Source of the DNA: Pseudomonas oryzihabitans
GTDB lineage: Bacteria > Pseudomonadota > Gammaproteobacteria > Pseudomonadales > Pseudomonadaceae
DNA length: 64,000 nt
Assembly: GCF_006384975.1 (NCBI RefSeq)
Contig: NZ_CP021645.1
Span: forward strand, 4,988,001-5,052,000
Direction: 5' to 3'
Each line of letters starts with the position of its first letter. The first letter of the stretch is position 1. Under the pieces are notes generated by a model that searched no databases, had not been told where the DNA came from, and was given only the letters and a program-made list of their open reading frames with translations. Below are positions 1-64,000 of this stretch, piece by piece. Made by a program: the position numbers and the translations under genes.

Positions 1-271
1 TGAAGGCGATGCAGCTTTTGCGGTCGTAGACTTCCCGGTGATACGGCTTGCTCATCTGCGAGAGGAAGATATCCCGGTTGATGAGGCCGATCGGCCGCTC
101 GTTGTCGATCACCGCGAGACTGGTGATCTCGCGCCGCTCGTTGAACAGGTCCATGACCATGGCATTGGTATGCTCGGCCTCGACCGCCGGCCAGGAGGTA
201 CAGAGATCGAGGGCGCAGCGTTGTCCGAGATGGACGGCGGCGCGGGAGGCGTGCAGGGGAGCGGACGACAT
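1..271 (-). CDS. N-terminus of a CBS-like-domain signalling protein, probably a GGDEF protein (partial)
   Basis: The gene starts at 271 (ATG on the minus strand) and runs off the window, so only 90 residues are visible. Residues about 35-75 contain HTNAMVMDLFNERREITSLA followed by IDNERPIGLINRDIF, the layout of the CBS-like input module placed before GGDEF domains in Pseudomonas and Vibrio diguanylate cyclases. CBS pairs usually sense nucleotides. The catalytic domain is not in the window, so a GGDEF C-terminus is inference from family resemblance. It lies downstream of the Wzc-like gene on the same strand, separated by a hairpin. Alternative: a free-standing CBS protein. Confidence 0.6.
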   Translation of the reverse strand, partial: MSSAPLHASRAAVHLGQRCALDLCTSWPAVEAEHTNAMVMDLFNERREITSLAVIDNERPIGLINRDIFLSQMSKPYHREVYDRKSCIAF

Positions 272-344
272 CTGTACGAATCCGTTCGGGAGATCGGGCC
301 AGTCTAGGGGGGCTGTGTTGAGCTTTCATGACAGGCGCTGGCAC

Positions 345-376
345 GACGCCAGCACGCGGCGGCCCGTGCTGGCGTC
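345..376. terminator. Strong stem-loop between the Wzc-like gene and the CBS/GGDEF gene
   Basis: A perfect 12-bp inverted repeat, GACGCCAGCACG (345-356) and its complement (365-376), encloses an 8-nt loop 19 bp past the Wzc-like stop codon. There is no T-run on either side, so it could be a terminator needing help from factors or an mRNA-stabilising 3' hairpin. Confidence 0.5.
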
Positions 377-394
377 AGCAGCGGATACGGTGGC

Positions 395-2539
395 TCAGCC
401 GGTCAATACTCCCAGCGTGCCCCGGGTGAAGGGCGCCGTCGGGACGCCATTGAGCACCGCGCCCTGCAGGACCAGTCCACTATGGGCGAACTGGCGCTGG
501 GTGGCCTCGATTTCCTTGGCGGTATTGCAGCCGTGGCGCGATACCAGCAGGCAGGTTCCGGCCTGGGCGGCGAGCAGCACCGCATCGGTCACCGCCAGTA
601 CCGGTGGGGTATCGAGGATGATCAATTCGTAGTCATGCTGCAGCTGGCGCAGCAGCTCGGTGCAGCGTGGACTCATCAACAGCTCGGCCGGATTGGGCGG
701 CCGGGTACCGCCCACTAGGCAGTCGAGGCCGGGCACGGCGGTAGCCTGGATAGCCTGGTCCGGCGTCGCCAGGCCCGCCAGCACATCGGCCAGTCCTGGC
801 CGCCGGGCCACCTGCAGGCGCCGATGCAACCGGCCGCGGCGCAGGTCGGCGTCCACCAGCAGCACCCGCGTTCCGCCTTCCGCCATGACCCGGGCCAACT
901 GCACCGCCACCGACGACTTGCCCGCGGCCGGACTGGCGCTGGTGATCAGCAGCAGGTCGTTGCGCGCCGCGGTACGGGTGAAGGCCAGGCTGGTCCTGAG
1001 GATCCGCAGGGCCTCCTGGTAGGCGGGATCGGCGGGCGCCTGCAGCGGGCCGCTGATCGCACGGCGCGGGGCGAGCGGCAGTTGCGCCAGCAGCGGCAGG
1101 CCCAGCCGTTCGAAGGCGTCGCCATCCTCGATGCCATGCTCCAGGCTGGCGCGCAGATAAACCCAGGCGCCACCGGCCAGGCAGCCGAAGAGCAGGGCGC
1201 TGAGTACCAGCAGGGGTTTCTTGGGATAGACCGGGGCGATCTGGGCGTAGGCCGTATCGATGATGCGCACGTCGCTCACCGTGCCCGCGCGGACCACCGC
1301 GAGTTCCTGGATGCGCTTGCTGATCAACGCATAGACCTTATCCGCCGCTTCCACCTCGCGCTGCAGGCGCAGCACCTCTTGCTGGGTCTCGGGCAGCGCA
1401 CCGAGGCGCCGTTGCAGGGCCTGCCGCTCCTGGGTCAGCACCTGACGGCGCGCCAGCAGGGCCTGGTAGAGCGGGTGGGTAGTGGTGAAGCGCAGCGCCA
1501 GGGCCAGGCGTTCCATCTCCAGGGCCGAGAGCTGGCCGTCGAGGTCCACCGCCTGGCGCAGCAGGCTGCGCGCCTCTTCGCCAATGGCCACGGAGCCCTG
1601 GCGCCGCTGATAGGCGTCGAGCGCCTGGCGGCCCGCGGCCAGGCGCTGACTCACCCGGGGCAGTTCCTGGCGCAGGAAGGCCAGTTGCTGGGTGGCTTCG
1701 TCGGCATTGCGGACCACGTCCTGGCGTACGTAGGCCTCGGTGATGCCCTGCAGGATGCGCTGTGCCCGTAGCGGATCCGGGTCCTGCAACTGGATCGACA
1801 GGATGCCCGAGCGCTTGCCGCGCTCACTGACGTTGAGCTGCTCCTGCAAGGCCTGGATGGCCACCTCGCGGCGTTGCTTGACCAGGATGAACTCGGTACC
1901 CGGATAGGCACGCAGCTGGGCGATGTCCAGGCTCAGGGCGCCCGCACTGGCTGGCTGGCCCAGGCGCCCGTCCAGCAACCGCGTGCCCCGGGCATCGAAC
2001 AGCACGAAGCGATCCGGCGCCTCGGCCTTGAGCGTGAGCGGCTGACCGTAGAGGGCATCGGGCACCGTCAGCGTGGTGATCGCCAGGCGCTCGCCGCCCC
2101 AGCCGTACTGGTTGAGGCCGAAGCGTGCGGGCGCGATGTCGCCATGGCTCCCTTCATGGCGCCGCGCCAGCCAGTCGCCCAGCACTGGCAGGCGGCGCGG
2201 CGTGATGGTCAGGTCGAGGCCCTGGGCATCCACCACTTCGCCCACCACCCGCCGCGAGGTCAGCAGCTGCATCTCGGTGATGGCTTCCGGTGGCGGCAGG
2301 GGGCGGCCGTTGTCGGCCTCGTCCAGCCGTACGATGCCGCGCTGGTATTCGATCTGGATGGTCGCCACCGCCTGGTAGCGCGGCGCGGCGAACTGGGCGT
2401 AGGCCACTCCCAGCAGCGTACAGAACGCCACGCAGGCGAGCAGGCTGCGGCGGTGGCGCCAGAGGGCGGCGCAATAGCGGGCTAAGCCGATATCCACCGC
2501 CGGCTGGGCAGCGGGTAGAGCCTGATGCGACATGTCCAT
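395..2539 (-). CDS. Wzc/GumC-type polysaccharide co-polymerase with BY-kinase domain
   Basis: The 714-residue inner-membrane protein should control chain length and export of a capsule or exopolysaccharide. It has an N-terminal Wzz domain with a TM segment near residues 33-50, a long periplasmic part with coiled coil about 225-405, a second TM near 435-455 and a cytoplasmic P-loop tyrosine-kinase domain from about 500. Visible kinase motifs are Walker A SASPAAGKSS, Walker A' VLLVDADLRRGR and Walker B YELIILDTPP. Unusually, the C-terminus (ending in FTRGTLGVLTG) has no tyrosine-rich tail, the usual autophosphorylation target. Two divergent polysaccharide genes follow at 3074-5969. The first ATG was kept; ATG at 2533 is equally possible and neither has a strong ribosome site. 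Confidence 0.85.
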   Translation of the reverse strand: MDMSHQALPAAQPAVDIGLARYCAALWRHRRSLLACVAFCTLLGVAYAQFAAPRYQAVATIQIEYQRGIVRLDEADNGRPLPPPEAITEMQLLTSRRVVGEVVDAQGLDLTITPRRLPVLGDWLARRHEGSHGDIAPARFGLNQYGWGGERLAITTLTVPDALYGQPLTLKAEAPDRFVLFDARGTRLLDGRLGQPASAGALSLDIAQLRAYPGTEFILVKQRREVAIQALQEQLNVSERGKRSGILSIQLQDPDPLRAQRILQGITEAYVRQDVVRNADEATQQLAFLRQELPRVSQRLAAGRQALDAYQRRQGSVAIGEEARSLLRQAVDLDGQLSALEMERLALALRFTTTHPLYQALLARRQVLTQERQALQRRLGALPETQQEVLRLQREVEAADKVYALISKRIQELAVVRAGTVSDVRIIDTAYAQIAPVYPKKPLLVLSALLFGCLAGGAWVYLRASLEHGIEDGDAFERLGLPLLAQLPLAPRRAISGPLQAPADPAYQEALRILRTSLAFTRTAARNDLLLITSASPAAGKSSVAVQLARVMAEGGTRVLLVDADLRRGRLHRRLQVARRPGLADVLAGLATPDQAIQATAVPGLDCLVGGTRPPNPAELLMSPRCTELLRQLQHDYELIILDTPPVLAVTDAVLLAAQAGTCLLVSRHGCNTAKEIEATQRQFAHSGLVLQGAVLNGVPTAPFTRGTLGVLTG

Positions 2540-3073
2540 GCAGAGTAGGGGCCTTGGGCAGATACGGTGAGGACAGCCGTCGCGGGAAACGCTCGCCCGG
2601 CGAGCGTCAACGGTCGGCGAACCGGTTCACACCACACTAGAACCCCAGGCGCTGGATCGGGGATCTGCGCCTCGTCAGCTGGGTGCTACTTCGACTCTAG
2701 GCGAAAGCAAAAGCTAAAAATGTGACTTTATGTGCAGAACGCGGCGGCTGCCGGCTTGGCAGTCTCAAGGTGCTAGGGCAGTCTGCTTCGCGACCTCTCG
2801 TGTCTTCCTGTGCCTGGCACCGGGAGCGGGTCCGTTCGTTGGCGACCCGTTGCGGTCGTTCTGTTTCAGGCGCCGTTGCCTCCTGGTAGCGGTGTGCTCT
2901 TGGCGGCTTCTTGAATGTAGTCAGCGGTTGAAGCCCGGTTACCCGCCAGCAGGCCTGAGTGCCCGCCGTGCGGCTTCGCACCGGTTGTACCAGGCCCGCG
3001 GTTGGCGGAGCCCTGGTTCTTCACTGCCCTGGACGGCGTTCTCGACTGCATGGCTGTCAGGAGACAAGCGAAC
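2540..3073. other. 534-bp divergent intergenic region of the polysaccharide locus
   Basis: This region separates the minus-strand Wzc-like gene from the plus-strand glycosyltransferase and must hold promoters for both. An AT-richer patch (about 2700-2735) is the likeliest promoter area. The short open frames here are unconvincing: they lack recognisable domains and ribosome sites. No clear terminator or complete ops/JUMPstart element is seen. Confidence 0.5.
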
Positions 3074-4654
3074 ATGAGCGTGCTATCCAGCGTTACCCCT
3101 GCCGGGGTCCAGATCAGACGGCGGCCGTTCTGGCTGGGCGGTCTGGCGGTGGCCCTGCTGTTACTGATCGCGCTGCTCTGGCGCCTGCCGGATTTTCGCG
3201 ACGGCATCGGCGCCCAGAGTCTCGAAGCCAGCTATCACGTGCTGCTCAGCCTCAATGCCCTGGACGAATCCGGCGTGGCCCGGCATTGGTGGCTGCCCAC
3301 CATCACCCTTGGCGGCAGCCATGACCAGCAGGTGTCCTGGGGGGCTACCATCCCCACCCACAGTGGCGCCTATGTCTACACCAGCTTCACCAGCTACGGC
3401 TTTCTCGCCCCCTATCTGGGGCTCAAGGCGGCTGGCCTAGCTCCCTCGCTGCACAGCCTGGCGCTGTTCAATGCGGCCCTCGGTGCCCTGACAGCCCTGC
3501 TGCTGTTCCGCCTGCTGTATCTGGTGCTGCGTAGCAACGGTGCCCGCCGCGGCCTGGCGGCCACCACCGCGACCCTGGCCTGCCTGATCGCGGTGTTCAG
3601 CCGGGAAGCGCTGCTCTCGCAAGGCGTGCTCTATTGGGTACAGAGCTTCTACCAGGTGCTGCTGCTGGGCTGCCTGCTGACCTTCTTCCACTATCTGGAA
3701 ACGCCCGACGCCCGCCAGCGCACCCGGCTCGGCTGGCTGCTGGCCGGTCTGGTCTGCTTTGGCGCCCTGACCGAATGGACCGGCTACGTCTTTGGCGGCG
3801 GCTTGGCCGCGTTGTTCTGGCTGCAGCGTCAGCAACTGCCGGAAGGCCGGCGGATGGCCTGGCGCCTGGCCTTCGCCTCGGCCTTGGCCGGGCTGCTGGT
3901 GCTGTTGCACTACAGCCTGGCGGCAGGCCTGTTGCCGACGCTCAAGGCCTTCGCCCGGCGCTTTCTCGCCCGCAGTCCGAACAACGCCCATCTGAGCGAC
4001 TTCTTCGCCGGCTATGGCCTGTCGTTCGGGCTGTTCCTCGCTGCCGTAGCGGTCGCGGGTGCTGTGCTGCTCTGGCGGCGCCGCGCCCTGAACTGGCCGC
4101 GTAGCACCGCTCTGCTGCTGGTGGTCGCCAGTGTGCCGCTGCTGGAAAACCTCCTGCTGCTGCAACACGCCACCCAGTTTTCCTTCGACCGCCTCAAGTT
4201 CATCTTTCCTGCCGCGCTGCTGCTCGGCCTGGCCTTCATCACTCTGAAGACGACCGGTCGCGCCATCCTCGCCGTGCTGCTGGTGTTGGCCGCGCTGCAG
4301 AATGCCCACACCTATCGCAGCGATCTCGCCGGCTATGCCGGTTGGACCGCCATCGACCGGCAGAACCAGGCGCTGGCCGGCCTGGTGCGCAATCAGGTCG
4401 ATCTGGGCTGCACCCTCATCTCCACCGACATGACGGTGCGCGGCTACGCCAATCTGCTGTTCCACCGCAGCATCCACGAGTTGCAGCGCCAGCCGCTGGA
4501 CTATCGCAGCGAGCCGGGTGCCTGCGGCGGGCTCTATCTGGAAGGCCGGGATTTCCGCGTCGACCTGCCCGAATACACCCGCGCCCGCCTGACCCTGGCG
4601 GACGGCCGCCAGCTGACCTACGCCAAGGTGGATGGCGACTGGCGCCGGCAATGA
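3074..4654 (+). CDS. Polytopic membrane protein, glycosyltransferase-like (GT-C type, polysaccharide locus)
   Basis: The start is ATG 3074 with AGGAG at about 3059, giving 526 residues; upstream in-frame ATGs lack a site. A first TM lies at about residues 17-35 (LLLLIALLW) and many further hydrophobic segments follow, ending in a soluble C-terminal domain. The loop after TM1 contains acidic and aromatic residues (LPDFRDG, then TPTHSGAYVYTSF-like stretch), as in GT-C glycosyltransferases that use polyprenyl-linked sugars, but no diagnostic motif was identified with certainty. The next gene, an O-antigen-ligase-like protein, begins 40 bp later, so the two probably form an operon that assembles or modifies a surface glycan together with the divergent Wzc-like protein. 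Exact donor and acceptor are unknown. Confidence 0.6.
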   Translation: MSVLSSVTPAGVQIRRRPFWLGGLAVALLLLIALLWRLPDFRDGIGAQSLEASYHVLLSLNALDESGVARHWWLPTITLGGSHDQQVSWGATIPTHSGAYVYTSFTSYGFLAPYLGLKAAGLAPSLHSLALFNAALGALTALLLFRLLYLVLRSNGARRGLAATTATLACLIAVFSREALLSQGVLYWVQSFYQVLLLGCLLTFFHYLETPDARQRTRLGWLLAGLVCFGALTEWTGYVFGGGLAALFWLQRQQLPEGRRMAWRLAFASALAGLLVLLHYSLAAGLLPTLKAFARRFLARSPNNAHLSDFFAGYGLSFGLFLAAVAVAGAVLLWRRRALNWPRSTALLLVVASVPLLENLLLLQHATQFSFDRLKFIFPAALLLGLAFITLKTTGRAILAVLLVLAALQNAHTYRSDLAGYAGWTAIDRQNQALAGLVRNQVDLGCTLISTDMTVRGYANLLFHRSIHELQRQPLDYRSEPGACGGLYLEGRDFRVDLPEYTRARLTLADGRQLTYAKVDGDWRRQ

Positions 4655-4694
4655 ACCTTCTATCCATGACCAGGCCACGAGGAGACCGGGACCA

Positions 4695-5969
4695 ATGCCG
4701 GGTACGCTGATCAATCGACTGAGTTTTCTGGCCCTGGGTGGCCTGATGGTCCTGCAATTCGGCGTGTTCGAACAGAGCCCGACCAATCCGGTGGGCATCC
4801 GCTACGTGGGCGAGCTGTACCTGGCGATTTGCTTGGGGTTCTTCGCGCTGTTCACCCTGAGCACCTGGCATCGGCCGCAGCGGGACTATCGCCTGCTGAT
4901 GGCCTTCTGCCTGTTCTCGTCGGCGGTGTTCGTCGGCTTGCCGGCGCTGTTCGCCCAGCTGTTCTGGGGCCAGCCGCTGATCTACGGCATCATCGAGGAG
5001 CGGCGGGTGCTCTACTGCTTCAGTGCCTTCCTGGTGCTCTACCTGGCCAAGCGCCTGAGCGCCGCCCAGTTCGAGAATCTGATCATCCTGGTCGGCCTGC
5101 TCTCGGCGCTGCTGTGCTGGCTGTCCTACTTCAAGATGCTGCCCGACCTGCGCGAAGAGGTGAAGGATCTCAGCCGTCCCGGCCGGGCCTCCACCGGGGC
5201 GGTCGCCATCTTCTTCGGCTACTTCATCTGCATCTACTTCGCCGGCCGCGGTCGCTCCTTCATCGATGGCCAACTGCGACCCAAGCTACGCCATGGCGTG
5301 CTGGCGCTGTTCTTCCTCGCCACCATCGTGGTGGTGCTGCAGACTCGCCAGCTGATCGTCGTCTGCATGGTGTTCACCATCCTCGCCTTGCGCGCCCGGC
5401 TGATCGGACCGGCGTTGTTCGGCGCCATCGCCATCTCCCCGCTGATCCTCTATCCGCATCTCCTGGAAACCCTTGGCTTCAACCTGGATTTCTATGCGCG
5501 CTCGGTCCAGGAAGGGCCCACCGACAACGTGCGGGAAAACACCATCTCCCAGATCATCAACCACCTGCAGCTGTACAACGGCATGCCCAGCGGCAGCCTC
5601 AGCCTGATGTGGAACGATGGCTTCAAGCCGATCTTCGGCGACTATTTCTTCCTTTCCGACGTGGGCATCTTCGGCACCGTGTTCCGGTTCGGCTACCTGT
5701 CCATCCTGGTGATTCCCATCGGGCTCGCCGTCCACTACCTGGTGGCCCGCAAGCTGTGCCGGGACCTGGAATTCACCCTGGCGGTGTTCCTTTCCTTCAT
5801 GGTCATCTGGCCGCTGCAGGGCCTGTTCGAATACCAGGGCACCGCCGCCTTGCTCTTCGTCATGCAGGCGCTCAAGACCTACCACGGTGCGCCCCAGTAC
5901 GGCGTGGTGACCATGCAGGAGCGACCGGGGGCTGTAGCACCCGGTCGACAGTCGTTGCCAGCGGTCTAG
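4695..5969 (+). CDS. O-antigen ligase/polymerase-like membrane protein
   Basis: This 424-residue protein has about ten hydrophobic segments and one long hydrophilic loop (about residues 255-330, containing DFYARSVQEGPTDNVREN and later NDGFKPIFGDYFFLSDVG). That plan is typical of the Wzy/WaaL superfamily, which joins or polymerises lipid-linked glycans in the periplasm. ATG 4695 was chosen because GAGGAGACC lies about 10 bp upstream; the frame opens earlier but overlaps the preceding gene. It follows the glycosyltransferase-like gene in the same operon and sits opposite a Wzc-like regulator, which favours a capsule or exopolysaccharide polymerase over an LPS ligase. Sequence alone does not distinguish them. 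Confidence 0.6.
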   Translation: MPGTLINRLSFLALGGLMVLQFGVFEQSPTNPVGIRYVGELYLAICLGFFALFTLSTWHRPQRDYRLLMAFCLFSSAVFVGLPALFAQLFWGQPLIYGIIEERRVLYCFSAFLVLYLAKRLSAAQFENLIILVGLLSALLCWLSYFKMLPDLREEVKDLSRPGRASTGAVAIFFGYFICIYFAGRGRSFIDGQLRPKLRHGVLALFFLATIVVVLQTRQLIVVCMVFTILALRARLIGPALFGAIAISPLILYPHLLETLGFNLDFYARSVQEGPTDNVRENTISQIINHLQLYNGMPSGSLSLMWNDGFKPIFGDYFFLSDVGIFGTVFRFGYLSILVIPIGLAVHYLVARKLCRDLEFTLAVFLSFMVIWPLQGLFEYQGTAALLFVMQALKTYHGAPQYGVVTMQERPGAVAPGRQSLPAV

Positions 5970-6064
5970 CGCGTCGCGGCCGATGAGGGGCATGGGGTGC
6001 GCTGACCTGAACAGGCAGGGCCGGGCGCGCCACATCCCGTTTTATCAGGCCGGCTGATCCGCCG

Positions 6065-8353
6065 TCAGACGAGGTCCTCCCGCAGGGTGCGCGCGGCCGC
6101 CACCATATTGACCAGGGCGGCTTCCGTTTCCGGCCAGGCGCGGGTCTTCAAGCCGCAGTCGGGATTGACCCAGAGCCGTTCGGCGGGGATGCGCTGGGTG
6201 GCTTTGCGCAGCAGTTTGACCATCTCGGCCTGGCTCGGCACCCGCGGCGAGTGGATGTCGTACACCCCCGGACCGATCTCGTTGGGATACTCGAACTTCT
6301 CGAAGGCATCGAGCAGCTCCATGTCCGAGCGCGAGGTCTCGATGGTGATGACATCGGCGTCCAGGGCAGCGATGGATTCGATGACGTCGTTGAACTCGCT
6401 GTAGCACATGTGGGTGTGGATCTGGGTGCCATCGTCGACGCCGGACGCGCAGAGACGGAAGGCCTCGGTCGCCCAGGCCAGATAGTGACTCCAGGCGTTC
6501 TTGCGTAGCGGCAGCCCTTCGCGGAAGGCCGCTTCGTCGATCTGCACGATCCGTATTCCGGCGGCCTCCAGGTCGACCACTTCGTCACGCAGGGCGAGGG
6601 CCAACTGCCGTGCCTGCACCTCACGTGGGATGTCCTCCCGTGGGAAGGACCACATCAGCATGGTCACCGGTCCGGTCAGCATGCCCTTCATGATCTTGTC
6701 GGTCAGCCGTTGGGCGTAGGAGATCCACTTGACCGTCATCGGTCGGGGGCGACTGAGGTCGCCGTAGATCACCGCGGGCTTCACGCAGCGCGAGCCATAG
6801 CTCTGTACCCAGCCGAAGCGGGTGAAAGCATAGCCATCCAACTGCTCGGCGAAGTACTCGACCATGTCGTTACGCTCGGCCTCGCCGTGCACCAGGACAT
6901 CCAGCCCCAGGCGTTCCTGGAACTCGACCACCGCGGCGATCGAGGCCTGCATGACCTGCTCGTACGCCAGTTCCGAGAGGCGGCCGCTACGCCAGGCCTG
7001 GCGGGCATGCCGGATCTCGGCGGTCTGCGGGAAGGAGCCGATGGTGGTGGTGGGAAAGGGCGGCAGCTGCAGATCGGTCCGCTGCCGGGTGATGCGTTCG
7101 GCGAACGGCGAGTGCCGCCGATCGTCACCAGGGCGAATGGCGGCGACGCGCGCCTGCACCTCGGGCTTGTGAATCCGTGCCGAGCTGGCGCGGTCAAGCT
7201 GCACCGCACGGCTCTGGGCCAGCGCGGCGGTGACGTCGGCGGCGTGAGGCGCGGTGGCGCTGCGCGCTAGCACGGCGACTTCGGCGCATTTCTGCACGGC
7301 GAAAGCCAGCCAGCTCTTCAGTTCGGGGTCGAGCTGGTCTTCGCGCTCCAGGTCGACGGGGCAGTGCAACAACGAGCAGGATGGCGCGATCCACAGGCGC
7401 TCGCCCAGTCGCGCCTGGGCGTGGCGCACGAGGCCCGCGGCTTGCTCCAGATCGCAGCGCCAGACATTGCGCCCGTTCACCAGGCCCAGTGACACGACCT
7501 TGTCGGCGGGCAGACGATCGAGCAGCTCGGGAAGTTGCTCCGGGGCCCGGACCAGATCGACGTGCAGCCCTTCCACTGGCAGGCCGGCGGCCAGGCCCAG
7601 GTTGTCCTCCAGCCCCCCGAAATAGGTCGCCACCAGCTTCTTCAGCGGCGCGCGTTGCAGCTGCTGGTAGGTCCGTTCGAAGGCGTTTTGCCAAGCCCGG
7701 GGCAAGTCCAGCACCAGGATCGGCTCGTCGATCTGGACCCACTCCACACCTTGGGCGGTCAGGCGCTGGAAAATCTCGGTATAGAGCGGCAGCAGGCGTT
7801 CCAGCAAGGCGAGCTTGTCGAACGGCGTGCCCTTGGTCTTGCCCAACCAGAGATAGGTGAGGGGGCCGAGTATGACAGGTTTCACCGCATGGCCCAGGGC
7901 GCGGGCCTCCGCGACCTCCTCGAAGAGCTGCTCCCAGCTCAGGGCGAACGCCTGGTCTTCCGTGAACTCGGGGACCAGGTAGTGGTAGTTGGTATCGAAC
8001 CACTTGGTCATTTCCTGGGCATGCGCGCCGGCGCCGCAACTGTCGCTCACGCCACGCGCCATGGCGAACAGTGTCTGCAGCGTGGGGGCGCCGGCGTCGC
8101 CGCGGAAGCGTTCCGGGATGGCGCCGACCATCAACGAGTGGGTCAGGACCTGGTCGTACCAGGCGAAGTCACCCACCGGCAGCAGTTCGATGCCGGCTTC
8201 GCGCTGCACCTGCCAGTGCCGGGCGCGCAGTTCGCACCCCACGGCGCGTAGCCCCGCTTCGTCCAGTTCACCCTTCCAGAAGGCTTCCTGGGCCTTCTTC
8301 AATTCGCGCTCGTGACCTATGCGTGGAAATCCCAGGTTATGTGCCAATGCCAT
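6065..8353 (-). CDS. metE: Cobalamin-independent methionine synthase
   Basis: MetE transfers the methyl group of 5-methyltetrahydropteroyl-triglutamate to homocysteine, the last step of methionine synthesis. The 762-residue length is normal. The N-terminal half opens with [11 protein letters not shown], and the catalytic C-terminal barrel shows the Zn ligands in THMCYSEF (His and Cys), the Glu in [10 protein letters not shown] and the final Cys in [11 protein letters not shown]. An earlier ATG at 8359 exists, but GGAG lies only 2 nt from it and 8 nt from ATG 8353, so 8353 is preferred. It diverges from metR, and palindromes in the shared region fit MetR activation with homocysteine as co-inducer. 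Confidence 0.97.
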
Positions 8354-8363
8354 CGTCATGACT

Positions 8364-8434
8364 CCATCAAGAAAAGTTGATGGACCTATTGTTCGATCCC
8401 AGAGGTGTATGAGACAAACTCAATAAATTTGTCT
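8364..8434. promoter_or_regulatory. metE-metR intergenic palindromes (probable MetR operators)
   Basis: Two perfect inverted repeats lie in the 99-bp divergent region: CCATCAA (8364-8370), 6-nt spacer, TTGATGG (8377-8383); and AGACAAA (8412-8418), 9-nt spacer, TTTGTCT (8428-8434). The first resembles a T-N11-A LysR-type site and also overlaps the metE ribosome site in the RNA. The sites do not match the E. coli MetR consensus exactly, so assignment to MetR rests on position. Confidence 0.55.
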
Positions 8435-8452
8435 GTAACGAGAGTTTTTCTC

Positions 8453-9370
8453 ATGATCGAATTTCGCCACCTGCAGACGATCAGTGCCCTACGCGAGGCC
8501 GATAGCCTGATCCAGGCCGCAGAGCGGCTGCATCTCACCCAGTCCGCGCTGTCTCACCAGTTCCGCGAACTGGAGGATCAACTGGGCACTCCGCTGTTCC
8601 TGCGCAAGACCCGGCCCGTGCGTTTCACCAGCGCGGGATTGCGCCTGCTGCAGCTTGCCGACCAGGCGCTACCCCTTTTGCGCGAGGCGCAGCGCGACCT
8701 CGGCCGGCTGGCGGGTGGCCTGGCTGGACGCCTGCATCTGGCCATCGAGTGCCACAGTTGCTATCAGTGGTTGCTGCCGACCCTGGATTCCTTCCGCGCT
8801 GCTTGGCCAGGGGTGGAACTCGATCTGGCCGCGGGGTTCGCCTTCGCGCCGCTGCCCGCGCTGACCCGTGGCGATCTCGACCTGGTGGTGACCTCGGACC
8901 CCGTTCCGCTACCCGGCATCTCCTACGTTCCGCTATTCGCGTACGAGGCGTTGCTGGCCGTCGACAATCGCCATCCGCTGTGCGCCAAGCCCTATGTCGA
9001 GCCCGCGGACCTGAGCGACCAGACCCTCATCACCTATCCCATCGAGCGCCAGCGGCTGGATATCTTCACGTGCTTTCTCGATCCCGCCGACGTGGAGCCG
9101 GCGCACCTACGCACGGCGGAACTCACGCTCATGATGATGCAGTGGGTAGCCTCCGGACGCGGCGTTTGCTGCCTGCCCAATTGGGCGTTGCACGAGTACA
9201 GTGCGCGCGGTTACGTCACGGCGTGCCGCCTGGGTCGTGATGGACTCCAGGCAACCCTGCATGCCGCCGTGCGTAGCGACATGCTGGAACTTCCCTACGT
9301 CAGGGACTTCCTGCTGACCGCCAAGGACATCTCCTTCTCGACCCTGGAGGGCGTTCAGACCGTCGTTTAG
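8453..9370 (+). CDS. metR: LysR-type methionine-biosynthesis regulator MetR
   Basis: This 305-residue LysR regulator begins MIEFRHLQTISALREADSLI, the characteristic MetR N-terminus, with the helix-turn-helix at about residues 20-40 (AERLHLTQSALSHQFRELE) and a periplasmic-binding-like effector domain after residue 90. MetR normally activates metE and other methionine genes in response to homocysteine and represses its own gene. ATG 8453 matches the family N-terminus; the longer frame from 8405 would run through the palindrome at 8412-8434. Divergent adjacency to metE is the usual metE-metR arrangement. Confidence 0.93.
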   Translation: MIEFRHLQTISALREADSLIQAAERLHLTQSALSHQFRELEDQLGTPLFLRKTRPVRFTSAGLRLLQLADQALPLLREAQRDLGRLAGGLAGRLHLAIECHSCYQWLLPTLDSFRAAWPGVELDLAAGFAFAPLPALTRGDLDLVVTSDPVPLPGISYVPLFAYEALLAVDNRHPLCAKPYVEPADLSDQTLITYPIERQRLDIFTCFLDPADVEPAHLRTAELTLMMMQWVASGRGVCCLPNWALHEYSARGYVTACRLGRDGLQATLHAAVRSDMLELPYVRDFLLTAKDISFSTLEGVQTVV

Positions 9371-9379
9371 CGTTGCGCG

Positions 9380-9407
9380 CAGCATGATGTCGAGGTTCAT
9401 CATGCTG
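9380..9407 (+). terminator. Stem-loop after metR
   Basis: CAGCATGATG (9380-9389) and CATCATGCTG (9398-9407) form a perfect 10-bp stem with an 8-nt loop beginning 10 bp after the metR stop. No T-run follows, so it is a weak or factor-assisted terminator or a 3' protective hairpin. Confidence 0.4.
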
Positions 9408-9549
9408 GTGATGTCGAACCCAAACGGCTCGGCCAAGGTAAGGATGTCCGACCATTTTGTAGGACTTGCTTTCGCTGTCCATCCAGCAAGCGCCTTGGGT
9501 TTGACAGGCGAAGGCGGTCGTTTGGCTCGCGGCGTGGTCAAAGCGGCCA

Positions 9550-10707
9550 ATGCATCGGTTCGGAGTCGCCGTGTCGTCCACCCTCGTAACCTTTCCTTCC
9601 CGGTCTTCGTCCTTGCCGCGGTTGCGGGCCTGGGCTGGCGTGCTCGGTGGCCTACTGCTGGTTGGCTGTAGCCTGACGCCCACGGCACCCGGCCCGAGCC
9701 GTTCACCCGCCGAGGTCCGCACCGAATTGCTGCGCCTACTGCCGACCAGCGTGGCGGATCGCCAGGGCTGGGCGAGCGACATCCAGACCGCCTTCAGTGT
9801 CCAGCAGCTCGACCCCTCCACGGAGAATCTCTGCGCCGTACTGGCGGTGGCGGAGCAGGAGTCCACCTACCGGGTCGATCCGCCGGTGCCGGGCCTGGGG
9901 CGCATCGCTCGCGAGGAGATCGACCGCCGCGCGGCTCGCGCCTATGTGCCTCAGCTGCTGGTACGCACGGCGCTGAATCTCAGGTCGCCCACCGGCAAGA
10001 CCTATGCCGAACGCCTGGACAGTGCGCGAACGGAGCGCGAGCTGAGTCTGATCTTCGAGGACTTCATCGCCATGGTACCCCTCGGTGGCCAGTTGTTCGG
10101 TCGCTTCAACCCGGTACGCACCGGCGGTCCCATGCAGGTGAGCATCGATTTCGCCGAGGAACACGCACGCGGCTATCCCTACGAACGCAGCGGTTCCATC
10201 CGCCACGAGGTGTTCAGTCGACGTGGCGGTCTGTATTTCGGGACCCTGCACCTGCTCGGCTATCCCGTGGACTATCCCTCGCCGTTGTATCGCTTCGCCG
10301 ATTTCAACGCCGGCTGGTACGCCAGCCGCAACGCCGCCTTCCAGAGCGCGGTGAGCCGGGCGTCCGGCGTCAAGCTGGCGCTGGACGGCGATCTGGTGGT
10401 GCCGGGCTCGCGGGCCTTGGGCGAGACCGAGCGCGCGGTGAATCGCCTGGCGCCGGAACTGGGCATGAGCGACATCGCCATCCGCCATGATCTGGAAGCG
10501 GGCGATACCGCGGAATTCGCCGAGACCGATCTCTATTCCAAGGTCTATGCCCTGGCCGAGCGCAAGGCCGGACGCACGCTGCCCCGCGCCGTATTGCCGG
10601 GCATCACCCTGGAGAGTCCGAAGATCACCCGGAAGCTGACCACCGCCTGGTTCGCCCAGCGGGTCGAAGAGCGTTGGCAGCGTTGCCTGGGGCGCGCCCG
10701 CCGCTGA
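9550..10707 (+). CDS. DUF1615 family lipoprotein
   Basis: The 385-residue protein matches the DUF1615 lipoprotein family as I recall it (motifs AVAEQESTY, RFNPVRTGGPMQVSIDFAE and FADFNAGWYASRNAAFQ). A lipobox, LLVGC with Cys at residue 40, places it in the envelope after processing. The AEQESTY segment and glycine/aromatic spacing recall lytic-transglycosylase-like folds, but a catalytic role is unproven. The signal region is longer than usual, so a downstream start such as a TTG near 9613 is possible; no strong ribosome site separates the options. It appears monocistronic. Confidence 0.75.
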   Translation: MHRFGVAVSSTLVTFPSRSSSLPRLRAWAGVLGGLLLVGCSLTPTAPGPSRSPAEVRTELLRLLPTSVADRQGWASDIQTAFSVQQLDPSTENLCAVLAVAEQESTYRVDPPVPGLGRIAREEIDRRAARAYVPQLLVRTALNLRSPTGKTYAERLDSARTERELSLIFEDFIAMVPLGGQLFGRFNPVRTGGPMQVSIDFAEEHARGYPYERSGSIRHEVFSRRGGLYFGTLHLLGYPVDYPSPLYRFADFNAGWYASRNAAFQSAVSRASGVKLALDGDLVVPGSRALGETERAVNRLAPELGMSDIAIRHDLEAGDTAEFAETDLYSKVYALAERKAGRTLPRAVLPGITLESPKITRKLTTAWFAQRVEERWQRCLGRARR

Positions 10708-10850
10708 GCGGGCCGGCAAGGGCTGAACGGTGTCGCCGGGGGGATGAAGGTCGGTGGCAGGTATGGCAATTGGCCAGACTATTCGCCTACCATGCATGGA
10801 TGCAGCGGCCTCACGCCGTGCGGTTCTGGTGTAGTCCCCTAGAGGTCCAG

Positions 10851-11207
10851 ATGACCGATACCCCGCCTGGCTCCCGGTTGACGCTGATCGTCGACCAGGC
10901 CACCCCTGTAGCAAGCAACCGCATTCCACCCCGTGAGCAGGCCAAGGCGCTACGGCTGCTGCGTACCCTCGGTCTCGAAGCCGATACGCCGCCCGAGCTG
11001 GTGCTGGCCTGGCTGGAACGGCGCCAGGGCGGTTGCTCGCTGCCCGAGGCAGCGCGGCAGATCGGTTTGGGCAACTGGCTGGGGGTCACCACCAGCCTGG
11101 CTGACCTGAGCCAAAATCTGGCGCGTTTCGAGGCAGTCTATGCCTTGGACAGCGTGCTCGCTTCCCTGGCTACCCTGACCCAGCAATCGCCCCCTGAATC
11201 CCGCTGA
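10851..11207 (+). CDS. Conserved hypothetical protein, small, soluble
   Basis: A 118-residue acidic soluble protein of unknown function. It contains an NRIPPREQAKALRLLRTLGL stretch followed by ELVLAWLERRQGG and SLPEAARQIGLGNWLGVTTS, the latter resembling a small helical DNA-binding-like segment, but no family was recognised. ATG 10851 follows AGAGGTCCAG; the open frame begins further upstream without a usable start. It ends 35 bp before the 3' end of the convergent GGDEF response regulator. Confidence 0.55.
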   Translation: MTDTPPGSRLTLIVDQATPVASNRIPPREQAKALRLLRTLGLEADTPPELVLAWLERRQGGCSLPEAARQIGLGNWLGVTTSLADLSQNLARFEAVYALDSVLASLATLTQQSPPESR

Positions 11208-11241
11208 CCCTGGCTGGCGCCGGCGCCAAGGCCGACCGCGC

Positions 11242-12489
11242 CTAGCCCGCGTCGAGATTCACGCAGGTACGGCCACGGCCCTGCTGCTTGGCCTGATAGA
11301 GCCGCTGATCGGCCTCGTGGAGAAAGCCCTCCAGGTCGCTGGCGATCCCGGCGAAGACGCCTGCACTGAACGACAGTGGCGGCGCGCCGGGCGCATAGTG
11401 CTGCGATTGGCAATAGCGTCGGAGCAGATCCAGGGCCTGCTGCAACTGCGTCAAGGGCATTCGGCTGACCACCGCGAACTCCTCGCCGCCCAGGCGACCG
11501 GTCAGGTCCTGGGGCAGGGTGCGTGCCAGCGCCTGGGCGAATAGCGACAGGGCACTGTCACCGCTGGCATGGCCGTGCTCGTCGTTGATGCGTTTGAAGT
11601 GATCCAGGTCGAGCATGGCCACGCTCAGTGATCGCCCCTCGCGCTCGGCCAGCCGGAACCACTCCAGGGCCTGCTCCTGGAAGGAACGGCGATTGCGCAG
11701 GCCGGTCAGGGCGTCGTACTGGGCGGCATGGGTCAGGGCGCGCAGGAGATCGCGGCGCTCCAGCGTGGACACCACCCGGCAGTTGAGTTCTTCCGGGCAG
11801 AAGGGCTTGCGCAGAAAGTCGTCGGCGCCCTGCTTGATGAACTTGGCGCTCAAGGAGCCCTTTTCATCGGCGGACAGGCCGATGATGCTGAGATCGTGGC
11901 GCCCCAGCTTCTGGCGCAGCATCTGCACCAGTTCGAAGCCGCTCAGACCCGGCATGCTGTGGTCCACCACCAGCAGATCGATATCCGGCTGCTCCTGCAG
12001 CAGGCGCAAGGCCTCATGACCATCGTGGGCATCCAGCAACTGGTAGCGGTGCGGCCGCAGGACGTAGCGGATGTAGTTGCGGGTAGCGTCCGAATCCTCA
12101 GCGATGAGGATTTTCACCTTCGCATTGTTCTCCAGGCGGCGCAGCAGCCGGAAGGCGAATTCGTAGGAGTATTGGCTCTCCTTGAGCACGTAGTCGACCA
12201 CGCCCTTGGTCAGCAGTTCGTCACGCCGGCGTTCGTCGTAGGAACCACTGAGGACGATGCAGGGCAGGCGATAGCGCAGCACCAGATCGACGCTCTCGCC
12301 ATTGGGCCCATCGGGCAGGTTGAGATCCACCAGGGCGGCGAAGAACAACTCGGCCGAGGTTTCCAGCATCACCTCGGCATCGGCCAGGGTGGCGCAGAAC
12401 ACCGGTTCGAAATCGCGCTGCTGACGAAAAAGATGCTCCAGGATCTTGAGGACCATGGGGCTATCTTCGATGACCAGAATTGAACGCAC
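11242..12489 (-). CDS. Response regulator with two receiver domains and GGDEF diguanylate cyclase
   Basis: The 415-residue cytosolic protein synthesises cyclic di-GMP from two GTP. REC1 spans about residues 1-118 (IEDS, phosphoacceptor region ALVDLNLPDG, VVDYVLK), REC2 about 125-245 (LIAEDSD, VDHSMPG, DDFLRKPF) and the GGDEF domain about 260-415 with active-site loop GGEEF. The start is GTG 12489: AGGAG lies 6 nt upstream, and translation then begins exactly at REC1 strand 1 (MRSILVIEDSP). The longer ATG-initiated frame would add an unstructured leader. It is first of three same-strand c-di-GMP genes read from 15707 down to 11242, though gaps of 83-132 bp leave operon status open. Confidence 0.88.
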   Translation of the reverse strand: MRSILVIEDSPMVLKILEHLFRQQRDFEPVFCATLADAEVMLETSAELFFAALVDLNLPDGPNGESVDLVLRYRLPCIVLSGSYDERRRDELLTKGVVDYVLKESQYSYEFAFRLLRRLENNAKVKILIAEDSDATRNYIRYVLRPHRYQLLDAHDGHEALRLLQEQPDIDLLVVDHSMPGLSGFELVQMLRQKLGRHDLSIIGLSADEKGSLSAKFIKQGADDFLRKPFCPEELNCRVVSTLERRDLLRALTHAAQYDALTGLRNRRSFQEQALEWFRLAEREGRSLSVAMLDLDHFKRINDEHGHASGDSALSLFAQALARTLPQDLTGRLGGEEFAVVSRMPLTQLQQALDLLRRYCQSQHYAPGAPPLSFSAGVFAGIASDLEGFLHEADQRLYQAKQQGRGRTCVNLDAG

Positions 12490-12621
12490 CGGTTGCTCCT
12501 GCTGAAACGATGATCGGCCGACAGAGGGTCCGGCGTTGACTGGAACCACGGACTTCGTATGGTTATCGACCGACTGGTCAGCAACACGCGACATCGCTGA
12601 CAACGCTCGGCTCAATCAACG

Positions 12622-13866
12622 TCAAGGCTCTTCGAGCTGCTGGTAGAGCGGCAGCTGCAGTGCCTCGACGCGGGGCAACGGGCAGGAGAGTAGGTTGCCC
12701 TGTACCTTGTCGACATTCAAGGTCTTGAGCGCCCGCAACTCGGCAAAGGTCTCCACGCCCTCCGCGATGACTTCCTTGCGGGTCTCCTGGGCGAAAGCGA
12801 TGATCGCCGAGGCCAGGGCGCGGCGCTCTGGGTCGTGGTCGATGTCGCGGACCAGGCTCATGTCCAGTTTGATCATGTCCGGTCTTAGCTTGAGGATATG
12901 CCGCAGGCTCGAATAGCCGGCACCGGCGTCGTCGATGGCCAGCCGGACGCCCTGAGCCCTCAGGGGTTGTAGCTGGGCATGCAGGGCGTCGTAGTCCTCC
13001 ACCTCGGCGTGCTCGGTGATCTCCAGCACCAGCCGTCCCGGGGCACTGCCCGCCAACAGCTCCGGCAAGCGGCCGCCGAGAATGGTCTGCGGCGAACAGT
13101 TCATGGTGAGGTAGGTGGCGTTCGGCAGGCTTTGCAGCCCCTGCAAGGCATAGCGCATGGCGCTTTCTTCGAGTTCGTCGCCCAGGCCGACGGCGCTGGC
13201 TTCGGAAAACCACAGGTCGGGGCTGCGTTGCGGCGGGCAATGGAAGCGCGACAGCGATTCCCAGCCGGCGATGCGCAAATCCGCGAGATGATAGATCGGC
13301 TGATAGACGATACTGGGCTGGTGGGCGGCCACCGCGCCGCGGATGCGTTGGCGCATCTCCACTTGGCCACGGCGACTGGACAGGTCCAGGCTGAGCCGGT
13401 CGGCCACCAGTTCGGCGAAGGTGCGCACCAATTCCAGATCGCGTGGACTCAAGGTCGGATCGGGCTGGTACCTGAAGCAGCAGAACGTCCCATACAACTC
13501 GCCGTCACTGAGTCTCACCGGCACGCTCAGGTGCGCTCCAATGGGCACGCTGCGGGTCTCCGGAATCAGGCGCGTGGCACCCACGGCACGGGTATCGGGA
13601 ATCAACTCGGGCAGGTGTCCGGTCACTACCTGCTGACAATAGCCTTGGCTGAGCGGGATGACGTCGCCGGCCTTGAGAGGCGCCTTGGGCTCGGCGTCCA
13701 CGTGGCGAAAGACGCGATCCTGCTGGCGAAATTCGGCGAGAAAGGCCACGTCCATGTCCAGGTGGGTGCGCAGGGCATGCAGCACCTTGTCGATATAACC
13801 CTGGCTGCCCAGGTCACCGGTGCCCAGGCTGACCACATCCAACAACTCGGTACTCGATTCCCTCAT
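12622..13866 (-). CDS. GAF-EAL cyclic di-GMP phosphodiesterase
   Basis: This 414-residue soluble protein has an N-terminal GAF sensor (about residues 20-160) and a C-terminal EAL domain (about 165-410) that hydrolyses c-di-GMP to pGpG. The catalytic set looks complete: ESL in place of EAL (GWESL), MNCSPQT (Asn), LEITEHAEVED (Glu), IDDAG (a DDFG variant keeping both Asp), IKLDMSLV (Lys) and EGVET (Glu). No GGDEF domain is present, so it should be a dedicated phosphodiesterase. GGAG lies 7 nt before ATG 13866. It lies between two other c-di-GMP genes. Confidence 0.88.
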   Translation of the reverse strand: MRESSTELLDVVSLGTGDLGSQGYIDKVLHALRTHLDMDVAFLAEFRQQDRVFRHVDAEPKAPLKAGDVIPLSQGYCQQVVTGHLPELIPDTRAVGATRLIPETRSVPIGAHLSVPVRLSDGELYGTFCCFRYQPDPTLSPRDLELVRTFAELVADRLSLDLSSRRGQVEMRQRIRGAVAAHQPSIVYQPIYHLADLRIAGWESLSRFHCPPQRSPDLWFSEASAVGLGDELEESAMRYALQGLQSLPNATYLTMNCSPQTILGGRLPELLAGSAPGRLVLEITEHAEVEDYDALHAQLQPLRAQGVRLAIDDAGAGYSSLRHILKLRPDMIKLDMSLVRDIDHDPERRALASAIIAFAQETRKEVIAEGVETFAELRALKTLNVDKVQGNLLSCPLPRVEALQLPLYQQLEEP

Positions 13867-13949
13867 ATCCTCACTCCAGGGAAACTGCGACCTGAGTCAG
13901 TGTAGAGGCTGAAGTAAATTTGTCAGTCAAATGACGTCAAGTGAGTTGC

Positions 13950-15707
13950 TCAGCGCTGAGCGTCGTGCCACGCCTCGAAGGCCGCCAGGGCCATGGGCCG
14001 AGCCAGCAGATAGCCCTGCACCTCTTCGCAACCGGCCTCCTGCAGGAAGGCCAGCACCTCTTCGGTCTCGATGCCCTCGGCAACGCTGCGATAGCCCAGT
14101 TTACCGACCAGGGCGAGCAACGCCCTGACCACCTCTTGCTTGCGCGGGTCGGTGGGCAGGTCATGGATCAGCGAACGGTCCAGTTTCACACTGGTGACGG
14201 GCAGTTCGTACAGATAGGCGAAATTGCTGTAGCCGCTGCCGAAGTCGTCGATGGCGATTTCCACCCCCAAGGCGCGCAGGGCGTGCAACTGGGCGATGGC
14301 TGCCGGGTTGCGACGCAGCCATTCGCCTTCGGTGATTTCCACCTCCAGGCGCTGCGGGTCCACGGCGTGATGCGCGCAGGTCGTTTGCAGCAGATGGACC
14401 AGATCGCCTTCGTCGAAATCCCGTGGCGAGAGATTGAGCGACAACCGCCCTTGATAGCGTTCACCCCAGTGGGCGAGCTGGGTGATGGCGGTGCGGATCA
14501 CCCAGCTCGTCACGGTATGGATCAGCGCCGTCTTCTCGATCGCCGGAATGAAGTCACCCGGAGCGATCGGGCCCAATTGCGGATGGGTCCAGCGCAGCAG
14601 GGCTTCGGCGCTGCGCAGGGTACGCCCGGGCAGCTCAAGGCGGGGCTGGAATGCCAGGCTGAAGTCGCCGCGTTCGAGCGCTTCGGGGATTTGCCGCACC
14701 AATTGGAAGATCCGCTGGAACGCCTCGTCCTGGGGCCGCTCGTAAAAGCCCCAGCGTTGGGCGTTGGCAGTGGCCTGGTCGACCGCCACCATGCCCTTGC
14801 GCAGCAGATCGCGTACCTCGCCGGGATTCAGCGTGAAGGGCACTACGCCGGCTTTCACCGGCGGATCGATGGGCACGCGATCGGCCTGCACCGGAGTGCG
14901 CAGTTGGGCGATCAAGGCATCGAGCAACGGCGGGTAGTCGTGATCGCCCGGCAGCAGAAAGGCGAATCTCTTGGTGTCGACGTGGTAGACCTTGACCTGT
15001 TCACCCAGCGCATCGCACAGGCGCAGGGCCAGCGAACGCAGGAAGGTCTCGAAGGGCCACATGCCCTGGGCCAGGATCAGTTGCTCCGCCCAGACGGCCT
15101 CCAGCGGATCCACCAGTACCAGCAGGCGCCGTTCGCCTGGGTGTAGCCCGGCCAGTTGGGCGACATCGGCCTGGAACTGCTGCCGGTTGGGCAGGCCGCT
15201 GATCGGGTCGCGGCGACGCACGTGCTGGCGCAGGGCGACGAGCCGCATCACCTGGGCGGCGAAGTCATCCAGCCGCTTGCGCTCCACCGCGTTCAATTCG
15301 CGCGGCCGGTGGTCGAGGATGCACAGACTACCGATGGCGTAGCCACCTTCGGTGACCAGGGCCGCCCCGGCATAGAAGCGGACGTAGGGTGCACTCACTA
15401 CCAGCGGATTATGGCTGAAGCGGGCATCACAGATGGCGTCCCGGATCTCCATCCGGCCATCGGCTTCCCGGATGGTATGGGCGCAGAAGGCATCTTCCAC
15501 CGGCATCTGCGCAAGGTCGAAGCCGACCCGCGCCTTGAACCACTGGCGATTGCGATCTACCAGGCTGATCAGTGCGGTGGGGACATCGAAGCTGCTGGCC
15601 ACCAGTTCGCAGAGGCGATCGAATTCCTCCGCGGGCGCGGAGTCGAGCAACTCGAGCGCATGCAAGGCATTGAGGCGGTCGTCTTGTTGCAGCAGGGAAT
15701 CGGCCAT
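13950..15707 (-). CDS. GAF-GGDEF(degenerate)-EAL phosphodiesterase
   Basis: A 585-residue soluble protein with GAF (about residues 20-165), a GGDEF-fold domain (about 170-330) and EAL (about 340-580). The GGDEF site has decayed to DTKRFAF, so no cyclase activity is expected; such domains often bind GTP to regulate the EAL part. The EAL domain keeps [40 protein letters not shown] and EGIET, consistent with active c-di-GMP hydrolysis. It is the first of three consecutive c-di-GMP genes on this strand; a weak ribosome site precedes ATG 15707. Confidence 0.88.
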
Positions 15708-15947
15708 TGGACTATCTCGCGGGGGGCGATGAGCCCAGGAACAACACGTACATCTGAAAGCGCCCTGGCTAGTGAACCGCGCATGGCTGCGCGAGAGGCA
15801 GGTTGACCCAGGATATCGGTTAATGATGTCACTACTTTAGTAGCGTTTCCTCGGCTACCTTGCCCGCTCTACGGTACTGGACGAGGGCGGGAGTGCACCT
15901 CTGTCAACTGCTCGGGTCGAACGTTCTCCTTGCCCAGAGCCTCTCGC

Positions 15948-16628
15948 ATGACCATCACTTGTTTGTTCGACATCAACGAAACCGTACTCGATCTGTCCGC
16001 CCTGGATGGCCTGTTCGCCGAACTTTTCGGCGATCCGCACAGCCGCGTGCTGTGGTTCGCCCAGACCTTGCAGAACGCCATGACCGCCGAACTCTGCGGC
16101 CGCCACGCGCCCTTCGCGACCCAGGGCCAGGCGGCCCTGGACATGCTTGGCGAGCGACTTGGGCGACCGCTCGGGGCCGCAGACAAACAGCGGGTGGCAG
16201 ACGCGCTCAAATGTTTGCCGGCCCATCCCGACGTACGCCCCGCGCTCGCTTTCGCCCATGAGCACGGCGTACGCTGCATCGCTTTTTCCAACAACGCCCG
16301 GAGCGCTACCCAGGTGCAACTCGCGGCCGCCGGGCTGGCCGACGGCTTCGCCGCCATCCTGTCCGCCGAAGACGCCGCGGCACTCAAGCCGGCCACCGCC
16401 ACCTACCGCCAGGCGGCCGCCACTCTCGGTCAGCCCGCCGACACCCTGTGGCTGATCGCCGTCCATGCCTGGGACATCGCCGGGGCTCAGGCGGCGGGGC
16501 TCAAGGGCGCCCTGGTGCAGCGCACCGCCGAACAGGTGGCCAACCCCTTGGCGCCGCCCCTGGTTATCGGTCGCGACCTGCAAGAGGCAATGGCGCTCAT
16601 TCTGGCGCATGAAGACCGCCACCCGTAG
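15948..16628 (+). CDS. HAD-superfamily hydrolase, haloacid-dehalogenase type II-like
   Basis: This 226-residue protein has the HAD order of motifs: FDINET near the N-terminus (nucleophile Asp), SNNA (motif II Ser), KPATATY (motif III Lys) and VHAWDIAGA. The last matches the NAWD segment of L-2-haloacid dehalogenases, which hydrolyse 2-haloalkanoates to hydroxyacids, but the first motif DINET differs from the usual DAYGTL, so the substrate may differ. ATG 15948 puts the first strand (TITCLFD) at the correct position; a frame extension to 15930 is unnecessary. It is followed 70 bp later by the LRR kinase gene. Confidence 0.7.
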   Translation: MTITCLFDINETVLDLSALDGLFAELFGDPHSRVLWFAQTLQNAMTAELCGRHAPFATQGQAALDMLGERLGRPLGAADKQRVADALKCLPAHPDVRPALAFAHEHGVRCIAFSNNARSATQVQLAAAGLADGFAAILSAEDAAALKPATATYRQAAATLGQPADTLWLIAVHAWDIAGAQAAGLKGALVQRTAEQVANPLAPPLVIGRDLQEAMALILAHEDRHP

Positions 16629-16698
16629 CCAGCCGTGCTAACGTCCGCGCCAACACCGGGTTGGTCCCGGTTTTCCAAGACAGTGAGAGTCGTCCCCC

Positions 16699-18003
16699 AT
16701 GACGGATACCCTAGCCCGGCTGCGCGCCGGTGAACTGGCCGGGGCCACGCGCCTGACCCTGCGCGCCGACCTGACCGAGTTTCCCGAAGAGATCTACGCC
16801 CTGGCCGACAGCCTCGAGATCCTCGATCTTTCCGGCAACCAGCTGACCCGCCTGCCCGCCGACCTGGGTCGGTTGCACCGGCTGCGTATCCTGTTCTGCT
16901 CGGGCAATCCCTTCGACGAATTGCCCGAGGTGCTAGGGACGCTGCCCAACCTCGAAATGATCGGCTTCAAGGCCTGTGGGCTGGAGCAGGTGAGCGCTGC
17001 GGCGCTACCCCCCAAGTTGCGCTGGCTGATCCTCACCGACAACCGCATCGCGGCCTTGCCGGAAGCCCTCGGCGAACGGCCGGCGCTGCAGAAGCTGATG
17101 CTGGCCGGCAATCGGCTCGCGGCCTTGCCTGCCGCCATGGCCAACCTGCACCAGTTGGAACTGCTGCGGCTGTCGGCGAATCGCTTCACGGCGCTGCCGT
17201 CGGCCATTCTCGACCTGCCGCGGCTGACCTGGCTGGCCTATGGCGACAATCCGCTGGGCGCCGCCCGCGAGCAGGAGGTCCGTACCCAGGCGGCGCGTCA
17301 GCAGCGCATTGCCTGGCGCGACCTGGAGCTTGGCGAACGGCTGGGGGAGGGGGCTTCCGGCATCATCCACCAGGCACTTTGGCAATCGCCCAGCGGCCCA
17401 CGTGAGGTTGCCGTCAAGTTGTTCAAGGGCAGCATGACCAGCGACGGCACTCCGGAAAGCGAAAGCGCCGCCAGTCTCAGCGCCGGTACCCACCCCTGGC
17501 TGATCGGTGCCCTCGGCGATCTGGCCGAGCATCCCGAGCAGCGCAGCGGCCTGGTGCTGGAACTGGTGGAGCCGGCCTTCGGCAACCTAGCCGGCCCGCC
17601 CAGCTTCACCACCTGCAGCCGCGACGTCTATCCGGCAGACACCCGCTTCACTGCCGCTGCCGTGCGGGACATGGCCGGCGGCATGGCCAGCGCCCTGGCG
17701 CACCTGCACGCCCGTGGACTGGTGCATGGCGACTTCTATGCCCACAACATCCTCTGGGATGGCGGCGCACGCTGCCTGCTCGGCGACTTCGGTGGCGCCT
17801 CGCTATTACCCGAGGATGCCCGCCAGGCCGCACGGTTGCAGCGCTTCGAGAGTCGCGCCTTTGGCATCCTGCTGGAGGAATGGCTGGCGCGTTGCAGCGA
17901 GCCGGTCGATCCGGCGCTGAGTGCCCTGGCCGAAGAATGCCAGCAGAGCGCCCTGGATGAGCGACCGTTGCTCGCTGAGGTGGAGCGGCGCCTGAAGGAC
18001 TAA
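16699..18003 (+). CDS. Leucine-rich-repeat protein fused to a eukaryotic-like kinase domain
   Basis: The 434-residue protein joins about six to seven leucine-rich repeats (residues 35-190, pattern LxxLxLSGNxLxxLP) to a protein-kinase domain (about 208-434). Kinase landmarks are GEGASG (217-222), VAVKLF with Lys240, HGDFYAHN (catalytic Asp345, Asn350) and GDFGG (Asp363). HGD replaces the usual HRD, as in non-RD and some aminoglycoside-kinase-like enzymes, and the domain is short at its C-terminus. LRRs suggest a protein partner. No TM or signal is seen, so it should be cytosolic. Its stop overlaps the convergent racemase-family gene by 4 bp. Target unknown. Confidence 0.8.
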   Translation: MTDTLARLRAGELAGATRLTLRADLTEFPEEIYALADSLEILDLSGNQLTRLPADLGRLHRLRILFCSGNPFDELPEVLGTLPNLEMIGFKACGLEQVSAAALPPKLRWLILTDNRIAALPEALGERPALQKLMLAGNRLAALPAAMANLHQLELLRLSANRFTALPSAILDLPRLTWLAYGDNPLGAAREQEVRTQAARQQRIAWRDLELGERLGEGASGIIHQALWQSPSGPREVAVKLFKGSMTSDGTPESESAASLSAGTHPWLIGALGDLAEHPEQRSGLVLELVEPAFGNLAGPPSFTTCSRDVYPADTRFTAAAVRDMAGGMASALAHLHARGLVHGDFYAHNILWDGGARCLLGDFGGASLLPEDARQAARLQRFESRAFGILLEEWLARCSEPVDPALSALAEECQQSALDERPLLAEVERRLKD

Positions 18004-18692
18004 GCCAGGGCCCAATCCACGGCGGCCAGGGCATGCAGGTGGGTGGTGTCGAACAGCGGCACCGCGCTGTCGCTTTGGTCCACCAGCAGCATGATCTCGG
18101 TGCAGCCGAGCACTATGCCCTCGGCGCCCCGGGCGACCAGCTCGGCGATGATCGCGCGATAGGCCTCGCGTGAGGTCGGGCAGATCTCGCCGCGCACCAA
18201 CTCCTCGTAGATCACCCGATGCACGCTTTGGCGCTGCGCCGGTTCGGGCACCAGCACCTGCAGATCGAAGCGCTGTGCCAGCCGCTCGCGATAGAACGCC
18301 TGCTCCATGGTGAAGGCCGTCCCCAGCAGACTGATGGTCTTGAGGCCCCGGGCACGGATCGCCGCACCCGTGGGATCGGCGATGTGCAGCAAGGGCAGCG
18401 AGGTGGCTGCCTCTATCTCCGTCGCCAGGCAGTGCATGGTGTTGGTACAGAGCACCACTGCCTCGGCGCCTCCGGCGGCCAGCTGTTGCGCATGGCGTTG
18501 CAGGCGCTGTCCCAGCGTTGCCCAGTCACCGGCATGCTGCAGGGCGGCGATTTCGGCGAAATCCACCGACAGCAGCAGGCAGGCCGCCGAATGACTGCCT
18601 CCCAACCGACGGCGGACCTCTTCGTTGAGGATGCGATAGTAGTGAGCCGAACTCTCCCAGCTCATGCCGCCCAACAGGCCCAGGGTACGCAT
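18000..18692 (-). CDS. Aspartate/glutamate racemase family protein
   Basis: This 230-residue protein belongs to the Asp/Glu/hydantoin racemase superfamily (YgeA/RacX-like). The two catalytic cysteines are in LCTNTMH and LGCTEI, and the N-terminus MRTLGLLGGMSWESSAHYY is characteristic. The enzyme interconverts L- and D-amino acids without a cofactor; the substrate (Asp, Glu or broad specificity) cannot be read from sequence. ATG 18692 matches the family start; an upstream TTG at 18713 would only add MIRARRP-like residues. It converges on the LRR kinase gene. Confidence 0.85.
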   Translation of the reverse strand: MRTLGLLGGMSWESSAHYYRILNEEVRRRLGGSHSAACLLLSVDFAEIAALQHAGDWATLGQRLQRHAQQLAAGGAEAVVLCTNTMHCLATEIEAATSLPLLHIADPTGAAIRARGLKTISLLGTAFTMEQAFYRERLAQRFDLQVLVPEPAQRQSVHRVIYEELVRGEICPTSREAYRAIIAELVARGAEGIVLGCTEIMLLVDQSDSAVPLFDTTHLHALAAVDWALA

Positions 18693-18874
18693 CGGTCTTC
18701 TCGCTCGGATCAAAAAAGCATCTTGCCAGGCGTGAAGGGTGATCAGTAAGGGGCAGTGACCGCCGGATCGGGCGGTACAGTCGCGTTAGCGATAGGTCCG
18801 TGCGGCCAGGTGGCAGTCGCCCTGACCTCCGCTATGCTTGCAAAAGGCCACTCCCGGCCTTGGAGGTGATCGTT

Positions 18875-19066
18875 ATGCTGAAAGCGCTGTTCACCGTGGT
18901 AGCCCTGACCGTCTTCGCGTCTGCCAGTGTCCAGGCGGCGCCCTGTCGGGATGCCCAGGGCAAGTTCGTCAAATGCGCGGCGACCAAGACCAAGGCCGTG
19001 CAATGCAAGGACGCCAAGGGTAAGTTCGCCAAGTGCGGCACGCCCGGCGCCACGCCGGTCAACTAG
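18875..19066 (+). CDS. Small secreted protein with two Cys-flanked GKF repeats
   Basis: A 63-residue product with a signal peptide (MLKALFTVVALTVFASASVQA, cleavage likely after Ala21 or 22) and a mature part made of two near-identical units, CRDAQGKFVKC (24-34) and CKDAKGKFAKC (44-54), exactly 20 residues apart. The four cysteines could form disulfides in the periplasm or bind metal. GGAGGT at 18862-18867 lies 7 nt before ATG 18875, a strong start. A strong hairpin follows. Function unknown. Confidence 0.75.
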   Translation: MLKALFTVVALTVFASASVQAAPCRDAQGKFVKCAATKTKAVQCKDAKGKFAKCGTPGATPVN

Positions 19067-19080
19067 AGGAAGCGTCCACT

Positions 19081-19115
19081 GCCCGAAGGTCACGCGCAGG
19101 GCGTGACCTTCGGGC
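19081..19115. terminator. Bidirectional terminator-like hairpin
   Basis: GCCCGAAGGTCACGC (19081-19095) and its exact complement (19101-19115) form a 15-bp stem with a 5-nt loop between the convergent small secreted protein gene and the chemoreceptor gene. T-runs are absent, so it may block transcription from both sides only partly, but position and stability support a terminator. Confidence 0.6.
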
Positions 19116-19130
19116 GTTCCGGGGCGTGTC

Positions 19131-20759
19131 TCAGGCCACCTTGAAGCGGCTGACCATCTGATTCATCCGCACGGCCAGCTGCGACAGCTCACTACTGGCC
19201 GTGGCGGTCTGGCTGGCACCTGCGGCGCTCTGCACCGACAGATCGCGGATGGTCACCAGCGCTCGGTCGACTTCCCGGGCGACGTGCGCCTGTTCTTCGG
19301 CCGCGGTGGCGATCAGGGTAGTGCGCTCGGAGATGCCGGTCACCGCAGTGGTGATGATGGTCAATGACTGCTCCGAATCCCGCGCCAGGGTCAGGGTGCG
19401 CTGAGCGAGGCCAGCGGTGGCGTTCATGGTATTGACTGCCTCGCTGCTCCCACGCTGGACCTGGCTGATGACGGACTCGATCTCCTGCGTCGACTGCTGG
19501 GTCCGTTGGGCGAGGGCGCGCACCTCATCGGCGACTACGGCGAAACCACGGCCCGCATCGCCCGCTCGAGCGGCCTCGATGGCGGCGTTGAGGGCCAGCA
19601 GGTTGGTTTGCTCGGCCACCCCGCGGATCACCTCCAGCACCGTGGTGATGTTGCCGACGTCATGGGCTAGTTGCTGGATGCGGTTACTACTGTCGTTGAC
19701 GTTGCCATTGAGCGCTGCGATGGCCTGGACGGTCTGTTCGACGCTGGCCCGACCCTGGCGCGAGGCGGTATCGGAATTGCGTGCTTCGCTCGAGGTGCTC
19801 TCCGCATTGCGGGCGACCTCTTCCACTGCGGCGGTCATCTGGTTGACGGCGGTAGCAGCCTGCTCGATTTCCTGGTTCTGCTGGTTCAGGCCACGATTGG
19901 CATCTTCCGTCACGGCGTGCATCTCGTTGGCGGCCGACGCCAGTTGGATGGCCGAATCGCTGATCTGTTGCAGCGTCTGCCCGAGATTGCTGCGCATCCG
20001 CTCGAAACTCAGACTGAGCTGATGGATCTCGTCGCGGCCCTGGTCCTGCCATACCTGTGTCAGGTCGCCATTGGCGATGCTTTCGGCCATCGCCATGCTG
20101 CGGCGGACCGGCACGACCAGACTCTGGGTGAAGCGCCAGGCGATCAGCAGGGTCATCGCCAGGGCCAGAGCTATGCTGGTGATGACATAGGTGAGGCTTT
20201 GTTCGTAGATTCTGGTGGCCTCCTGACCGACCTGGATGGCTTGACCGCGGTTGGCCTTGATCAGCTCCTGTACCTTGGCCAGCATCGGCTCGTTGAGCGG
20301 CCGGAAGCGCTCGTTACCCGTGGTCTGTGCAGTCTTCATACCCTCGCTCTCGGCCTGGCGCAGGACTTCATCCAAAGCGGCGCTCCAGGGGCCGATGAGT
20401 TGGTGCAGTTCCTGATAGGTCTGGCGTTCTTGTTCACCACTGACCAGCGACTGGTAATCCTCTATGCCCTTGGAAAAGGCAAGGCGATCCTGCTTGAGCA
20501 GCGCCATCTGGGTGCTAGTCTGCTCGGCGTCGCTTGCTTTGAGGAATTTCGTGAGATCGAGGCGGACGCGCAAGATGGTGGAGTCCAGGTAAGCGGCTTG
20601 CACTACGCTGGGGAGGACGTCTTTCTCGAGCACCTGCTCACTGTCGCGCAGCTTGCCTATTTGCCACAGGCTGAAACCTCCGAGAACGACCAGTAGCATG
20701 GCGAAGCAGGTAAAACAAAGTAATGCCCGTGTCCCGATTTTTAGACTGCGTAGCAACAT
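19131..20759 (-). CDS. Methyl-accepting chemotaxis protein, four-helix-bundle sensor
   Basis: The 542-residue receptor has the classical topology: TM1 about residues 11-32, a periplasmic helical sensor (about 33-190) typical of 4HB_MCP domains, TM2 about 192-212, HAMP, and a methyl-accepting signalling domain with the conserved hairpin tip ([20 protein letters not shown]) that contacts CheA/CheW. No CheR-tethering pentapeptide is visible at the C-terminus (RFKVA). ATG 20759 follows AAGGAG by 6 nt, so the longer frame from 20798 is rejected. The ligand is unknown. It appears monocistronic. Confidence 0.9.
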
Positions 20760-21334
20760 CTTTCGCTCCTTGATAAAGACAGCAGTGCTGAAAAACAATG
20801 TTTCAAAAAAGACGTAGTCTGAAACGCCTGTTCCGATGAGAGCGCATAAATAAGTCGCCAGCCGGTAAAGTTATCAATCAACGGGTATGGCCTGGTTTCG
20901 GACTGGCATTTAAGTGGCGTTGTTTTTTTGTCGAATCGGGGCGGGAGGAGCTAGTGAAGCCTTGATCGCCTAGCGAAGGATCGCCGCTGGTCCACCCTTT
21001 GGTAGGGGGCGGCCGGGTCTGGTAGCGCGGTGAGTCGAACTTCCTGGCGCAGTGGCGCGGCCAAGGAAAGTGGGTGATATTTCACTGCGGGCGCAATGAC
21101 AGGCTCGACAGCGTTGAAGAATTTATGGGCAGTTTATAAAAGAAAATTAGGCTGTCTTTTGGGTTCCAAATTTTCCTATGCCTAAAATTGTTATGTACGG
21201 CAGGCTTTGGCAGATTTTTCTCTATTTCGTCATGTTATTTACGGCTCGGCTATTTCTGGGAGAGCGGCGAGAGCGTTCTCGGGCCAGGGCGTAAACTAAG
21301 TAAGCCTCACGCCCTGGCTATGGATGAGGCTGTT
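20760..21334. other. 575-bp intergenic region, AT-rich in its middle
   Basis: No convincing gene is present. The segment about 21120-21240 is clearly richer in A/T than its surroundings and may be transferred DNA or promoter. A perfect 10-bp inverted repeat (GCCAGGGCGT at 21283-21292 and its complement at 21309-21318) lies just beyond the SDR stop codon and may end that transcript, although no T-run follows. The chemoreceptor promoter should lie in 20760-20950. Confidence 0.45.
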
Positions 21335-22144
21335 TCAGGTGTCGCGTTGTGCCGAGCCCGGCTCCGACCATTGGCGATGTCGCTCGGCCTTTTCCGCTTC
21401 GCTCTCCACACGATTGAGCACCTCGCCTTCGTGCTGTACTTCGGGCCCGCCGCCGTAGACGTGGTCGAGTCCCTGCATCAGGGCCGCGTACCCCTGGGCC
21501 GCTACCTGTGCCGGATCGTTCTTCGGTCCGGCGCCGACGTTGGTGTCGTCTTCACCGGCACGATGGAAGAAATTGGTGTCGGTTTGGCCGGGCATCAGCA
21601 CCGTCAGGGTGACGCCACTGTCCTTGAGTTCGTTGCGCACGGCAAAGGCGAAGGAGTTGATGAAGGCCTTGGAGGCGCCGTAGACGGCCTCGAAGGGAAT
21701 GGGCGCCGTCGCCGAGATGGAAGAGGTGAAGAGCACCCGCCCGCGACCGGCGGCTACCATTTCCGGCAGCACCAGCTTGGCCAGGTGGACGGTCGACATC
21801 ACGTTGAGCTGAATCAGCGCCAGCTCGTCTTCCAGGCGCGTCTGGCCGACGAAGGCGCCGCCCAGGCCGACCCCGGCGTTGAGCACCAGCACGTCCAGCG
21901 GGCGTCCCTGGCGGCGCAGGAACCGATAGGTTTCTTCCACACCTACGGCGGTGCGCAGGTCCGCCGCCTGGCTCCAGACCTTGACCCCCAGGGCGCGTAG
22001 TTCGCGTTCGGCGGCGTCGAGACCATCGCCGCGCGATACCAGCAGCAGATCGTGGCCATGGCGAGCCAACTGCTTGGCCAATTCAAAGCCGATGCCGCTG
22101 GAGGCGCCGGTGACGGCGGCTAGCGGCCGGGTAGGGTTATTCAT
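21335..22144 (-). CDS. Short-chain dehydrogenase/reductase
   Basis: A 269-residue classical SDR with TGASSGIG (NAD(P)-binding), LNAGVG, the catalytic Ser in FTSSISATA and YGASK (Tyr and Lys). SDRs oxidise or reduce alcohol/ketone groups; the substrate is unknown. Arg in LLLVSRGD after strand 2 favours NADPH. ATG 22144 (MNNPTRPLAAVTGASS) has AGAGGA about 7 nt upstream; the frame open to 22255 overlaps the next gene's promoter region and lacks conserved sequence. Confidence 0.85.
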   Translation of the reverse strand: MNNPTRPLAAVTGASSGIGFELAKQLARHGHDLLLVSRGDGLDAAERELRALGVKVWSQAADLRTAVGVEETYRFLRRQGRPLDVLVLNAGVGLGGAFVGQTRLEDELALIQLNVMSTVHLAKLVLPEMVAAGRGRVLFTSSISATAPIPFEAVYGASKAFINSFAFAVRNELKDSGVTLTVLMPGQTDTNFFHRAGEDDTNVGAGPKNDPAQVAAQGYAALMQGLDHVYGGGPEVQHEGEVLNRVESEAEKAERHRQWSEPGSAQRDT

Positions 22145-22266
22145 ACCGAAATCCTCTGCAGACCTGTGATGGTTGGGATCACCCCGGTTGCCGTGCGCTC
22201 CCTCCGGCCGACGGGTAACCCGCTGCGGCATGGCATAATCGCCACGCTGTACCAAGGAGACAAGCG

Positions 22267-22479
22267 ATGCAACCTGCGGATCTGGAAGCCCTGGTGACCT
22301 GGACCATGCCCTACGGCAAGTACGCCGGCCGCCTGCTGGCCGACCTGCCAGGTCACTACCTCAACTGGTTCGCCCGCAGCGGCTTTCCGAAGGGCGAGCT
22401 GGGGCGGCTGCTGGCGCTGATGCAGGAGATCGACCACAACGGCCTCAAGCCGCTGCTCGACCCCTTGCGGCGGCGTTAG
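22267..22479 (+). CDS. DUF3820 family small protein (QSregVF_b)
   Basis: This 70-residue protein matches the DUF3820 family, annotated in Pfam as putative quorum-sensing-regulated virulence factor: MPYGKYAGRLLADLPGHYL and the WFARSGFPKGELGRLL segment are characteristic. The biochemical role is unknown; PYGKYxG resembles a short segment near exonuclease domains in other proteins. AAGGAGACAAGCG precedes ATG 22267. Its stop overlaps the convergent acetyltransferase gene by 4 bp. Confidence 0.8.
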   Translation: MQPADLEALVTWTMPYGKYAGRLLADLPGHYLNWFARSGFPKGELGRLLALMQEIDHNGLKPLLDPLRRR

Positions 22480-22928
22480 GCGAGTGAGCGGCGCATATCG
22501 ATATGGGGAATCCCGTCCTCGTCGTACACCTCTGAACAGGGCGTGAAGCCATAGCGCCCATAGTAGGCCTGCAGATGGGCCTGGGCGGAGAGGAATAGCG
22601 GTCGTCCTGGCCAGCGCTCGGCGCTGGCGCGCAGGGCTTCGTCCATCAGTTGGTGGCCGAGGCCGCTGCCACGGCCTTCCGGTGCCACGATCACCCGGCC
22701 GATCACCACCTCATCTCGTACGGCGCCTAGCAGTCGCAGATAGGCGTGCAGCTCGCCGGCCCGCCAGCCGAACAGGTGCCAGACGTCTGCCGCCAGGTCC
22801 AGGCCGTCGGGATCGGGATAGACGCAGTGCTGCTCCACCACGAAGACCCGCGCGCGCAGTACCAGCGCCGCGTAGAGTTCGGCGGGGGTCAGGGTTTGGG
22901 CGGCGCGGCACGACCAGTCGATGGCCAT
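22476..22928 (-). CDS. elaA: GNAT acetyltransferase, ElaA family
   Basis: The 150-residue protein shows ElaA features: LRARVFVVEQHCVYPDPDG, the acetyl-CoA loop RGSGLGHQLM and the C-terminal QAHLQAYYGRYGFTPCSEVY followed by GIPHIDM. GNAT enzymes transfer acetyl from acetyl-CoA to an amine; the ElaA substrate is not established. It starts 2 bp after the small membrane protein gene (22931-23155), so the two form an operon. Confidence 0.85.
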   Translation of the reverse strand: MAIDWSCRAAQTLTPAELYAALVLRARVFVVEQHCVYPDPDGLDLAADVWHLFGWRAGELHAYLRLLGAVRDEVVIGRVIVAPEGRGSGLGHQLMDEALRASAERWPGRPLFLSAQAHLQAYYGRYGFTPCSEVYDEDGIPHIDMRRSLA

Positions 22929-22930
22929 GC

Positions 22931-23155
22931 TCAGTCCTTGCGCCGGCCGAACATGAAGCGGAAGCGATTGCGGTTGAGCAATACGTAGCCGGTCAGTTGC
23001 AAGCCCACGGCGAAGAACAGGCTGCGCATCATGCCGGGCTCGGCGGGACGCGGCCCCTGGTAGAGGCCGTAAAGGGCGAAGGCCACGCCCAGCAGGCCGA
23101 GGATGAAGAAGACCAGACCTATCTTGGTCAGGCGACTTAGCTTTTTATCCAACAC
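22931..23155 (-). CDS. Small membrane protein, two TM segments
   Basis: A 74-residue protein with TM segments at about residues 11-31 (IGLVFFILGLLGVAFALYGL) and 44-61, and basic ends (MLDKKLSRLTK and FRFMFGRRKD). No family was recognised. It lies immediately upstream of elaA on the same strand, with a 2-bp gap, so it is co-transcribed; a shared function is not implied. Confidence 0.65.
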   Translation of the reverse strand: MLDKKLSRLTKIGLVFFILGLLGVAFALYGLYQGPRPAEPGMMRSLFFAVGLQLTGYVLLNRNRFRFMFGRRKD

Positions 23156-23410
23156 GGAGAGGAAGACTCCAGTAGTGGCCGTTCAGGCTTAGAAAGGCTC
23201 TATATCAAAGGTTTAAGATGTTTTTTGTGCATCGATGTAGGTCTCATTTCACCGTGAAATCTCGATTCGCACCACTTTGGCACCCAAGACGCCTTGCGGA
23301 TCCTACACATTCAGGCTGAGCGGATTCAAACAGGAGACAGGCGGTTTCGATTGATGGCCTTTTGATTGCACTGCATCTCGCGATGATGTCCCACTCGAGG
23401 AGGTGTCTGT

Positions 23411-25558
23411 ATGCATAGCTCCACGCAATATTCCAAACCCATGGCGCTGACATCCGAGGAGCGCGCCTGGTTGCCCTGGCTGGGTACCAATAGCAAGCTT
23501 GTGCGCAGGTGGGCCGCTTGCTTGAACCGGGATCGCCAATCTGAATTGGAGGCCACATTCGTCAGCTTCGCCAACACTCGTCGCGATCTACTGCAGACCT
23601 GGGCGGAAAGCATCTGGGAACATTTACGGACCTTGAAGGCGGCCATTACAGACCTGTCTGTGGAAGAGGTACCCGCCCTGCTGGCGGCCAAGCAACAGGT
23701 TATCCGGGACGCGAGCGAGATAGCGTTCATCGATGCCCAAGGCAAGGTGATAATTTCCACCAAGACCAGCCGCATCGGTAGTTGCGATCTGCACAAGGAT
23801 GCGGTGCGCAACGGACTGACCCAGCGGTTCCTCCATGGCCCTTATGTGGATCCGGTGACGGAGGCGTTGGGGCGGACGTCCTCGAAGTTTCACGATGCGG
23901 TCACCCTAATGTTCTACGAGCCGGCCCGCTGTGGAGATCAGCAGGGTGCATTGATCGTGCGTATTCCCAATGATGTGCTCGGTGACCTGATCCAGCGCGA
24001 AGCGGGGCATATCTATCAGGATTCAGGCGACAACTATCTCTTCATGGTCGAATCGCGGTTCGATCCTAACCTGAAGCCGGGTATCGCCTTGTCGCGTTCG
24101 CGGTTCGAGGATTCGACCTTTTCCAAGGGGGAAAATCTGAAGAGTGGGGTCCATACTGCCTTCGGTGACGTCAGGATCCGCAACCATACCGAATTCGAGA
24201 TCGTCTTCAACGATCCCGCCACGGGTCAGCTCCATCCCGGCATTCGCGAGACCATCCGCCACGGTGAAAACCTCTTCGTCGACTATCCGGGGTATGCCGA
24301 TTACCGTCATGTGCCCGTGGTCGGACGAGGCATCACCTTTTCACTGCCAGGATCGCCTGATCGTTGGGGCATGATGTGCGAAGCGGATCTGGAGGAGGTC
24401 TTTCGCTATCGCAGCCTGAGATACCGCCTCAACCTGCACTTCTTGGTGACGTCGCTCTGCTGCAGTCTGCTACCGCTGCTGGCTTGTTCCAAACTGAACT
24501 TGGGGCTGGTCGCGCAGTGTGCAGCCGTAGTCACGAGCGCGATGACGGGTACGGTCCTGTTCAGTGCGCGTGTCAGCAGACCGCTGATAAACAGACTCAG
24601 GAAGACCAGTCAAATGCTGCGAACCATCGCCGAAGGCGGCGGCGATCTCACCGAGCGGTTGCCCGCCCAAAACGAGCGGCCCGACGAAATCTCGTTGGTG
24701 GCCCAGTGGATCAACAGCCTGATCGACAGCCTTGGCCAAATGGTGGGGCAGGTGGTCATGACCAGTAGTGACATCGAACAGGCCAACAGCCAGCTGCAGG
24801 GAACCAGCCAGCGTTCATTGAATGAGTCTCAGCGGCTGCGCTCGTCACTCGAGTTGGGCATGCAGACGCTCGGCAGTCAGGTGAAGGAATTGGAAGAGGC
24901 GGGGACGGAGGTGGAGGTCATGCGCGCCCAGGTACGAACCGCTGCACAGGAGGCGCGTAAGCAGTTTCAGGAGGTCCAGAGCAGCAGCAGCGATATCCAG
25001 CGTTCGGTACAGGAGGCCACCGTCACCATCAAGCAGGTGAAAGACAGCGCCAGTGAAGTCGGCCGGGTCGTGACGGTAATCAACGCCATTGCCAATCAGA
25101 CCAACCTGCTTGCCCTCAACGCCGCCATCGAGGCGGCGCGCGCGGGTGAAAGTGGCCGGGGCTTCGCCGTGGTTGCCGATGAAGTCCGGCAGTTGGCCGA
25201 TCGCACCTCACGTTCCACGGGAGAGATCGCCGACATGATCAGCAACATGCAGCGTCGAACCGAGGACGCCGTGGCCATCATGGACAGTAGCATTGAACAG
25301 CTGAAATCGGGCCTGCAATTGGCCTTGGCCGCTGCAGAAGACAGGCAGGAGGTACAACAGGTGTTGCAACAACTGTTCATCACCATCGACAAGCTCACCG
25401 CTGGAACTCTGGAGAACGGGCAGCGATTCAAGGTCATGGGCAGCCTGGCGGCCAGTGTTCATCAGTCCAGTACCGCGGCGCATCAGAGTGCGCAGTTGAC
25501 CGGTGGGGCAGTGTGCACACTGGAGCGACTCGCCAACAGGTTCAAGGTGAGCGCTTGA
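23411..25558 (+). CDS. Chemoreceptor with large N-terminal cytosolic sensor, possibly Cache-like
   Basis: A 715-residue methyl-accepting chemotaxis protein. Residues 1-335 contain no TM segment, which is unusual. Segments such as [19 protein letters not shown] and [20 protein letters not shown] resemble Cache/PAS-type sensors. Two closely spaced TM helices (about 343-362 and 370-392) form a hairpin, so the sensor should face the cytosol, as in Aer. HAMP (about 393-445) and the signalling domain with the [20 protein letters not shown] tip follow. A strong AGGAGGTG (23398-23405) precedes ATG 23411, so the missing first TM is not a start-site error. Ligand unknown. Confidence 0.85.
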
Positions 25559-25626
25559 TCGCCGTAGCTTGACGGACTTGCAGAGCGGTATGGTGTTGGC
25601 GGATGGGAAGTCAACGGATACCGCTC

Positions 25627-26040
25627 ATGTTCAGTCACATCCAGCTGGGTGCACGCGACCTGGAACGCTTGGTCGATTTTTACGATGCCGTTCTGCGTGA
25701 ATTCGGTTTCGTGCGGATGCCCGTCGAGGACGACGGCGGTCCTCCTGGCTGCGGCTGGCAGCGGCAGGATCGCCCCTGGCCGCAATTCTATGTGCAGATT
25801 CCCTTCAACGGCCTGCCCGCGTCCTGGGGCAATGGCGTGCAGGTGAGCTTCGCCGCGCCGTCGCGCCAGGCCGTGGAGGCCGCCTGGCACCGGGCATTGC
25901 AATTGGGCGGTACCGACGAAGGCGCACCCGGGGTGCGCCCTGGCTATGGTGCGGACTTCTACGCCGCCTATTGCCGCGATCCGGAAGGCAACAAGCTGTG
26001 CTTCGTGCACGCCGAAGGACTGGTCGAGGCCAGCGCCTGA
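25627..26040 (+). CDS. VOC (glyoxalase/bleomycin-resistance) family protein
   Basis: A 137-residue single-domain VOC protein: MFSHIQLGARDLERLVDFYD (first beta-alpha module with metal-site His) and YCRDPEGNKLCFVH (second module). VOC proteins include metal-dependent lyases, dioxygenases and drug-binding proteins; this one's substrate is unknown. ATG 25627 places strand 1 at the N-terminus. It converges on phhB with a 13-bp gap. Confidence 0.75.
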   Translation: MFSHIQLGARDLERLVDFYDAVLREFGFVRMPVEDDGGPPGCGWQRQDRPWPQFYVQIPFNGLPASWGNGVQVSFAAPSRQAVEAAWHRALQLGGTDEGAPGVRPGYGADFYAAYCRDPEGNKLCFVHAEGLVEASA

Positions 26041-26053
26041 GGCGCTGGCCGGT

Positions 26054-26404
26054 CTAGCCTTGGACGGCCAGGGCGACGGCATCGGTACGCGCCGCCATGA
26101 TGAAGTCATTGCGGTGCAGGCCGCCGATGTTGTGGGTCCACCAGCTCACCGTCACGCCGCCCCACTCGGTGAGCAGGGCCGGGTGATGGTCTTCGTCCTG
26201 GGCTTCGCGACCGACTCGGTTGGTGAAGTCCAGCGCCTCCAGGAAGTTGTTGAAAGGGTAGCGACGCTCCAGGCGGGCGATGCCGTCGCGGCTGACCAGG
26301 GTCCAGCCGGGCACCGCCTTGAGCAGTTCGGCGCTGGCCTGATCGCTCAGGGGCGGTTCGTTGGAGCGGCAGGGAACGCAATGGGATTGGGCGAGATCGA
26401 CCAT
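26054..26404 (-). CDS. phhB: Pterin-4a-carbinolamine dehydratase
   Basis: A 116-residue enzyme that recycles the tetrahydrobiopterin-type cofactor by dehydrating 4a-hydroxytetrahydropterin. The signature DEDHHPALLTEWGGVTVSW and THNIGGLHRNDFIMAARTD is complete, including the tandem His pair. In pseudomonads phhB usually follows phhA (phenylalanine hydroxylase); no phhA lies beside it here. ATG 26404 has GGAG 5 nt upstream; a GTG at 26410 is too close to that site. Confidence 0.92.
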   Translation of the reverse strand: MVDLAQSHCVPCRSNEPPLSDQASAELLKAVPGWTLVSRDGIARLERRYPFNNFLEALDFTNRVGREAQDEDHHPALLTEWGGVTVSWWTHNIGGLHRNDFIMAARTDAVALAVQG

Positions 26405-26561
26405 GGTCACTCCAGAAAGGTGGGGAAGGGCGCAGGGTGCAGCCTGACAGCCTTGGCGGTCCAGTCATCCCGTCCGACCATGGTCGAATGGCTCAAAGCA
26501 GGTGCGCGCCGTACAACGGACAACAACAAGAACAACAGTTTCCCGCCGAGGAGATCATCCC

Positions 26562-28520
<1,959 letters not shown>

Positions 28521-28536
28521 TTCCCCTGCGTCCCCA

Positions 28537-28574
28537 ACCGCCCGCTATCGATCCGGTAGCGGGCGGTTTCTTTT
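28537..28574 (+). terminator. Intrinsic terminator of acsA
   Basis: ACCGCCCGCTA (28537-28547) and its exact complement (28557-28567) form an 11-bp stem with a 9-nt loop, followed by TTTCTTTT. It starts 17 bp after the acsA stop: a classic Rho-independent terminator. Confidence 0.92.
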
Positions 28575-28807
28575 GGGGGTCGTGAGCCTCATGTAAGGAG
28601 TTGTCGCCAGGGTAAAAGCCGTGGCCTCTCGCTGGCGCTAGAATCGCGCCAGCCGGCGGGTTGGACGGCGCTCTGGTCTGCCTCTGGCCCAAAGGCCGGG
28701 ACAGCGTCGCCGCTGCGGCGTACCATGCGTGCCACCCCACAAGGGTTTCATGGCGCGCGGTCCCGGATCGGTCCGCACCCCGTTCTCGACAGGAAGCCAG
28801 ACGTTAG

Positions 28808-29770
28808 ATGACCACCCGCATCGCCTTTCTGCTTTGGCCCGACGTTCGTCCGCTGACCGTGGGCCTGGTCGAGGAAGCGTTGGAACTCGCCGCCCGGCAA
28901 TCGAGCGACTCGCCCTACGAGGTGCGCTTCCTGCAAGCCTCCAGCGACTTGCAGCCACGCCTGCCGGGCGGACACTGGGAAGGACAACTGGAGCGGCTGG
29001 ACCGTCTCTTCGTGCTGGCCGACGAGCCGCCGCGCTCGCTGCCACCGCCGTTGGCCGCTGCCCTGCGCCAGAGCGCCCGCGCCGGCGTGGTCTTGGGCGG
29101 CTTCTCCGCCGGCGTCCAGGTGCTGGCCCAGTTGGGCCTGCTCGATGGTCACCGCGCCGCGGTGCACTGGCGCTGGCTCGAGGAATTCAGCGAGCAGCAT
29201 CCCAAGGTCATCGCCACCCATCATCTCTACGAATGGGATCGCGATCGCCTGACCGCCTGTGGTGGCCTGGCCATCCTCGATTTGCTGCTGGCCATGATCG
29301 GCCGTGATCGGGACGCGGAGCAGGCGGGCGCCATCGCCGAGGAGCTGATCGTCGAGCGCCTGCGCGAAGGCAGCGAGCGGCAGCGGATTCCGCTGAAGAA
29401 TCGCCTCGGTTCGAGCCATCCCAAGCTGACCCAGGCGGTGATGCTGATGGAGGCCAACATCGAGGAGCCCCTCACCACCGACGAAATCGCCCAACACGTC
29501 TGCGTTTCGCGCCGGCAATTGGAGCGGATCTTCAAGCAATACCTGGCCCGGGTGCCCAGCCAGTACTACCTGGAGCTGCGGCTGAACCGGGCGCGCAAGA
29601 TGCTGACCCAGACCAGCAAGTCCATCATCCAGATCGGGCTGTCCTGCGGTTTCTCTTCGGGGCCGCACTTCTCCAGCGCCTATCGCAACTTCTTCGGCGT
29701 CACCCCGCGCGATGATCGCAACCAGCGGCGTGGGGCGGCAGGCGAGGGCAGCATGGTAGCCGAGCGCTAG
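28808..29770 (+). CDS. argR: AraC-family regulator with DJ-1/PfpI-like domain, ArgR-like
   Basis: The 320-residue regulator has an N-terminal class-I glutamine-amidotransferase-like domain (about residues 1-190, without a catalytic Cys at the nucleophile elbow: LGGFSAGVQ) and a C-terminal AraC double helix-turn-helix (about 215-310). The segment from RIPLKNRLGSSHPKLTQAV through CVSRRQLERIFKQYL to FFGVTPRDDRNQRR closely resembles, from memory, Pseudomonas ArgR, which controls arginine uptake and catabolism. In P. aeruginosa argR follows the aot transporter genes; here it is separate, so a related GlxA-type regulator remains possible. Confidence 0.7.
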   Translation: MTTRIAFLLWPDVRPLTVGLVEEALELAARQSSDSPYEVRFLQASSDLQPRLPGGHWEGQLERLDRLFVLADEPPRSLPPPLAAALRQSARAGVVLGGFSAGVQVLAQLGLLDGHRAAVHWRWLEEFSEQHPKVIATHHLYEWDRDRLTACGGLAILDLLLAMIGRDRDAEQAGAIAEELIVERLREGSERQRIPLKNRLGSSHPKLTQAVMLMEANIEEPLTTDEIAQHVCVSRRQLERIFKQYLARVPSQYYLELRLNRARKMLTQTSKSIIQIGLSCGFSSGPHFSSAYRNFFGVTPRDDRNQRRGAAGEGSMVAER

Positions 29771-29783
29771 ACCGCTGCGCGCT

Positions 29784-32351
29784 TCAGCTCAGCGCTTCAG
29801 GCGTCGCCTCATCCAGCCAGACGCTCAGGCGGTTGGCCGGTAAGGGCGAGCCGCAATAGAAGCCCTGGATCTCGTCCGCCGACAACTGCCGCAGCAGGCG
29901 CAGGTGCTCGGCGTCTTCCACCCCTTTCAGGGTGACCTTCAGCCCCAGCGAGCGGCCGAGGTCGATCAGGGCGCGTACCACGGCGCAGTCCGCGGGACCA
30001 CGGTCGCGCCTCGCGGTGAGGCTGCGATCGAGGCGGATGCCGTCCAGCGGATAGCTGCGCAGATGGGCCAGTGAACAGATTCCGGAGCCGAAGTCATCCA
30101 GACACAGGCGCACGCCCAGACCTTTGAGCGCGGCCAGGGTGTTGGCGATGTCCGCTGCCGGATCAAGCAGGGTGCGCTCGGTGAGTTCCAGTTCCAGGCG
30201 CTGTGCGGCCAGGCCGCTGCGATACAGGGCCTCGGCCACGCTGTGCACCGGATCCTCGTTGGCATGGAATTGCTGGGGCGACAGGTTCACGGATACCGAG
30301 AGGTGTTCCGGCCAGCCTTGGGCATCGTGACAGGCGGTTTCCAGCACCCAGCGACCGAGTCGCTGGGCCAGGCCCGCATCCTCGGCCAGGGTGAGGAAGT
30401 CCAAGGGCTCCAACAGGCCTTGGCGGGGATGTTCCCAGCGTACCAGGGCCTCGAAACCACTGAGGCTGCCGTCGTCCAGGCGCCGCCGGGGCTGGTAGTA
30501 GAGGCTGAGCTGGTCATCGCGTAGCGCCTGGCGCAGATCCTGCTCCAGTTGGCGCCGCATCAGGACCTGTTCGTTCATGGCGGGCTCGTGGAAACGCCAG
30601 GTGCTGCGTCCAGCGGCCTTGGCCTGGTAGAGGGCGATATCGGCCAGGCGCAGCAGTTCGGCAGGGATACCGGTATCGCGCGGCGCCAGGGCTACGCCGA
30701 TGCTGCTACCGATGAATACCCGTTGCTCGCCGAGGCGGAAGGGCTGGCGCAACTGTTCCACCAGCCGCCGACAGAGATCGGCGATGGCGCCCGGCTCACG
30801 CTCGCCACTGAGCACCACGCAGAATTCGTCGCCGCCCAGGCGCGCCACCAGATCGGTCGCGGTCACGTTCTGCCGCAGCCGCTGCGCCGCCTCCTGCAGG
30901 ACCTGATCGCCCGCCGCATGGCCCAAGGCATCGTTGACCGTCTTGAAGCGATCCAGGTCCAGGCTGAGCAGGGCCAGCGGCTGGGGCTCCGGTCCTTCCA
31001 GGTGGGTTGCCAGGAACTGATGCAGGCGATGCCGGTTGGGCAGGCCGGTCAGGGGATCGTGCCAGGAGAGGTGCTGGACCTGGGCCAGGGCTTCGATCTC
31101 GTCGGTCAGGTCGGTGACGGTACCGCGGTAGCCGCCTTCGGGAATGGCGCGGGCCGCTACCCGGCAGGTGCGCTCACGCCCGGTGCCGTCCAGGTAGTGG
31201 CAGGTCAGCGGCGGGCGCGGCTTGCGCTCGTGATGGTGACCGGCGAGCCAATGGACGAGGGTATCGGCATGGGGGGTCAACAATTCGTTGAGAGGGCGTC
31301 CCAGCCAGCGCTCGGCGGATTCGCCGGTGACCTCGGCGAAGCGCTCCGACACGTAGACCAGCCGCAAGTCGGCGTCGACTTCCCAGAGCCAGTCCGAGGT
31401 AGCCTCGGCGATGTCGCGAAAACGGCGTTCGCCATTGGCCAGTTCGGCGCGGCTGGCCAGCAGGTCGTCGTACTGGGCGTCCAGTTGCCGCGCCGAGACC
31501 AGGGCTTGGCGCAGCAGCCAGACCAGCCCCAGCATGAGGATCAAGACCCCCCCACCGAACAGCGGCAGGGTCTGTTGCATCAGCCACAGACCCGGGCGTG
31601 GCGGTCGCCAGGTCAGGCTGTAGCGGGAGTTCGGCAATTGCCAGCTGGCGCGACCCGCGTTCGGGTCGGTGGTGGCAGTAAGGGGCGGCAGGCCATTGGC
31701 CTCGCTGAGTTCGGCCAGCTTGGTCGGACTCAGGACATCGACGAAGACCAGCACCGATAGTGGCGGATCGTTCTCGCGAGCCCCGGCATGGCCGCCGGGG
31801 GTAATGGCGGCGGCCGCCACCAGCGCGGGCATGCCGGCTACGGAAAGCACGCCGGAAACGCTGCCGTCGCGGGCATCGGGACTGCGTGCCGCCTTCAGCA
31901 GGCCGGTGACATTGCCTTCCAGCCAGTTAGCGGTCGCCGGGTCGGCGATTTGGCCGTTGAGCAAGCGGTAACGCGGCCGGTCCTGGCCATCGAACACCAA
32001 GACCCCTTCGTAACCATAGACCTTGAACAGCGCCGTGCCGAGGTTGTCCTGCTCGAAGGCCCAGTCCAGGTCGAGGGTCTGGTGCAGGCGGCGATAGCCT
32101 TCCTCCCACTTGCTGTAGTCGATGATGTTACGGGCGACTTCTTCGTCGAGGCGGGTGAAGGTCCGCCCCACGGTTTGCTCCGTGCGCTGGGCGACCGCTG
32201 CGTCCTGCCGCATGGCGTTGTTCACCAGCAGGTAGCAACCCAGGCCGATCAGACCGAGGAGCAGAACACACAGGGCTGGAAACAGCCGCAGGATTAAGGT
32301 GTGGCCTCGGCGACGCGGTGCGGCGCCCTGGGCGACTGAGGATGGTTGCAT
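29784..32351 (-). CDS. Membrane CHASE4-like/PAS/GGDEF/EAL protein with an altered EAL site
   Basis: An 855-residue inner-membrane protein: TM1 about residues 22-44, a periplasmic sensor (about 45-245, CHASE4-like IIDYSKWEEGY), TM2 about 260-285, PAS, GGDEF (intact GGDEF in ARLGGDEFCVV) and EAL. The cyclase site looks functional. In the EAL domain EALVRW, VNLSPQQF, LELTERTLL and LDDFGSG are kept, but the usual catalytic Lys is Arg773 (IRLDRSL) and the Glu of EGVET is Lys809 (LKGVED), so phosphodiesterase activity is doubtful. ATG 32351 has AGGG 9 nt upstream; a GTG at 32399 is the alternative. Confidence 0.85.
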   Translation of the reverse strand: MQPSSVAQGAAPRRRGHTLILRLFPALCVLLLGLIGLGCYLLVNNAMRQDAAVAQRTEQTVGRTFTRLDEEVARNIIDYSKWEEGYRRLHQTLDLDWAFEQDNLGTALFKVYGYEGVLVFDGQDRPRYRLLNGQIADPATANWLEGNVTGLLKAARSPDARDGSVSGVLSVAGMPALVAAAAITPGGHAGARENDPPLSVLVFVDVLSPTKLAELSEANGLPPLTATTDPNAGRASWQLPNSRYSLTWRPPRPGLWLMQQTLPLFGGGVLILMLGLVWLLRQALVSARQLDAQYDDLLASRAELANGERRFRDIAEATSDWLWEVDADLRLVYVSERFAEVTGESAERWLGRPLNELLTPHADTLVHWLAGHHHERKPRPPLTCHYLDGTGRERTCRVAARAIPEGGYRGTVTDLTDEIEALAQVQHLSWHDPLTGLPNRHRLHQFLATHLEGPEPQPLALLSLDLDRFKTVNDALGHAAGDQVLQEAAQRLRQNVTATDLVARLGGDEFCVVLSGEREPGAIADLCRRLVEQLRQPFRLGEQRVFIGSSIGVALAPRDTGIPAELLRLADIALYQAKAAGRSTWRFHEPAMNEQVLMRRQLEQDLRQALRDDQLSLYYQPRRRLDDGSLSGFEALVRWEHPRQGLLEPLDFLTLAEDAGLAQRLGRWVLETACHDAQGWPEHLSVSVNLSPQQFHANEDPVHSVAEALYRSGLAAQRLELELTERTLLDPAADIANTLAALKGLGVRLCLDDFGSGICSLAHLRSYPLDGIRLDRSLTARRDRGPADCAVVRALIDLGRSLGLKVTLKGVEDAEHLRLLRQLSADEIQGFYCGSPLPANRLSVWLDEATPEALS

Positions 32352-32533
32352 GCCTGAACCCTGGCTGAGTGAGCGTTCCTGTGCCTTTGCTACGACCACC
32401 GAGACCGGTGGATGCTCAAGCGAAGCGAATAAAAGCTTGGCGCTGCCAGACTAGCCGCTGCTGGTGCGCGCCGCTGAACGTAAAGAAAGAGATGCCAAGG
32501 GCATCGCGATAATGGCGCTTGGAAAGCGGCGAC

Positions 32534-33214
32534 CTAGGTAGGGTTCCCTGCGCCACCGTAGAAGGCGCAGCCCTGCCAGGCCTCGCCGTTGATACGCAAT
32601 TCGGCCTGAAGCGATTGCACGGTGCCGGTGCGACCGTCCACGCAGCGCCGCGGACTGATCCACAATTCGACCTTCTCGCCGTTGGCCTCGGTGGACAGCG
32701 CGCGCATGCCGCCGGGAAGTTCTTCCTGCAGATAGGGAAGGGCGCGGCGTTGCTGGCCGCTGGTACTGATCAGCATGCCCTGGTTGCTGACCTGGACGCT
32801 CCAGTCCGGACCGTGGCCGCCAGCGCTCATCGCGGTGCGCTTGAAGTTCGGATCGCTGCAGCCGGGGCCGGTGTATTGCACACGATAGACCTCGGTGACG
32901 GCGAAGACGCCCTGGGCACCGTCGTGGCCGCCGGACTTCACCTTGCCGCGCAGATCGGCGAACAGCGAAGCGGCACCGCTGTCGGCGGCCAATTCGTGGG
33001 CGTCACGCAGGATGGCGGTGTTGTTGGCGTCGGTGACGTCGAAGAAACGCTGCTCCTGGCAGGGACGGAACAGCAGCTGCTCGCCGCTCCAGCGTAGATC
33101 GCCCTGCAGGCGCTCGCCACCGGGCGCCTGGGGCGTGTCGTCGCTCTGGAACAGGCTGCAGCCGCCGAGTAGGCCGAGCAGGGCAAAGGGAAAGATGGAA
33201 CGCGGCGCTGGCAT
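32534..33214 (-). CDS. Putative envelope lipoprotein, COG3650-like
   Basis: A 226-residue protein with a signal peptide and lipobox LLGGC (Cys19). Ser follows the Cys, so outer-membrane sorting is likely. The body has several Cys residues (RPCQEQ, GPGCSDP, RRCVDG, WQGCAFYGG) and a beta-rich pattern with QGDLRWSGEQLLFRPCQEQR and a second domain ending ELRINGEAWQGCA, as in COG3650/MliC-like lipoproteins. Function unknown. It ends 183 bp from the GGDEF-EAL start and lies 60 bp from the SDR gene on the same strand. Confidence 0.7.
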   Translation of the reverse strand: MPAPRSIFPFALLGLLGGCSLFQSDDTPQAPGGERLQGDLRWSGEQLLFRPCQEQRFFDVTDANNTAILRDAHELAADSGAASLFADLRGKVKSGGHDGAQGVFAVTEVYRVQYTGPGCSDPNFKRTAMSAGGHGPDWSVQVSNQGMLISTSGQQRRALPYLQEELPGGMRALSTEANGEKVELWISPRRCVDGRTGTVQSLQAELRINGEAWQGCAFYGGAGNPT

Positions 33215-33273
33215 CGCGGGACTCCGACTGAGGTGGGCACACGTTACTCAGACAGCGCCGCGAGCTCAAGGAC

Positions 33274-33873
33274 TTACCAGACGCGATACGTCTTGCCGGT
33301 TTCCGCGCCTTCGACACTGCGTTCGTAGGCGCGGGCGGCTTCGGCGACGGGAATGGCCTTGAAGCCCAGGAAGAAGTCGCCGTAGTGCGCCAGGGATTCC
33401 TCCACCACGGTGGGGCTGACCACGTTCAGACGCTGGCCGCGTGGCAGTTCGATGGCGGCACCCCGGACGAAACCTTCCAGCCCCGCGTTGACCATGGCCG
33501 CCGCGCTGCCCTGGCGGATGGGATGTTCGCTCACGATGCCGCTGGTGAGGGTGAAGGAGGCACCGTCGGCCGCCTGGGCCTGGCCCAGCAGCACCAGGTT
33601 GACCTGGCCCATGAGCTTGCTGCTCAGCCCGACCTGGAAGTCGGCCTGGGTCAATTCGGTCACGGGCGCGAAGGCCAGGGAGCCGGTGGCACTGACCAGG
33701 GCATCGAATCGACCGACCTTGGCGAACATCGCGCGGATGGATGCTTGCTCGGTGATGTCCGCCTGGAGATCGCCGGAGTGCCGCCCGACCCGGATCAGGT
33801 CGTGACGACGACCGAGGCGTTCGGCAATGGCGCTGCCCAGGGTACCGCTGGCACCGACGAGGATGACTTTCAT
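33274..33873 (-). CDS. Short-chain dehydrogenase/reductase (small)
   Basis: A 199-residue SDR with VGASGTLGSAIAERL (NAD(P)-binding) and SATGSLAFAPV. The usual YxxxK catalytic pair is not obvious: the position after the Ser (LTSGIVSEHP) carries SAAAMVNAGLEGF, so it belongs to the atypical short SDRs close to YwnB/CsgA-like proteins. It diverges from a LysR gene across 101 bp, the standard layout for a LysR-regulated target. Confidence 0.78.
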   Translation of the reverse strand: MKVILVGASGTLGSAIAERLGRRHDLIRVGRHSGDLQADITEQASIRAMFAKVGRFDALVSATGSLAFAPVTELTQADFQVGLSSKLMGQVNLVLLGQAQAADGASFTLTSGIVSEHPIRQGSAAAMVNAGLEGFVRGAAIELPRGQRLNVVSPTVVEESLAHYGDFFLGFKAIPVAEAARAYERSVEGAETGKTYRVW

Positions 33874-33974
33874 GGCGTGGCTCCGTGATGACTACTGAAG
33901 AGCTTCCAGCCTAGGCTTGCACACTTCAGCGATAAATCGCCTAATCGGCAATCCAGTGTTTCCAAGGGGAAACG

Positions 33975-34886
33975 ATGCAAGACGATTTCGCCGATCTCGC
34001 GGCCTTCGCCATCCTCTGTGAAAGCGGCAGTTTCACCCGCGCGGCCGAGCGCTTGGGATGCAGCAAAGGGCAGCTATCGAAGCGCATCAGGGCCTTGGAG
34101 CTAAGACTGCAAACCACGCTTTTGCATCGGACCACTCGGCGTCTCGACCCCACGACGGCTGGCCGCGCCTTGCTGCCCGAGGCCCAGGCGTTGTTGCAGC
34201 AACGCGAGCGGGCGCTGCAAAGCGTGGCGCGGCTGCGCGAGGAAGCGGCAGGCCAGGTCCGTCTAACGGTGCCGGTTTCCCTCGGCTATACCTTCTTCGA
34301 GGTGCTGCTGTCGTGTCGCGTCGCCCATCCGGACATCCAGCTGGAGCTGGTGCTGGACAACGGCTATCGCGACCTGGTGGCCGAGGGCTTCGACCTGGCC
34401 ATCCGCGCTCGGGTGGAGCCGGACGAGCGTCTGGTGGCACGTCCGCTGTTCGCCATGCAGGAGGTGACCTGCGCAGCACCAGCCTATCTGGCGGAGCGTC
34501 CATTACCGACCCGCCCCGAGGACCTGCTCGCGCAGCGCTGTGTGGTGAACAATCACTATGCCGAGGGGGATGTCTGGCTGTACCACCACGAGCACCAGCT
34601 CAGCCGCGTACAGGTGGCGCCCAGTCTGTCCTGCAATCATTACAGCCTGCTCAAGCAGGCGGCCCTGGCCGGACACGGCATCGCCCGCCTGCCGTCCTTC
34701 ATGGTGCACGAGGAATTGGCTGCGGGGACGCTGGTGTGGCTGCTCAAGGAGTGGCGCACGCCCAGCCTGCCGCTGTTCCTCGTCCATCCCTACCAGAGTG
34801 GCTTACCGAAGCGGACGCGGGTGGTGGCCGAGGCCTTGAGCGACTGGTTCGAGCGCAGTCGGCAGCGGTTGGAGGCTTTGGGGTAG
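33975..34886 (+). CDS. LysR-family transcriptional regulator
   Basis: A 303-residue LysR regulator: helix-turn-helix at about residues 18-40 (FTRAAERLGCSKGQLSKRI) and substrate-binding domain after residue 88. It belongs to the CrgA/AaeR-like group (LLHRTTRRLDPTTAGRALL). It diverges from the small SDR gene and probably controls it. The inducer is unknown. A nested palindromic repeat follows the gene. Confidence 0.85.
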   Translation: MQDDFADLAAFAILCESGSFTRAAERLGCSKGQLSKRIRALELRLQTTLLHRTTRRLDPTTAGRALLPEAQALLQQRERALQSVARLREEAAGQVRLTVPVSLGYTFFEVLLSCRVAHPDIQLELVLDNGYRDLVAEGFDLAIRARVEPDERLVARPLFAMQEVTCAAPAYLAERPLPTRPEDLLAQRCVVNNHYAEGDVWLYHHEHQLSRVQVAPSLSCNHYSLLKQAALAGHGIARLPSFMVHEELAAGTLVWLLKEWRTPSLPLFLVHPYQSGLPKRTRVVAEALSDWFERSRQRLEALG

Positions 34887-34903
34887 GGCAACCTGTCGCC
34901 ATT

Positions 34904-34997
34904 GTAGGTTGGGTTGAGCGCAGCGAAGCCCAACAGATCGGTGGTTTGGACCTACACCGTTGGGCTTCGACGATGGAACCGTCTCAACCCAACCTAC
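34904..34997. repeat. 94-bp nested palindromic element (REP/MITE-like)
   Basis: Outer arms GTAGGTTGGGTTGAG (34904-34918) and the exact complement (34983-34997) enclose inner arms CGAAGCCCAAC (34924-34934) and GTTGGGCTTCG (34959-34969). This GTAGGTTGGGTTGAGCGCAGCGAAGCCCAAC type is a widespread proteobacterial dispersed repeat from general knowledge. It lies between a LysR gene and the convergent livF gene and may act as a two-way terminator. No target-site duplication was evident. Confidence 0.75.
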
Positions 34998-35025
34998 GGT
35001 CATCGCGGTGTTAGGATCTTCTGAC

Positions 35026-35727
35026 TCAACCGCCCAGATAGGCCTTGCGCACGTCCGGGTTGGCCAGCAGCTCGGCGCCGCTGTCCTGCATGACGATGCG
35101 GCCGTTCTCCAGCACGTAGCCACGGTCGGCCAGCTTGAGCGCCTGGTTGGCGTTCTGCTCGACGAGGAACACCGTTACCCCATCCCGGCGCAGCTGTTCG
35201 ATGATCTCGAAGATCTGCTGGATGATGATGGGCGCCAGGCCCAGCGAAGGCTCGTCGAGCAGCAGCAGGCGCGGCTCGCTCATCATCGCCCGGCCGATGG
35301 CGAGCATCTGCTGCTCGCCGCCGGACATGGTGCCGGCGCGTTGCGCATAGCGTTCCTTGAGGCGCGGGAAGAGGCCGAGGACCTTGTCCAGCTGGCGCTC
35401 GTAGGCGGCCTTCTCGGTGAAGAAGCCGCCCATGGCCAGGTTCTCTTCCACCGTCAGGCGGGCGAACACCCGGCGGCCTTCCGGCACCACGGCGATGCCC
35501 TTGCGCATGATCTGCGCGGTGTCCTGGCCGACCAGCTCCTCGCCTTCGTAGCGGATGCTGCCGCTGTGGGCGCGCGGGGTGCCGCAGAGGGTCATCAGCA
35601 GGGTGGACTTGCCGGCACCGTTGGCGCCGATCAGGGTGACGATCTCGCCCCGGTTCACCTGAACGCTGACGCCGTGCAGGGCCTGGATCTTGCCGTAGAA
35701 GGTGGAGACGTTGTCGAACTGCAGCAT
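35026..35727 (-). CDS. braG: Branched-chain amino-acid ABC transporter ATP-binding protein BraG/LivF
   Basis: A 233-residue ATPase with Walker A GANGAGKST, signature MSGGEQQ, Walker B LLLLDEPSLGL and the switch His (VFLVEQNAN region). It powers high-affinity Leu/Ile/Val uptake with BraF. ATG 35739 overlaps the braF stop, but GGAG lies 6 nt before ATG 35727 (MLQFDNVSTFYG), which fits the family start. It is last in the braCDEFG operon and is followed by a palindromic repeat. Confidence 0.93.
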   Translation of the reverse strand: MLQFDNVSTFYGKIQALHGVSVQVNRGEIVTLIGANGAGKSTLLMTLCGTPRAHSGSIRYEGEELVGQDTAQIMRKGIAVVPEGRRVFARLTVEENLAMGGFFTEKAAYERQLDKVLGLFPRLKERYAQRAGTMSGGEQQMLAIGRAMMSEPRLLLLDEPSLGLAPIIIQQIFEIIEQLRRDGVTVFLVEQNANQALKLADRGYVLENGRIVMQDSGAELLANPDVRKAYLGG

Positions 35728-35738
35728 GGAGGTCTCCA

Positions 35739-36506
35739 TCAGGATTCGCCCAGGTAGGCCTTGATCACGTCGGGATTGTTGCGGATCTGCTCCGGCGTCC
35801 CGTCGGCCAGGGGGGTGCCCTGGTTGATCACCACGATGTGGTCGGAAATGCTCATCACCAGATGCATATCGTGCTCGATCAGGAGCACGGTCACGCCGTG
35901 CTCGGCACGCAGCAGGGCGATGAGCGCCTTGAGGTCCTCGGTCTCGCGCGGGTTGAGGCCGGCGGCCGGCTCGTCGAGCATGAGGATCTGCGGCCGGGTC
36001 ATCATGCAGCGGGCGATTTCCAGGCGGCGCTGCTGGCCATAGGCGAGGTTGCCGGCGTTGCGGTTGGCGAACTCGGTGAGGTTGACCTGTTCCAGCCAGA
36101 AGCGGGCGTAGTCCATGGCCTCGGCTTCGCTCTTGCGGAAGGCCGGGGTCTTGAACAGGCCGGCCAGGAAGCCGGTGTTGAGATGGCGGTGCTGGGCGAC
36201 CAGCAGGTTCTCCACCGCGGTCATTTCCTTGAACAGGCGGACGTTCTGGAAGGTGCGCACCACCCCCTTGCGGGCGATCTTGTGCCCGGGCAGGCCCTGG
36301 ATGGCCTCGCCGCGCAGCAGGATCTCACCACCGGTGGGGCGGTAGAAGCCGGTCAGGCAGTTGAATACCGTGGTCTTGCCGGCGCCGTTGGGGCCGATCA
36401 GGGAGACCACCTGGCCTTGCTCCACGCGGATGTTGACGCCGTTGACGGCCAGCAGGCCGCCGAACCTCATGGACAGGCCGGTGACATCGAGAAGGGCTTG
36501 GCTCAT
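35739..36506 (-). CDS. braF: Branched-chain amino-acid ABC transporter ATP-binding protein BraF/LivG
   Basis: A 255-residue ATPase with Walker [10 protein letters not shown], signature [13 protein letters not shown], Walker [14 protein letters not shown] and switch IEHDM. The LAYGQQ variant and AAGLNPRE are typical of LivG. Its start overlaps the braE stop by 4 bp (ATGA), so translation is coupled. It pairs with BraG to drive the BraDE permease. Confidence 0.95.
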
Positions 36507-37755
36507 TTGCGCAACTCCAGGTGCGGGCGTTGCATCGGGAGCAGGCCTTGCGGACGCCAGATCATCATCACGACCATCAGCAGGCCGAACATCAACATGC
36601 GGTATTCGCTGAACTCGCGCAGCAGCTCCGGCACCAGGATCATCACGATGGCCGCGAGGATCACGCCGAGCTGGGAGCCCATGCCGCCCAGCACCACGAT
36701 GGCCAGGATGATGGCCGACTCGATGAAGGTGAAGGATTCCGGCGATACCAGGCCCTGGCGGGCGGCGAAGAAGCTGCCGGCGAAACCGGCGAAGCAGGCG
36801 CCCAGGGTGAAGGCCGAGAGCTTGATCAACGTGGGGTTCAGGCCCAGGGCGCGACAGGCGATCTCATCTTCGCGCAGGGCTTCCCAGGCGCGGCCGATGG
36901 GCATGCGCAGCAGGCGGTTGATCACGAACAGGGTCAGCAGCACCAGCAACAGGGCGATCAGGTAGAGGAAGATCACCTTGTATTCCGAGTTGTAGGGGAT
37001 GTTGAAGTATTCGTGGAAAGGCGTCATGCCCTCGGGGGCGCGGCGTTCGAAGGTCAGGCCGAACAGGGTCGGCTTGTCGATGCCGCTGATGCCGTTGGGT
37101 CCGCCGGTCCAGTCGGTGAGGTTGCGCAGGAGGATGCGGATGATCTCGCCGAAGCCCAGGGTGACGATGGCCAGGTAGTCTCCACGCAGGCGCAGCACCG
37201 GGAAACCGAGCAGGAAGCCGAACAGCGCGGCTATGGCGCCGGCGATGGGCAAGCAGGTCCAGAAGCCCAGGCCGTAGTAGTGCGAGAGCATGGCGTAGGT
37301 ATAGGCGCCCACCGCGTAGAAGCCCACGTAGCCCAGGTCCAGCAGGCCGGCCAGGCCGACCACGATGTTCAGGCCAAGGCCGAGCATCACGTAGATCAGT
37401 ACCAGGGTGGCGAGGTCCACCGCGCCGCGCGAGCCGTAGAAGGGCCAGGCCAGGGCGAGCAGGATCAGGCCGAGGATCACCCAGCGCTGGGTCTTGGGCT
37501 CGGTGAGCTTGGTGCCCAGGCCGGTCTGCGGCAGCTGCAGACCGCCGCTGCGGCGCCAGCCGGCGGTGACCGGGTCACGCACCAGTTGCCAGACGAACAT
37601 CAGCACCGCGGCGATCGCGATGGTCCAGAGGATGCGGGGCGAGGCGCCATGCACCTCCAGGTTGACGCCCACCGTCTCCAGCTTGAGGCCGAGGACGGGA
37701 TAGGCGACGGCCAGCACCAGCAGGGCGCTGAAGAAAGCGGTTCGCAGACGGGCAC

Positions 37756-37759
<4 letters not shown>
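36503..37759 (-). CDS. braE: Branched-chain amino-acid ABC transporter permease BraE/LivM
   Basis: A 418-residue inner-membrane permease with about ten TM segments. The LivM signature [25 protein letters not shown] and the cytoplasmic coupling segment [19 protein letters not shown] are visible. Its start overlaps the braD stop by 4 bp. It forms the translocation channel with BraD. Confidence 0.95.
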
Positions 37760-38679
<920 letters not shown>

Positions 38680-38882
38680 TGCTGTCTCCAAGGGATTCCC
38701 GGATGCGCGGCGGCGCTGGCGTCAAGTCACGGCGTTGCGGAGAACGCCAGCCCGTCCTGGGCGGCCCCGTTGGCGTGGTTCACGCGGGCTGGGGAGGTTG
38801 CCGGGCGAACTCTGCGCACGGCCCTGGCGCGCCGTTGGGCGTCTTCCAGGCAAATCCCGTGCCTCTAGGCGAGGCGGATAAA

Positions 38883-38912
38883 CGAAGCCCACTGCCGGGG
38901 CAGTGGGCTTCG
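38883..38912 (-). terminator. Hairpin between braC and braD (attenuating terminator or RNA stabiliser)
   Basis: CGAAGCCCACTGCC (38883-38896) and its exact complement (38899-38912) form a 14-bp stem just past the braC stop, followed on the minus strand by TTTATCC. It resembles a weak intrinsic terminator and would allow binding protein to exceed permease. Confidence 0.65.
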
Positions 38913-38929
38913 GCTGGTACGGGCGGGTC

Positions 38930-40051
38930 TTACTTGACTTCGGTCTTGGTGCCGTCGGCGTGCCATTGGTAGACGACGAACTCGAAGTTCTTCAGGTCGC
39001 CCTTGGCGTCGAACGAGAGGTCGCCGGTGGGGGTGCTGAAGGTGTTGCTGCGCAGGGCCTTGGCCACGTCTTCGGGCTTCTCGCTGTGGGCTTTCTGGAC
39101 ACCATCGGCGATCAGTTGGACGGCGGCGTAGGAGGGGAACACGAAGGGACCGCTCGGGTCCTGCTTCTTGTCCTTGAACGCCTGGACCAGGGCCTGGTTC
39201 TTCGGATCCTGGTCGAAGGAGCGCGGCAGGGTGACCAGCAGGCCTTCGGACGCCTGGCCGGCGATGGCGGAGATGGCGCTGTTGCCGACGCCTTCCGGCC
39301 CCATGAACTTGGCCTTCAGGCCTTTTTCCGCTGCCTGGCGCATCAGCAGGCCCAGCTCGGGGTGGTAGCCGCCGTAGTAGACGAAGTCGACGTTATCCTG
39401 CTTGAGCTTGGCGATCAGCGAGGAGAAGTCCTTGTCGCCGGCATTGATGCCTTCGAACAGGGCGACCTTGACGCCGGCCTTGTCCAGGGTCTGCTTGACC
39501 GCGGTGGCGATGCCTTCGCCGTACTGCTGCTTGTCGTGGATGATGGCGACGACCTTGGGCTTGGCATGCTCGATGATGTACTTGGCCGCGGTCGGGCCCT
39601 GCATGTTGTCCAGGCCGATGGTGCGGAAGACCAGCTTGTAGCCACGGTTGGTGATGTCCGGGCTGGTGGAGGCCGGGGTCACCATCAGGATGCCTTCGTC
39701 CTCGTAGATGTCCGAGGCGGGCTGAGTGGAGCTGGAGCACAGGTGACCGACGACGAAGTGGATACCTTCGTTGACGATCTTGTTGGCCACCGCGACGGCC
39801 TGCTTGGGATCGCAGGCATCGTCGAAGACCACGCCTTCCAGTTGCTTGCCGTCGACGCCGCCGGCCTTGTTGATCTGGTCGATGGCCATCTGCGCACCGA
39901 TGAATTCCATCTCACCGTATTGCGCGACCGGACCGGTCTTGGGACCGGCCAGGGCGATCTTCAAGGTGTCGGCGGCGAAGCTGTGGCTAGCCAGACCGGC
40001 CAGCGCCAGGGCGGCGAACAGACGGGAGAAACGCAGGGATGCCTTGTTCAT
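38930..40051 (-). CDS. braC: Periplasmic branched-chain amino-acid-binding protein BraC
   Basis: A 373-residue binding protein with a signal peptide cleaved after SHSFA (about residue 26). ADTLKIALAGPKTGPVAQYG, QMAIDQINKAGGVDG, the DACDP/GHLCSSST cysteine pair expected to form a disulfide, and FRTIGLDNMQGPTAAKYI match BraC/LivK. It captures Leu, Ile, Val, and often Ala and Thr, for BraDE. It is first in the operon and is separated from the permease genes by a hairpin that should raise its relative dosage. Confidence 0.95.
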   Translation of the reverse strand: MNKASLRFSRLFAALALAGLASHSFAADTLKIALAGPKTGPVAQYGEMEFIGAQMAIDQINKAGGVDGKQLEGVVFDDACDPKQAVAVANKIVNEGIHFVVGHLCSSSTQPASDIYEDEGILMVTPASTSPDITNRGYKLVFRTIGLDNMQGPTAAKYIIEHAKPKVVAIIHDKQQYGEGIATAVKQTLDKAGVKVALFEGINAGDKDFSSLIAKLKQDNVDFVYYGGYHPELGLLMRQAAEKGLKAKFMGPEGVGNSAISAIAGQASEGLLVTLPRSFDQDPKNQALVQAFKDKKQDPSGPFVFPSYAAVQLIADGVQKAHSEKPEDVAKALRSNTFSTPTGDLSFDAKGDLKNFEFVVYQWHADGTKTEVK

Positions 40052-40263
40052 GAGTGCTCCACTCGGAATGCTTTATTAATGAGGCAGTTGGAAGCGAGAT
40101 CGTGCCAATTTGGTTGTTATGACGCGCTGCGCAGTTTAATCACCGTCCGTTCGTCTTGGAAAGCTGGCGGCGACAACTTGTCGGCTCTGTCTGCCGCACG
40201 TCTGGATGCTCGGCAAGCGGGGAGGGCACCGGTAGAATCCGCCCTTTTCGCGAGGCCAGCACC

Positions 40264-40581
40264 ATGACCGATCACGCAACGCTCTATGCCACCCTGCTCG
40301 GGCAGACCGCCGCCATCGGCTGGGAGGAATTGCAACCGCATTTTGCGCGGGGGGTGTTGCTCGAGGTGGCGCCGGAGCTGGACCTGATCGACGCGGCCAT
40401 CGCCGTGACCCAGGACGATGCCGCCCGGGTGGGGCAATGGTTGCAGCAAGGGCAACTGGCCAAGGTCGACGAAGCGCGGGCTCGGCGCCGGCTGGACGCA
40501 CCGGAAGTGGCGCTGTGGGCGGTGGTGGTGGCGCCCTGGGTGCTGATGCAGGAGCGTCCGGCCGAGCGCGGGGAGGGCTGA
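40264..40581 (+). CDS. DUF2288 family protein
   Basis: A 105-residue protein matching DUF2288: LLGQTAAIGWEELQPHFARG, VAPELDLIDAAIAV and ELALWAVVVAPWVL-like LWAVVVAPWVLMQE are characteristic. It is short, acidic and soluble with no known function. ATG 40264 matches the family start; the frame open to 40156 has no conserved sequence. Confidence 0.8.
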   Translation: MTDHATLYATLLGQTAAIGWEELQPHFARGVLLEVAPELDLIDAAIAVTQDDAARVGQWLQQGQLAKVDEARARRRLDAPEVALWAVVVAPWVLMQERPAERGEG

Positions 40582-40627
40582 GACGCCAGCGGCCCGCGCA
40601 AGGCGAGCCGCTGGATGCTGGCTGGGA

Positions 40628-41614
40628 TCAGCGTTCGCTGTCGAGGTCGCGTAGCTGGTGTTCACCGTAGCGATCGCCGGCCACGGCGCCTGGCGGCAGC
40701 AGGCGTTCCAGTTCGGCGCGATCCGCATCGCTCAGGGTGATGTCCAGCGCGCCGAGGGACTCGTCCAACTGATCGCGGCGCCGGGCGCCGATCAGCGGCA
40801 CTATGTCTTCGCCTTGGGCGGCGACCCAGGCCACCGCCAGTCGCGCCGGTGTGGTGCCCCGGCGTTCGGCGAATTGCCGCAGTCCTTCCACCAGCGCCAG
40901 GTTGCGCTCCACGTTGCTCGGCTGGAAGCGTGGGCTGTGGGCCCGGAAGTCGCCATTGCCCTTGGGCTGGCGCCAGTGGCCGCTGAGCAGGCCACGGGAG
41001 AGCACGCCGTAGGCGGTGATGCCGATACCCAGTTCCCGGCAGGTCGGCAGGATGTCCGCCTCGATGCCGCGGGAGACCAGCGAATACTCGATCTGCAGAT
41101 CGCTGATCGGATGCACCGCGGCTGCCCGTTTCAGGGTCGCGGCCCCCACTTCCGACAGACCGATGTGGCGCACGTAGCCGGCCTGCACCAGCTCGGCGAG
41201 GGCGCCCATGGTGTCCTCGATGGGTACCTGGCGATCCAGGCGTGCCGGACGATAGATATCGATATGGTCCACGCCCAGGCGCTTAAGGCTGTAGGCGACG
41301 AAATTCTTGATCGCCGCGGGCCGGGTGTCGTAGCCCAGCCATTCTCCGCCCGGACCGCGCAGGGCGCCGAACTTGACGCTGATCAGGGCACTATCGCGGC
41401 GGCCGCGCAAGGCCTCGCCCAGCAGCAGCTCGTTGTGGCCCATGCCATAGAAGTCGCCGGTGTCGAAGAGCGTAATGCCGCGCTCCAGGGCGGCATGGAC
41501 AGTGGCGATGGCCTCGCCGCGGTCGGCGGCGCCATAGAGGTCGGACATGCCCATGCAGCCCAGACCGAGGAGCGATACCTGCGGGCCCTGCCGGCCCAAG
41601 CGACGCTGTTGCAT
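40628..41614 (-). CDS. Aldo/keto reductase
   Basis: A 328-residue NADPH-dependent oxidoreductase of the AKR barrel. FDTGDFYG (Asp, Tyr) and SVKFG (Lys) of the catalytic set are present, but the usual His in HIDLYYxHRxD is replaced (HIDIYRPARLDRQVPIEDTM), as in a known bacterial/plant AKR group. C-terminal IGARRRDQLDESLGAL binds NADPH. Substrate unknown. It diverges from a LysR gene across about 109 bp and is a likely target. Confidence 0.85.
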   Translation of the reverse strand: MQQRRLGRQGPQVSLLGLGCMGMSDLYGAADRGEAIATVHAALERGITLFDTGDFYGMGHNELLLGEALRGRRDSALISVKFGALRGPGGEWLGYDTRPAAIKNFVAYSLKRLGVDHIDIYRPARLDRQVPIEDTMGALAELVQAGYVRHIGLSEVGAATLKRAAAVHPISDLQIEYSLVSRGIEADILPTCRELGIGITAYGVLSRGLLSGHWRQPKGNGDFRAHSPRFQPSNVERNLALVEGLRQFAERRGTTPARLAVAWVAAQGEDIVPLIGARRRDQLDESLGALDITLSDADRAELERLLPPGAVAGDRYGEHQLRDLDSER

Positions 41615-41723
41615 CAGGGATACCTCGTGAGGGAATGAGTCTTCACTCTAGCCATGACAACGCTGTGCGATAATCCGGTCTCTACACAACGACCTGTTCG
41701 GCTTACCGTACAGTGGAGGCGCG

Positions 41724-42611
41724 ATGAACCTGGATGACCTGGCGGCCTTCGCCGCCGTGGCCGAGGCGCGCAGCTTTCGTGGGGCGGCCTATCGGCGTGG
41801 GGTGGCGGCTTCATCCTTGAGCGATGCGGTACGCCGCCTGGAGCGAGAGCTGGAGGTGCGGCTGCTGCATCGCACTACCCGCAGCGTGACCCCCACCGAT
41901 GCCGGCCAACGCCTGCTGGAGCGGCTGACGCCGGCCCTGCGCGAGGTGCATGAGGCGCTGGATGCCATCAACACCGAGGGCGCGAGCCCAGTGGGCAGTC
42001 TCAGGCTCAACGTGCCCACCATCGTCGCCCGGGTGTTGTTGCCGCCACTGCTGGGGCCCTTCCTGGCGGCCTATCCCGGTATCCGCCTTGAGGTGGTGGC
42101 GGACGATAGCCTGATCGATGTGCTGGCCGCCGGCTATGACGCCGGGGTGCGCTACGACGAGCATTTGGAAGGCGACATGATCACCGTGCCCCTGGGGCCG
42201 GCCAGCCAGAGATTCGCCGTGGCCGCAGCGCCCGCCTACCTGGCACGCCACGGCGTGCCGCAGCATCCCGCCGAACTCCAGGGCCACTCTTGCATCGGCC
42301 ATCGCTTCGCCAGCGGCCTGGTGGCGCCCTGGAGCTTCGAGCGTGGCAGCGAGAGGGTGCAGATCCAGCCGGGACAGCGCCTGCTGGCCTCCACCCTCGA
42401 CCTGGAGCTGCAAGGTGCTCTGCAGGGCATCGGTCTGATCTGCTCCTTTGCCGACTACCTGGCCGAGCCCCTGGAGGACGGTCGCCTGGTGGAGGTGCTG
42501 GCGGACTGGTCAACCCCCTTTCCCGGTCCGCGCCTCTATTACGCGGATCGCCGCCATTTGCCCGCGCCCTTGCGGGCTTTCGTCGCTTTTTTGCGCGAGC
42601 GTCACGGCTAG
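41724..42611 (+). CDS. LysR-family transcriptional regulator
   Basis: A 295-residue LysR protein with helix-turn-helix at about residues 17-40 (SFRGAAYRRGVAASSLSDAV) and a CrgA-type effector domain. It diverges from the aldo/keto reductase gene, which it probably regulates. GTGGAGGCGCG precedes ATG 41724. It ends 89 bp upstream of selB, where selA would usually be found. Confidence 0.85.
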   Translation: MNLDDLAAFAAVAEARSFRGAAYRRGVAASSLSDAVRRLERELEVRLLHRTTRSVTPTDAGQRLLERLTPALREVHEALDAINTEGASPVGSLRLNVPTIVARVLLPPLLGPFLAAYPGIRLEVVADDSLIDVLAAGYDAGVRYDEHLEGDMITVPLGPASQRFAVAAAPAYLARHGVPQHPAELQGHSCIGHRFASGLVAPWSFERGSERVQIQPGQRLLASTLDLELQGALQGIGLICSFADYLAEPLEDGRLVEVLADWSTPFPGPRLYYADRRHLPAPLRAFVAFLRERHG

Positions 42612-42700
42612 GCGAGGTCGCCGGGCGCCGCTACTCTGGACGTCTGATCGCTGTTCGGAGCCCTCCTGATGTCAATGTTTCCCCGCCTGGTGCCACCCTC

Positions 42701-44614
42701 ATGATCATCGGCACCGCCGGCCACATCGACCATGGCAAGACCGCGCTGATCCAGGCCCTGACCGGTATTGCCGGTGATCGGCGCCGTGAAGAGCAGGCGC
42801 GCGGCATCACCATCGACCTGGGCTACGTCTACGCCGACCTGGGCGACGGCCAACTGACCGGTTTCATCGACGTGCCCGGACACGAGCGCTTCGTGCACAA
42901 CATGCTGGCCGGGGCCAGCGGCCTGGACCTGGCCTTGCTGGTGGTGGCGGCCGACGATGGCGTGATGCCGCAGACCCGCGAGCACCTGGCGATCCTCGAA
43001 TTGCTCGGCATTTCGCGGGCGCTGGTGGCCCTGACCAAGGCCGACCGGGTAGGCACGCAGCGCCTCGCCGAGGTGCGCCAGGAGGTGACGACGCTGCTCG
43101 GCGGCGGTCCCTTCGCTGGAGCGTCCTTGTATCCGGTGGCCAGCCCCAGCGGTCAGGGTATTCCTGAACTACGCGCAGCGCTGCTCGCGGCGCTGGGGGA
43201 GGGGCGCGCGCGCCATGCCCGGGGTGGTTTCCGCCTGGCGGTGGATCGGGTATTCAGCGTCGCCGGGGCCGGGGTGGTGGTCACCGGAACCGCCTTTGCC
43301 GGCCAGGTGGCGGTGGGCGACGAACTCATCCTCACCCCGCGTGGCCAGCGGCTGCGGGTGCGTGGCTTGCATGCGCAGAATCGTGCCGCCGAGACGGCCC
43401 ATGCCGGCCAGCGTGTCTCCCTTAACCTTGCCGGCGAGCGCCTGAGCACCGACAGCATCGCCCGCGGCGACTGGCTAGTGGCCGAGGCGCTGCATGCGCC
43501 CACCACCCGCATCGATGTCGAACTACGCCTCCTGCCGGGCGAGTCGCGCCACCTGGCCCACTGGGCACCGGTGCATGTCCATCTCGGCGCCCAGGATCTC
43601 ACCGGTCGGGTCGCCCTGTTGGAGGGCGACAGCCTGGCGCCGGGCGCCACGACCCTGGCGCAGCTGGTGCTCAATGCGCCACTGCACGGGGTGCATGGCG
43701 ATCGCCTGGTGCTGCGCGACCAGTCCGCCCAGCGCACCCTGGGTGGCGCCTGGCTGCTCGATCCCTTCGCCCCGGCGCGCCATCGGCGGACGCCGCAGCG
43801 CCTGGCGCAACTCCAGGCGCTACGCCAGGGCGGTTTGGAGGCAGCCTTGCCCGAGTTGCTGGCCCAGGCCGACGGCGGCCTCGATCCACGGCTGCTGGCT
43901 CGTCAGTTCAATCGGCCCGAGGGCGATTGGCAGCTACCGGCCGATACCCTGAGGGTAGAGACGCGGGTCGGCCCCCGACTGTTCGCCGCGCCGCTGTGGC
44001 AGAGCGCCCTCGATCGCCTGGGCGCGGCGCTCGCCACCTTCCACCAGGAGCAACCCGACGAGCTGGGCCCGGATCGTGATCGCCTGCGCCGCATCGCCGC
44101 GCCGGAGCTGGAGCGTCCGGTTTACCTGGCGCTGCTGGAGGCGGCCCTGGCCGAAGGGCGGCTGCAGAGCAGCGGTCCCTGGCTGCATTTGCCCGATCAC
44201 CGGGTGCGGCTCACCGCGGCGGAGGAAGGGCTCAAGGCCCGGCTCTGGCCGCTGCTGGAAGCCCAGCGCTTCGATCCGCCCTGGACCCGGGATCTGGCCA
44301 AGAGCCTCGGCCAACCCGAAGCGGACGTGCGGCTGCTGTTGCGCAAATTGGCCCGGCTGGGGGAACTGACCCAGGTGGTCAAGGATCTGTTCTATCCTCA
44401 GGCGAGCCTGGAGGCCGCGGCCGGCGAGGCCTTGCGCCTGGAGCGCGAAGCCGGGATCATCCGCGCCGCGGCCTTCCGCGATGCCCTGGGCATCGGCCGC
44501 AAGCGTAGCATCCAGATCCTCGAATGCCTGGATCGCATCGGCTTCACCCGTCGCTTCGGCGACGAACGCCGGGTCCGCCCGGACAGCGCCTGGGCCCGCG
44601 CCGCCGAGAGCTAG
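42701..44614 (+). CDS. selB: Selenocysteine-specific elongation factor
   Basis: The 637-residue GTPase delivers Sec-tRNA-Sec to the ribosome at UGA codons followed by a SECIS hairpin. G motifs are GHIDHGKT (residues 7-14), DVPGHERF, and TKAD; domains II-III follow, and four winged-helix domains at the C-terminus (about 375-637) bind [22 protein letters not shown] is the canonical SelB start, so the open frame running upstream to 42290 through the LysR gene is rejected. tRNA-Sec begins 9 bp after the stop. selA and formate dehydrogenase genes are not next to it. Confidence 0.96.
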
Positions 44615-44623
44615 CGCAACAGA

Positions 44624-44719
44624 GGAAGGCAATCACGCCCGGTGGCGTGGCCGGGCTTCAAACCCGGTTGGGGACGGCAGCCGTTCCCGGGTGGGTTCGA
44701 CTCCCACTGCCTTCCGCCA
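44624..44719 (+). tRNA. selC: tRNA-Sec (anticodon TCA)
   Basis: An 8-bp acceptor stem GGAAGGCA (44624-44631) pairs with TGCCTTCC (44708-44715), followed by discriminator G and encoded CCA (44717-44719). The anticodon stem CCGGG/CCCGG flanks loop CTTCAAA with anticodon TCA at 44658-44660. A long variable arm follows and the T arm contains GGTTCGACTCC. The 8-bp acceptor, long variable arm and UCA anticodon are specific for selenocysteine tRNA. It is 9 bp downstream of selB, and a T-run (about 44720-44724) follows. Confidence 0.96.
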
Positions 44720-44736
44720 TTTTTCCTGGGCAAGGT

Positions 44737-45894
44737 CTAGGGACGCAGTACCGGCGCGGGGACGAAGCCTTCGTCGGTCAGGGCTGCCATTACACCGCGC
44801 ACCAGATAGTTGTTTCTGAAGCCCAGGGTGTACTGTCTGGCGTTCGCGCTGATGGGCAAAAGCATGCCATTGCTCACCAGTTTCTTGATCTGATAGGTCC
44901 GCTGGGCTGCGGTGAGACCTTTGGGAAGGGCTGGGCTCAGGTCTGCGGATTTGACCTGCCCGTGTTTGATCGCCAGCTTCAAAACCGCTTCCTCCACGGA
45001 AGTGATCCAACTGCGCTCGCGGGCGAGCGCCACGGCCGGATTGAGAATGCGCTCCTGCAGGTAGCGGTAGTTGGTTAGTCGATCGACCTTTTCGATTTCT
45101 TCCCGGATGCCTTGCAGGACGTAGGTACACCAGGCTTCGCGACCTTCCAAGGTACCCCTGTCTGCACCGGACAGCATCGCGTAGTAACGTTCACGATCAT
45201 TGCAAAAGACGGCGGTAGGGTTCAGCAGCCGATTGGCTGTACCCACGTTGAAGCCATACTTGACCAGCAGCGCATAGGTGAGCAGCCGGACGACTCGCCC
45301 GTTACCGTTGCCAAACGGATGAATCCAGCCGAAGCGATGATGGGCCAGGGCGACCTTCATTAGATCGTACTTCGGTGGATCGGCTCGATTGACGAAGTCA
45401 ACCAGTTCGCGCATGTACTCCGGGACGAGCAAGGCGTCTGGTGGGCGATGATCGGATTGCGCAATCAGGACCGGTTGGGTTCTGTAGGTCCCGGGCGTTC
45501 TGTCGCCCTCGCGCCGCAAGTCCACTACCGTGAGGGCATGCAGCTCGCGGATGAAATGCTCCGTCAGCGGTGTCCCTGGCGAGGTGACCTCTTCGACGTA
45601 ATCCATGGCCGCTTCGATATTGGCGACCTCCCGTAACTGGTCGCTGGCCTTCTGTCTCCCCTCAACCTTGCTGTCGACATAGTCAGCTAGCGTCGTGTGG
45701 TTGCCTTCGATCCGTGCCGAACCCAGGCTTTCCAGGATATGGAAGATCGACTTGAGCTGGAAAAAGACCTGAGGTGGCGTGCTCCCTGCCAGATTCAGTC
45801 GACGCAAGTATTCCAGTTCGGCTAGCACGTCGACCAAAGGAGAGTCGAAAGACGGATTGAGCAGTTCGAGGTCGTGGTGCAGGAACGTAGGCAT
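44737..45894 (-). CDS. Fic-domain protein with winged-helix C-terminus
   Basis: A 385-residue Fic protein. Fic enzymes usually transfer AMP to hydroxyl side chains. The Fic motif is [12 protein letters not shown] (residues 192-203), where Asn196 replaces the usual Asp/Glu that binds Mg, so activity may be altered. An N-terminal inhibitory motif SARIEG (59-64) marks it as class II, with Glu63 as the inhibitory residue. A winged-helix domain (about 290-350) suggests DNA binding, and overlapping palindromes lie just upstream. The gene lies between tRNA-Sec and a decayed copy, in lower-GC sequence than its neighbours, indicating horizontal acquisition. Confidence 0.88.
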
Positions 45895-45906
45895 GCCGAG
45901 ATTATC

Positions 45907-45933
45907 TCAAGTAGCTTGAAGCGATATCTTCAA
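45907..45933 (-). promoter_or_regulatory. Overlapping palindromes upstream of fic (possible operator)
   Basis: TCAAG-3-CTTGA (45907-45919) overlaps TTGAAG-6-CTTCAA (45916-45933), starting 13 bp upstream of the fic start codon. On the minus strand TATATT just upstream could be a -10 box. Autoregulation by the Fic winged helix is inferred. Confidence 0.5.
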
Positions 45934-46034
45934 ATATACCTCTGTAAGCCTTTTGAATTGGGCAATGCAGAAAGCATCAAGGAAAAATTATCTCTAATGG
46001 CTCAACAGCATAAATAGATACCGTTGAGCACGAC

Positions 46035-46078
46035 GAGGAAGGCAATCTGGCCTGGTTGGGACGACTGCTACTCCTTCT
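46035..46078 (+). pseudogene. Decayed, internally deleted tRNA-Sec remnant
   Basis: GAGGAAGGCAATC (46035-46047) repeats exactly the start of the intact tRNA-Sec (44622-44634). After a gap of missing D, anticodon and variable arms, GACGACTGCTACTCCTTC aligns with the intact T arm and 3' acceptor strand. The fragment is about 44 nt and cannot fold as a tRNA. With the intact gene it flanks the fic gene, so it is probably the far junction of an element inserted at, or a duplication of, selC. Confidence 0.6.
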
Positions 46079-46102
46079 GCGGGCATTCCCACGCTCGCTC
46101 TG

Positions 46103-46122
46103 CCCTTGCAAATCTGCAAGGG
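46103..46122. promoter_or_regulatory. 8-bp inverted repeat upstream of DUF485 gene
   Basis: CCCTTGCA (46103-46110), 4-nt loop, TGCAAGGG (46115-46122) lies in the 376 bp between fic and the DUF485 gene. It could be an operator or small hairpin. Apart from this, the fic palindromes and the tRNA remnant, the gap holds no recognisable gene. Confidence 0.35.
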
Positions 46123-46269
46123 GCGTTTCGCGATTGCTGCTCAGGTCGGCTGGCCCTTGGCCTTATGCTGGGGACGTTGTCCTGTCCTAGAGCGTTCGCA
46201 AACGCCGTCGTGGTCTGGTCGCTCGCGGCCCTTGCCTTCTGCCGTCCTTCGTCGTTTGGAGTACGGATT

Positions 46270-46593
46270 ATGTCCACCCCTTCCACCCTTCCCTGGGAAC
46301 TCATCAGCCGTGATGCGGAGTTCGTCGCCACCACGCGCGCCAAGGCGCGGCTGGTCACGGTGCTCATGGTGATCGCGGCGATTTATTACTTCGCCTTGCC
46401 CCTGGGCGCTTCGCTGCTCAAGCCACTGTTCCAGCAGGCCCTGGTGGGCCAGTTGAATGTCGGTCTGGTCTTCGCGCTGTCACAGTATCCCGTGGGCGGC
46501 CTGCTGGCCGTGGCCTATCTGCGCGGTACCCGCACCCTCGATGCCCGGTTGCAGGCGGTACGCCTGCGTTACCTGCAGGAGGTGACGCCATGA
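46270..46593 (+). CDS. DUF485 membrane protein (YjcH-like)
   Basis: A 107-residue protein with two TM segments (about residues 27-47 and 62-84) in the DUF485 pattern (LVTVLMVIAAIYYFALPLG then NVGLVFALSQYPVGGLLAVAYL). YjcH-type proteins are encoded directly upstream of acetate/solute-sodium symporters and are thought to aid them. Its stop overlaps the symporter start by 4 bp (ATGA), indicating coupled translation. The open frame beginning at 46024 is rejected because it crosses the tRNA remnant. Confidence 0.85.
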   Translation: MSTPSTLPWELISRDAEFVATTRAKARLVTVLMVIAAIYYFALPLGASLLKPLFQQALVGQLNVGLVFALSQYPVGGLLAVAYLRGTRTLDARLQAVRLRYLQEVTP

Positions 46594-48434
46594 GTCGTCA
46601 GCTCTGCGGTTCCGGGCTGGCGCTGTTGGCGCTCTGGGCCTTGGCGCCTTCGGCTTCGGCCGCCGAGGCGGTGGTGACCGCCGACTATCGCACCCTGACC
46701 TTCAGCGTCTTCGGCGCCATCCTGCTGCTGACGTTGCTGGTCACCGCCTGGGCGGCGCGCCAGAATCGTTCGGCGAGCGCCTTCTATACGGCGGGCGGCG
46801 GGATCAGTGGCCGGCAGAACGGCCTGGCCATCGCCGGGGATTATCTGTCCGCGGCGGCCTTTCTCGGCGTCTCGGGCTTGATCGCCCTCTATGGCTTCGA
46901 CGGTATCCTCTATGTGGTGGGCTTCTTCGTCGGCTTCGTCCCCGTGCTGTTGCTGGTGGCCGAGCCCTGCCGCAATCTGGGGCGCTACACCCTGGGTGAT
47001 GTCCTGGCCTTTCGCAATGGTTTCCGGGCAGCCAAGAGCGCGGGCGCCGTATCCAGTGTCGTGGTGGCCATCTGTTACCTGATCCCCCAGGTGGTGGGTG
47101 GCGCGGTGATCATCAAGGCGTTGATCGGCGTGCCCTTCGAGCTGTCGGTGATGCTGGTCGGGACGCTGATGCTGATCTATGTGTTCTTCGGCGGCATGCT
47201 GGCGACCACCTGGGTGCAGCTGATCAAGGCGGTCCTGCTGATCTCTACCTGTTTCCTGCTGGTGGCCCTGGCCTGGGCACCGTTCGGCTTTCGTATCCCG
47301 ACCTTTCTCGGCACCCTAGCCGCCGAGCCGACGCTACGCAGCTATCTGGCAATCCTGGCGCTGGGGCAGGAGGGGACAAGGGCCTTCTTCGAGCCGGGCC
47401 TCTATCTGAAGAGTCCGGTAGAGCAATTCTCGCTGGGGCTGGCCCTGGTGCTGGGCACCGCGGCCATGCCTCATGTGCTGATGAGATTCTTCACCGTGAG
47501 CGATGCCGAGCGGGCGCGCAGCTCGGTGCTCTGGGCGATGCTGGCCATCGGCGTCTGCCATCTGTTCATCATCGGCATTGGCTTTGCCGCTGCCTATTAC
47601 GTTGGCTCGGCGACCATCGCCGGCTTCGACAAGGGTGGCAACCTGGCGGCGCCCTTGCTGGCGCAATTCCTCGGCGGTGGCGCCGACAGCCTGATGGGCA
47701 ACTTCCTGCTGGCCTTCGTCGCCGCCGTGGCCTTCGCCACCATCGTCGCGGTGGTGGCCGGGCTGGCTCTGGCCGCCGCCTCGGCGCTGGCGCATGACAT
47801 CTATGTGGGAGCTATTCGCGGCGGTCAGGTCAGCGAGCGCGAGCAACTGCTGGCGGCCCGCCTGGCCACCGTGGCGGTGGGCTTGATCGCCATCGGGCTG
47901 AGCATCCTGGCCAAGGGGCAGAACGTCGCCCACTTGGTGGGGCTGGCCTATGCGGTGGCGGCCTCGGCGAATCTGCCGGCGCTGCTGCTGACCCTCTACT
48001 GGCGGCGCTGCACCACCGCCGGGGTACTGGCCGGCGTGATCGGCGGCACCCTCGCGGCGGTGGTCCTGGTGTTGGTTTCGCCGAACATGACCTATCCCCA
48101 GGCCGTACGGGCGGCTGCGGAGCAGCGGGTGGTTCAGCTGCAACAACGCCTGGATACCTTGCCGGCCGGAGCCGAGCGCATCGCCCTGGAAGCCAGCCAG
48201 GCCCAGGCGCGGCAAACGGTGGCCGCTATCGACCCGGATGCGACCAGTCTGGTGGGCCTGGCCCAGCCATTGATCAGCTTGCGCAATCCGGGGTTGATCT
48301 CCATTCCGCTGGGCTTCCTGCTGGTGATCCTGGTGTCGCTCCTGCGCCGCGATCCGCTCAGCGAAGGCCGCTGGGCCGAGATGCTGGTGCGCCAGCACAC
48401 CGGTTTGGGCATCGACAGCCCGGTCGCCCATTGA
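46590..48434 (+). CDS. Sodium:solute symporter family transporter, ActP-like
   Basis: A 614-residue SSS-family transporter with an N-terminal signal-like segment (ALAPSASAAEA) and about 13-14 TM segments. FYTAGGGISGRQNGLAIAGDYLSAAAFLG is the typical cation-site region, and QVVGGAVIIKALIGVPF follows. It resembles ActP-type acetate/monocarboxylate permeases but has an extra hydrophilic insert before the last TM (about residues 505-555, heptad-like QLQQRLDTLPAG region). With a DUF485 partner upstream and a nitrilase 54 bp downstream, a short organic acid is a likely substrate. Substrate not proven. Confidence 0.82.
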   Translation: MSRQLCGSGLALLALWALAPSASAAEAVVTADYRTLTFSVFGAILLLTLLVTAWAARQNRSASAFYTAGGGISGRQNGLAIAGDYLSAAAFLGVSGLIALYGFDGILYVVGFFVGFVPVLLLVAEPCRNLGRYTLGDVLAFRNGFRAAKSAGAVSSVVVAICYLIPQVVGGAVIIKALIGVPFELSVMLVGTLMLIYVFFGGMLATTWVQLIKAVLLISTCFLLVALAWAPFGFRIPTFLGTLAAEPTLRSYLAILALGQEGTRAFFEPGLYLKSPVEQFSLGLALVLGTAAMPHVLMRFFTVSDAERARSSVLWAMLAIGVCHLFIIGIGFAAAYYVGSATIAGFDKGGNLAAPLLAQFLGGGADSLMGNFLLAFVAAVAFATIVAVVAGLALAAASALAHDIYVGAIRGGQVSEREQLLAARLATVAVGLIAIGLSILAKGQNVAHLVGLAYAVAASANLPALLLTLYWRRCTTAGVLAGVIGGTLAAVVLVLVSPNMTYPQAVRAAAEQRVVQLQQRLDTLPAGAERIALEASQAQARQTVAAIDPDATSLVGLAQPLISLRNPGLISIPLGFLLVILVSLLRRDPLSEGRWAEMLVRQHTGLGIDSPVAH

Positions 48435-48488
48435 CGCTGCCGGGCGACGCGTGTCGCCCGGTCCTTTCCTCCCTAGAAGGGCTCTGCC

Positions 48489-49523
48489 ATGACCTCTCTT
48501 GCCTCGCTCAAGGCTGCGGCGTGCCACGTCGCGCCCGTATTCCTGGACAAAACCGCCACTACCGCCAAGGCCATCGACCTGATCCGCGAGGCCGCCGCCA
48601 ACGGCGCCGAGCTGGTGGTCTTTCCCGAATCCTACATCCCGGCCTTTCCCATCTGGGCGGCGCTGTGGTCGCCGCTGCTCAACCATGACCTGTTCGAAGC
48701 CATGGTGCAGAACAGTCTCTATCCCGCCGGCCCTGAGTTGGCGGCGATCCGGGCTGAGGCCAAGCGTCGCGGGGTGTTCGTCTCCCTCGGCTTCAGCGAG
48801 CGCAGCGAGGTGAGCGCGGGCTGTATCTGGAACAGCAATCTGTTGATCGGCGACGAGGGTGACGTGCTGGTGCATCACCGCAAGTTGGTGCCGACCTTCT
48901 ACGAGAAGCTGGTGTGGGCCTCCGGCGACGGCGAGGGCCTACGGGTGGCCGATACCCGCATCGGCCGGATCGGCGCCCTGATCTGCGGGGAGAACACCAA
49001 CCCCCTGGCGCGCTATGCCCTGATGGCCCAGGGCGAGCAACTGCATATCTCCTGCTGGCCGGCCCTGTGGCCGACGCGTCCGCCGGCGGCGGGTGGCAAT
49101 TTCGATAACGTAGCCGCCAACCGCATCCGTGCGGGGGCCCATTCGTTCGAGGCCAAGGCCTTCGGCATCCTCTGCGCCGGCTACATGGATGCGGCCATGC
49201 GTGATTTCCTCCTGGCCCGCGATCCGGCGGTGGCGCCGATCCTCGATGACACGCCGCGCGGCGCCACCCTGTTCCTCGACCCCACCGGCAGCCAGATCGG
49301 TGGGATGCTGCAGCAGGAGGAGGGCATCCTCTACGCCGACCTCGATCTCAATCGCTGCATCGAGCCCAAGCAATTCCACGACGTGGTCGGCTACTACAAC
49401 CGCTTCGATATCTTCGACCTGAAGGTGGAACGCCGTCGCCACCAACCGGTGCGCTGGCAGGACGAGAGCGGTGCTCCCAATCACTGGCCTTCAATAGGCG
49501 TAGAGCGGATCGCTGGCGAATAG
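48489..49523 (+). CDS. Nitrilase
   Basis: A 344-residue nitrilase-superfamily enzyme with catalytic triad Glu47 (FPESY), Lys132 (HHRKLVPT) and Cys166 (ICGENTNP), as in nitrilase branch 1, which hydrolyses nitriles to carboxylic acids and ammonia. The segment GENTNPLARYAL and QLHISCWPA agree with true nitrilases rather than amidases. Aliphatic, aryl-aceto or cyanide substrates cannot be separated here. It lies 54 bp after the symporter gene, so they are probably co-transcribed, and overlaps a convergent LysR gene by 33 bp. Confidence 0.88.
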   Translation: MTSLASLKAAACHVAPVFLDKTATTAKAIDLIREAAANGAELVVFPESYIPAFPIWAALWSPLLNHDLFEAMVQNSLYPAGPELAAIRAEAKRRGVFVSLGFSERSEVSAGCIWNSNLLIGDEGDVLVHHRKLVPTFYEKLVWASGDGEGLRVADTRIGRIGALICGENTNPLARYALMAQGEQLHISCWPALWPTRPPAAGGNFDNVAANRIRAGAHSFEAKAFGILCAGYMDAAMRDFLLARDPAVAPILDDTPRGATLFLDPTGSQIGGMLQQEEGILYADLDLNRCIEPKQFHDVVGYYNRFDIFDLKVERRRHQPVRWQDESGAPNHWPSIGVERIAGE

Positions 49524-50390
49524 CTGCTGGAGGAAGCCCACCACGGCCTTGATGCGCGGCGCATAGCGCAGGTCGTGGTGCACGCTCAGCCAGAGGTCGC
49601 GACGGACCTCCACCTCCTGGGCGAGGACGCGCTGTAGACCGAAGCGCTGGGCGCCGGCGAATTCGGGCAACAGCACCAGGCCGCTACCGGCGGCGGCGGC
49701 GAACATCTGCGCCAGCATGCTGCTGGACTGGAACACCGTCTGGGCGTCGGGGACGGCTTCTTCCAACCAGCGGACCGCCTCGATCTGCACCAGGTCGTCG
49801 ATGTAGCCGACGAATTCGTGGGCGCTCAGCTCAGCCGCCGTGCGCGGCTCGCCCAGGCGTGCCAGGTAGGGAGCCGAGGCGTACAGGTGCAGGGCGAAGC
49901 GCCCCAGATGCTCCACGTCCAGGCCGCTGCCGCTGGGCTGGAAGAAGCTCAGGAAGATATCGGCTTCGCGGCGCGTGACGTGCAGTTGCTGGGTGGAGGT
50001 GACCAGCTCCAGGGTGATGCGTGGATGGCTGAGGGTGAAGCGCGGCAGGTGCTGGGTGAGATAGAGCGAGGCGATGCCTTCCATGGTACCGATGCGGACC
50101 GGCCCGGCGACCTCCCGGGCCTGGCCACCGAGGCTTGTCAGCGCGGCGGCGTAGGCACTGTCCATGGGGTCGGTGGCGGCCAGGACCTGGTGACCCAGGG
50201 TGTTGAGCTGCAAGCCCTTGGGCGTGCGCTCGAACAGGCTGGCGCCCAGGGCCTGTTCCAGGTGCGCTAGGCGCCGGCTGACGGTGGATTGGTCGATCTT
50301 CAGCCGCTTGGCGGCCCGGGCCAGGCTGCCGGCGCGGGCCAATTCGAGGAAGATGCGCAGGTCGTCCCAGTTCAGGTGTTTGGCGAGCAT
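49491..50390 (-). CDS. LysR-family transcriptional regulator
   Basis: A 299-residue LysR regulator: HTH at about residues 19-40 (LARAAKRLKIDQSTVSRRLA) and an effector domain. Its 3' end overlaps the 3' end of the convergent nitrilase gene by 33 bp. Being convergent rather than divergent, it may regulate the upstream nitrilase-symporter genes or an unlinked target. Confidence 0.85.
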   Translation of the reverse strand: MLAKHLNWDDLRIFLELARAGSLARAAKRLKIDQSTVSRRLAHLEQALGASLFERTPKGLQLNTLGHQVLAATDPMDSAYAAALTSLGGQAREVAGPVRIGTMEGIASLYLTQHLPRFTLSHPRITLELVTSTQQLHVTRREADIFLSFFQPSGSGLDVEHLGRFALHLYASAPYLARLGEPRTAAELSAHEFVGYIDDLVQIEAVRWLEEAVPDAQTVFQSSSMLAQMFAAAAGSGLVLLPEFAGAQRFGLQRVLAQEVEVRRDLWLSVHHDLRYAPRIKAVVGFLQQLFASDPLYAY

Positions 50391-50530
50391 GGTTTAGGAT
50401 CGGCGGTGGAGGTCGCGTCCAGCTTGGCAGCGTCGCGCTCGTCGGCCAAGTATCCTGTGCCGCTTGGGTGCGCCAAAGTGGCGCTTGGCTACCTTCCGCC
50501 ATTTCCCGCCATGTCGAAGAGGATCGCTAG

Positions 50531-51049
50531 ATGCGCCGGCCCGGGGTTTCCTATCGTCTTCACCACCTGGGTATCCCCACCCAGGAGCCCTTGCCGGGCG
50601 AGCGCTACGCGGCTGGGGTCGGGATGTATACCAGCGATGACCTCAGTGGCCCGGTGCCTATTCAGTGGCACAGGTTCACGCCTGATTCCCCCCTGCATCC
50701 GCTGATCAAGACCCAGCCCCATGTGGCCTACCAGGTCAGCGACCTGGCGGCGGCGCTGGTCGGCCAGGAGGTCATCCTCGGGCCCTATGAGCCCATCGAG
50801 GGTTTCCGGGTCGCCATGATCGACCACGGCGGCCTGCCCATCGAATTCATCGAGACTGAACTGAGCGACGAGGTCGTCTGGAGTCGCGCGCGCAGTGGCC
50901 GCCAGGCACCGCTGTATCAGGCCTCAGCCGAGGGAGAGGGCGCGCAGGCCCAGGCCGACGGAGGCCAGGCCAATCAGGCAAAGGGCGGCGCTAGGCAGGT
51001 GCTGGGTGAGTCGACTCAGGCGGGTCAGCCGATGCATATGGCCGGCTAG
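50531..51049 (+). CDS. VOC/glyoxalase-like protein with long C-terminal overlap
   Basis: A 172-residue frame whose first 135 residues form a VOC-like protein: YRLHHLGIPTQEPLPGERY, QPHVAYQVSDLAAALVGQEV and IDHGGLPIEFIET. The last 40 or so residues run antisense to the lysE 3' end and look compositionally like an antisense translation (AEGEGAQAQADGGQANQAKG), so the true gene may have lost its stop and now reads into lysE. The ATG at 50531 has GAGGAT upstream. Substrate unknown. Confidence 0.6.
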   Translation: MRRPGVSYRLHHLGIPTQEPLPGERYAAGVGMYTSDDLSGPVPIQWHRFTPDSPLHPLIKTQPHVAYQVSDLAAALVGQEVILGPYEPIEGFRVAMIDHGGLPIEFIETELSDEVVWSRARSGRQAPLYQASAEGEGAQAQADGGQANQAKGGARQVLGESTQAGQPMHMAG

Positions 51050-51517
51050 ATAGCCATAGGCGACCAGCACCAGCAGGTCGATGGCGGCCCAGATCGCCAG
51101 TAGCACCGGGGCCTGTTGCCCGAGCGGTGCCTGCAGGGAAATGAACGCCGGCAGGAAGGCCACCAGGAAGAGGATGTCCTTGGGGTTGGACAGGCCCACC
51201 AGGAGGGCGCGCCGAAAGCTGCCGCGTCGAGCGCTCGACAGGTCGTCGGCCTCGGCCTTGAGCAGGCGAATACCCAGCCAGAGCAGATAGAGACCACCGA
51301 GGATCTGGCCGGCCAGCAGCAGCTTCGGGTCGATGCCGATGGCCAGGTGGATCAGGCCCAGCGCCAGTAGCAACAGGACCTGGGCGGACAGCACGCCGCC
51401 GAGGATCGTCCACCAGGGAAAGCCATGGCGACCGTCGGCGACCACCAGGGCGACGATGGGGCCTGGCGAGGAGATCAGCAGGAAGACGGTGATGGCGAAG
51501 CTGAGATATTCACTCAT
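50924..51517 (-). CDS. LysE/RhtB-family amino-acid exporter
   Basis: A 197-residue inner-membrane exporter with six TM segments; LLISSPGPIVALVVADGRHG and GGLYLLWLGIRLLKA and GLSNPKDILFLVAFLPAF are characteristic of RhtB/LysE proteins, which expel amino acids using proton motive force. Its ATG overlaps the hydroxylase stop (ATGA, 51514-51517), so hydroxylation and export are coupled. The likely cargo is the hydroxylated amino acid, or another toxic amino acid of the neighbouring cluster. Confidence 0.9.
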   Translation of the reverse strand: MSEYLSFAITVFLLISSPGPIVALVVADGRHGFPWWTILGGVLSAQVLLLLALGLIHLAIGIDPKLLLAGQILGGLYLLWLGIRLLKAEADDLSSARRGSFRRALLVGLSNPKDILFLVAFLPAFISLQAPLGQQAPVLLAIWAAIDLLVLVAYGYLAGHMHRLTRLSRLTQHLPSAALCLIGLASVGLGLRALSLG

Positions 51518-52419
51518 GGCGCATAGGGCCTCAAGCCGATGATCCGCGACGGATCGCCCGTCTCGCCGATCAACTGGCGCTGGTGGGAGATGGCGAAGGT
51601 GCGCTGGATCCAGCGGTCGCTACCGTCAAACCGGGCCTGGAAGGCGCTGCGCGCATGGGCCGCGCGGCGATTGTCGATGATCAGCAGGTCGCCCGCCGCG
51701 AGGCGCACCGGCTGGGCGACACTCCAGGCGATCTCCTTGATTTCCTCGATCAGCCGTTGCATCCGGGCCGAGCGGGCGAGCATGAAGTGCGGATCGAATC
51801 TGAGGTAGGGCTTGCCGCGCTGGCCATAGAGCATTGGCCGGTGCCGGCCCAGGTCGATCCGGCAATTCTTTTCGCTCAGGCAGTAGTCGGAGAGAAAGTT
51901 GAAGGGCTCCGCGAACAGCAGCTCGGTGGTTTCGGCGTCGACCTCCTCGAGCATCTTGTCTACCGAGGCGATGTAGGTGATGGCATCGTCGTTCGGTGCG
52001 GCCCTCAGGCAGAGCAGCGCCAGGAAGTCCGGCGGTACCTCGTGGAAGGCGTTCTCGGTATGCAGGTCGAGTTCGGTGTCGAAGCTGTCCGAGGACAGCT
52101 GGCGGGCGTTGGCGGCATGGGGAAAGAAGTTGTTGATCAGGCTGCCGTCGGATTCCTGGGGATAGCCGATGGGATCGCCGAGCAGCGCCGTGGCCTGGAG
52201 CAGCAGCAATTCGCTGCGGTAGTCCGGCTTGGCCAGGCTCTGGCGGTCAGCGGGTGTGGCCGGGACGCTGCCAATGTCCTGATTCGGCAGCAGCAGGAAG
52301 CCCTGGGGATTGCCGAAGACGCGGAAATGGAGGATGTCGCTGATGGCGGCGGCCGAGAGCTCACCTTGACGGAGGGCGCTGTCCAGCAGGGCGTCGAAGG
52401 AGACTGATCCCAAATACAT
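51514..52419 (-). CDS. Fe(II)/2-oxoglutarate amino-acid hydroxylase, clavaminate-synthase-like
   Basis: A 301-residue TauD/clavaminate-synthase-superfamily enzyme. Metal ligands are His120, Glu122 (HTE) and His255; Arg269, exactly 14 residues after the distal His, should bind 2-oxoglutarate. HTE rather than HTD, with the PYLRFDP segment, is the pattern of free-amino-acid hydroxylases such as VioC (arginine) and AsnO (asparagine). It should hydroxylate a basic or polar L-amino acid using O2. It is translationally coupled to a LysE exporter and diverges from a GcvA-type LysR, and lies near the SznF-like operon. The substrate is not determinable by sight. Confidence 0.78.
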   Translation of the reverse strand: MYLGSVSFDALLDSALRQGELSAAAISDILHFRVFGNPQGFLLLPNQDIGSVPATPADRQSLAKPDYRSELLLLQATALLGDPIGYPQESDGSLINNFFPHAANARQLSSDSFDTELDLHTENAFHEVPPDFLALLCLRAAPNDDAITYIASVDKMLEEVDAETTELLFAEPFNFLSDYCLSEKNCRIDLGRHRPMLYGQRGKPYLRFDPHFMLARSARMQRLIEEIKEIAWSVAQPVRLAAGDLLIIDNRRAAHARSAFQARFDGSDRWIQRTFAISHQRQLIGETGDPSRIIGLRPYAP

Positions 52420-52554
52420 ACTGTGTCTCGAAGAACCAGGCAGTCATGACGCGCCAAGGCGTCAAGGACGGCCATCATCCGGTGCTGGACGCAGGGGTAA
52501 AAACGGATAAAACTGGGTGGAAGGATGATTCAAACTCATTATCGAGGACCAAGG

Positions 52555-53475
52555 ATGTCCCGCCTCCCGCCGCTCTATGCGTTGCGTGCCTTCGAAAGTG
52601 CGTCCCGGCAACTGTCCTTCACCCGTGCGGCGCAGGAACTGAACATCACCCAGAGCGCGGTCAGCCGTCATATCAAGACGCTGGAGCAGGACTTGGGCTG
52701 TCTGCTGTTCGAGCGCCGGGGCCCCAGCCTGAAGCTGACCCCTACCGGGCTGATCCTGGCGAAGGACCTGAGCTCGGCCTTCGCCGACATGCAGGGCGTC
52801 TGCGATCTGGTGCGCAGCGGCCGTGGCTGTCTGAGGCTCAAGGCGCCTTCCACCCTGACCATGCGCTGGTTGATGGCCGCCATCGAGGCGTATCGGGTGG
52901 CGACGGGGGAAAATCGGGTCCAGTTGACCAGCGTCTGGATGGACGTCGACTTCGTCGACTTTCGCTCCGAGCCCTATGACTGCGCGGTGATCCTGGCCGA
53001 CGGTGAATTCCCCAGCGATTGCGCTAGCGTACGGCTGTTCGATGAGTGGCTGGTGCCGGTCTGCGCGCCGCGTTATCAGCGTGCCTGCGGTGGCGAGGAT
53101 CCGATCTTCGGTGGGGACGGGCTGCTGCACGCCTCCCACGATTGCCGCGACTGGCGCCTCTGGCTGGACCGGATCGGTCGTCTGGCCGAGGTGAACTGGC
53201 ATGCCGGCAAAAGATTCGAAACCCTGGACGCGGGCATCTCGGCCGCGGTCCAGGGCTTCGGGGTGGCGATCGGTGACCTCTCCCTGGTCCAGGATCAGAT
53301 CGCCTCCGGGCAACTGGTGTTCGCCAATCGCGCCGTGGTTCGCTCAGGGCTGAGCTACTACCTGGTCTGGCCCAGACGCAGTGAGGCCCATGACGTCCTC
53401 GCCGGGTTGCGGGACCACCTGGGCGCGGTGGCGCCGGTCTTGCCCAGGCTGGAAGGGCTGATCTTCCTGGATTGA
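52555..53475 (+). CDS. LysR regulator, GcvA type
   Basis: A 306-residue regulator beginning MSRLPPLYALRAFESASRQL, with HTH at about residues 22-42 (FTRAAQELNITQSAVSRHIK), the GcvA/TrpI-like class. GAGGA lies 8 nt before ATG 52555; an upstream ATG at 52525 is too close to its site. It diverges from the hydroxylase-lysE operon across 135 bp and precedes the SznF-like operon, so it may control both. Confidence 0.85.
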   Translation: MSRLPPLYALRAFESASRQLSFTRAAQELNITQSAVSRHIKTLEQDLGCLLFERRGPSLKLTPTGLILAKDLSSAFADMQGVCDLVRSGRGCLRLKAPSTLTMRWLMAAIEAYRVATGENRVQLTSVWMDVDFVDFRSEPYDCAVILADGEFPSDCASVRLFDEWLVPVCAPRYQRACGGEDPIFGGDGLLHASHDCRDWRLWLDRIGRLAEVNWHAGKRFETLDAGISAAVQGFGVAIGDLSLVQDQIASGQLVFANRAVVRSGLSYYLVWPRRSEAHDVLAGLRDHLGAVAPVLPRLEGLIFLD

Positions 53476-53530
53476 CGCGTCGCACTCCTTTGCGCGCGGG
53501 CTCGCCGACGCTGAATAGCTAGCAAAGCGG

Positions 53531-53567
53531 CTAGTGAAATTCACTAGAGGATGCTCGTTTTCACTAG
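53531..53567. promoter_or_regulatory. Operator-like palindrome plus half-site before the SznF-like operon
   Basis: CTAGTGAA (53531-53538), 1-nt centre, TTCACTAG (53540-53547) is a perfect palindrome; a further TTCACTAG lies at 53560-53567, exactly 20 bp (two helical turns) from the last half-site. The spacing suits cooperative binding by the Lrp or LysR protein of the region. The operon start codon lies 84 bp beyond. Confidence 0.6.
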
Positions 53568-53650
53568 GAAAACAGGCGTTTTCATTATTCAAGGCATGCG
53601 AATTAACCGAAATAATAGTTTGGCTAATTTGCCTGCAAGGATAGTGGAAT

Positions 53651-55015
53651 ATGCTCGCGATACACTTGGAAGATGCTCTTTTGGAGAGCGCGCTTAACCT
53701 TGTGAAAGGTCATCCTCTTCTCGGGCAGCCGGACAGTTTCCTGGTGGACGGCCCTTATCAGCGGCCGGTCAGACCGCAAGATATTACTCTCGCTCAATTG
53801 AAGACTTGCCTACGCCAGGATAGTTTCGGCAAGCCCAGTTACCTCGCCGCGCAACGGCTATTGCTCAATCGCTATGAACAGGATCTCGTCTTTCTACCGA
53901 CGGGACGTTCCCTCGCGCTGGATCAATTCAACAGTTTCTATAGCGGCGAGTTGCGCATGGCCCTGGAGTTGCTGCGGCCGACGCTGGAACGGCATGCCTT
54001 CGGCTGGCTGAACGACGAGATCACCCTGTCCGGCGACTGGGACCTGGACAGTTTCGTGGCCTATACCGACGAGGTGCTGCAGCGGATCCGCCAGGCGCCG
54101 TCGGGCCTGGTCAAGGCCATCCGCAATGCCAAAAATCCCCGGGAGGCAGCCAGGTACTACCTGGTGCAGTGCTCGGGCGATTTCCTCAGCGAAGCCTCGG
54201 CGATGGGGCGCAATGTCCTGGGTAACTTCGGGCCCTATACCAGCGAACTGTTTAAGATCTATATCGATGAATACGGCTACGGTGTCCACGAGAAGAAGCA
54301 CAGCACCATCTTCGAACGACTGATGGTGGCCGCCGATCTCGATCCCCATCTGCATACCTACTGGCAGTTCTATACGGCGTCTTCGCTGTCGCTGATCAAT
54401 TACTTCCATTATGTCTCGCTGGATCACAGCAAGTTCTTCCGTTATCTGGGCGCCATGTATTTCACCGAGGCCAGTCTGGCCATCGTGACCCGTAATCAGG
54501 CCGAAGCGGTCAAGGCCGGATTCGGCGCTGACTTCGATACGCTGTATTTCGATGAGCACAATCATATCGATCAGCATCATGGGCGCATGGCGCTGGAAAA
54601 GTTGATCGTGCCCTTGGTGCAACAGCATGGCGTGCAGATCCTGCCGGAGATCCTGCGCGGTTTCGAAGAGTTTCGCCTATTGCAGGACGTGGCGGACGAG
54701 GATCTGTTCCGCAACCTCGAATGGCAGGACAACCTGCCCAAGTACCGGGACCTGGCCCGGGAACATTTTCCCAAAGGCCACGAGGATCGCCACAGCGCCG
54801 TCTTCGTCGAGCCGCAGCACGAGTTGTCGGTACTGCACACCCATCCCATGGCGGAGTTGTTCAGCGTGCGCTCCGGCCTGATCGAACTGGTCGCGGCGCC
54901 GAACCAATCCATCCTGCTCAAGGAGGGCGAAAGCATCGTCATCCCCAAGGGCGTCCTCCATGGGACCCGGGTGTTGTCCGAGAACTGCTGCTATCTGGTG
55001 ACGGGGCTGGAGTAG
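53651..55015 (+). CDS. SznF-like heme-oxygenase-type diiron oxygenase fused to a cupin
   Basis: A 454-residue two-domain metalloenzyme. The central HDO domain carries putative iron ligands Glu181, Glu207, His217, Glu273, His303, Asp307 and His310. These match the ligands I recall for SznF (189, 215, 225, 281, 311, 315, 318) with a constant offset of 8. The cupin domain has HTHPMAELFSVRSG and GESIVIPKGVLH, with His396, His398 and His437 corresponding to SznF 407, 409 and 448 (offset 11). SznF N-hydroxylates and rearranges N-methylarginine into an N-nitroso product for streptozotocin. Here it is first in a five-gene operon. Substrate is not shown; simple N-hydroxylation is an alternative. Confidence 0.85.
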   Translation: MLAIHLEDALLESALNLVKGHPLLGQPDSFLVDGPYQRPVRPQDITLAQLKTCLRQDSFGKPSYLAAQRLLLNRYEQDLVFLPTGRSLALDQFNSFYSGELRMALELLRPTLERHAFGWLNDEITLSGDWDLDSFVAYTDEVLQRIRQAPSGLVKAIRNAKNPREAARYYLVQCSGDFLSEASAMGRNVLGNFGPYTSELFKIYIDEYGYGVHEKKHSTIFERLMVAADLDPHLHTYWQFYTASSLSLINYFHYVSLDHSKFFRYLGAMYFTEASLAIVTRNQAEAVKAGFGADFDTLYFDEHNHIDQHHGRMALEKLIVPLVQQHGVQILPEILRGFEEFRLLQDVADEDLFRNLEWQDNLPKYRDLAREHFPKGHEDRHSAVFVEPQHELSVLHTHPMAELFSVRSGLIELVAAPNQSILLKEGESIVIPKGVLHGTRVLSENCCYLVTGLE

Positions 55016-55018
55016 AAG

Positions 55019-55363
55019 ATGAAGATCTTTACCGTTGGTAGGCACAGCTTCAATCGGGTACGCGCCGGGCAGGTCGACTATTTCGCCTTCGACCGTAATG
55101 GCAGCTATGCCCTGTTGCCCAGTCAATGCCCGCATCGCGGCGGCCCTCTGCACCTGGGCGCGGCCTCGGCGTGCAAGGCCAAGGTGGTCTGCCCCTGGCA
55201 CGACAACGCCTATGCCGTGGCACGTCTGGAGCCCAAGGGGTTGCCGGTGATCCGTACCGGCGACACGGTCAGCTTCGTCACCCGCGAGGACGAGGCCCTG
55301 TTGTGGAACGAGTTCCTGCCGGGCGTCTCGAGCGGGGCGGCGTCGCGGGAGACTTCGTCATGA
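55019..55363 (+). CDS. Rieske-type [2Fe-2S] ferredoxin
   Basis: A 114-residue small Rieske protein with cluster ligands CPHRG (first Cys-x-His) and CPWHD (Cys-x2-His), separated by 16-18 residues. Being single-domain and soluble, it should pass electrons, most plausibly to the diiron domain of the preceding enzyme. It begins 4 bp after that gene's stop and its own stop overlaps the MFS start (ATGA), so it is tightly coupled in the operon. Confidence 0.88.
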   Translation: MKIFTVGRHSFNRVRAGQVDYFAFDRNGSYALLPSQCPHRGGPLHLGAASACKAKVVCPWHDNAYAVARLEPKGLPVIRTGDTVSFVTREDEALLWNEFLPGVSSGAASRETSS

Positions 55364-56538
55364 AGCCCGCCGTCATTCGTTTCTATGGTGTGGTGGCGCT
55401 GTCCGCCCTGGCGGACATGGCGCTGCTGATCGGCCTGATCTGGGCGGCACTGCGGGTCACCGGTTCGCCGCTGCTGCTGGGTACGCTACTCGGGGTCAGC
55501 GCCCTGATTCCCTTCTCGATCCGGCGCAGTTTCCCGGCGCTGGACAGCACCCGGCTGTCGGTGCGCCGCGTGGTCCTGCTGCGTGGCGGCGTGTATGGCG
55601 GCCTGCTGCTGATCGCGCTGGCGGGCCTGCTGCAGACGCTGGCCGGGTTCGTGGTAGCGGCGGTGCTGGTGGGCGTGCTCAATTACATGACCACCAGCGC
55701 CTACGAGGCCGCCAATACCAAGCAGGTGCTGGCGGGCCTGCTGGACAGCCAGCGCTCGGCGCGCTGGATGCAGACCGCCTTTCAACTGGGCGCCTTTTCC
55801 GGGGCCTTCCTGGGCGGCCTGGTGCTCGACCGGGCGTCGCTCGATGTGCTGGTCTATGCCGTGGCCGGCCTGGCGTTGCTGACGGCTGGCGTGGCTGCCG
55901 TGCTGCCCGCCGACCGGCAGCCACCGGCGCCCGTGGTGCGGCGTGACGCCAGTGCGGCCCCTGACGGGCTGGGCGACGTGGGTGGGCGCGGCGTCACGCT
56001 GCTGTGTCTGGCCTTGGGCATGATCGGCTTCCATATTGGCGCCTTCAACACCCTGATTCCGCTGGTTTACCAGCGCCTGCACGGCTGGAGTTCGGCGGAC
56101 TTCGGCCTGGCCAGCGGCATCGCCGGGGTGGGCGCCTTCCTGGCCGCCATCCTGCCCTGGCCACGTGGCCGGGTACTGCTCTGGGCCGGGCTGCTGGTGG
56201 TGGGCGACTATCTGCTCGCCTTCAGTCCGCTGCCCTGGGTCTCCATGGGGATCTGCCTGCTGATCGGCTTCGGCATCAATACGCTGCGCATCGATCTACG
56301 CCAGCAGATGATCGAGGCCGCGACCACCACGGAGCAGGCCAATCGGCTGGCGGCCACCAGCTCCGTCTATTTCATCTTCCTACAGTCGGCAGCGCCCCTC
56401 GGCGTCGGCCTGCTGTGCAGCGAGTATGCCTTCGGCCCAGGCGCCGCTCCCCACGTCTTCGTCGGGGTGGGTGGCCTGCTGCTCGGCGCCGTATTGCTGA
56501 CCCGCATGCATCGTCCGCGTGCCGCACTCGCTCAATGA
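55360..56538 (+). CDS. MFS transporter (probable product exporter)
   Basis: A 392-residue major-facilitator protein with about 12 TM segments, arranged as two sets of six around a loop near residues 185-205 (DRQPPAPVVRRDASAA). Short charged loops such as DSQRSARWMQ follow TM4. Its ATG overlaps the Rieske stop (ATGA). Within a biosynthetic operon it is the likely exporter or self-protection pump for the product. No substrate motif is visible. Confidence 0.82.
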   Translation: MKPAVIRFYGVVALSALADMALLIGLIWAALRVTGSPLLLGTLLGVSALIPFSIRRSFPALDSTRLSVRRVVLLRGGVYGGLLLIALAGLLQTLAGFVVAAVLVGVLNYMTTSAYEAANTKQVLAGLLDSQRSARWMQTAFQLGAFSGAFLGGLVLDRASLDVLVYAVAGLALLTAGVAAVLPADRQPPAPVVRRDASAAPDGLGDVGGRGVTLLCLALGMIGFHIGAFNTLIPLVYQRLHGWSSADFGLASGIAGVGAFLAAILPWPRGRVLLWAGLLVVGDYLLAFSPLPWVSMGICLLIGFGINTLRIDLRQQMIEAATTTEQANRLAATSSVYFIFLQSAAPLGVGLLCSEYAFGPGAAPHVFVGVGGLLLGAVLLTRMHRPRAALAQ

Positions 56539-56548
56539 GATCAAGAAC

Positions 56549-57790
56549 ATGAATCCGGCTAGAGACATCGTCATCATCGTAGATCCCTTCTCCACGGGGG
56601 CGCTGTACGCCCCCCTGTTCCGCGCCAGGGGATATCGCTGCTATGCGGTCCTGTCGTCATCCTCGGTCCCGGCGCGCTTCGTCGACGGCTTTTCCGGGCA
56701 CGCGTTCGAGGGCCGCGAGTTGCTGAGCCTGGCGGAGTGCCTGAAGGTCATTCCGGCGGCCCGTGTGCGGGCCGTGGTGGCGGGCAGCGAACTCGGCGTC
56801 GAGGCCGCGGAGCGGCTCGCCTTGCATTTCGGCGTCGCTGGCAACGACCCGGCCACCCTGGCGTGGCGGCGCGACAAGTTCGAGATGCAGCAGCGACTCG
56901 CGGCCGCGGGACTGCGCAGCATACCCACGGTCAAGTTGAGCGAGGCGGGCGACACACGGCGGGCCCTGGCGCAACTGGGGCAGGGGGAGCGCTTCGTGAT
57001 CAAGCCGAACAACTCCTTCATGACCGATGGCGTCGAGTTCATCGAGGGCCGCCAGGCGCTCGAACAGGCGCTGCGCTGGTTGGAATGGGGGCGGATCAAT
57101 GCGCTGGGGGTACGCAACAGCGGCTATCTCGTGCAGGCCTTCGTCTCCGGCCCGGAATATGTGGTCGATCTGGTGGCTTCCGCGGCGGGTACCCTGGTCG
57201 TCGGTCTGAGTCGCTATCGCAAGGCCGAGCACAATGGTTCCCGCTTCGTCTACGAGGGTCTCGAGGTGCTCGACCCGCGCGACGAACGCTTCGCGGACCT
57301 GATCGCCTATGCCCGGGCCTGCAGTAAGGCCCTGGATATCGGCTTCGGGCCGGTGCACATGGAGTTGCTCGACAGCGCCGACGGTCCGGTGATGATCGAG
57401 GTAGGTGCCCGCTTGCACGGGGGCGTGGCGCCCAGTCTGTTCCAGGAGTGCTACGCCCCGGATCTGCTGTCGGTCGCGGTCGAGGCCTATCTGGGCTTCG
57501 AGCCCGCGTCGGCGGCGAGCCGGCTGATCCGCCCGGGACGCATCGTCTTCCTGATCAACCGCCGCCTGGGCGCGCGCCTGGCGACGGACGAGCAGCGTTT
57601 CGCGGCGTTGCAGGCCATCCCGAGTTTTCGCGGCTTCAAGCCATTCGCCGAGCCCGACGAAGCCTTGCCGCTGACGCGTGACCTGGCCAGCTGTCCGGGT
57701 ATCGTCTGGCTGGCAGCTGCCGGGGAAGAGGAACTCGACCGGGACGAGCGCCAGGTGCGGCAACTGTTCGAGGGGTGTCTCGGTGAGTGA
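56549..57790 (+). CDS. ATP-grasp ligase
   Basis: A 413-residue ATP-grasp enzyme: N-terminal domain (about 1-110), nucleotide-binding loop RFVIKPNNSFMTDGV, GPEYVVDLV, and the metal site HMELLDSADGPVMIEVGARLHGG. This family joins a carboxylate (via acyl-phosphate) to an amine, as in L-amino-acid ligases that make dipeptides. It could couple the N-oxidised amino acid to a second amino acid. ATG 56549 is 11 bp past the MFS stop; GTG 56519 would overlap the MFS gene. The next gene overlaps its end by 8 bp. Confidence 0.82.
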   Translation: MNPARDIVIIVDPFSTGALYAPLFRARGYRCYAVLSSSSVPARFVDGFSGHAFEGRELLSLAECLKVIPAARVRAVVAGSELGVEAAERLALHFGVAGNDPATLAWRRDKFEMQQRLAAAGLRSIPTVKLSEAGDTRRALAQLGQGERFVIKPNNSFMTDGVEFIEGRQALEQALRWLEWGRINALGVRNSGYLVQAFVSGPEYVVDLVASAAGTLVVGLSRYRKAEHNGSRFVYEGLEVLDPRDERFADLIAYARACSKALDIGFGPVHMELLDSADGPVMIEVGARLHGGVAPSLFQECYAPDLLSVAVEAYLGFEPASAASRLIRPGRIVFLINRRLGARLATDEQRFAALQAIPSFRGFKPFAEPDEALPLTRDLASCPGIVWLAAAGEEELDRDERQVRQLFEGCLGE

Positions 57791-58463
57791 CGTCCAGGCC
57801 ATGCTGGCCCGATTGCAGCCCCGCGCCCTGTATCTCGAAGGCGTGCGGGTCTTCGAGACCGAGGTCTATCGGCCGTCGATGCTCAGGCAACTCGACTATC
57901 TGCGGGAGAACTACGCGGCCTTCGTCGGCAGTCCCCACGTCAGGGGCTACGGGACGCAACTGAGTCTGCTCGGCTTTCCCGAGACCAAACCGGCCAATCT
58001 CAAGCTGATCGATCGCTGCCTTGAACAGGGACCGCTGTCCATCAACAACGTCGTGGATGCCTACAACGTGGCGGCGCTGACCTATGGCGCAAGCCTGGGC
58101 GGCCATGCCCTGGAGCAACGGCCTGCGGCGCTGGAGCTGCGCCTGGCGCGCCCTGGCGAGCGGATCCTGCCGCTGTTCCAGAGCCGGACGCTGCCCATAG
58201 CCGCCGGTAGCCTGGTGTATGGTATTGGCGCGGAGGTGTTGGCCTGCATCGGCAGCCGCGACGTGGACGCCGATGGCTTTCGCATCACGGAGGCGACCCA
58301 GGGGCTACTGCTGGTCTCTCTCGGCCATGCCGACACCAGCGCGGAGTTCAACGCCCAGGTACTGGACCTGGCGCTGGAGCTGGTGAAGATAACCTGCCCC
58401 GACGTTCAGGCCTGGCCGGTACCCGTCACTATTGGTGTTGCCAGTGTCGCAGCACCGGCATGA
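57783..58463 (+). CDS. B3/B4 (PheRS editing-type) domain protein
   Basis: A 226-residue protein of the B3/B4 domain family, the tRNA-editing fold of phenylalanyl-tRNA synthetase beta. SINNVVDAYNVAALTYG is the characteristic segment, as in free-standing B3/B4 proteins, which are candidates for trans-editing of misacylated tRNA or binding amino acids. The start is GTG 57783, with GAGGGG 7 nt upstream and 8 bp overlap with the ATP-grasp gene; ATG 57801 lacks a site. In this operon it may remove a toxic non-standard amino acid from tRNA. It overlaps the convergent lrp-type gene by 35 bp. Confidence 0.75.
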   Translation: MSDVQAMLARLQPRALYLEGVRVFETEVYRPSMLRQLDYLRENYAAFVGSPHVRGYGTQLSLLGFPETKPANLKLIDRCLEQGPLSINNVVDAYNVAALTYGASLGGHALEQRPAALELRLARPGERILPLFQSRTLPIAAGSLVYGIGAEVLACIGSRDVDADGFRITEATQGLLLVSLGHADTSAEFNAQVLDLALELVKITCPDVQAWPVPVTIGVASVAAPA

Positions 58464-58869
58464 TGACGACGCTGCGCACCAGGCCGGTCGCCAGGACGGT
58501 TTCCTTGAAGTCGACCACGTTGCCGATGGTGACGTGGTCGTAGCGCACCAGCATGTCGACGTTGCCGAACAGCGAATAGGCTTCGAGCACGCCCGGGTGA
58601 TCCTTGATGCTGTCCCAGACCTGGGAGCAGACGTCGGTGCCGTTGTTGACGAACTGCATGAACGAGGTGTGGCCCGGGCCACAGTGGCTGTCCGCGGCGC
58701 AACGCACGGTATAGCCGAGGATGGTCCCCTGGGCTTCCATCCGCTCGATGCGGGATTCGACGGCGGTACGGGATTTGTGAACGCGCCGGGCGATCTCGGA
58801 AATACTGGTGCGGGCGTCGGCCGTCAGGATCTGGAGAATCTTCTGGTCAATGCTATCAAGGCCGGACAT
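58429..58869 (-). CDS. Lrp/AsnC-family transcriptional regulator
   Basis: A 146-residue Lrp/AsnC regulator: N-terminal HTH (LDSIDQKILQILTADARTSI, then EIARRVHKSRTAVESRIERM) and a ligand-binding RAM domain. Such proteins sense amino acids. It converges on the SznF-like operon, overlapping it by 35 bp, and is a plausible sensor of its substrate or product. ATG 58869 matches the family length; a much longer frame to 59286 is rejected because its extra sequence is not conserved-looking. It could bind the palindrome at 53531-53567. Confidence 0.85.
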   Translation of the reverse strand: MSGLDSIDQKILQILTADARTSISEIARRVHKSRTAVESRIERMEAQGTILGYTVRCAADSHCGPGHTSFMQFVNNGTDVCSQVWDSIKDHPGVLEAYSLFGNVDMLVRYDHVTIGNVVDFKETVLATGLVRSVVIMPVLRHWQHQ

Positions 58870-59108
58870 TGGTGAACTCGCTCGTAGTGCATCCCGGACG
58901 CGTCCCGGGGATTCCTCCATGAAGAAACACACAGGCAGGGCCTGGCGTGCGCGCCGGCAGTCTAAGGCATAGCACCGGGCACGAGAACCGCACCCCGACG
59001 CAATGCCCTCCGGCGCGGCGTGCCGTTTCGTGGGGTACGGCGGGAAGGCGCGTGCCTCTGCGAGCCTTGGAGCTGCGGCGCTATCCCGCGAGGAGCGTCG
59101 CCGCGGGC

Positions 59109-62100
59109 TCAGTACACATCCTTCAGATAGCGCTTCTGCTCGCTCATCCCGCGCACATAGTCGGCAGCGGCCTCTTCGCTGAGCTGGCCGTGGCGGGCCA
59201 CCACCTGGCGCAGGGCCTGGTCGACGTCCTTGGCCATGCGGCTGGCGTCGCCGCAGACATAGACGCGGGCGCCGTCCTGCAGCCAACGCCAGACCTCGGC
59301 GCCGCGTTCCCTCAGGCGATCCTGCACATAGATCTTCTCGGCCTGGTCGCGGGAGAAGGCCAGGCTGAGTTCGCTCAGGGTGCCATCGTGCTGAAAGGCT
59401 GCCAGTTCGTCGCGATAGTAGAAGTCGTGGGCGGCGTGCTGTTCGCCGAAGAACAGCCAGTTGCGGCCCTTATCGCCACGGGCACGGCGTTCGTGGAGGA
59501 AGCCACGGAAGGGCGCGATGCCGGTGCCGGGGCCGATCATGATCAGGGGCACGTCGCCTTGCTCGGGCAGGCGGAAATGGCGCGACGGCTGGATGTGGAC
59601 CTCGGTGGTGGCGTCTTGCAGGCGATCGGCGAGGAAGGTCGAGGCCACGCCCTTGCGGGTGCCGTAGCGCACCGCCGAGACGGTGAGGTGCACCTGGCCG
59701 GCGTGGGCCAGGGGGCTGGAGGCAATGGAATAGAGTCGCGGTTGCAGGCGCTTGAGGCTGGCGAGCAGTTCCTCGGCGGCGAGACGCGCGGGGAAGCTGG
59801 CCAGGACGTCGGCCAGTTGCCGGCCCCAGAGCCAGCTTTTCAATTCGTCGCGGGCCGCCAGCAGGGCGCGGCAGTCGGCATGGCCGCTGCGTTCGGCCAC
59901 CAGGGCCAGGGTTTCGTTGCTGGGACGGGCGATTTCGTAGTGCTCGGCCAGCGCCTGGCGCAGAGACAGCTCGCCGACCTTGGGCACCGTGACCGGCTGT
60001 TCACCGTCGAGCCCGGTCAGGGTCAGGATCTCGTCCACCAGCTCGGGGCAGTTGCGCGCCCTTACGCTGAGGGCGTCACCGGCCTGATAGGCGAGGGGCT
60101 GCTCGGCCTCGAAGCCGAACAGCCGGACCTCCTTGTTGGAGCCGGCGCCGTTGAGTCTTTGATTGATGACCAGCCGCGCCGGCACCGGGGCTGGGCGATT
60201 CGCCGGGGCGGTGCTGGCGGCGATGCTGCTCGCGGCAGGCGATAGCAGCTTTTGCAGCCCGGCCAGCCAGGCGTCGGCGCGGTCGTGACCGTCGGCATCG
60301 CAGTCGAGTCGCGCGCAGAGGCGGCGGGCGCCGAGTTCGGCCAGGCGGGTATCGAGGCGTTGGCCGTGGCCGCAGAACTGGTCGTAGGTGGAGTCGCCCA
60401 GGGCCAGCACCGCGTAGTCCAGCTCGGCGAGCGAGGTGTCGAGGCGGCTGAGCCCTTGCCAGAAGGCCTGGCCGTTGTCCGGGGCCTCGCCGTCGCCAAA
60501 GGTGCTGCTGACCAGCAGGGCGCGCCGGGCACCGCTCAGGCGCTCCACCGCATAGGCAGCCATGTCGTGCAGCTCCACCGCCAGCCCCGCTTCCCGCAGT
60601 TGGGTGGCGCAGCGCTCGGCCAGGGCTTCGGCGCTGCCGGTCTGGGAGGCCCAGAGCACCACCAGGTCGGCCGGAGCCGTGGGGGCCGGGGCCAGACTGG
60701 CGCTCTGGCTTTCGGGCAGGCGGCTGAACAGCCCGGCGAGCAGGCCGTCGAGCCAGAGGCGGGTGTCGGCGGCCAACGGCGCCTGGACCGGCAGGCAGGG
60801 TACGCCCTGGAGGCCACCGTCGCGCAGGCCGTCCAGGAAACCGGCCAGGTAGGTGCGTTCGGCGGCGCTGAGTTGAGGGCGTACCGCGGTCGCCACGCCA
60901 GTAAGTTCGGCCAGGCGCTCCAGGGCGGTCTGGCGGGTGCTCTCGGTGACGGCTTGGTCGATGGGGAGCTGGTGGTGAGGGATGGTGGCGACGCGGGTCA
61001 GGCGTACGGCGCAGACCTTGAGTTCCGGCTGTTGGGATAGGGGGTCGATGGCATCGCTGGTGACGGCGTTGATGGCCAGGTCCGCGCCGTGTACGTCGGC
61101 CCAGTGGAAGGGGGCGAAGCAGTTGCCGGGCTGGACCCGGTCGCTGATCGTCACCGGCAAGACGGCGCGCCCACGGCGGGAGGTGATTTCCAGGCGGTCG
61201 CCGTCCTTGAGTTCCAGCGCCTGGGCATCCTGGGGATGCACCTCGACGAAGGGTGCCGGGTTGAGGCGGTTGAGGGCGGCGATCTTGCCGGTCTTGGTCA
61301 GGGTGTGCCACTGGTGCTGCAAGCGGCCGGTGTTGAGCACGAAGGGGTAGTCGTCATCGGGCAATTCCGCCGGATCCAGGTGCGGGCGGGCGAAGAATTG
61401 CGCCTTGCCGCTGGGGGTGGCGAAGTTGAGCGCGGTCGGTTCGCCCGACTCGTCCAGGCGCAGGGTCTGGCTGCGGCCGTCGTTGAGATAGCGGATCGGC
61501 TGGCGCGGAGCGCTCTCCGTGCTGGAGCAGGGCCATTGCAGCGGGGTTTCGCGCAGGCGCGCATGGCTGGCGCCACGGAGGTCGTAGCCGGTCTGGGGAT
61601 TGTGGAAGTGCGTGATCTCCTCGAACACCTCGGCGGCCGAGGCGTAGGCGAAGTGCTCGCCATAGCCCATCGCGCAGGCCACGTCGGCGATGATCCGCCA
61701 ATCGGCCCGGGCCTCGCCGGGCGGGCTGACTGCCTGTTGCGCCAGGGTCAGGTTGCGCTCGGAATTGATCTGCACCCCATCGGCCTCGGCCCAGAGGGCG
61801 CCGGGCAGGAGGATGTCGGCGTAGCTGTTGGTCTCGGTGTCGAGGAAGGCGTCCTGGGTGATCACCAGCTCGGCGGCCTGGAGGCCCTTGATGACGGTGG
61901 CGCGATTGGCCACGCTGGCGACCGGGTTGGTGCAGATGATCCAGCAGGCCTTGACGGTGCCGGCGGCCATGTCCTCGAACAGGGCGACGGTGCCCTTGCC
62001 CAGGCGGGTATGCAGGGTGCCCTCCGGTACGCCCCAGGCCTGCTCGACGAAGCTGCGGTCGGCGGCGGACAGCAGGCTGCGCTGGCCGGGCAGGCCGGGG

Positions 62101-63137
62101 CCCATGTAGCCCATCTCGCGCCCGCCCATGGCGTTGGGCTGGCCGGTGAGGGAGAAGGGGCCGCTGCCCGGCCGGCAGATTTTACCGGTGGCCAGGTGCA
62201 GGTTGCACAGGGCGTTGGTGCTCCAGGTGCCGTGGGTGCTCTGGTTCAGGCCCATGGTCCAGAGGCTGGTCCATTCGCCGGCCTCGCCGATCCAGCGGGC
62301 GGCGGTACGGATGTCCGCCTCGGCCAGCCCCGTTTCCGCCGCGACGCGCGCCGGGGTGTAGTCGGCGAGAAAGGCCGGCATGGCGTCCCAGCCTTCGGTA
62401 TGGGCGGCGATGAAGGCTTCGTCGAGATAGCCCTCGGCGTGCAGCAGGTGCAGCAGGCCATTGAGCAGCAGCAGGTCGGTGCCCGCCCGCAGTTGCAGGA
62501 ACAGATCGGCCTTTTCGGCGGTGGCGGTGCGCCGCGGATCGATGACGATCAGCTTGGCGCCGCTCTTTACCCGGTCCAGCAGGCGCAGGAAGAGGATGGG
62601 ATGGCAGTCGGCCATGTTGGCGCCGCTGACCAGGAAGAGGTCGGCGCGGTCGAGGTCGTCGTAGGAGCCGGGCGGGGCGTCGGAACCCAGGGACAGCTTG
62701 TAGCCGGTGCCGGCGCTGGCCATGCACAGCCGCGAGTTGGATTCGAGCTGGTTGGTACCGATGAAGCCGCGCGCCAGCTTGCTCGCCAAGTACTGGGCTT
62801 CCAGCGACATCTGGCCGGAGATATAGAAGGCGATGGCGTCCGGCCCGTCGCGGTCGAGGATGGCGCGGAGCCGCTCGGCGGTGGCGGCGATGGCCTGGTC
62901 CATACCGGTCTGTACCGGTTCGTGGGAGCGGTCGCCTCTGATATAGGCCTGCTCCATGCGCCCGCTGTCCACCAGCGCCTGGTGGCTGGTGCTGCCCTTG
63001 GTGCAGAGGCGGCCACGATTGGCTGGATGGTCGCGATCACCGCTGACCTTGGTCACGCGGCCGTCTTCCACCTGCATGACGATCCCGCAGCCGACGCCGC
63101 AGTAGGGGCAGACGCTCTTGAGGTGGGTAGTGGCCAT
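59109..63137 (-). CDS. nasA: Assimilatory nitrate reductase fused to CysJ-type flavoprotein
   Basis: A 1342-residue fusion. The N-terminus has a [4Fe-4S] site (Cys10, 13, 17, 45) and a bis-MGD molybdenum domain (about residues 50-680) whose SNSRLCMASA Cys, near residue 138, should ligate Mo. The C-terminus is a CysJ-like flavodoxin (about 822-970), FAD and NADPH domain ending YLKDVY. Electrons thus pass from NADPH through FMN/FAD to nitrate within one protein, reducing it to nitrite. ATG 63137 has AGGA 8 nt upstream. It diverges from nirB and has a terminator-bearing leader. This bifunctional architecture is known in pseudomonads. Confidence 0.93.
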   Translation of the reverse strand: MATTHLKSVCPYCGVGCGIVMQVEDGRVTKVSGDRDHPANRGRLCTKGSTSHQALVDSGRMEQAYIRGDRSHEPVQTGMDQAIAATAERLRAILDRDGPDAIAFYISGQMSLEAQYLASKLARGFIGTNQLESNSRLCMASAGTGYKLSLGSDAPPGSYDDLDRADLFLVSGANMADCHPILFLRLLDRVKSGAKLIVIDPRRTATAEKADLFLQLRAGTDLLLLNGLLHLLHAEGYLDEAFIAAHTEGWDAMPAFLADYTPARVAAETGLAEADIRTAARWIGEAGEWTSLWTMGLNQSTHGTWSTNALCNLHLATGKICRPGSGPFSLTGQPNAMGGREMGYMGPGLPGQRSLLSAADRSFVEQAWGVPEGTLHTRLGKGTVALFEDMAAGTVKACWIICTNPVASVANRATVIKGLQAAELVITQDAFLDTETNSYADILLPGALWAEADGVQINSERNLTLAQQAVSPPGEARADWRIIADVACAMGYGEHFAYASAAEVFEEITHFHNPQTGYDLRGASHARLRETPLQWPCSSTESAPRQPIRYLNDGRSQTLRLDESGEPTALNFATPSGKAQFFARPHLDPAELPDDDYPFVLNTGRLQHQWHTLTKTGKIAALNRLNPAPFVEVHPQDAQALELKDGDRLEITSRRGRAVLPVTISDRVQPGNCFAPFHWADVHGADLAINAVTSDAIDPLSQQPELKVCAVRLTRVATIPHHQLPIDQAVTESTRQTALERLAELTGVATAVRPQLSAAERTYLAGFLDGLRDGGLQGVPCLPVQAPLAADTRLWLDGLLAGLFSRLPESQSASLAPAPTAPADLVVLWASQTGSAEALAERCATQLREAGLAVELHDMAAYAVERLSGARRALLVSSTFGDGEAPDNGQAFWQGLSRLDTSLAELDYAVLALGDSTYDQFCGHGQRLDTRLAELGARRLCARLDCDADGHDRADAWLAGLQKLLSPAASSIAASTAPANRPAPVPARLVINQRLNGAGSNKEVRLFGFEAEQPLAYQAGDALSVRARNCPELVDEILTLTGLDGEQPVTVPKVGELSLRQALAEHYEIARPSNETLALVAERSGHADCRALLAARDELKSWLWGRQLADVLASFPARLAAEELLASLKRLQPRLYSIASSPLAHAGQVHLTVSAVRYGTRKGVASTFLADRLQDATTEVHIQPSRHFRLPEQGDVPLIMIGPGTGIAPFRGFLHERRARGDKGRNWLFFGEQHAAHDFYYRDELAAFQHDGTLSELSLAFSRDQAEKIYVQDRLRERGAEVWRWLQDGARVYVCGDASRMAKDVDQALRQVVARHGQLSEEAAADYVRGMSEQKRYLKDVY

Positions 63138-63165
63138 GGCGAGGATCCTTCGAAAGCTGGAAAGC

Positions 63166-63244
63166 AAAAAGGCGCCGGTCGCTGTCCCCGAGGGGAAGCG
63201 AACACGGCGCCTTTGTCGTGAAAGGGAGCGATCGGCGTTGACCG
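63166..63244 (-). promoter_or_regulatory. nasA leader: two hairpins and intrinsic terminator (NasT/ANTAR-type)
   Basis: In RNA order: P1 CGGTC-AACGCC-GATCG (63244-63229, hexaloop with A1 and G4), P2 CCTTT-CACGAC-AAAGG (63225-63210, hexaloop with G4), then a terminator whose AAAGGCGCCG arm (63214-63205) overlaps P2 and pairs with CGGCGCCTTTTT (63177-63166). P2 and the terminator are mutually exclusive, so an antiterminator that stabilises P2 would allow nasA expression. It ends 28 bp before the start codon. Confidence 0.8.
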
Positions 63245-63556
63245 TTCCATGAACGGGATTTAGCAAGGCCCGCGCCAGTTCGCCTCGCGTGGCGGTGCGA
63301 GGCGCATAGGTACTGGCCTCGCGGGGTCAGGATGACGAACGCGAAGGTGTCACCCGGCACGGGCTCGGTGCGCCGCGACGGGGCAAACGGGCGAGGTCTT
63401 GCACCGTTCTGGTTCCAGTTGGCTGCCCGGCGTTTTCCGCTTCAACCTGGTCTGCGGACTCTACAGGCCGCGCCAACTGGGGATTTCCAGGCGCCGGCGC
63501 AAAACTGGCACAGCCGATGCAGGAGCCTTGGCAGACCCGCCAATTCGGGTCGCCCG

Positions 63557-63675
63557 GTCGATCAACGGCGATCGACTGCCACTGCAGGCGACGGGCACGG
63601 AGCAGAGCCAAGGGCTCCTCCTTACAGAGAACAGGCAAAGGCGCCTGAGACCGCAAGGTTTCAGGCGCCTTTTTA
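63557..63675 (+). promoter_or_regulatory. nirB leader: hexaloop hairpin, second hairpin and terminator
   Basis: P1 GTCGATC-AACGGC-GATCGAC (63557-63576) has the same A1/G4 hexaloop form as in the nasA leader. P2 at 63620-63635 (CCTT, loop ACAGAG, AACAGG with a bulge) is weaker. A strong terminator follows: AAAGGCGCCTGA (63637-63648) pairs with TCAGGCGCCTTT (63661-63672) plus a T-run. nirB begins 46 bp later. Antitermination by NasT is the likely control. Confidence 0.78.
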
Positions 63676-63721
63676 TTTGCCGCGAATCAACCTGATTGGC
63701 CTCGGCCGGGGGATAGCCTCC

Positions 63722-64000
63722 ATGAACAGCATCGTGACCCGCAAAGAACGCCTGATCGTCGTCGGCAACGGCATGGTCGGTCACCACCTCGTCGAGCAAC
63801 TGCTGGCCGCCGGCGCCCTGGATCACTACGAGATCCATGTCTTCGGCGAAGAGCGCCAGCGCGCCTACGACCGGGTGCACCTCTCCGAATACTTCGCCGG
63901 CCGCGATGCCGAATCCCTGGCCATGAGCGAAGCCGGCCTCTATGCCGTACCCGGCCTGGTGCTGCACCTGGGCTGCGCGGTGACCGCCATCGACCGCGAG
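63722..64000 (+). CDS. nirB: Assimilatory nitrite reductase large subunit NirB (partial)
   Basis: The 93 visible residues begin MNSIVTRKERLIVVGNGMVG with a FAD-binding Rossmann motif and continue RQRAYDRVHLSEYFAG, the classic NirB N-terminus. NirB with NirD reduces nitrite to ammonia using NAD(P)H, FAD, [4Fe-4S] and siroheme. The rest, including siroheme and BFD domains, lies beyond the window. It diverges from nasA, giving a co-regulated nitrate-to-ammonia pathway. Confidence 0.9.
   Translation, partial: MNSIVTRKERLIVVGNGMVGHHLVEQLLAAGALDHYEIHVFGEERQRAYDRVHLSEYFAGRDAESLAMSEAGLYAVPGLVLHLGCAVTAIDRE

Follow-up and report, generated by a model that had tools for sequence, protein, structure and literature searches.

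Gene content and limits of the island

The window, a stretch of 64,000 nucleotides from Pseudomonas oryzihabitans, contains a genomic island with genes for an SznF homologue, a Rieske protein, an MFS transporter, an ATP-grasp ligase, a B3/4 protein and an Lrp/AsnC-type regulator, and for these six only (Table 1). The open reading frame at the head of the operon, its coordinates and the genes downstream of it are as the first-pass annotation had described them, with refined limits for the MFS and ATP-grasp genes and with the Lrp/AsnC gene and the palindrome added to the unit.

Table 1. Positions of the island and its features in the window, with proposed roles
Feature	Position	Strand	Remarks
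Genomic island, whole unit	53476..59106		inserted after the LysR stop, with an oxidoreductase-like gene on the other flank
Palindrome CTAGTGAAATTCACTAG, proposed Lrp/AsnC operator	53531..53547		conserved upstream of sznF
SznF homologue (HDO and cupin domains)	53651..55015	+	454 aa; heads the operon
Rieske [2Fe-2S] protein, proposed HDO electron donor	55019..55363	+	114 aa; PF00355, E 3e-7
MFS transporter, proposed exporter	55360..56538	+	392 aa; PF07690 barely over the cut-off; position conserved
ATP-grasp ligase, proposed dipeptide ligase	56549..57790	+	413 aa; PF13535
Freestanding B3/4 aminoacyl-tRNA editing protein, proposed self-immunity	57783..58463	+	226 aa
Lrp/AsnC-type regulator	58429..58869	-	about 146 aa; convergent with the B3/4 gene and overlapping its end; PF13404, E 1.5e-15 (search with 58432-58872, i.e. 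from three bases before the ATG)

The island is missing from all four congeners that share its flanks (L090-L093). These genomes align up to position 53475 and resume at 59107/59108, with 12-27 bases in between. A VioC/clavaminate-synthase-like dioxygenase gene (51514-52419), the LysR gene (52525-53475) and an open reading frame labelled LysE-like by eye (50924-51517) were rejected as members of the cluster, because the boundary falls after the LysR stop and the four congeners carry the VioC-like gene (85-94% identity) without sznF. Among the 81 loci fetched in addition to the locus of the same genome (L001), a VioC-like gene was found only once (L069, 26% identity). No Rfam family reached the gathering threshold between 50000 and 60000, and a promoter and terminator scan of 53400-59150 did not rise above shuffle level.

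The order SznF homologue, Rieske, MFS, ATP-grasp and B3/4 recurs in 28 of the 80 fetched loci, and a Rieske relative lies no more than 10 kb from sznF in 80 of 82. Using tblastn, we found an Lrp/AsnC relative near sznF in 28 of the 80 fetched loci. Of the 31 fetched loci that have the Rieske-MFS-ATP-grasp operon, 25 carry the sequence TAGTGAAWTTCACTA upstream of sznF (15 exactly, five with one mismatch and five with two), while the 1.58 Mb scanned held one other match and one shuffle none. In the genome itself, the palindrome is the sole match at up to one mismatch, and four more appear at two mismatches compared with three for the reversed control. The Lrp/AsnC protein may bind the palindrome.

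The SznF homologue and its biosynthetic partners

Judged by its sequence, the first gene of the operon encodes a member of the SznF family that has kept both of its metal sites. It shares 43-44% identity with SznF, and the phmmer alignment is almost full length (residues 6-450 against 17-461 of SznF, E 2.2e-109). The three His and four carboxylate ligands of the HDO diiron site, proposed earlier from the SznF ligand spacing, superpose at 181/207/217/273/303/307/310 on 189/215/225/281/311/315/318 of the SznF chain with an offset of 8, and the cupin His at 396/398/437 fall on 407/409/448 with an offset of 11. Moreover, Y448 corresponds to cupin Y459 of SznF, so that all four residues described in a review (PMC11705231) as essential for the SznF cupin (H407, H409, H448, Y459) have an equivalent here. 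None of the ligand columns, nor the cupin Tyr, varies in 20 aligned sequences that include SznF. Over the 82 loci, E181, H217, H303, D307 and H310 are always kept, E273 is kept in 81 and E207 in 78, the other four having D. The cupin His are retained in 75, 75 and 78 loci, respectively, and the Tyr in 79; in seven relatives the diiron site is retained while at least two cupin His are lost. An N-nitroso, N-hydroxy or diazeniumdiolate product of the enzyme would fit this homology.

The ATP-grasp ligase resembles the L-amino acid ligases of the DdaF type over its full length: residues 5-405 match both the model of dapdiamide synthase DdaF (E 1e-35) and the L-amino acid ligase 30vh of the PDB (E 1e-38). 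That it is DdaF itself was rejected, with a score of 123 bits against an equivalog cut-off of 840.

The operon had been called unfamiliar, which is only partly right given the recurrence of its gene order. Operons of this class were already predicted, in broad outline, by Iyer and co-workers in 2010. The second of the three operon themes in section 8 of PMC2922099 combines an oxygenase-cupin protein, one or two ATP-grasp ligases, a Rieske protein and a possible efflux transporter, the same diiron-cupin, ligase, Rieske and exporter set as here. Unlike in our analysis, the parts of PMC2922099 available to us mention B3/4 solely in the abbreviation list, with no editing or immunity role, and contain neither the regulator site nor the methyltransferase contrast described below. 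Beyond that paper, our searches of open-licence papers brought up no report that we recognised as dealing with such an operon class, ATP-grasp and Rieske genes included.

The placing of the operon outside the streptozotocin pathway, as well as the statement that no methyltransferase lies nearby, held up. As stand-ins for the streptozotocin cluster we used L040 (93% identity to SznF) and L041 (92%), since the named producer is not among the 80 kept loci. All ligands are present there and here, and Rieske and ATP-grasp genes adjoin the SznF gene in both. In contrast, their SznE-like methyltransferase, second ATP-grasp protein, abhydrolase and Ada/MGMT/Oxygenase-NA DNA-repair matches are absent from our locus, their LysE protein is replaced by the MFS transporter, and the B3/4 gene and the Lrp regulator are extra. 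No SznE arginine N-methyltransferase gene stands beside the SznF homologue, and genome-wide an SznE-like query (from L036) matched in just two places, each at about 22 bits. The 30 loci whose proteins share 63-93% identity with SznF are, without exception, methyltransferase-positive; the gene of the window, at its lower identity, is placed elsewhere in the tree and is thus not an orthologue within the szn clade.

The B3/4 protein and the pattern in the family

We regard the B3/4 gene, which was given no role in the first-pass annotation, as the most telling part of the operon, since it encodes a predicted CtdA-like aminoacyl-tRNA editing protein. Like the canavanyl-tRNAArg deacylase CtdA (PMC10018355; PDB 9f7e, 9mkl), it is a freestanding B3/4 protein of similar length and predicted fold, and the VVDxYN motif is common to both, while identity in structural alignments is only 13-19%. 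The GGE of CtdA is GGH here: His108 is invariant in the sznF-linked B3/4 proteins, whereas both solved CtdAs have Glu there, and canavanyl-tRNAArg therefore need not be the substrate. Furthermore, the gene for CtdA lies beside canavanine degradation genes, in contrast to the biosynthetic operon described here.

Going by the gene content of the loci, methylating relatives tend to carry DNA-repair genes in place of tRNA-proofreading ones. A rule that immunity follows chemistry is incomplete, because 12 of the 82 loci have neither a methyltransferase nor an editing match (among them L027, which is truncated by a contig end) and a DNA-repair match is missing from 15 of the 37 methyltransferase-positive loci. 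The loci are also not independent, as in a tree over the 82 rows the editing label changes only four times and the methyltransferase label twice. Columns 30, 220, 242, 280, 333 and 355 separate methyltransferase-positive from editing-positive SznF sequences; since the two groups are largely separate clades, we draw no conclusion on substrate specificity from them.

Proposed product and alternative explanations

We give about an even chance to the reading that the operon makes a methyl-free N-hydroxy or N-nitroso antimetabolite of the arginine type that probably leaves the cell as a dipeptide, while tRNA editing provides immunity. The amino acid converted into a toxic look-alike would probably be arginine. 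The SznF homologue, receiving electrons from the Rieske protein, would N-hydroxylate the guanidine group twice, in arginine or a closely related compound. Its cupin domain would then make the N-N bond, and the outcome would be an unmethylated N-hydroxy/N-nitroso amino acid of the citrulline or graminine type. The ATP-grasp ligase may join this to a second amino acid and the MFS protein may export the dipeptide. Arginine analogues carrying hydroxyl or nitroso groups could be charged onto tRNA, and the B3/4 protein would protect the producer by deacylating the mischarged tRNA. Control may be exerted by the Lrp/AsnC protein, sensing an amino acid, through the TAGTGAAWTTCACTA site.

With the same chemistry, the B3/4 protein could instead be a biosynthetic enzyme or a hydrolase, for instance one that sets the amino acid free or has the dipeptide as its substrate. 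The overlap of its start with the ATP-grasp stop, which makes co-transcription with the biosynthetic genes probable, and the His at the conserved CtdA position would suit such a role. However, in Photobacterium a tRNA_edit protein of another family occupies the B3/4 slot, as would be expected if tRNA editing is the common function. The B3/4 gene also adjoins sznF in two loci (L033, L047) for which the analysis detected no ATP-grasp gene, and another (L075) retains the SznF, Rieske, MFS, ATP-grasp and Lrp genes without B3/4, which is thus not strictly required there. We consider an enzymatic role unlikely.

Free L-graminine or a graminine dipeptide, serving as an NO donor or as a C-diazeniumdiolate ligand of metals, is likewise improbable as the alternative to a translation antimetabolite. 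Graminine derives from unmethylated arginine through a bond between N-delta and N-omega (PMC9679993), which agrees with an operon lacking a methyltransferase, and the graminine clusters (gramibactin grbD/grbE; chalkophomycin chmM/chmN) share an SznF-related cupin and the arginine origin of the N-N bond. These clusters use NRPSs and a separate N-oxygenase, with the HDO part degenerate or lacking; the island has none of these traits, and neither a siderophore receptor nor the NRPS and YqcI/YcgG heme N-oxygenase of grb/chm is encoded in it. For GrbD, homology is described to the cupin domain of SznF only, and the protein works with GrbE (PMC9679993), whereas both domains are intact here, and graminine alone would leave the editing gene unexplained. 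Less probable still is a dispensable cupin step in vivo, yielding an N-hydroxyarginine dipeptide without an N-N bond. N-hydroxyarginine is similar to canavanine, the CtdA substrate, and the seven relatives that have lost cupin His suggest that N-hydroxylation may be enough on its own for members of the family, but our protein has kept every cupin ligand as well as the Tyr.

For the family, the reading with trans-editing as immunity can be extended only tentatively, with a probability that we place somewhat short of even: a widespread operon class whose SznF-type enzyme would turn arginine into an unmethylated N-hydroxy or N-nitroso amino acid. This amino acid would be charged onto tRNA, the producer being guarded by B3/4 or, interchangeably, tRNA_edit. 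The immunity gene would then track the chemistry, with DNA-alkylation repair accompanying methylating members and tRNA proofreading unmethylated ones. Our searches of open-licence papers brought up no report that we recognised as describing a biosynthetic cluster with tRNA editing for self-resistance. If the reading is right, Pseudomonas and other proteobacteria would have one more way to make amino-acid antibiotics that are N-hydroxylated or contain an N-N bond, and aminoacyl-tRNA editing would be a self-resistance mechanism of a biosynthetic cluster. The immunity gene would help to predict the type of product, DNA repair pointing to alkylating agents and tRNA editing to amino-acid mimics. 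Moreover, a class of B3/4 proteins would gain an expected substrate, and freestanding B3/4 or tRNA_edit genes beside oxidative enzymes could serve as markers for other amino-acid antimetabolites.

The SznF homologue and its operon

The window spans 4988001-5052000 on a single contig of 5.36 Mb. The ORF that heads the operon (sznF) encodes 454 amino acids with a Haem_oxygenas_2 (E 8.5e-31) and a Cupin_2 (E 6.8e-8) domain in Pfam, and its strong PDB matches were three SznF sequences only (E 2e-109, residues 6-450). The first-pass annotation had proposed that the HDO ligands (181, 207, 217, 273, 303, 307 and 310) and the cupin histidines (396, 398 and 437) reproduce those of SznF, the N-nitrosating enzyme of the streptozotocin pathway. 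In the alignment each of them superposes on its SznF counterpart, at offsets of 8 and 11, and Y448 aligns with SznF Y459. The correspondence is real and far above chance. Judged by homology, N-oxygenation and N-N chemistry are highly probable.

The Rieske, MFS, ATP-grasp and B3/4 genes named at first pass were indeed found downstream of sznF, in this order and almost without gaps; the B3/4 gene overlaps at its end with a convergent Lrp/AsnC gene. The ATP-grasp ligase is similar over nearly its full length to DdaF, a dapdiamide synthase, and to 30vh, an L-amino acid ligase with a crystal structure, with a score far under the DdaF equivalog cut-off, which makes dipeptide formation by this enzyme likely and a dipeptide the reasonably probable product. 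Somewhat less surely, arginine would be the substrate, considering the published precedents of SznF (PMC13108848) and of graminine with its arginine origin (PMC9679993), as well as the link to CtdA, a canavanyl-tRNAArg deacylase. PMC11705231, PMC6771848 and PMC9570651 were consulted as further background.

The DNA of four congeners that share the flanks and have the VioC-like neighbour gene (L090-L093) aligns to the window up to 53475 and resumes at 59107/59108, with 12-27 bases in between, which delimits the acquired block of five genes, regulator and promoter. Among 13 genus genomes searched, the window-type sznF occurs only in the own genome; one of the others, G006, carries one distant relative (32%). 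An arginine-hydroxylase-like (VioC-like) neighbour was rejected as a cluster member, since it lies outside the block and is present in congeners lacking sznF. It was found in 5 of the 13 genomes (own included); the 4 carriers among the 12 congeners searched also share its LysR neighbour, and it occurs independently of the island.

Coordinates of the features discussed (L-numbers denote compared loci)
Feature	Sequence	Position	Strand	Remark
Dioxygenase gene	window	51514-52419	-	VioC/GntD/clavaminate-synthase-like
Acquired block	window	53476-59106
Palindrome CTAGTGAAATTCACTAG	window	53531-53547
sznF	window	53651-55015
Streptozotocin-like cluster	L096	2712-12919		four alkylation-repair-type genes
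Streptozotocin-like cluster	L097	2650-12572		three alkylation-repair-type genes
Stretch noted for the absent B3/4 gene	L075	14028-15375		Pseudomonas sp. MYb60
2Fe-2S ferredoxin gene (PF00111)	L028	13956-14282		Photobacterium
Second ATP-grasp ligase gene	L005	8636-9943		Reinekea
Operon with PLP-dependent decarboxylase	L069	9917-15116		LysE exporter match

The operon in relatives

Named genomes were scanned with two peptide patterns and the best 80 of 93 encoded relatives were kept; with the window and L082 they make up 82 loci, with flanks of up to 10 kb, some ended by contig ends. The one-strand order sznF-Rieske-MFS-ATP-grasp-B3/4 was present in 28 of the 80 fetched loci, from Pseudomonas, Chitiniphilus, Jeongeupia, Reinekea and 'gamma proteobacterium L18'. 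Two Photobacterium loci (L028, L029) keep this order except that a tRNA_edit gene replaces B3/4 (called by Pfam and by tblastn, respectively), and L075 has the first four genes and lacks B3/4. None of these 31 operon loci gave a methyltransferase or alkylation-repair match. Two further loci, from a cyanobacterium (L033) and Halovibrio (L047), have a B3/4 gene next to sznF; neither gave an ATP-grasp or MFS match near sznF.

The palindrome CTAGTGAAATTCACTAG precedes the sznF start by about 100 bases. The pattern TAGTGAAWTTCACTA, with at most two mismatches, was located 121-229 bases upstream of where the sznF match begins in 25 of the 31 operon loci (15 copies are exact, 5 carry one mismatch and 5 carry two) and is missing upstream of sznF in L003, L004, L005, L028, L029 and L075. 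Elsewhere in the 1.58 Mb scanned there was one unrelated match, and one shuffle gave none. In the own genome the palindrome upstream of sznF is the sole match with at most one mismatch; four further matches have two mismatches, versus three for a reversed control pattern. In L016 and L018 the Lrp gene lies upstream of sznF. We infer that the Lrp protein binds the palindromic site.

Several loci depart from the common plan. An EamA-type transporter-like ORF, recognised by eye, adjoins the Lrp gene in L075. The ferredoxin gene of L028 stands between the ATP-grasp and tRNA_edit genes, besides the Rieske gene. The second ligase of L005, directly upstream of sznF, weakly matches an L-amino acid ligase C-terminal domain and may give a longer peptide. 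In Pseudomonas frederiksbergensis SI8 (L023) diiron ligand 273 is Lys, not Glu, in an otherwise intact operon, and the enzyme is possibly inactive. Seven relatives (L063, L064, L067, L071, L078, L079, L081) keep the diiron ligand set and have lost at least two cupin His ligands; Glu207 is Asp in four, six have an SznE-like methyltransferase match, and they probably stop at N-hydroxylation and form no N-N bond. A further architecture is seen in L069, L074 and L076, where the operon of the SznF relative holds genes for a PLP-dependent decarboxylase, another methyltransferase and a Rieske protein.

Companion genes and the candidate role of tRNA editing

Companion genes were scored by tblastn within 10 kb of sznF (E <= 1e-5), with queries from few loci. 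A relative of SznE, the arginine N-methyltransferase partner of SznF, was found in 37 of the 82 loci and an editing gene in 33 (31 B3/4, 2 tRNA_edit); the two kinds never occur together, and 12 loci lack both. Ada/MGMT/Oxygenase-NA relatives occur in 22 loci, all methyltransferase-positive, leaving 15 of the 37 without one. Much of the split is due to lineage: on the SznF tree, where the placement of several long branches, among them L082 and L066, is unsure, the methyltransferase label needs two changes and the editing label four.

A within-family control helps the contrast. L096, from G006 in the window's own genus, has the order sznF-Rieske-methyltransferase-MFS-abhydrolase-ATP-grasp, beside divergent Ada, HhH-GPD glycosylase, PF13532 (which we take to be AlkB-type) and Oxygenase-NA genes. 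L097, from G221 in the same family, has a comparable gene set that includes Oxygenase-NA, HhH-GPD and one AraC/MGMT protein. Neither stretch gave a tblastn match to B3/4 or tRNA_edit. Genome-wide, G221 has no B3/4 profile match, and the single match in G006 is weak and falls in a frame of 798 residues, which fits PheRS-beta in size.

Among 398 genomes of the family, 33 had any SznF match (E <= 0.001) and 10 a match of at least 500 bits (next best 233, 231 and 124). Exactly these 10 reached at least 279 bits with the B3/4 profile A2 (next best 70), whose scores there are raised because some of the sequences behind it came from sznF-linked loci of this family; the presence of the matches in the same 10 genomes does not depend on that bias. 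Some A2 match occurred in 120 genomes; many of these matches lie in frames of roughly 800 residues, the length one would expect of PheRS-beta.

A study of chalkophomycin (PMC11177257) mined 426 SznF homologues and counted 135, SznF aside, in szn-type clusters; its abstract and sections 5 and 10 do not describe the window's operon. The operon class was predicted in 2010 (PMC2922099), whose authors probably saw a B3/4 gene in some operon, because the article lists an abbreviation for B3/4. No earlier proposal of editing-based immunity was found in the open-licence literature searched. Three observations make it fairly likely that tRNA editing serves as immunity: a second editing family replaces B3/4, B3/4 and SznF matches co-occur across the family, and DNA-repair genes show the contrasting distribution. 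The within-family control and the counts over the 82 loci suggest that DNA repair often accompanies a probably methylated product, and tRNA editing an unmethylated one.
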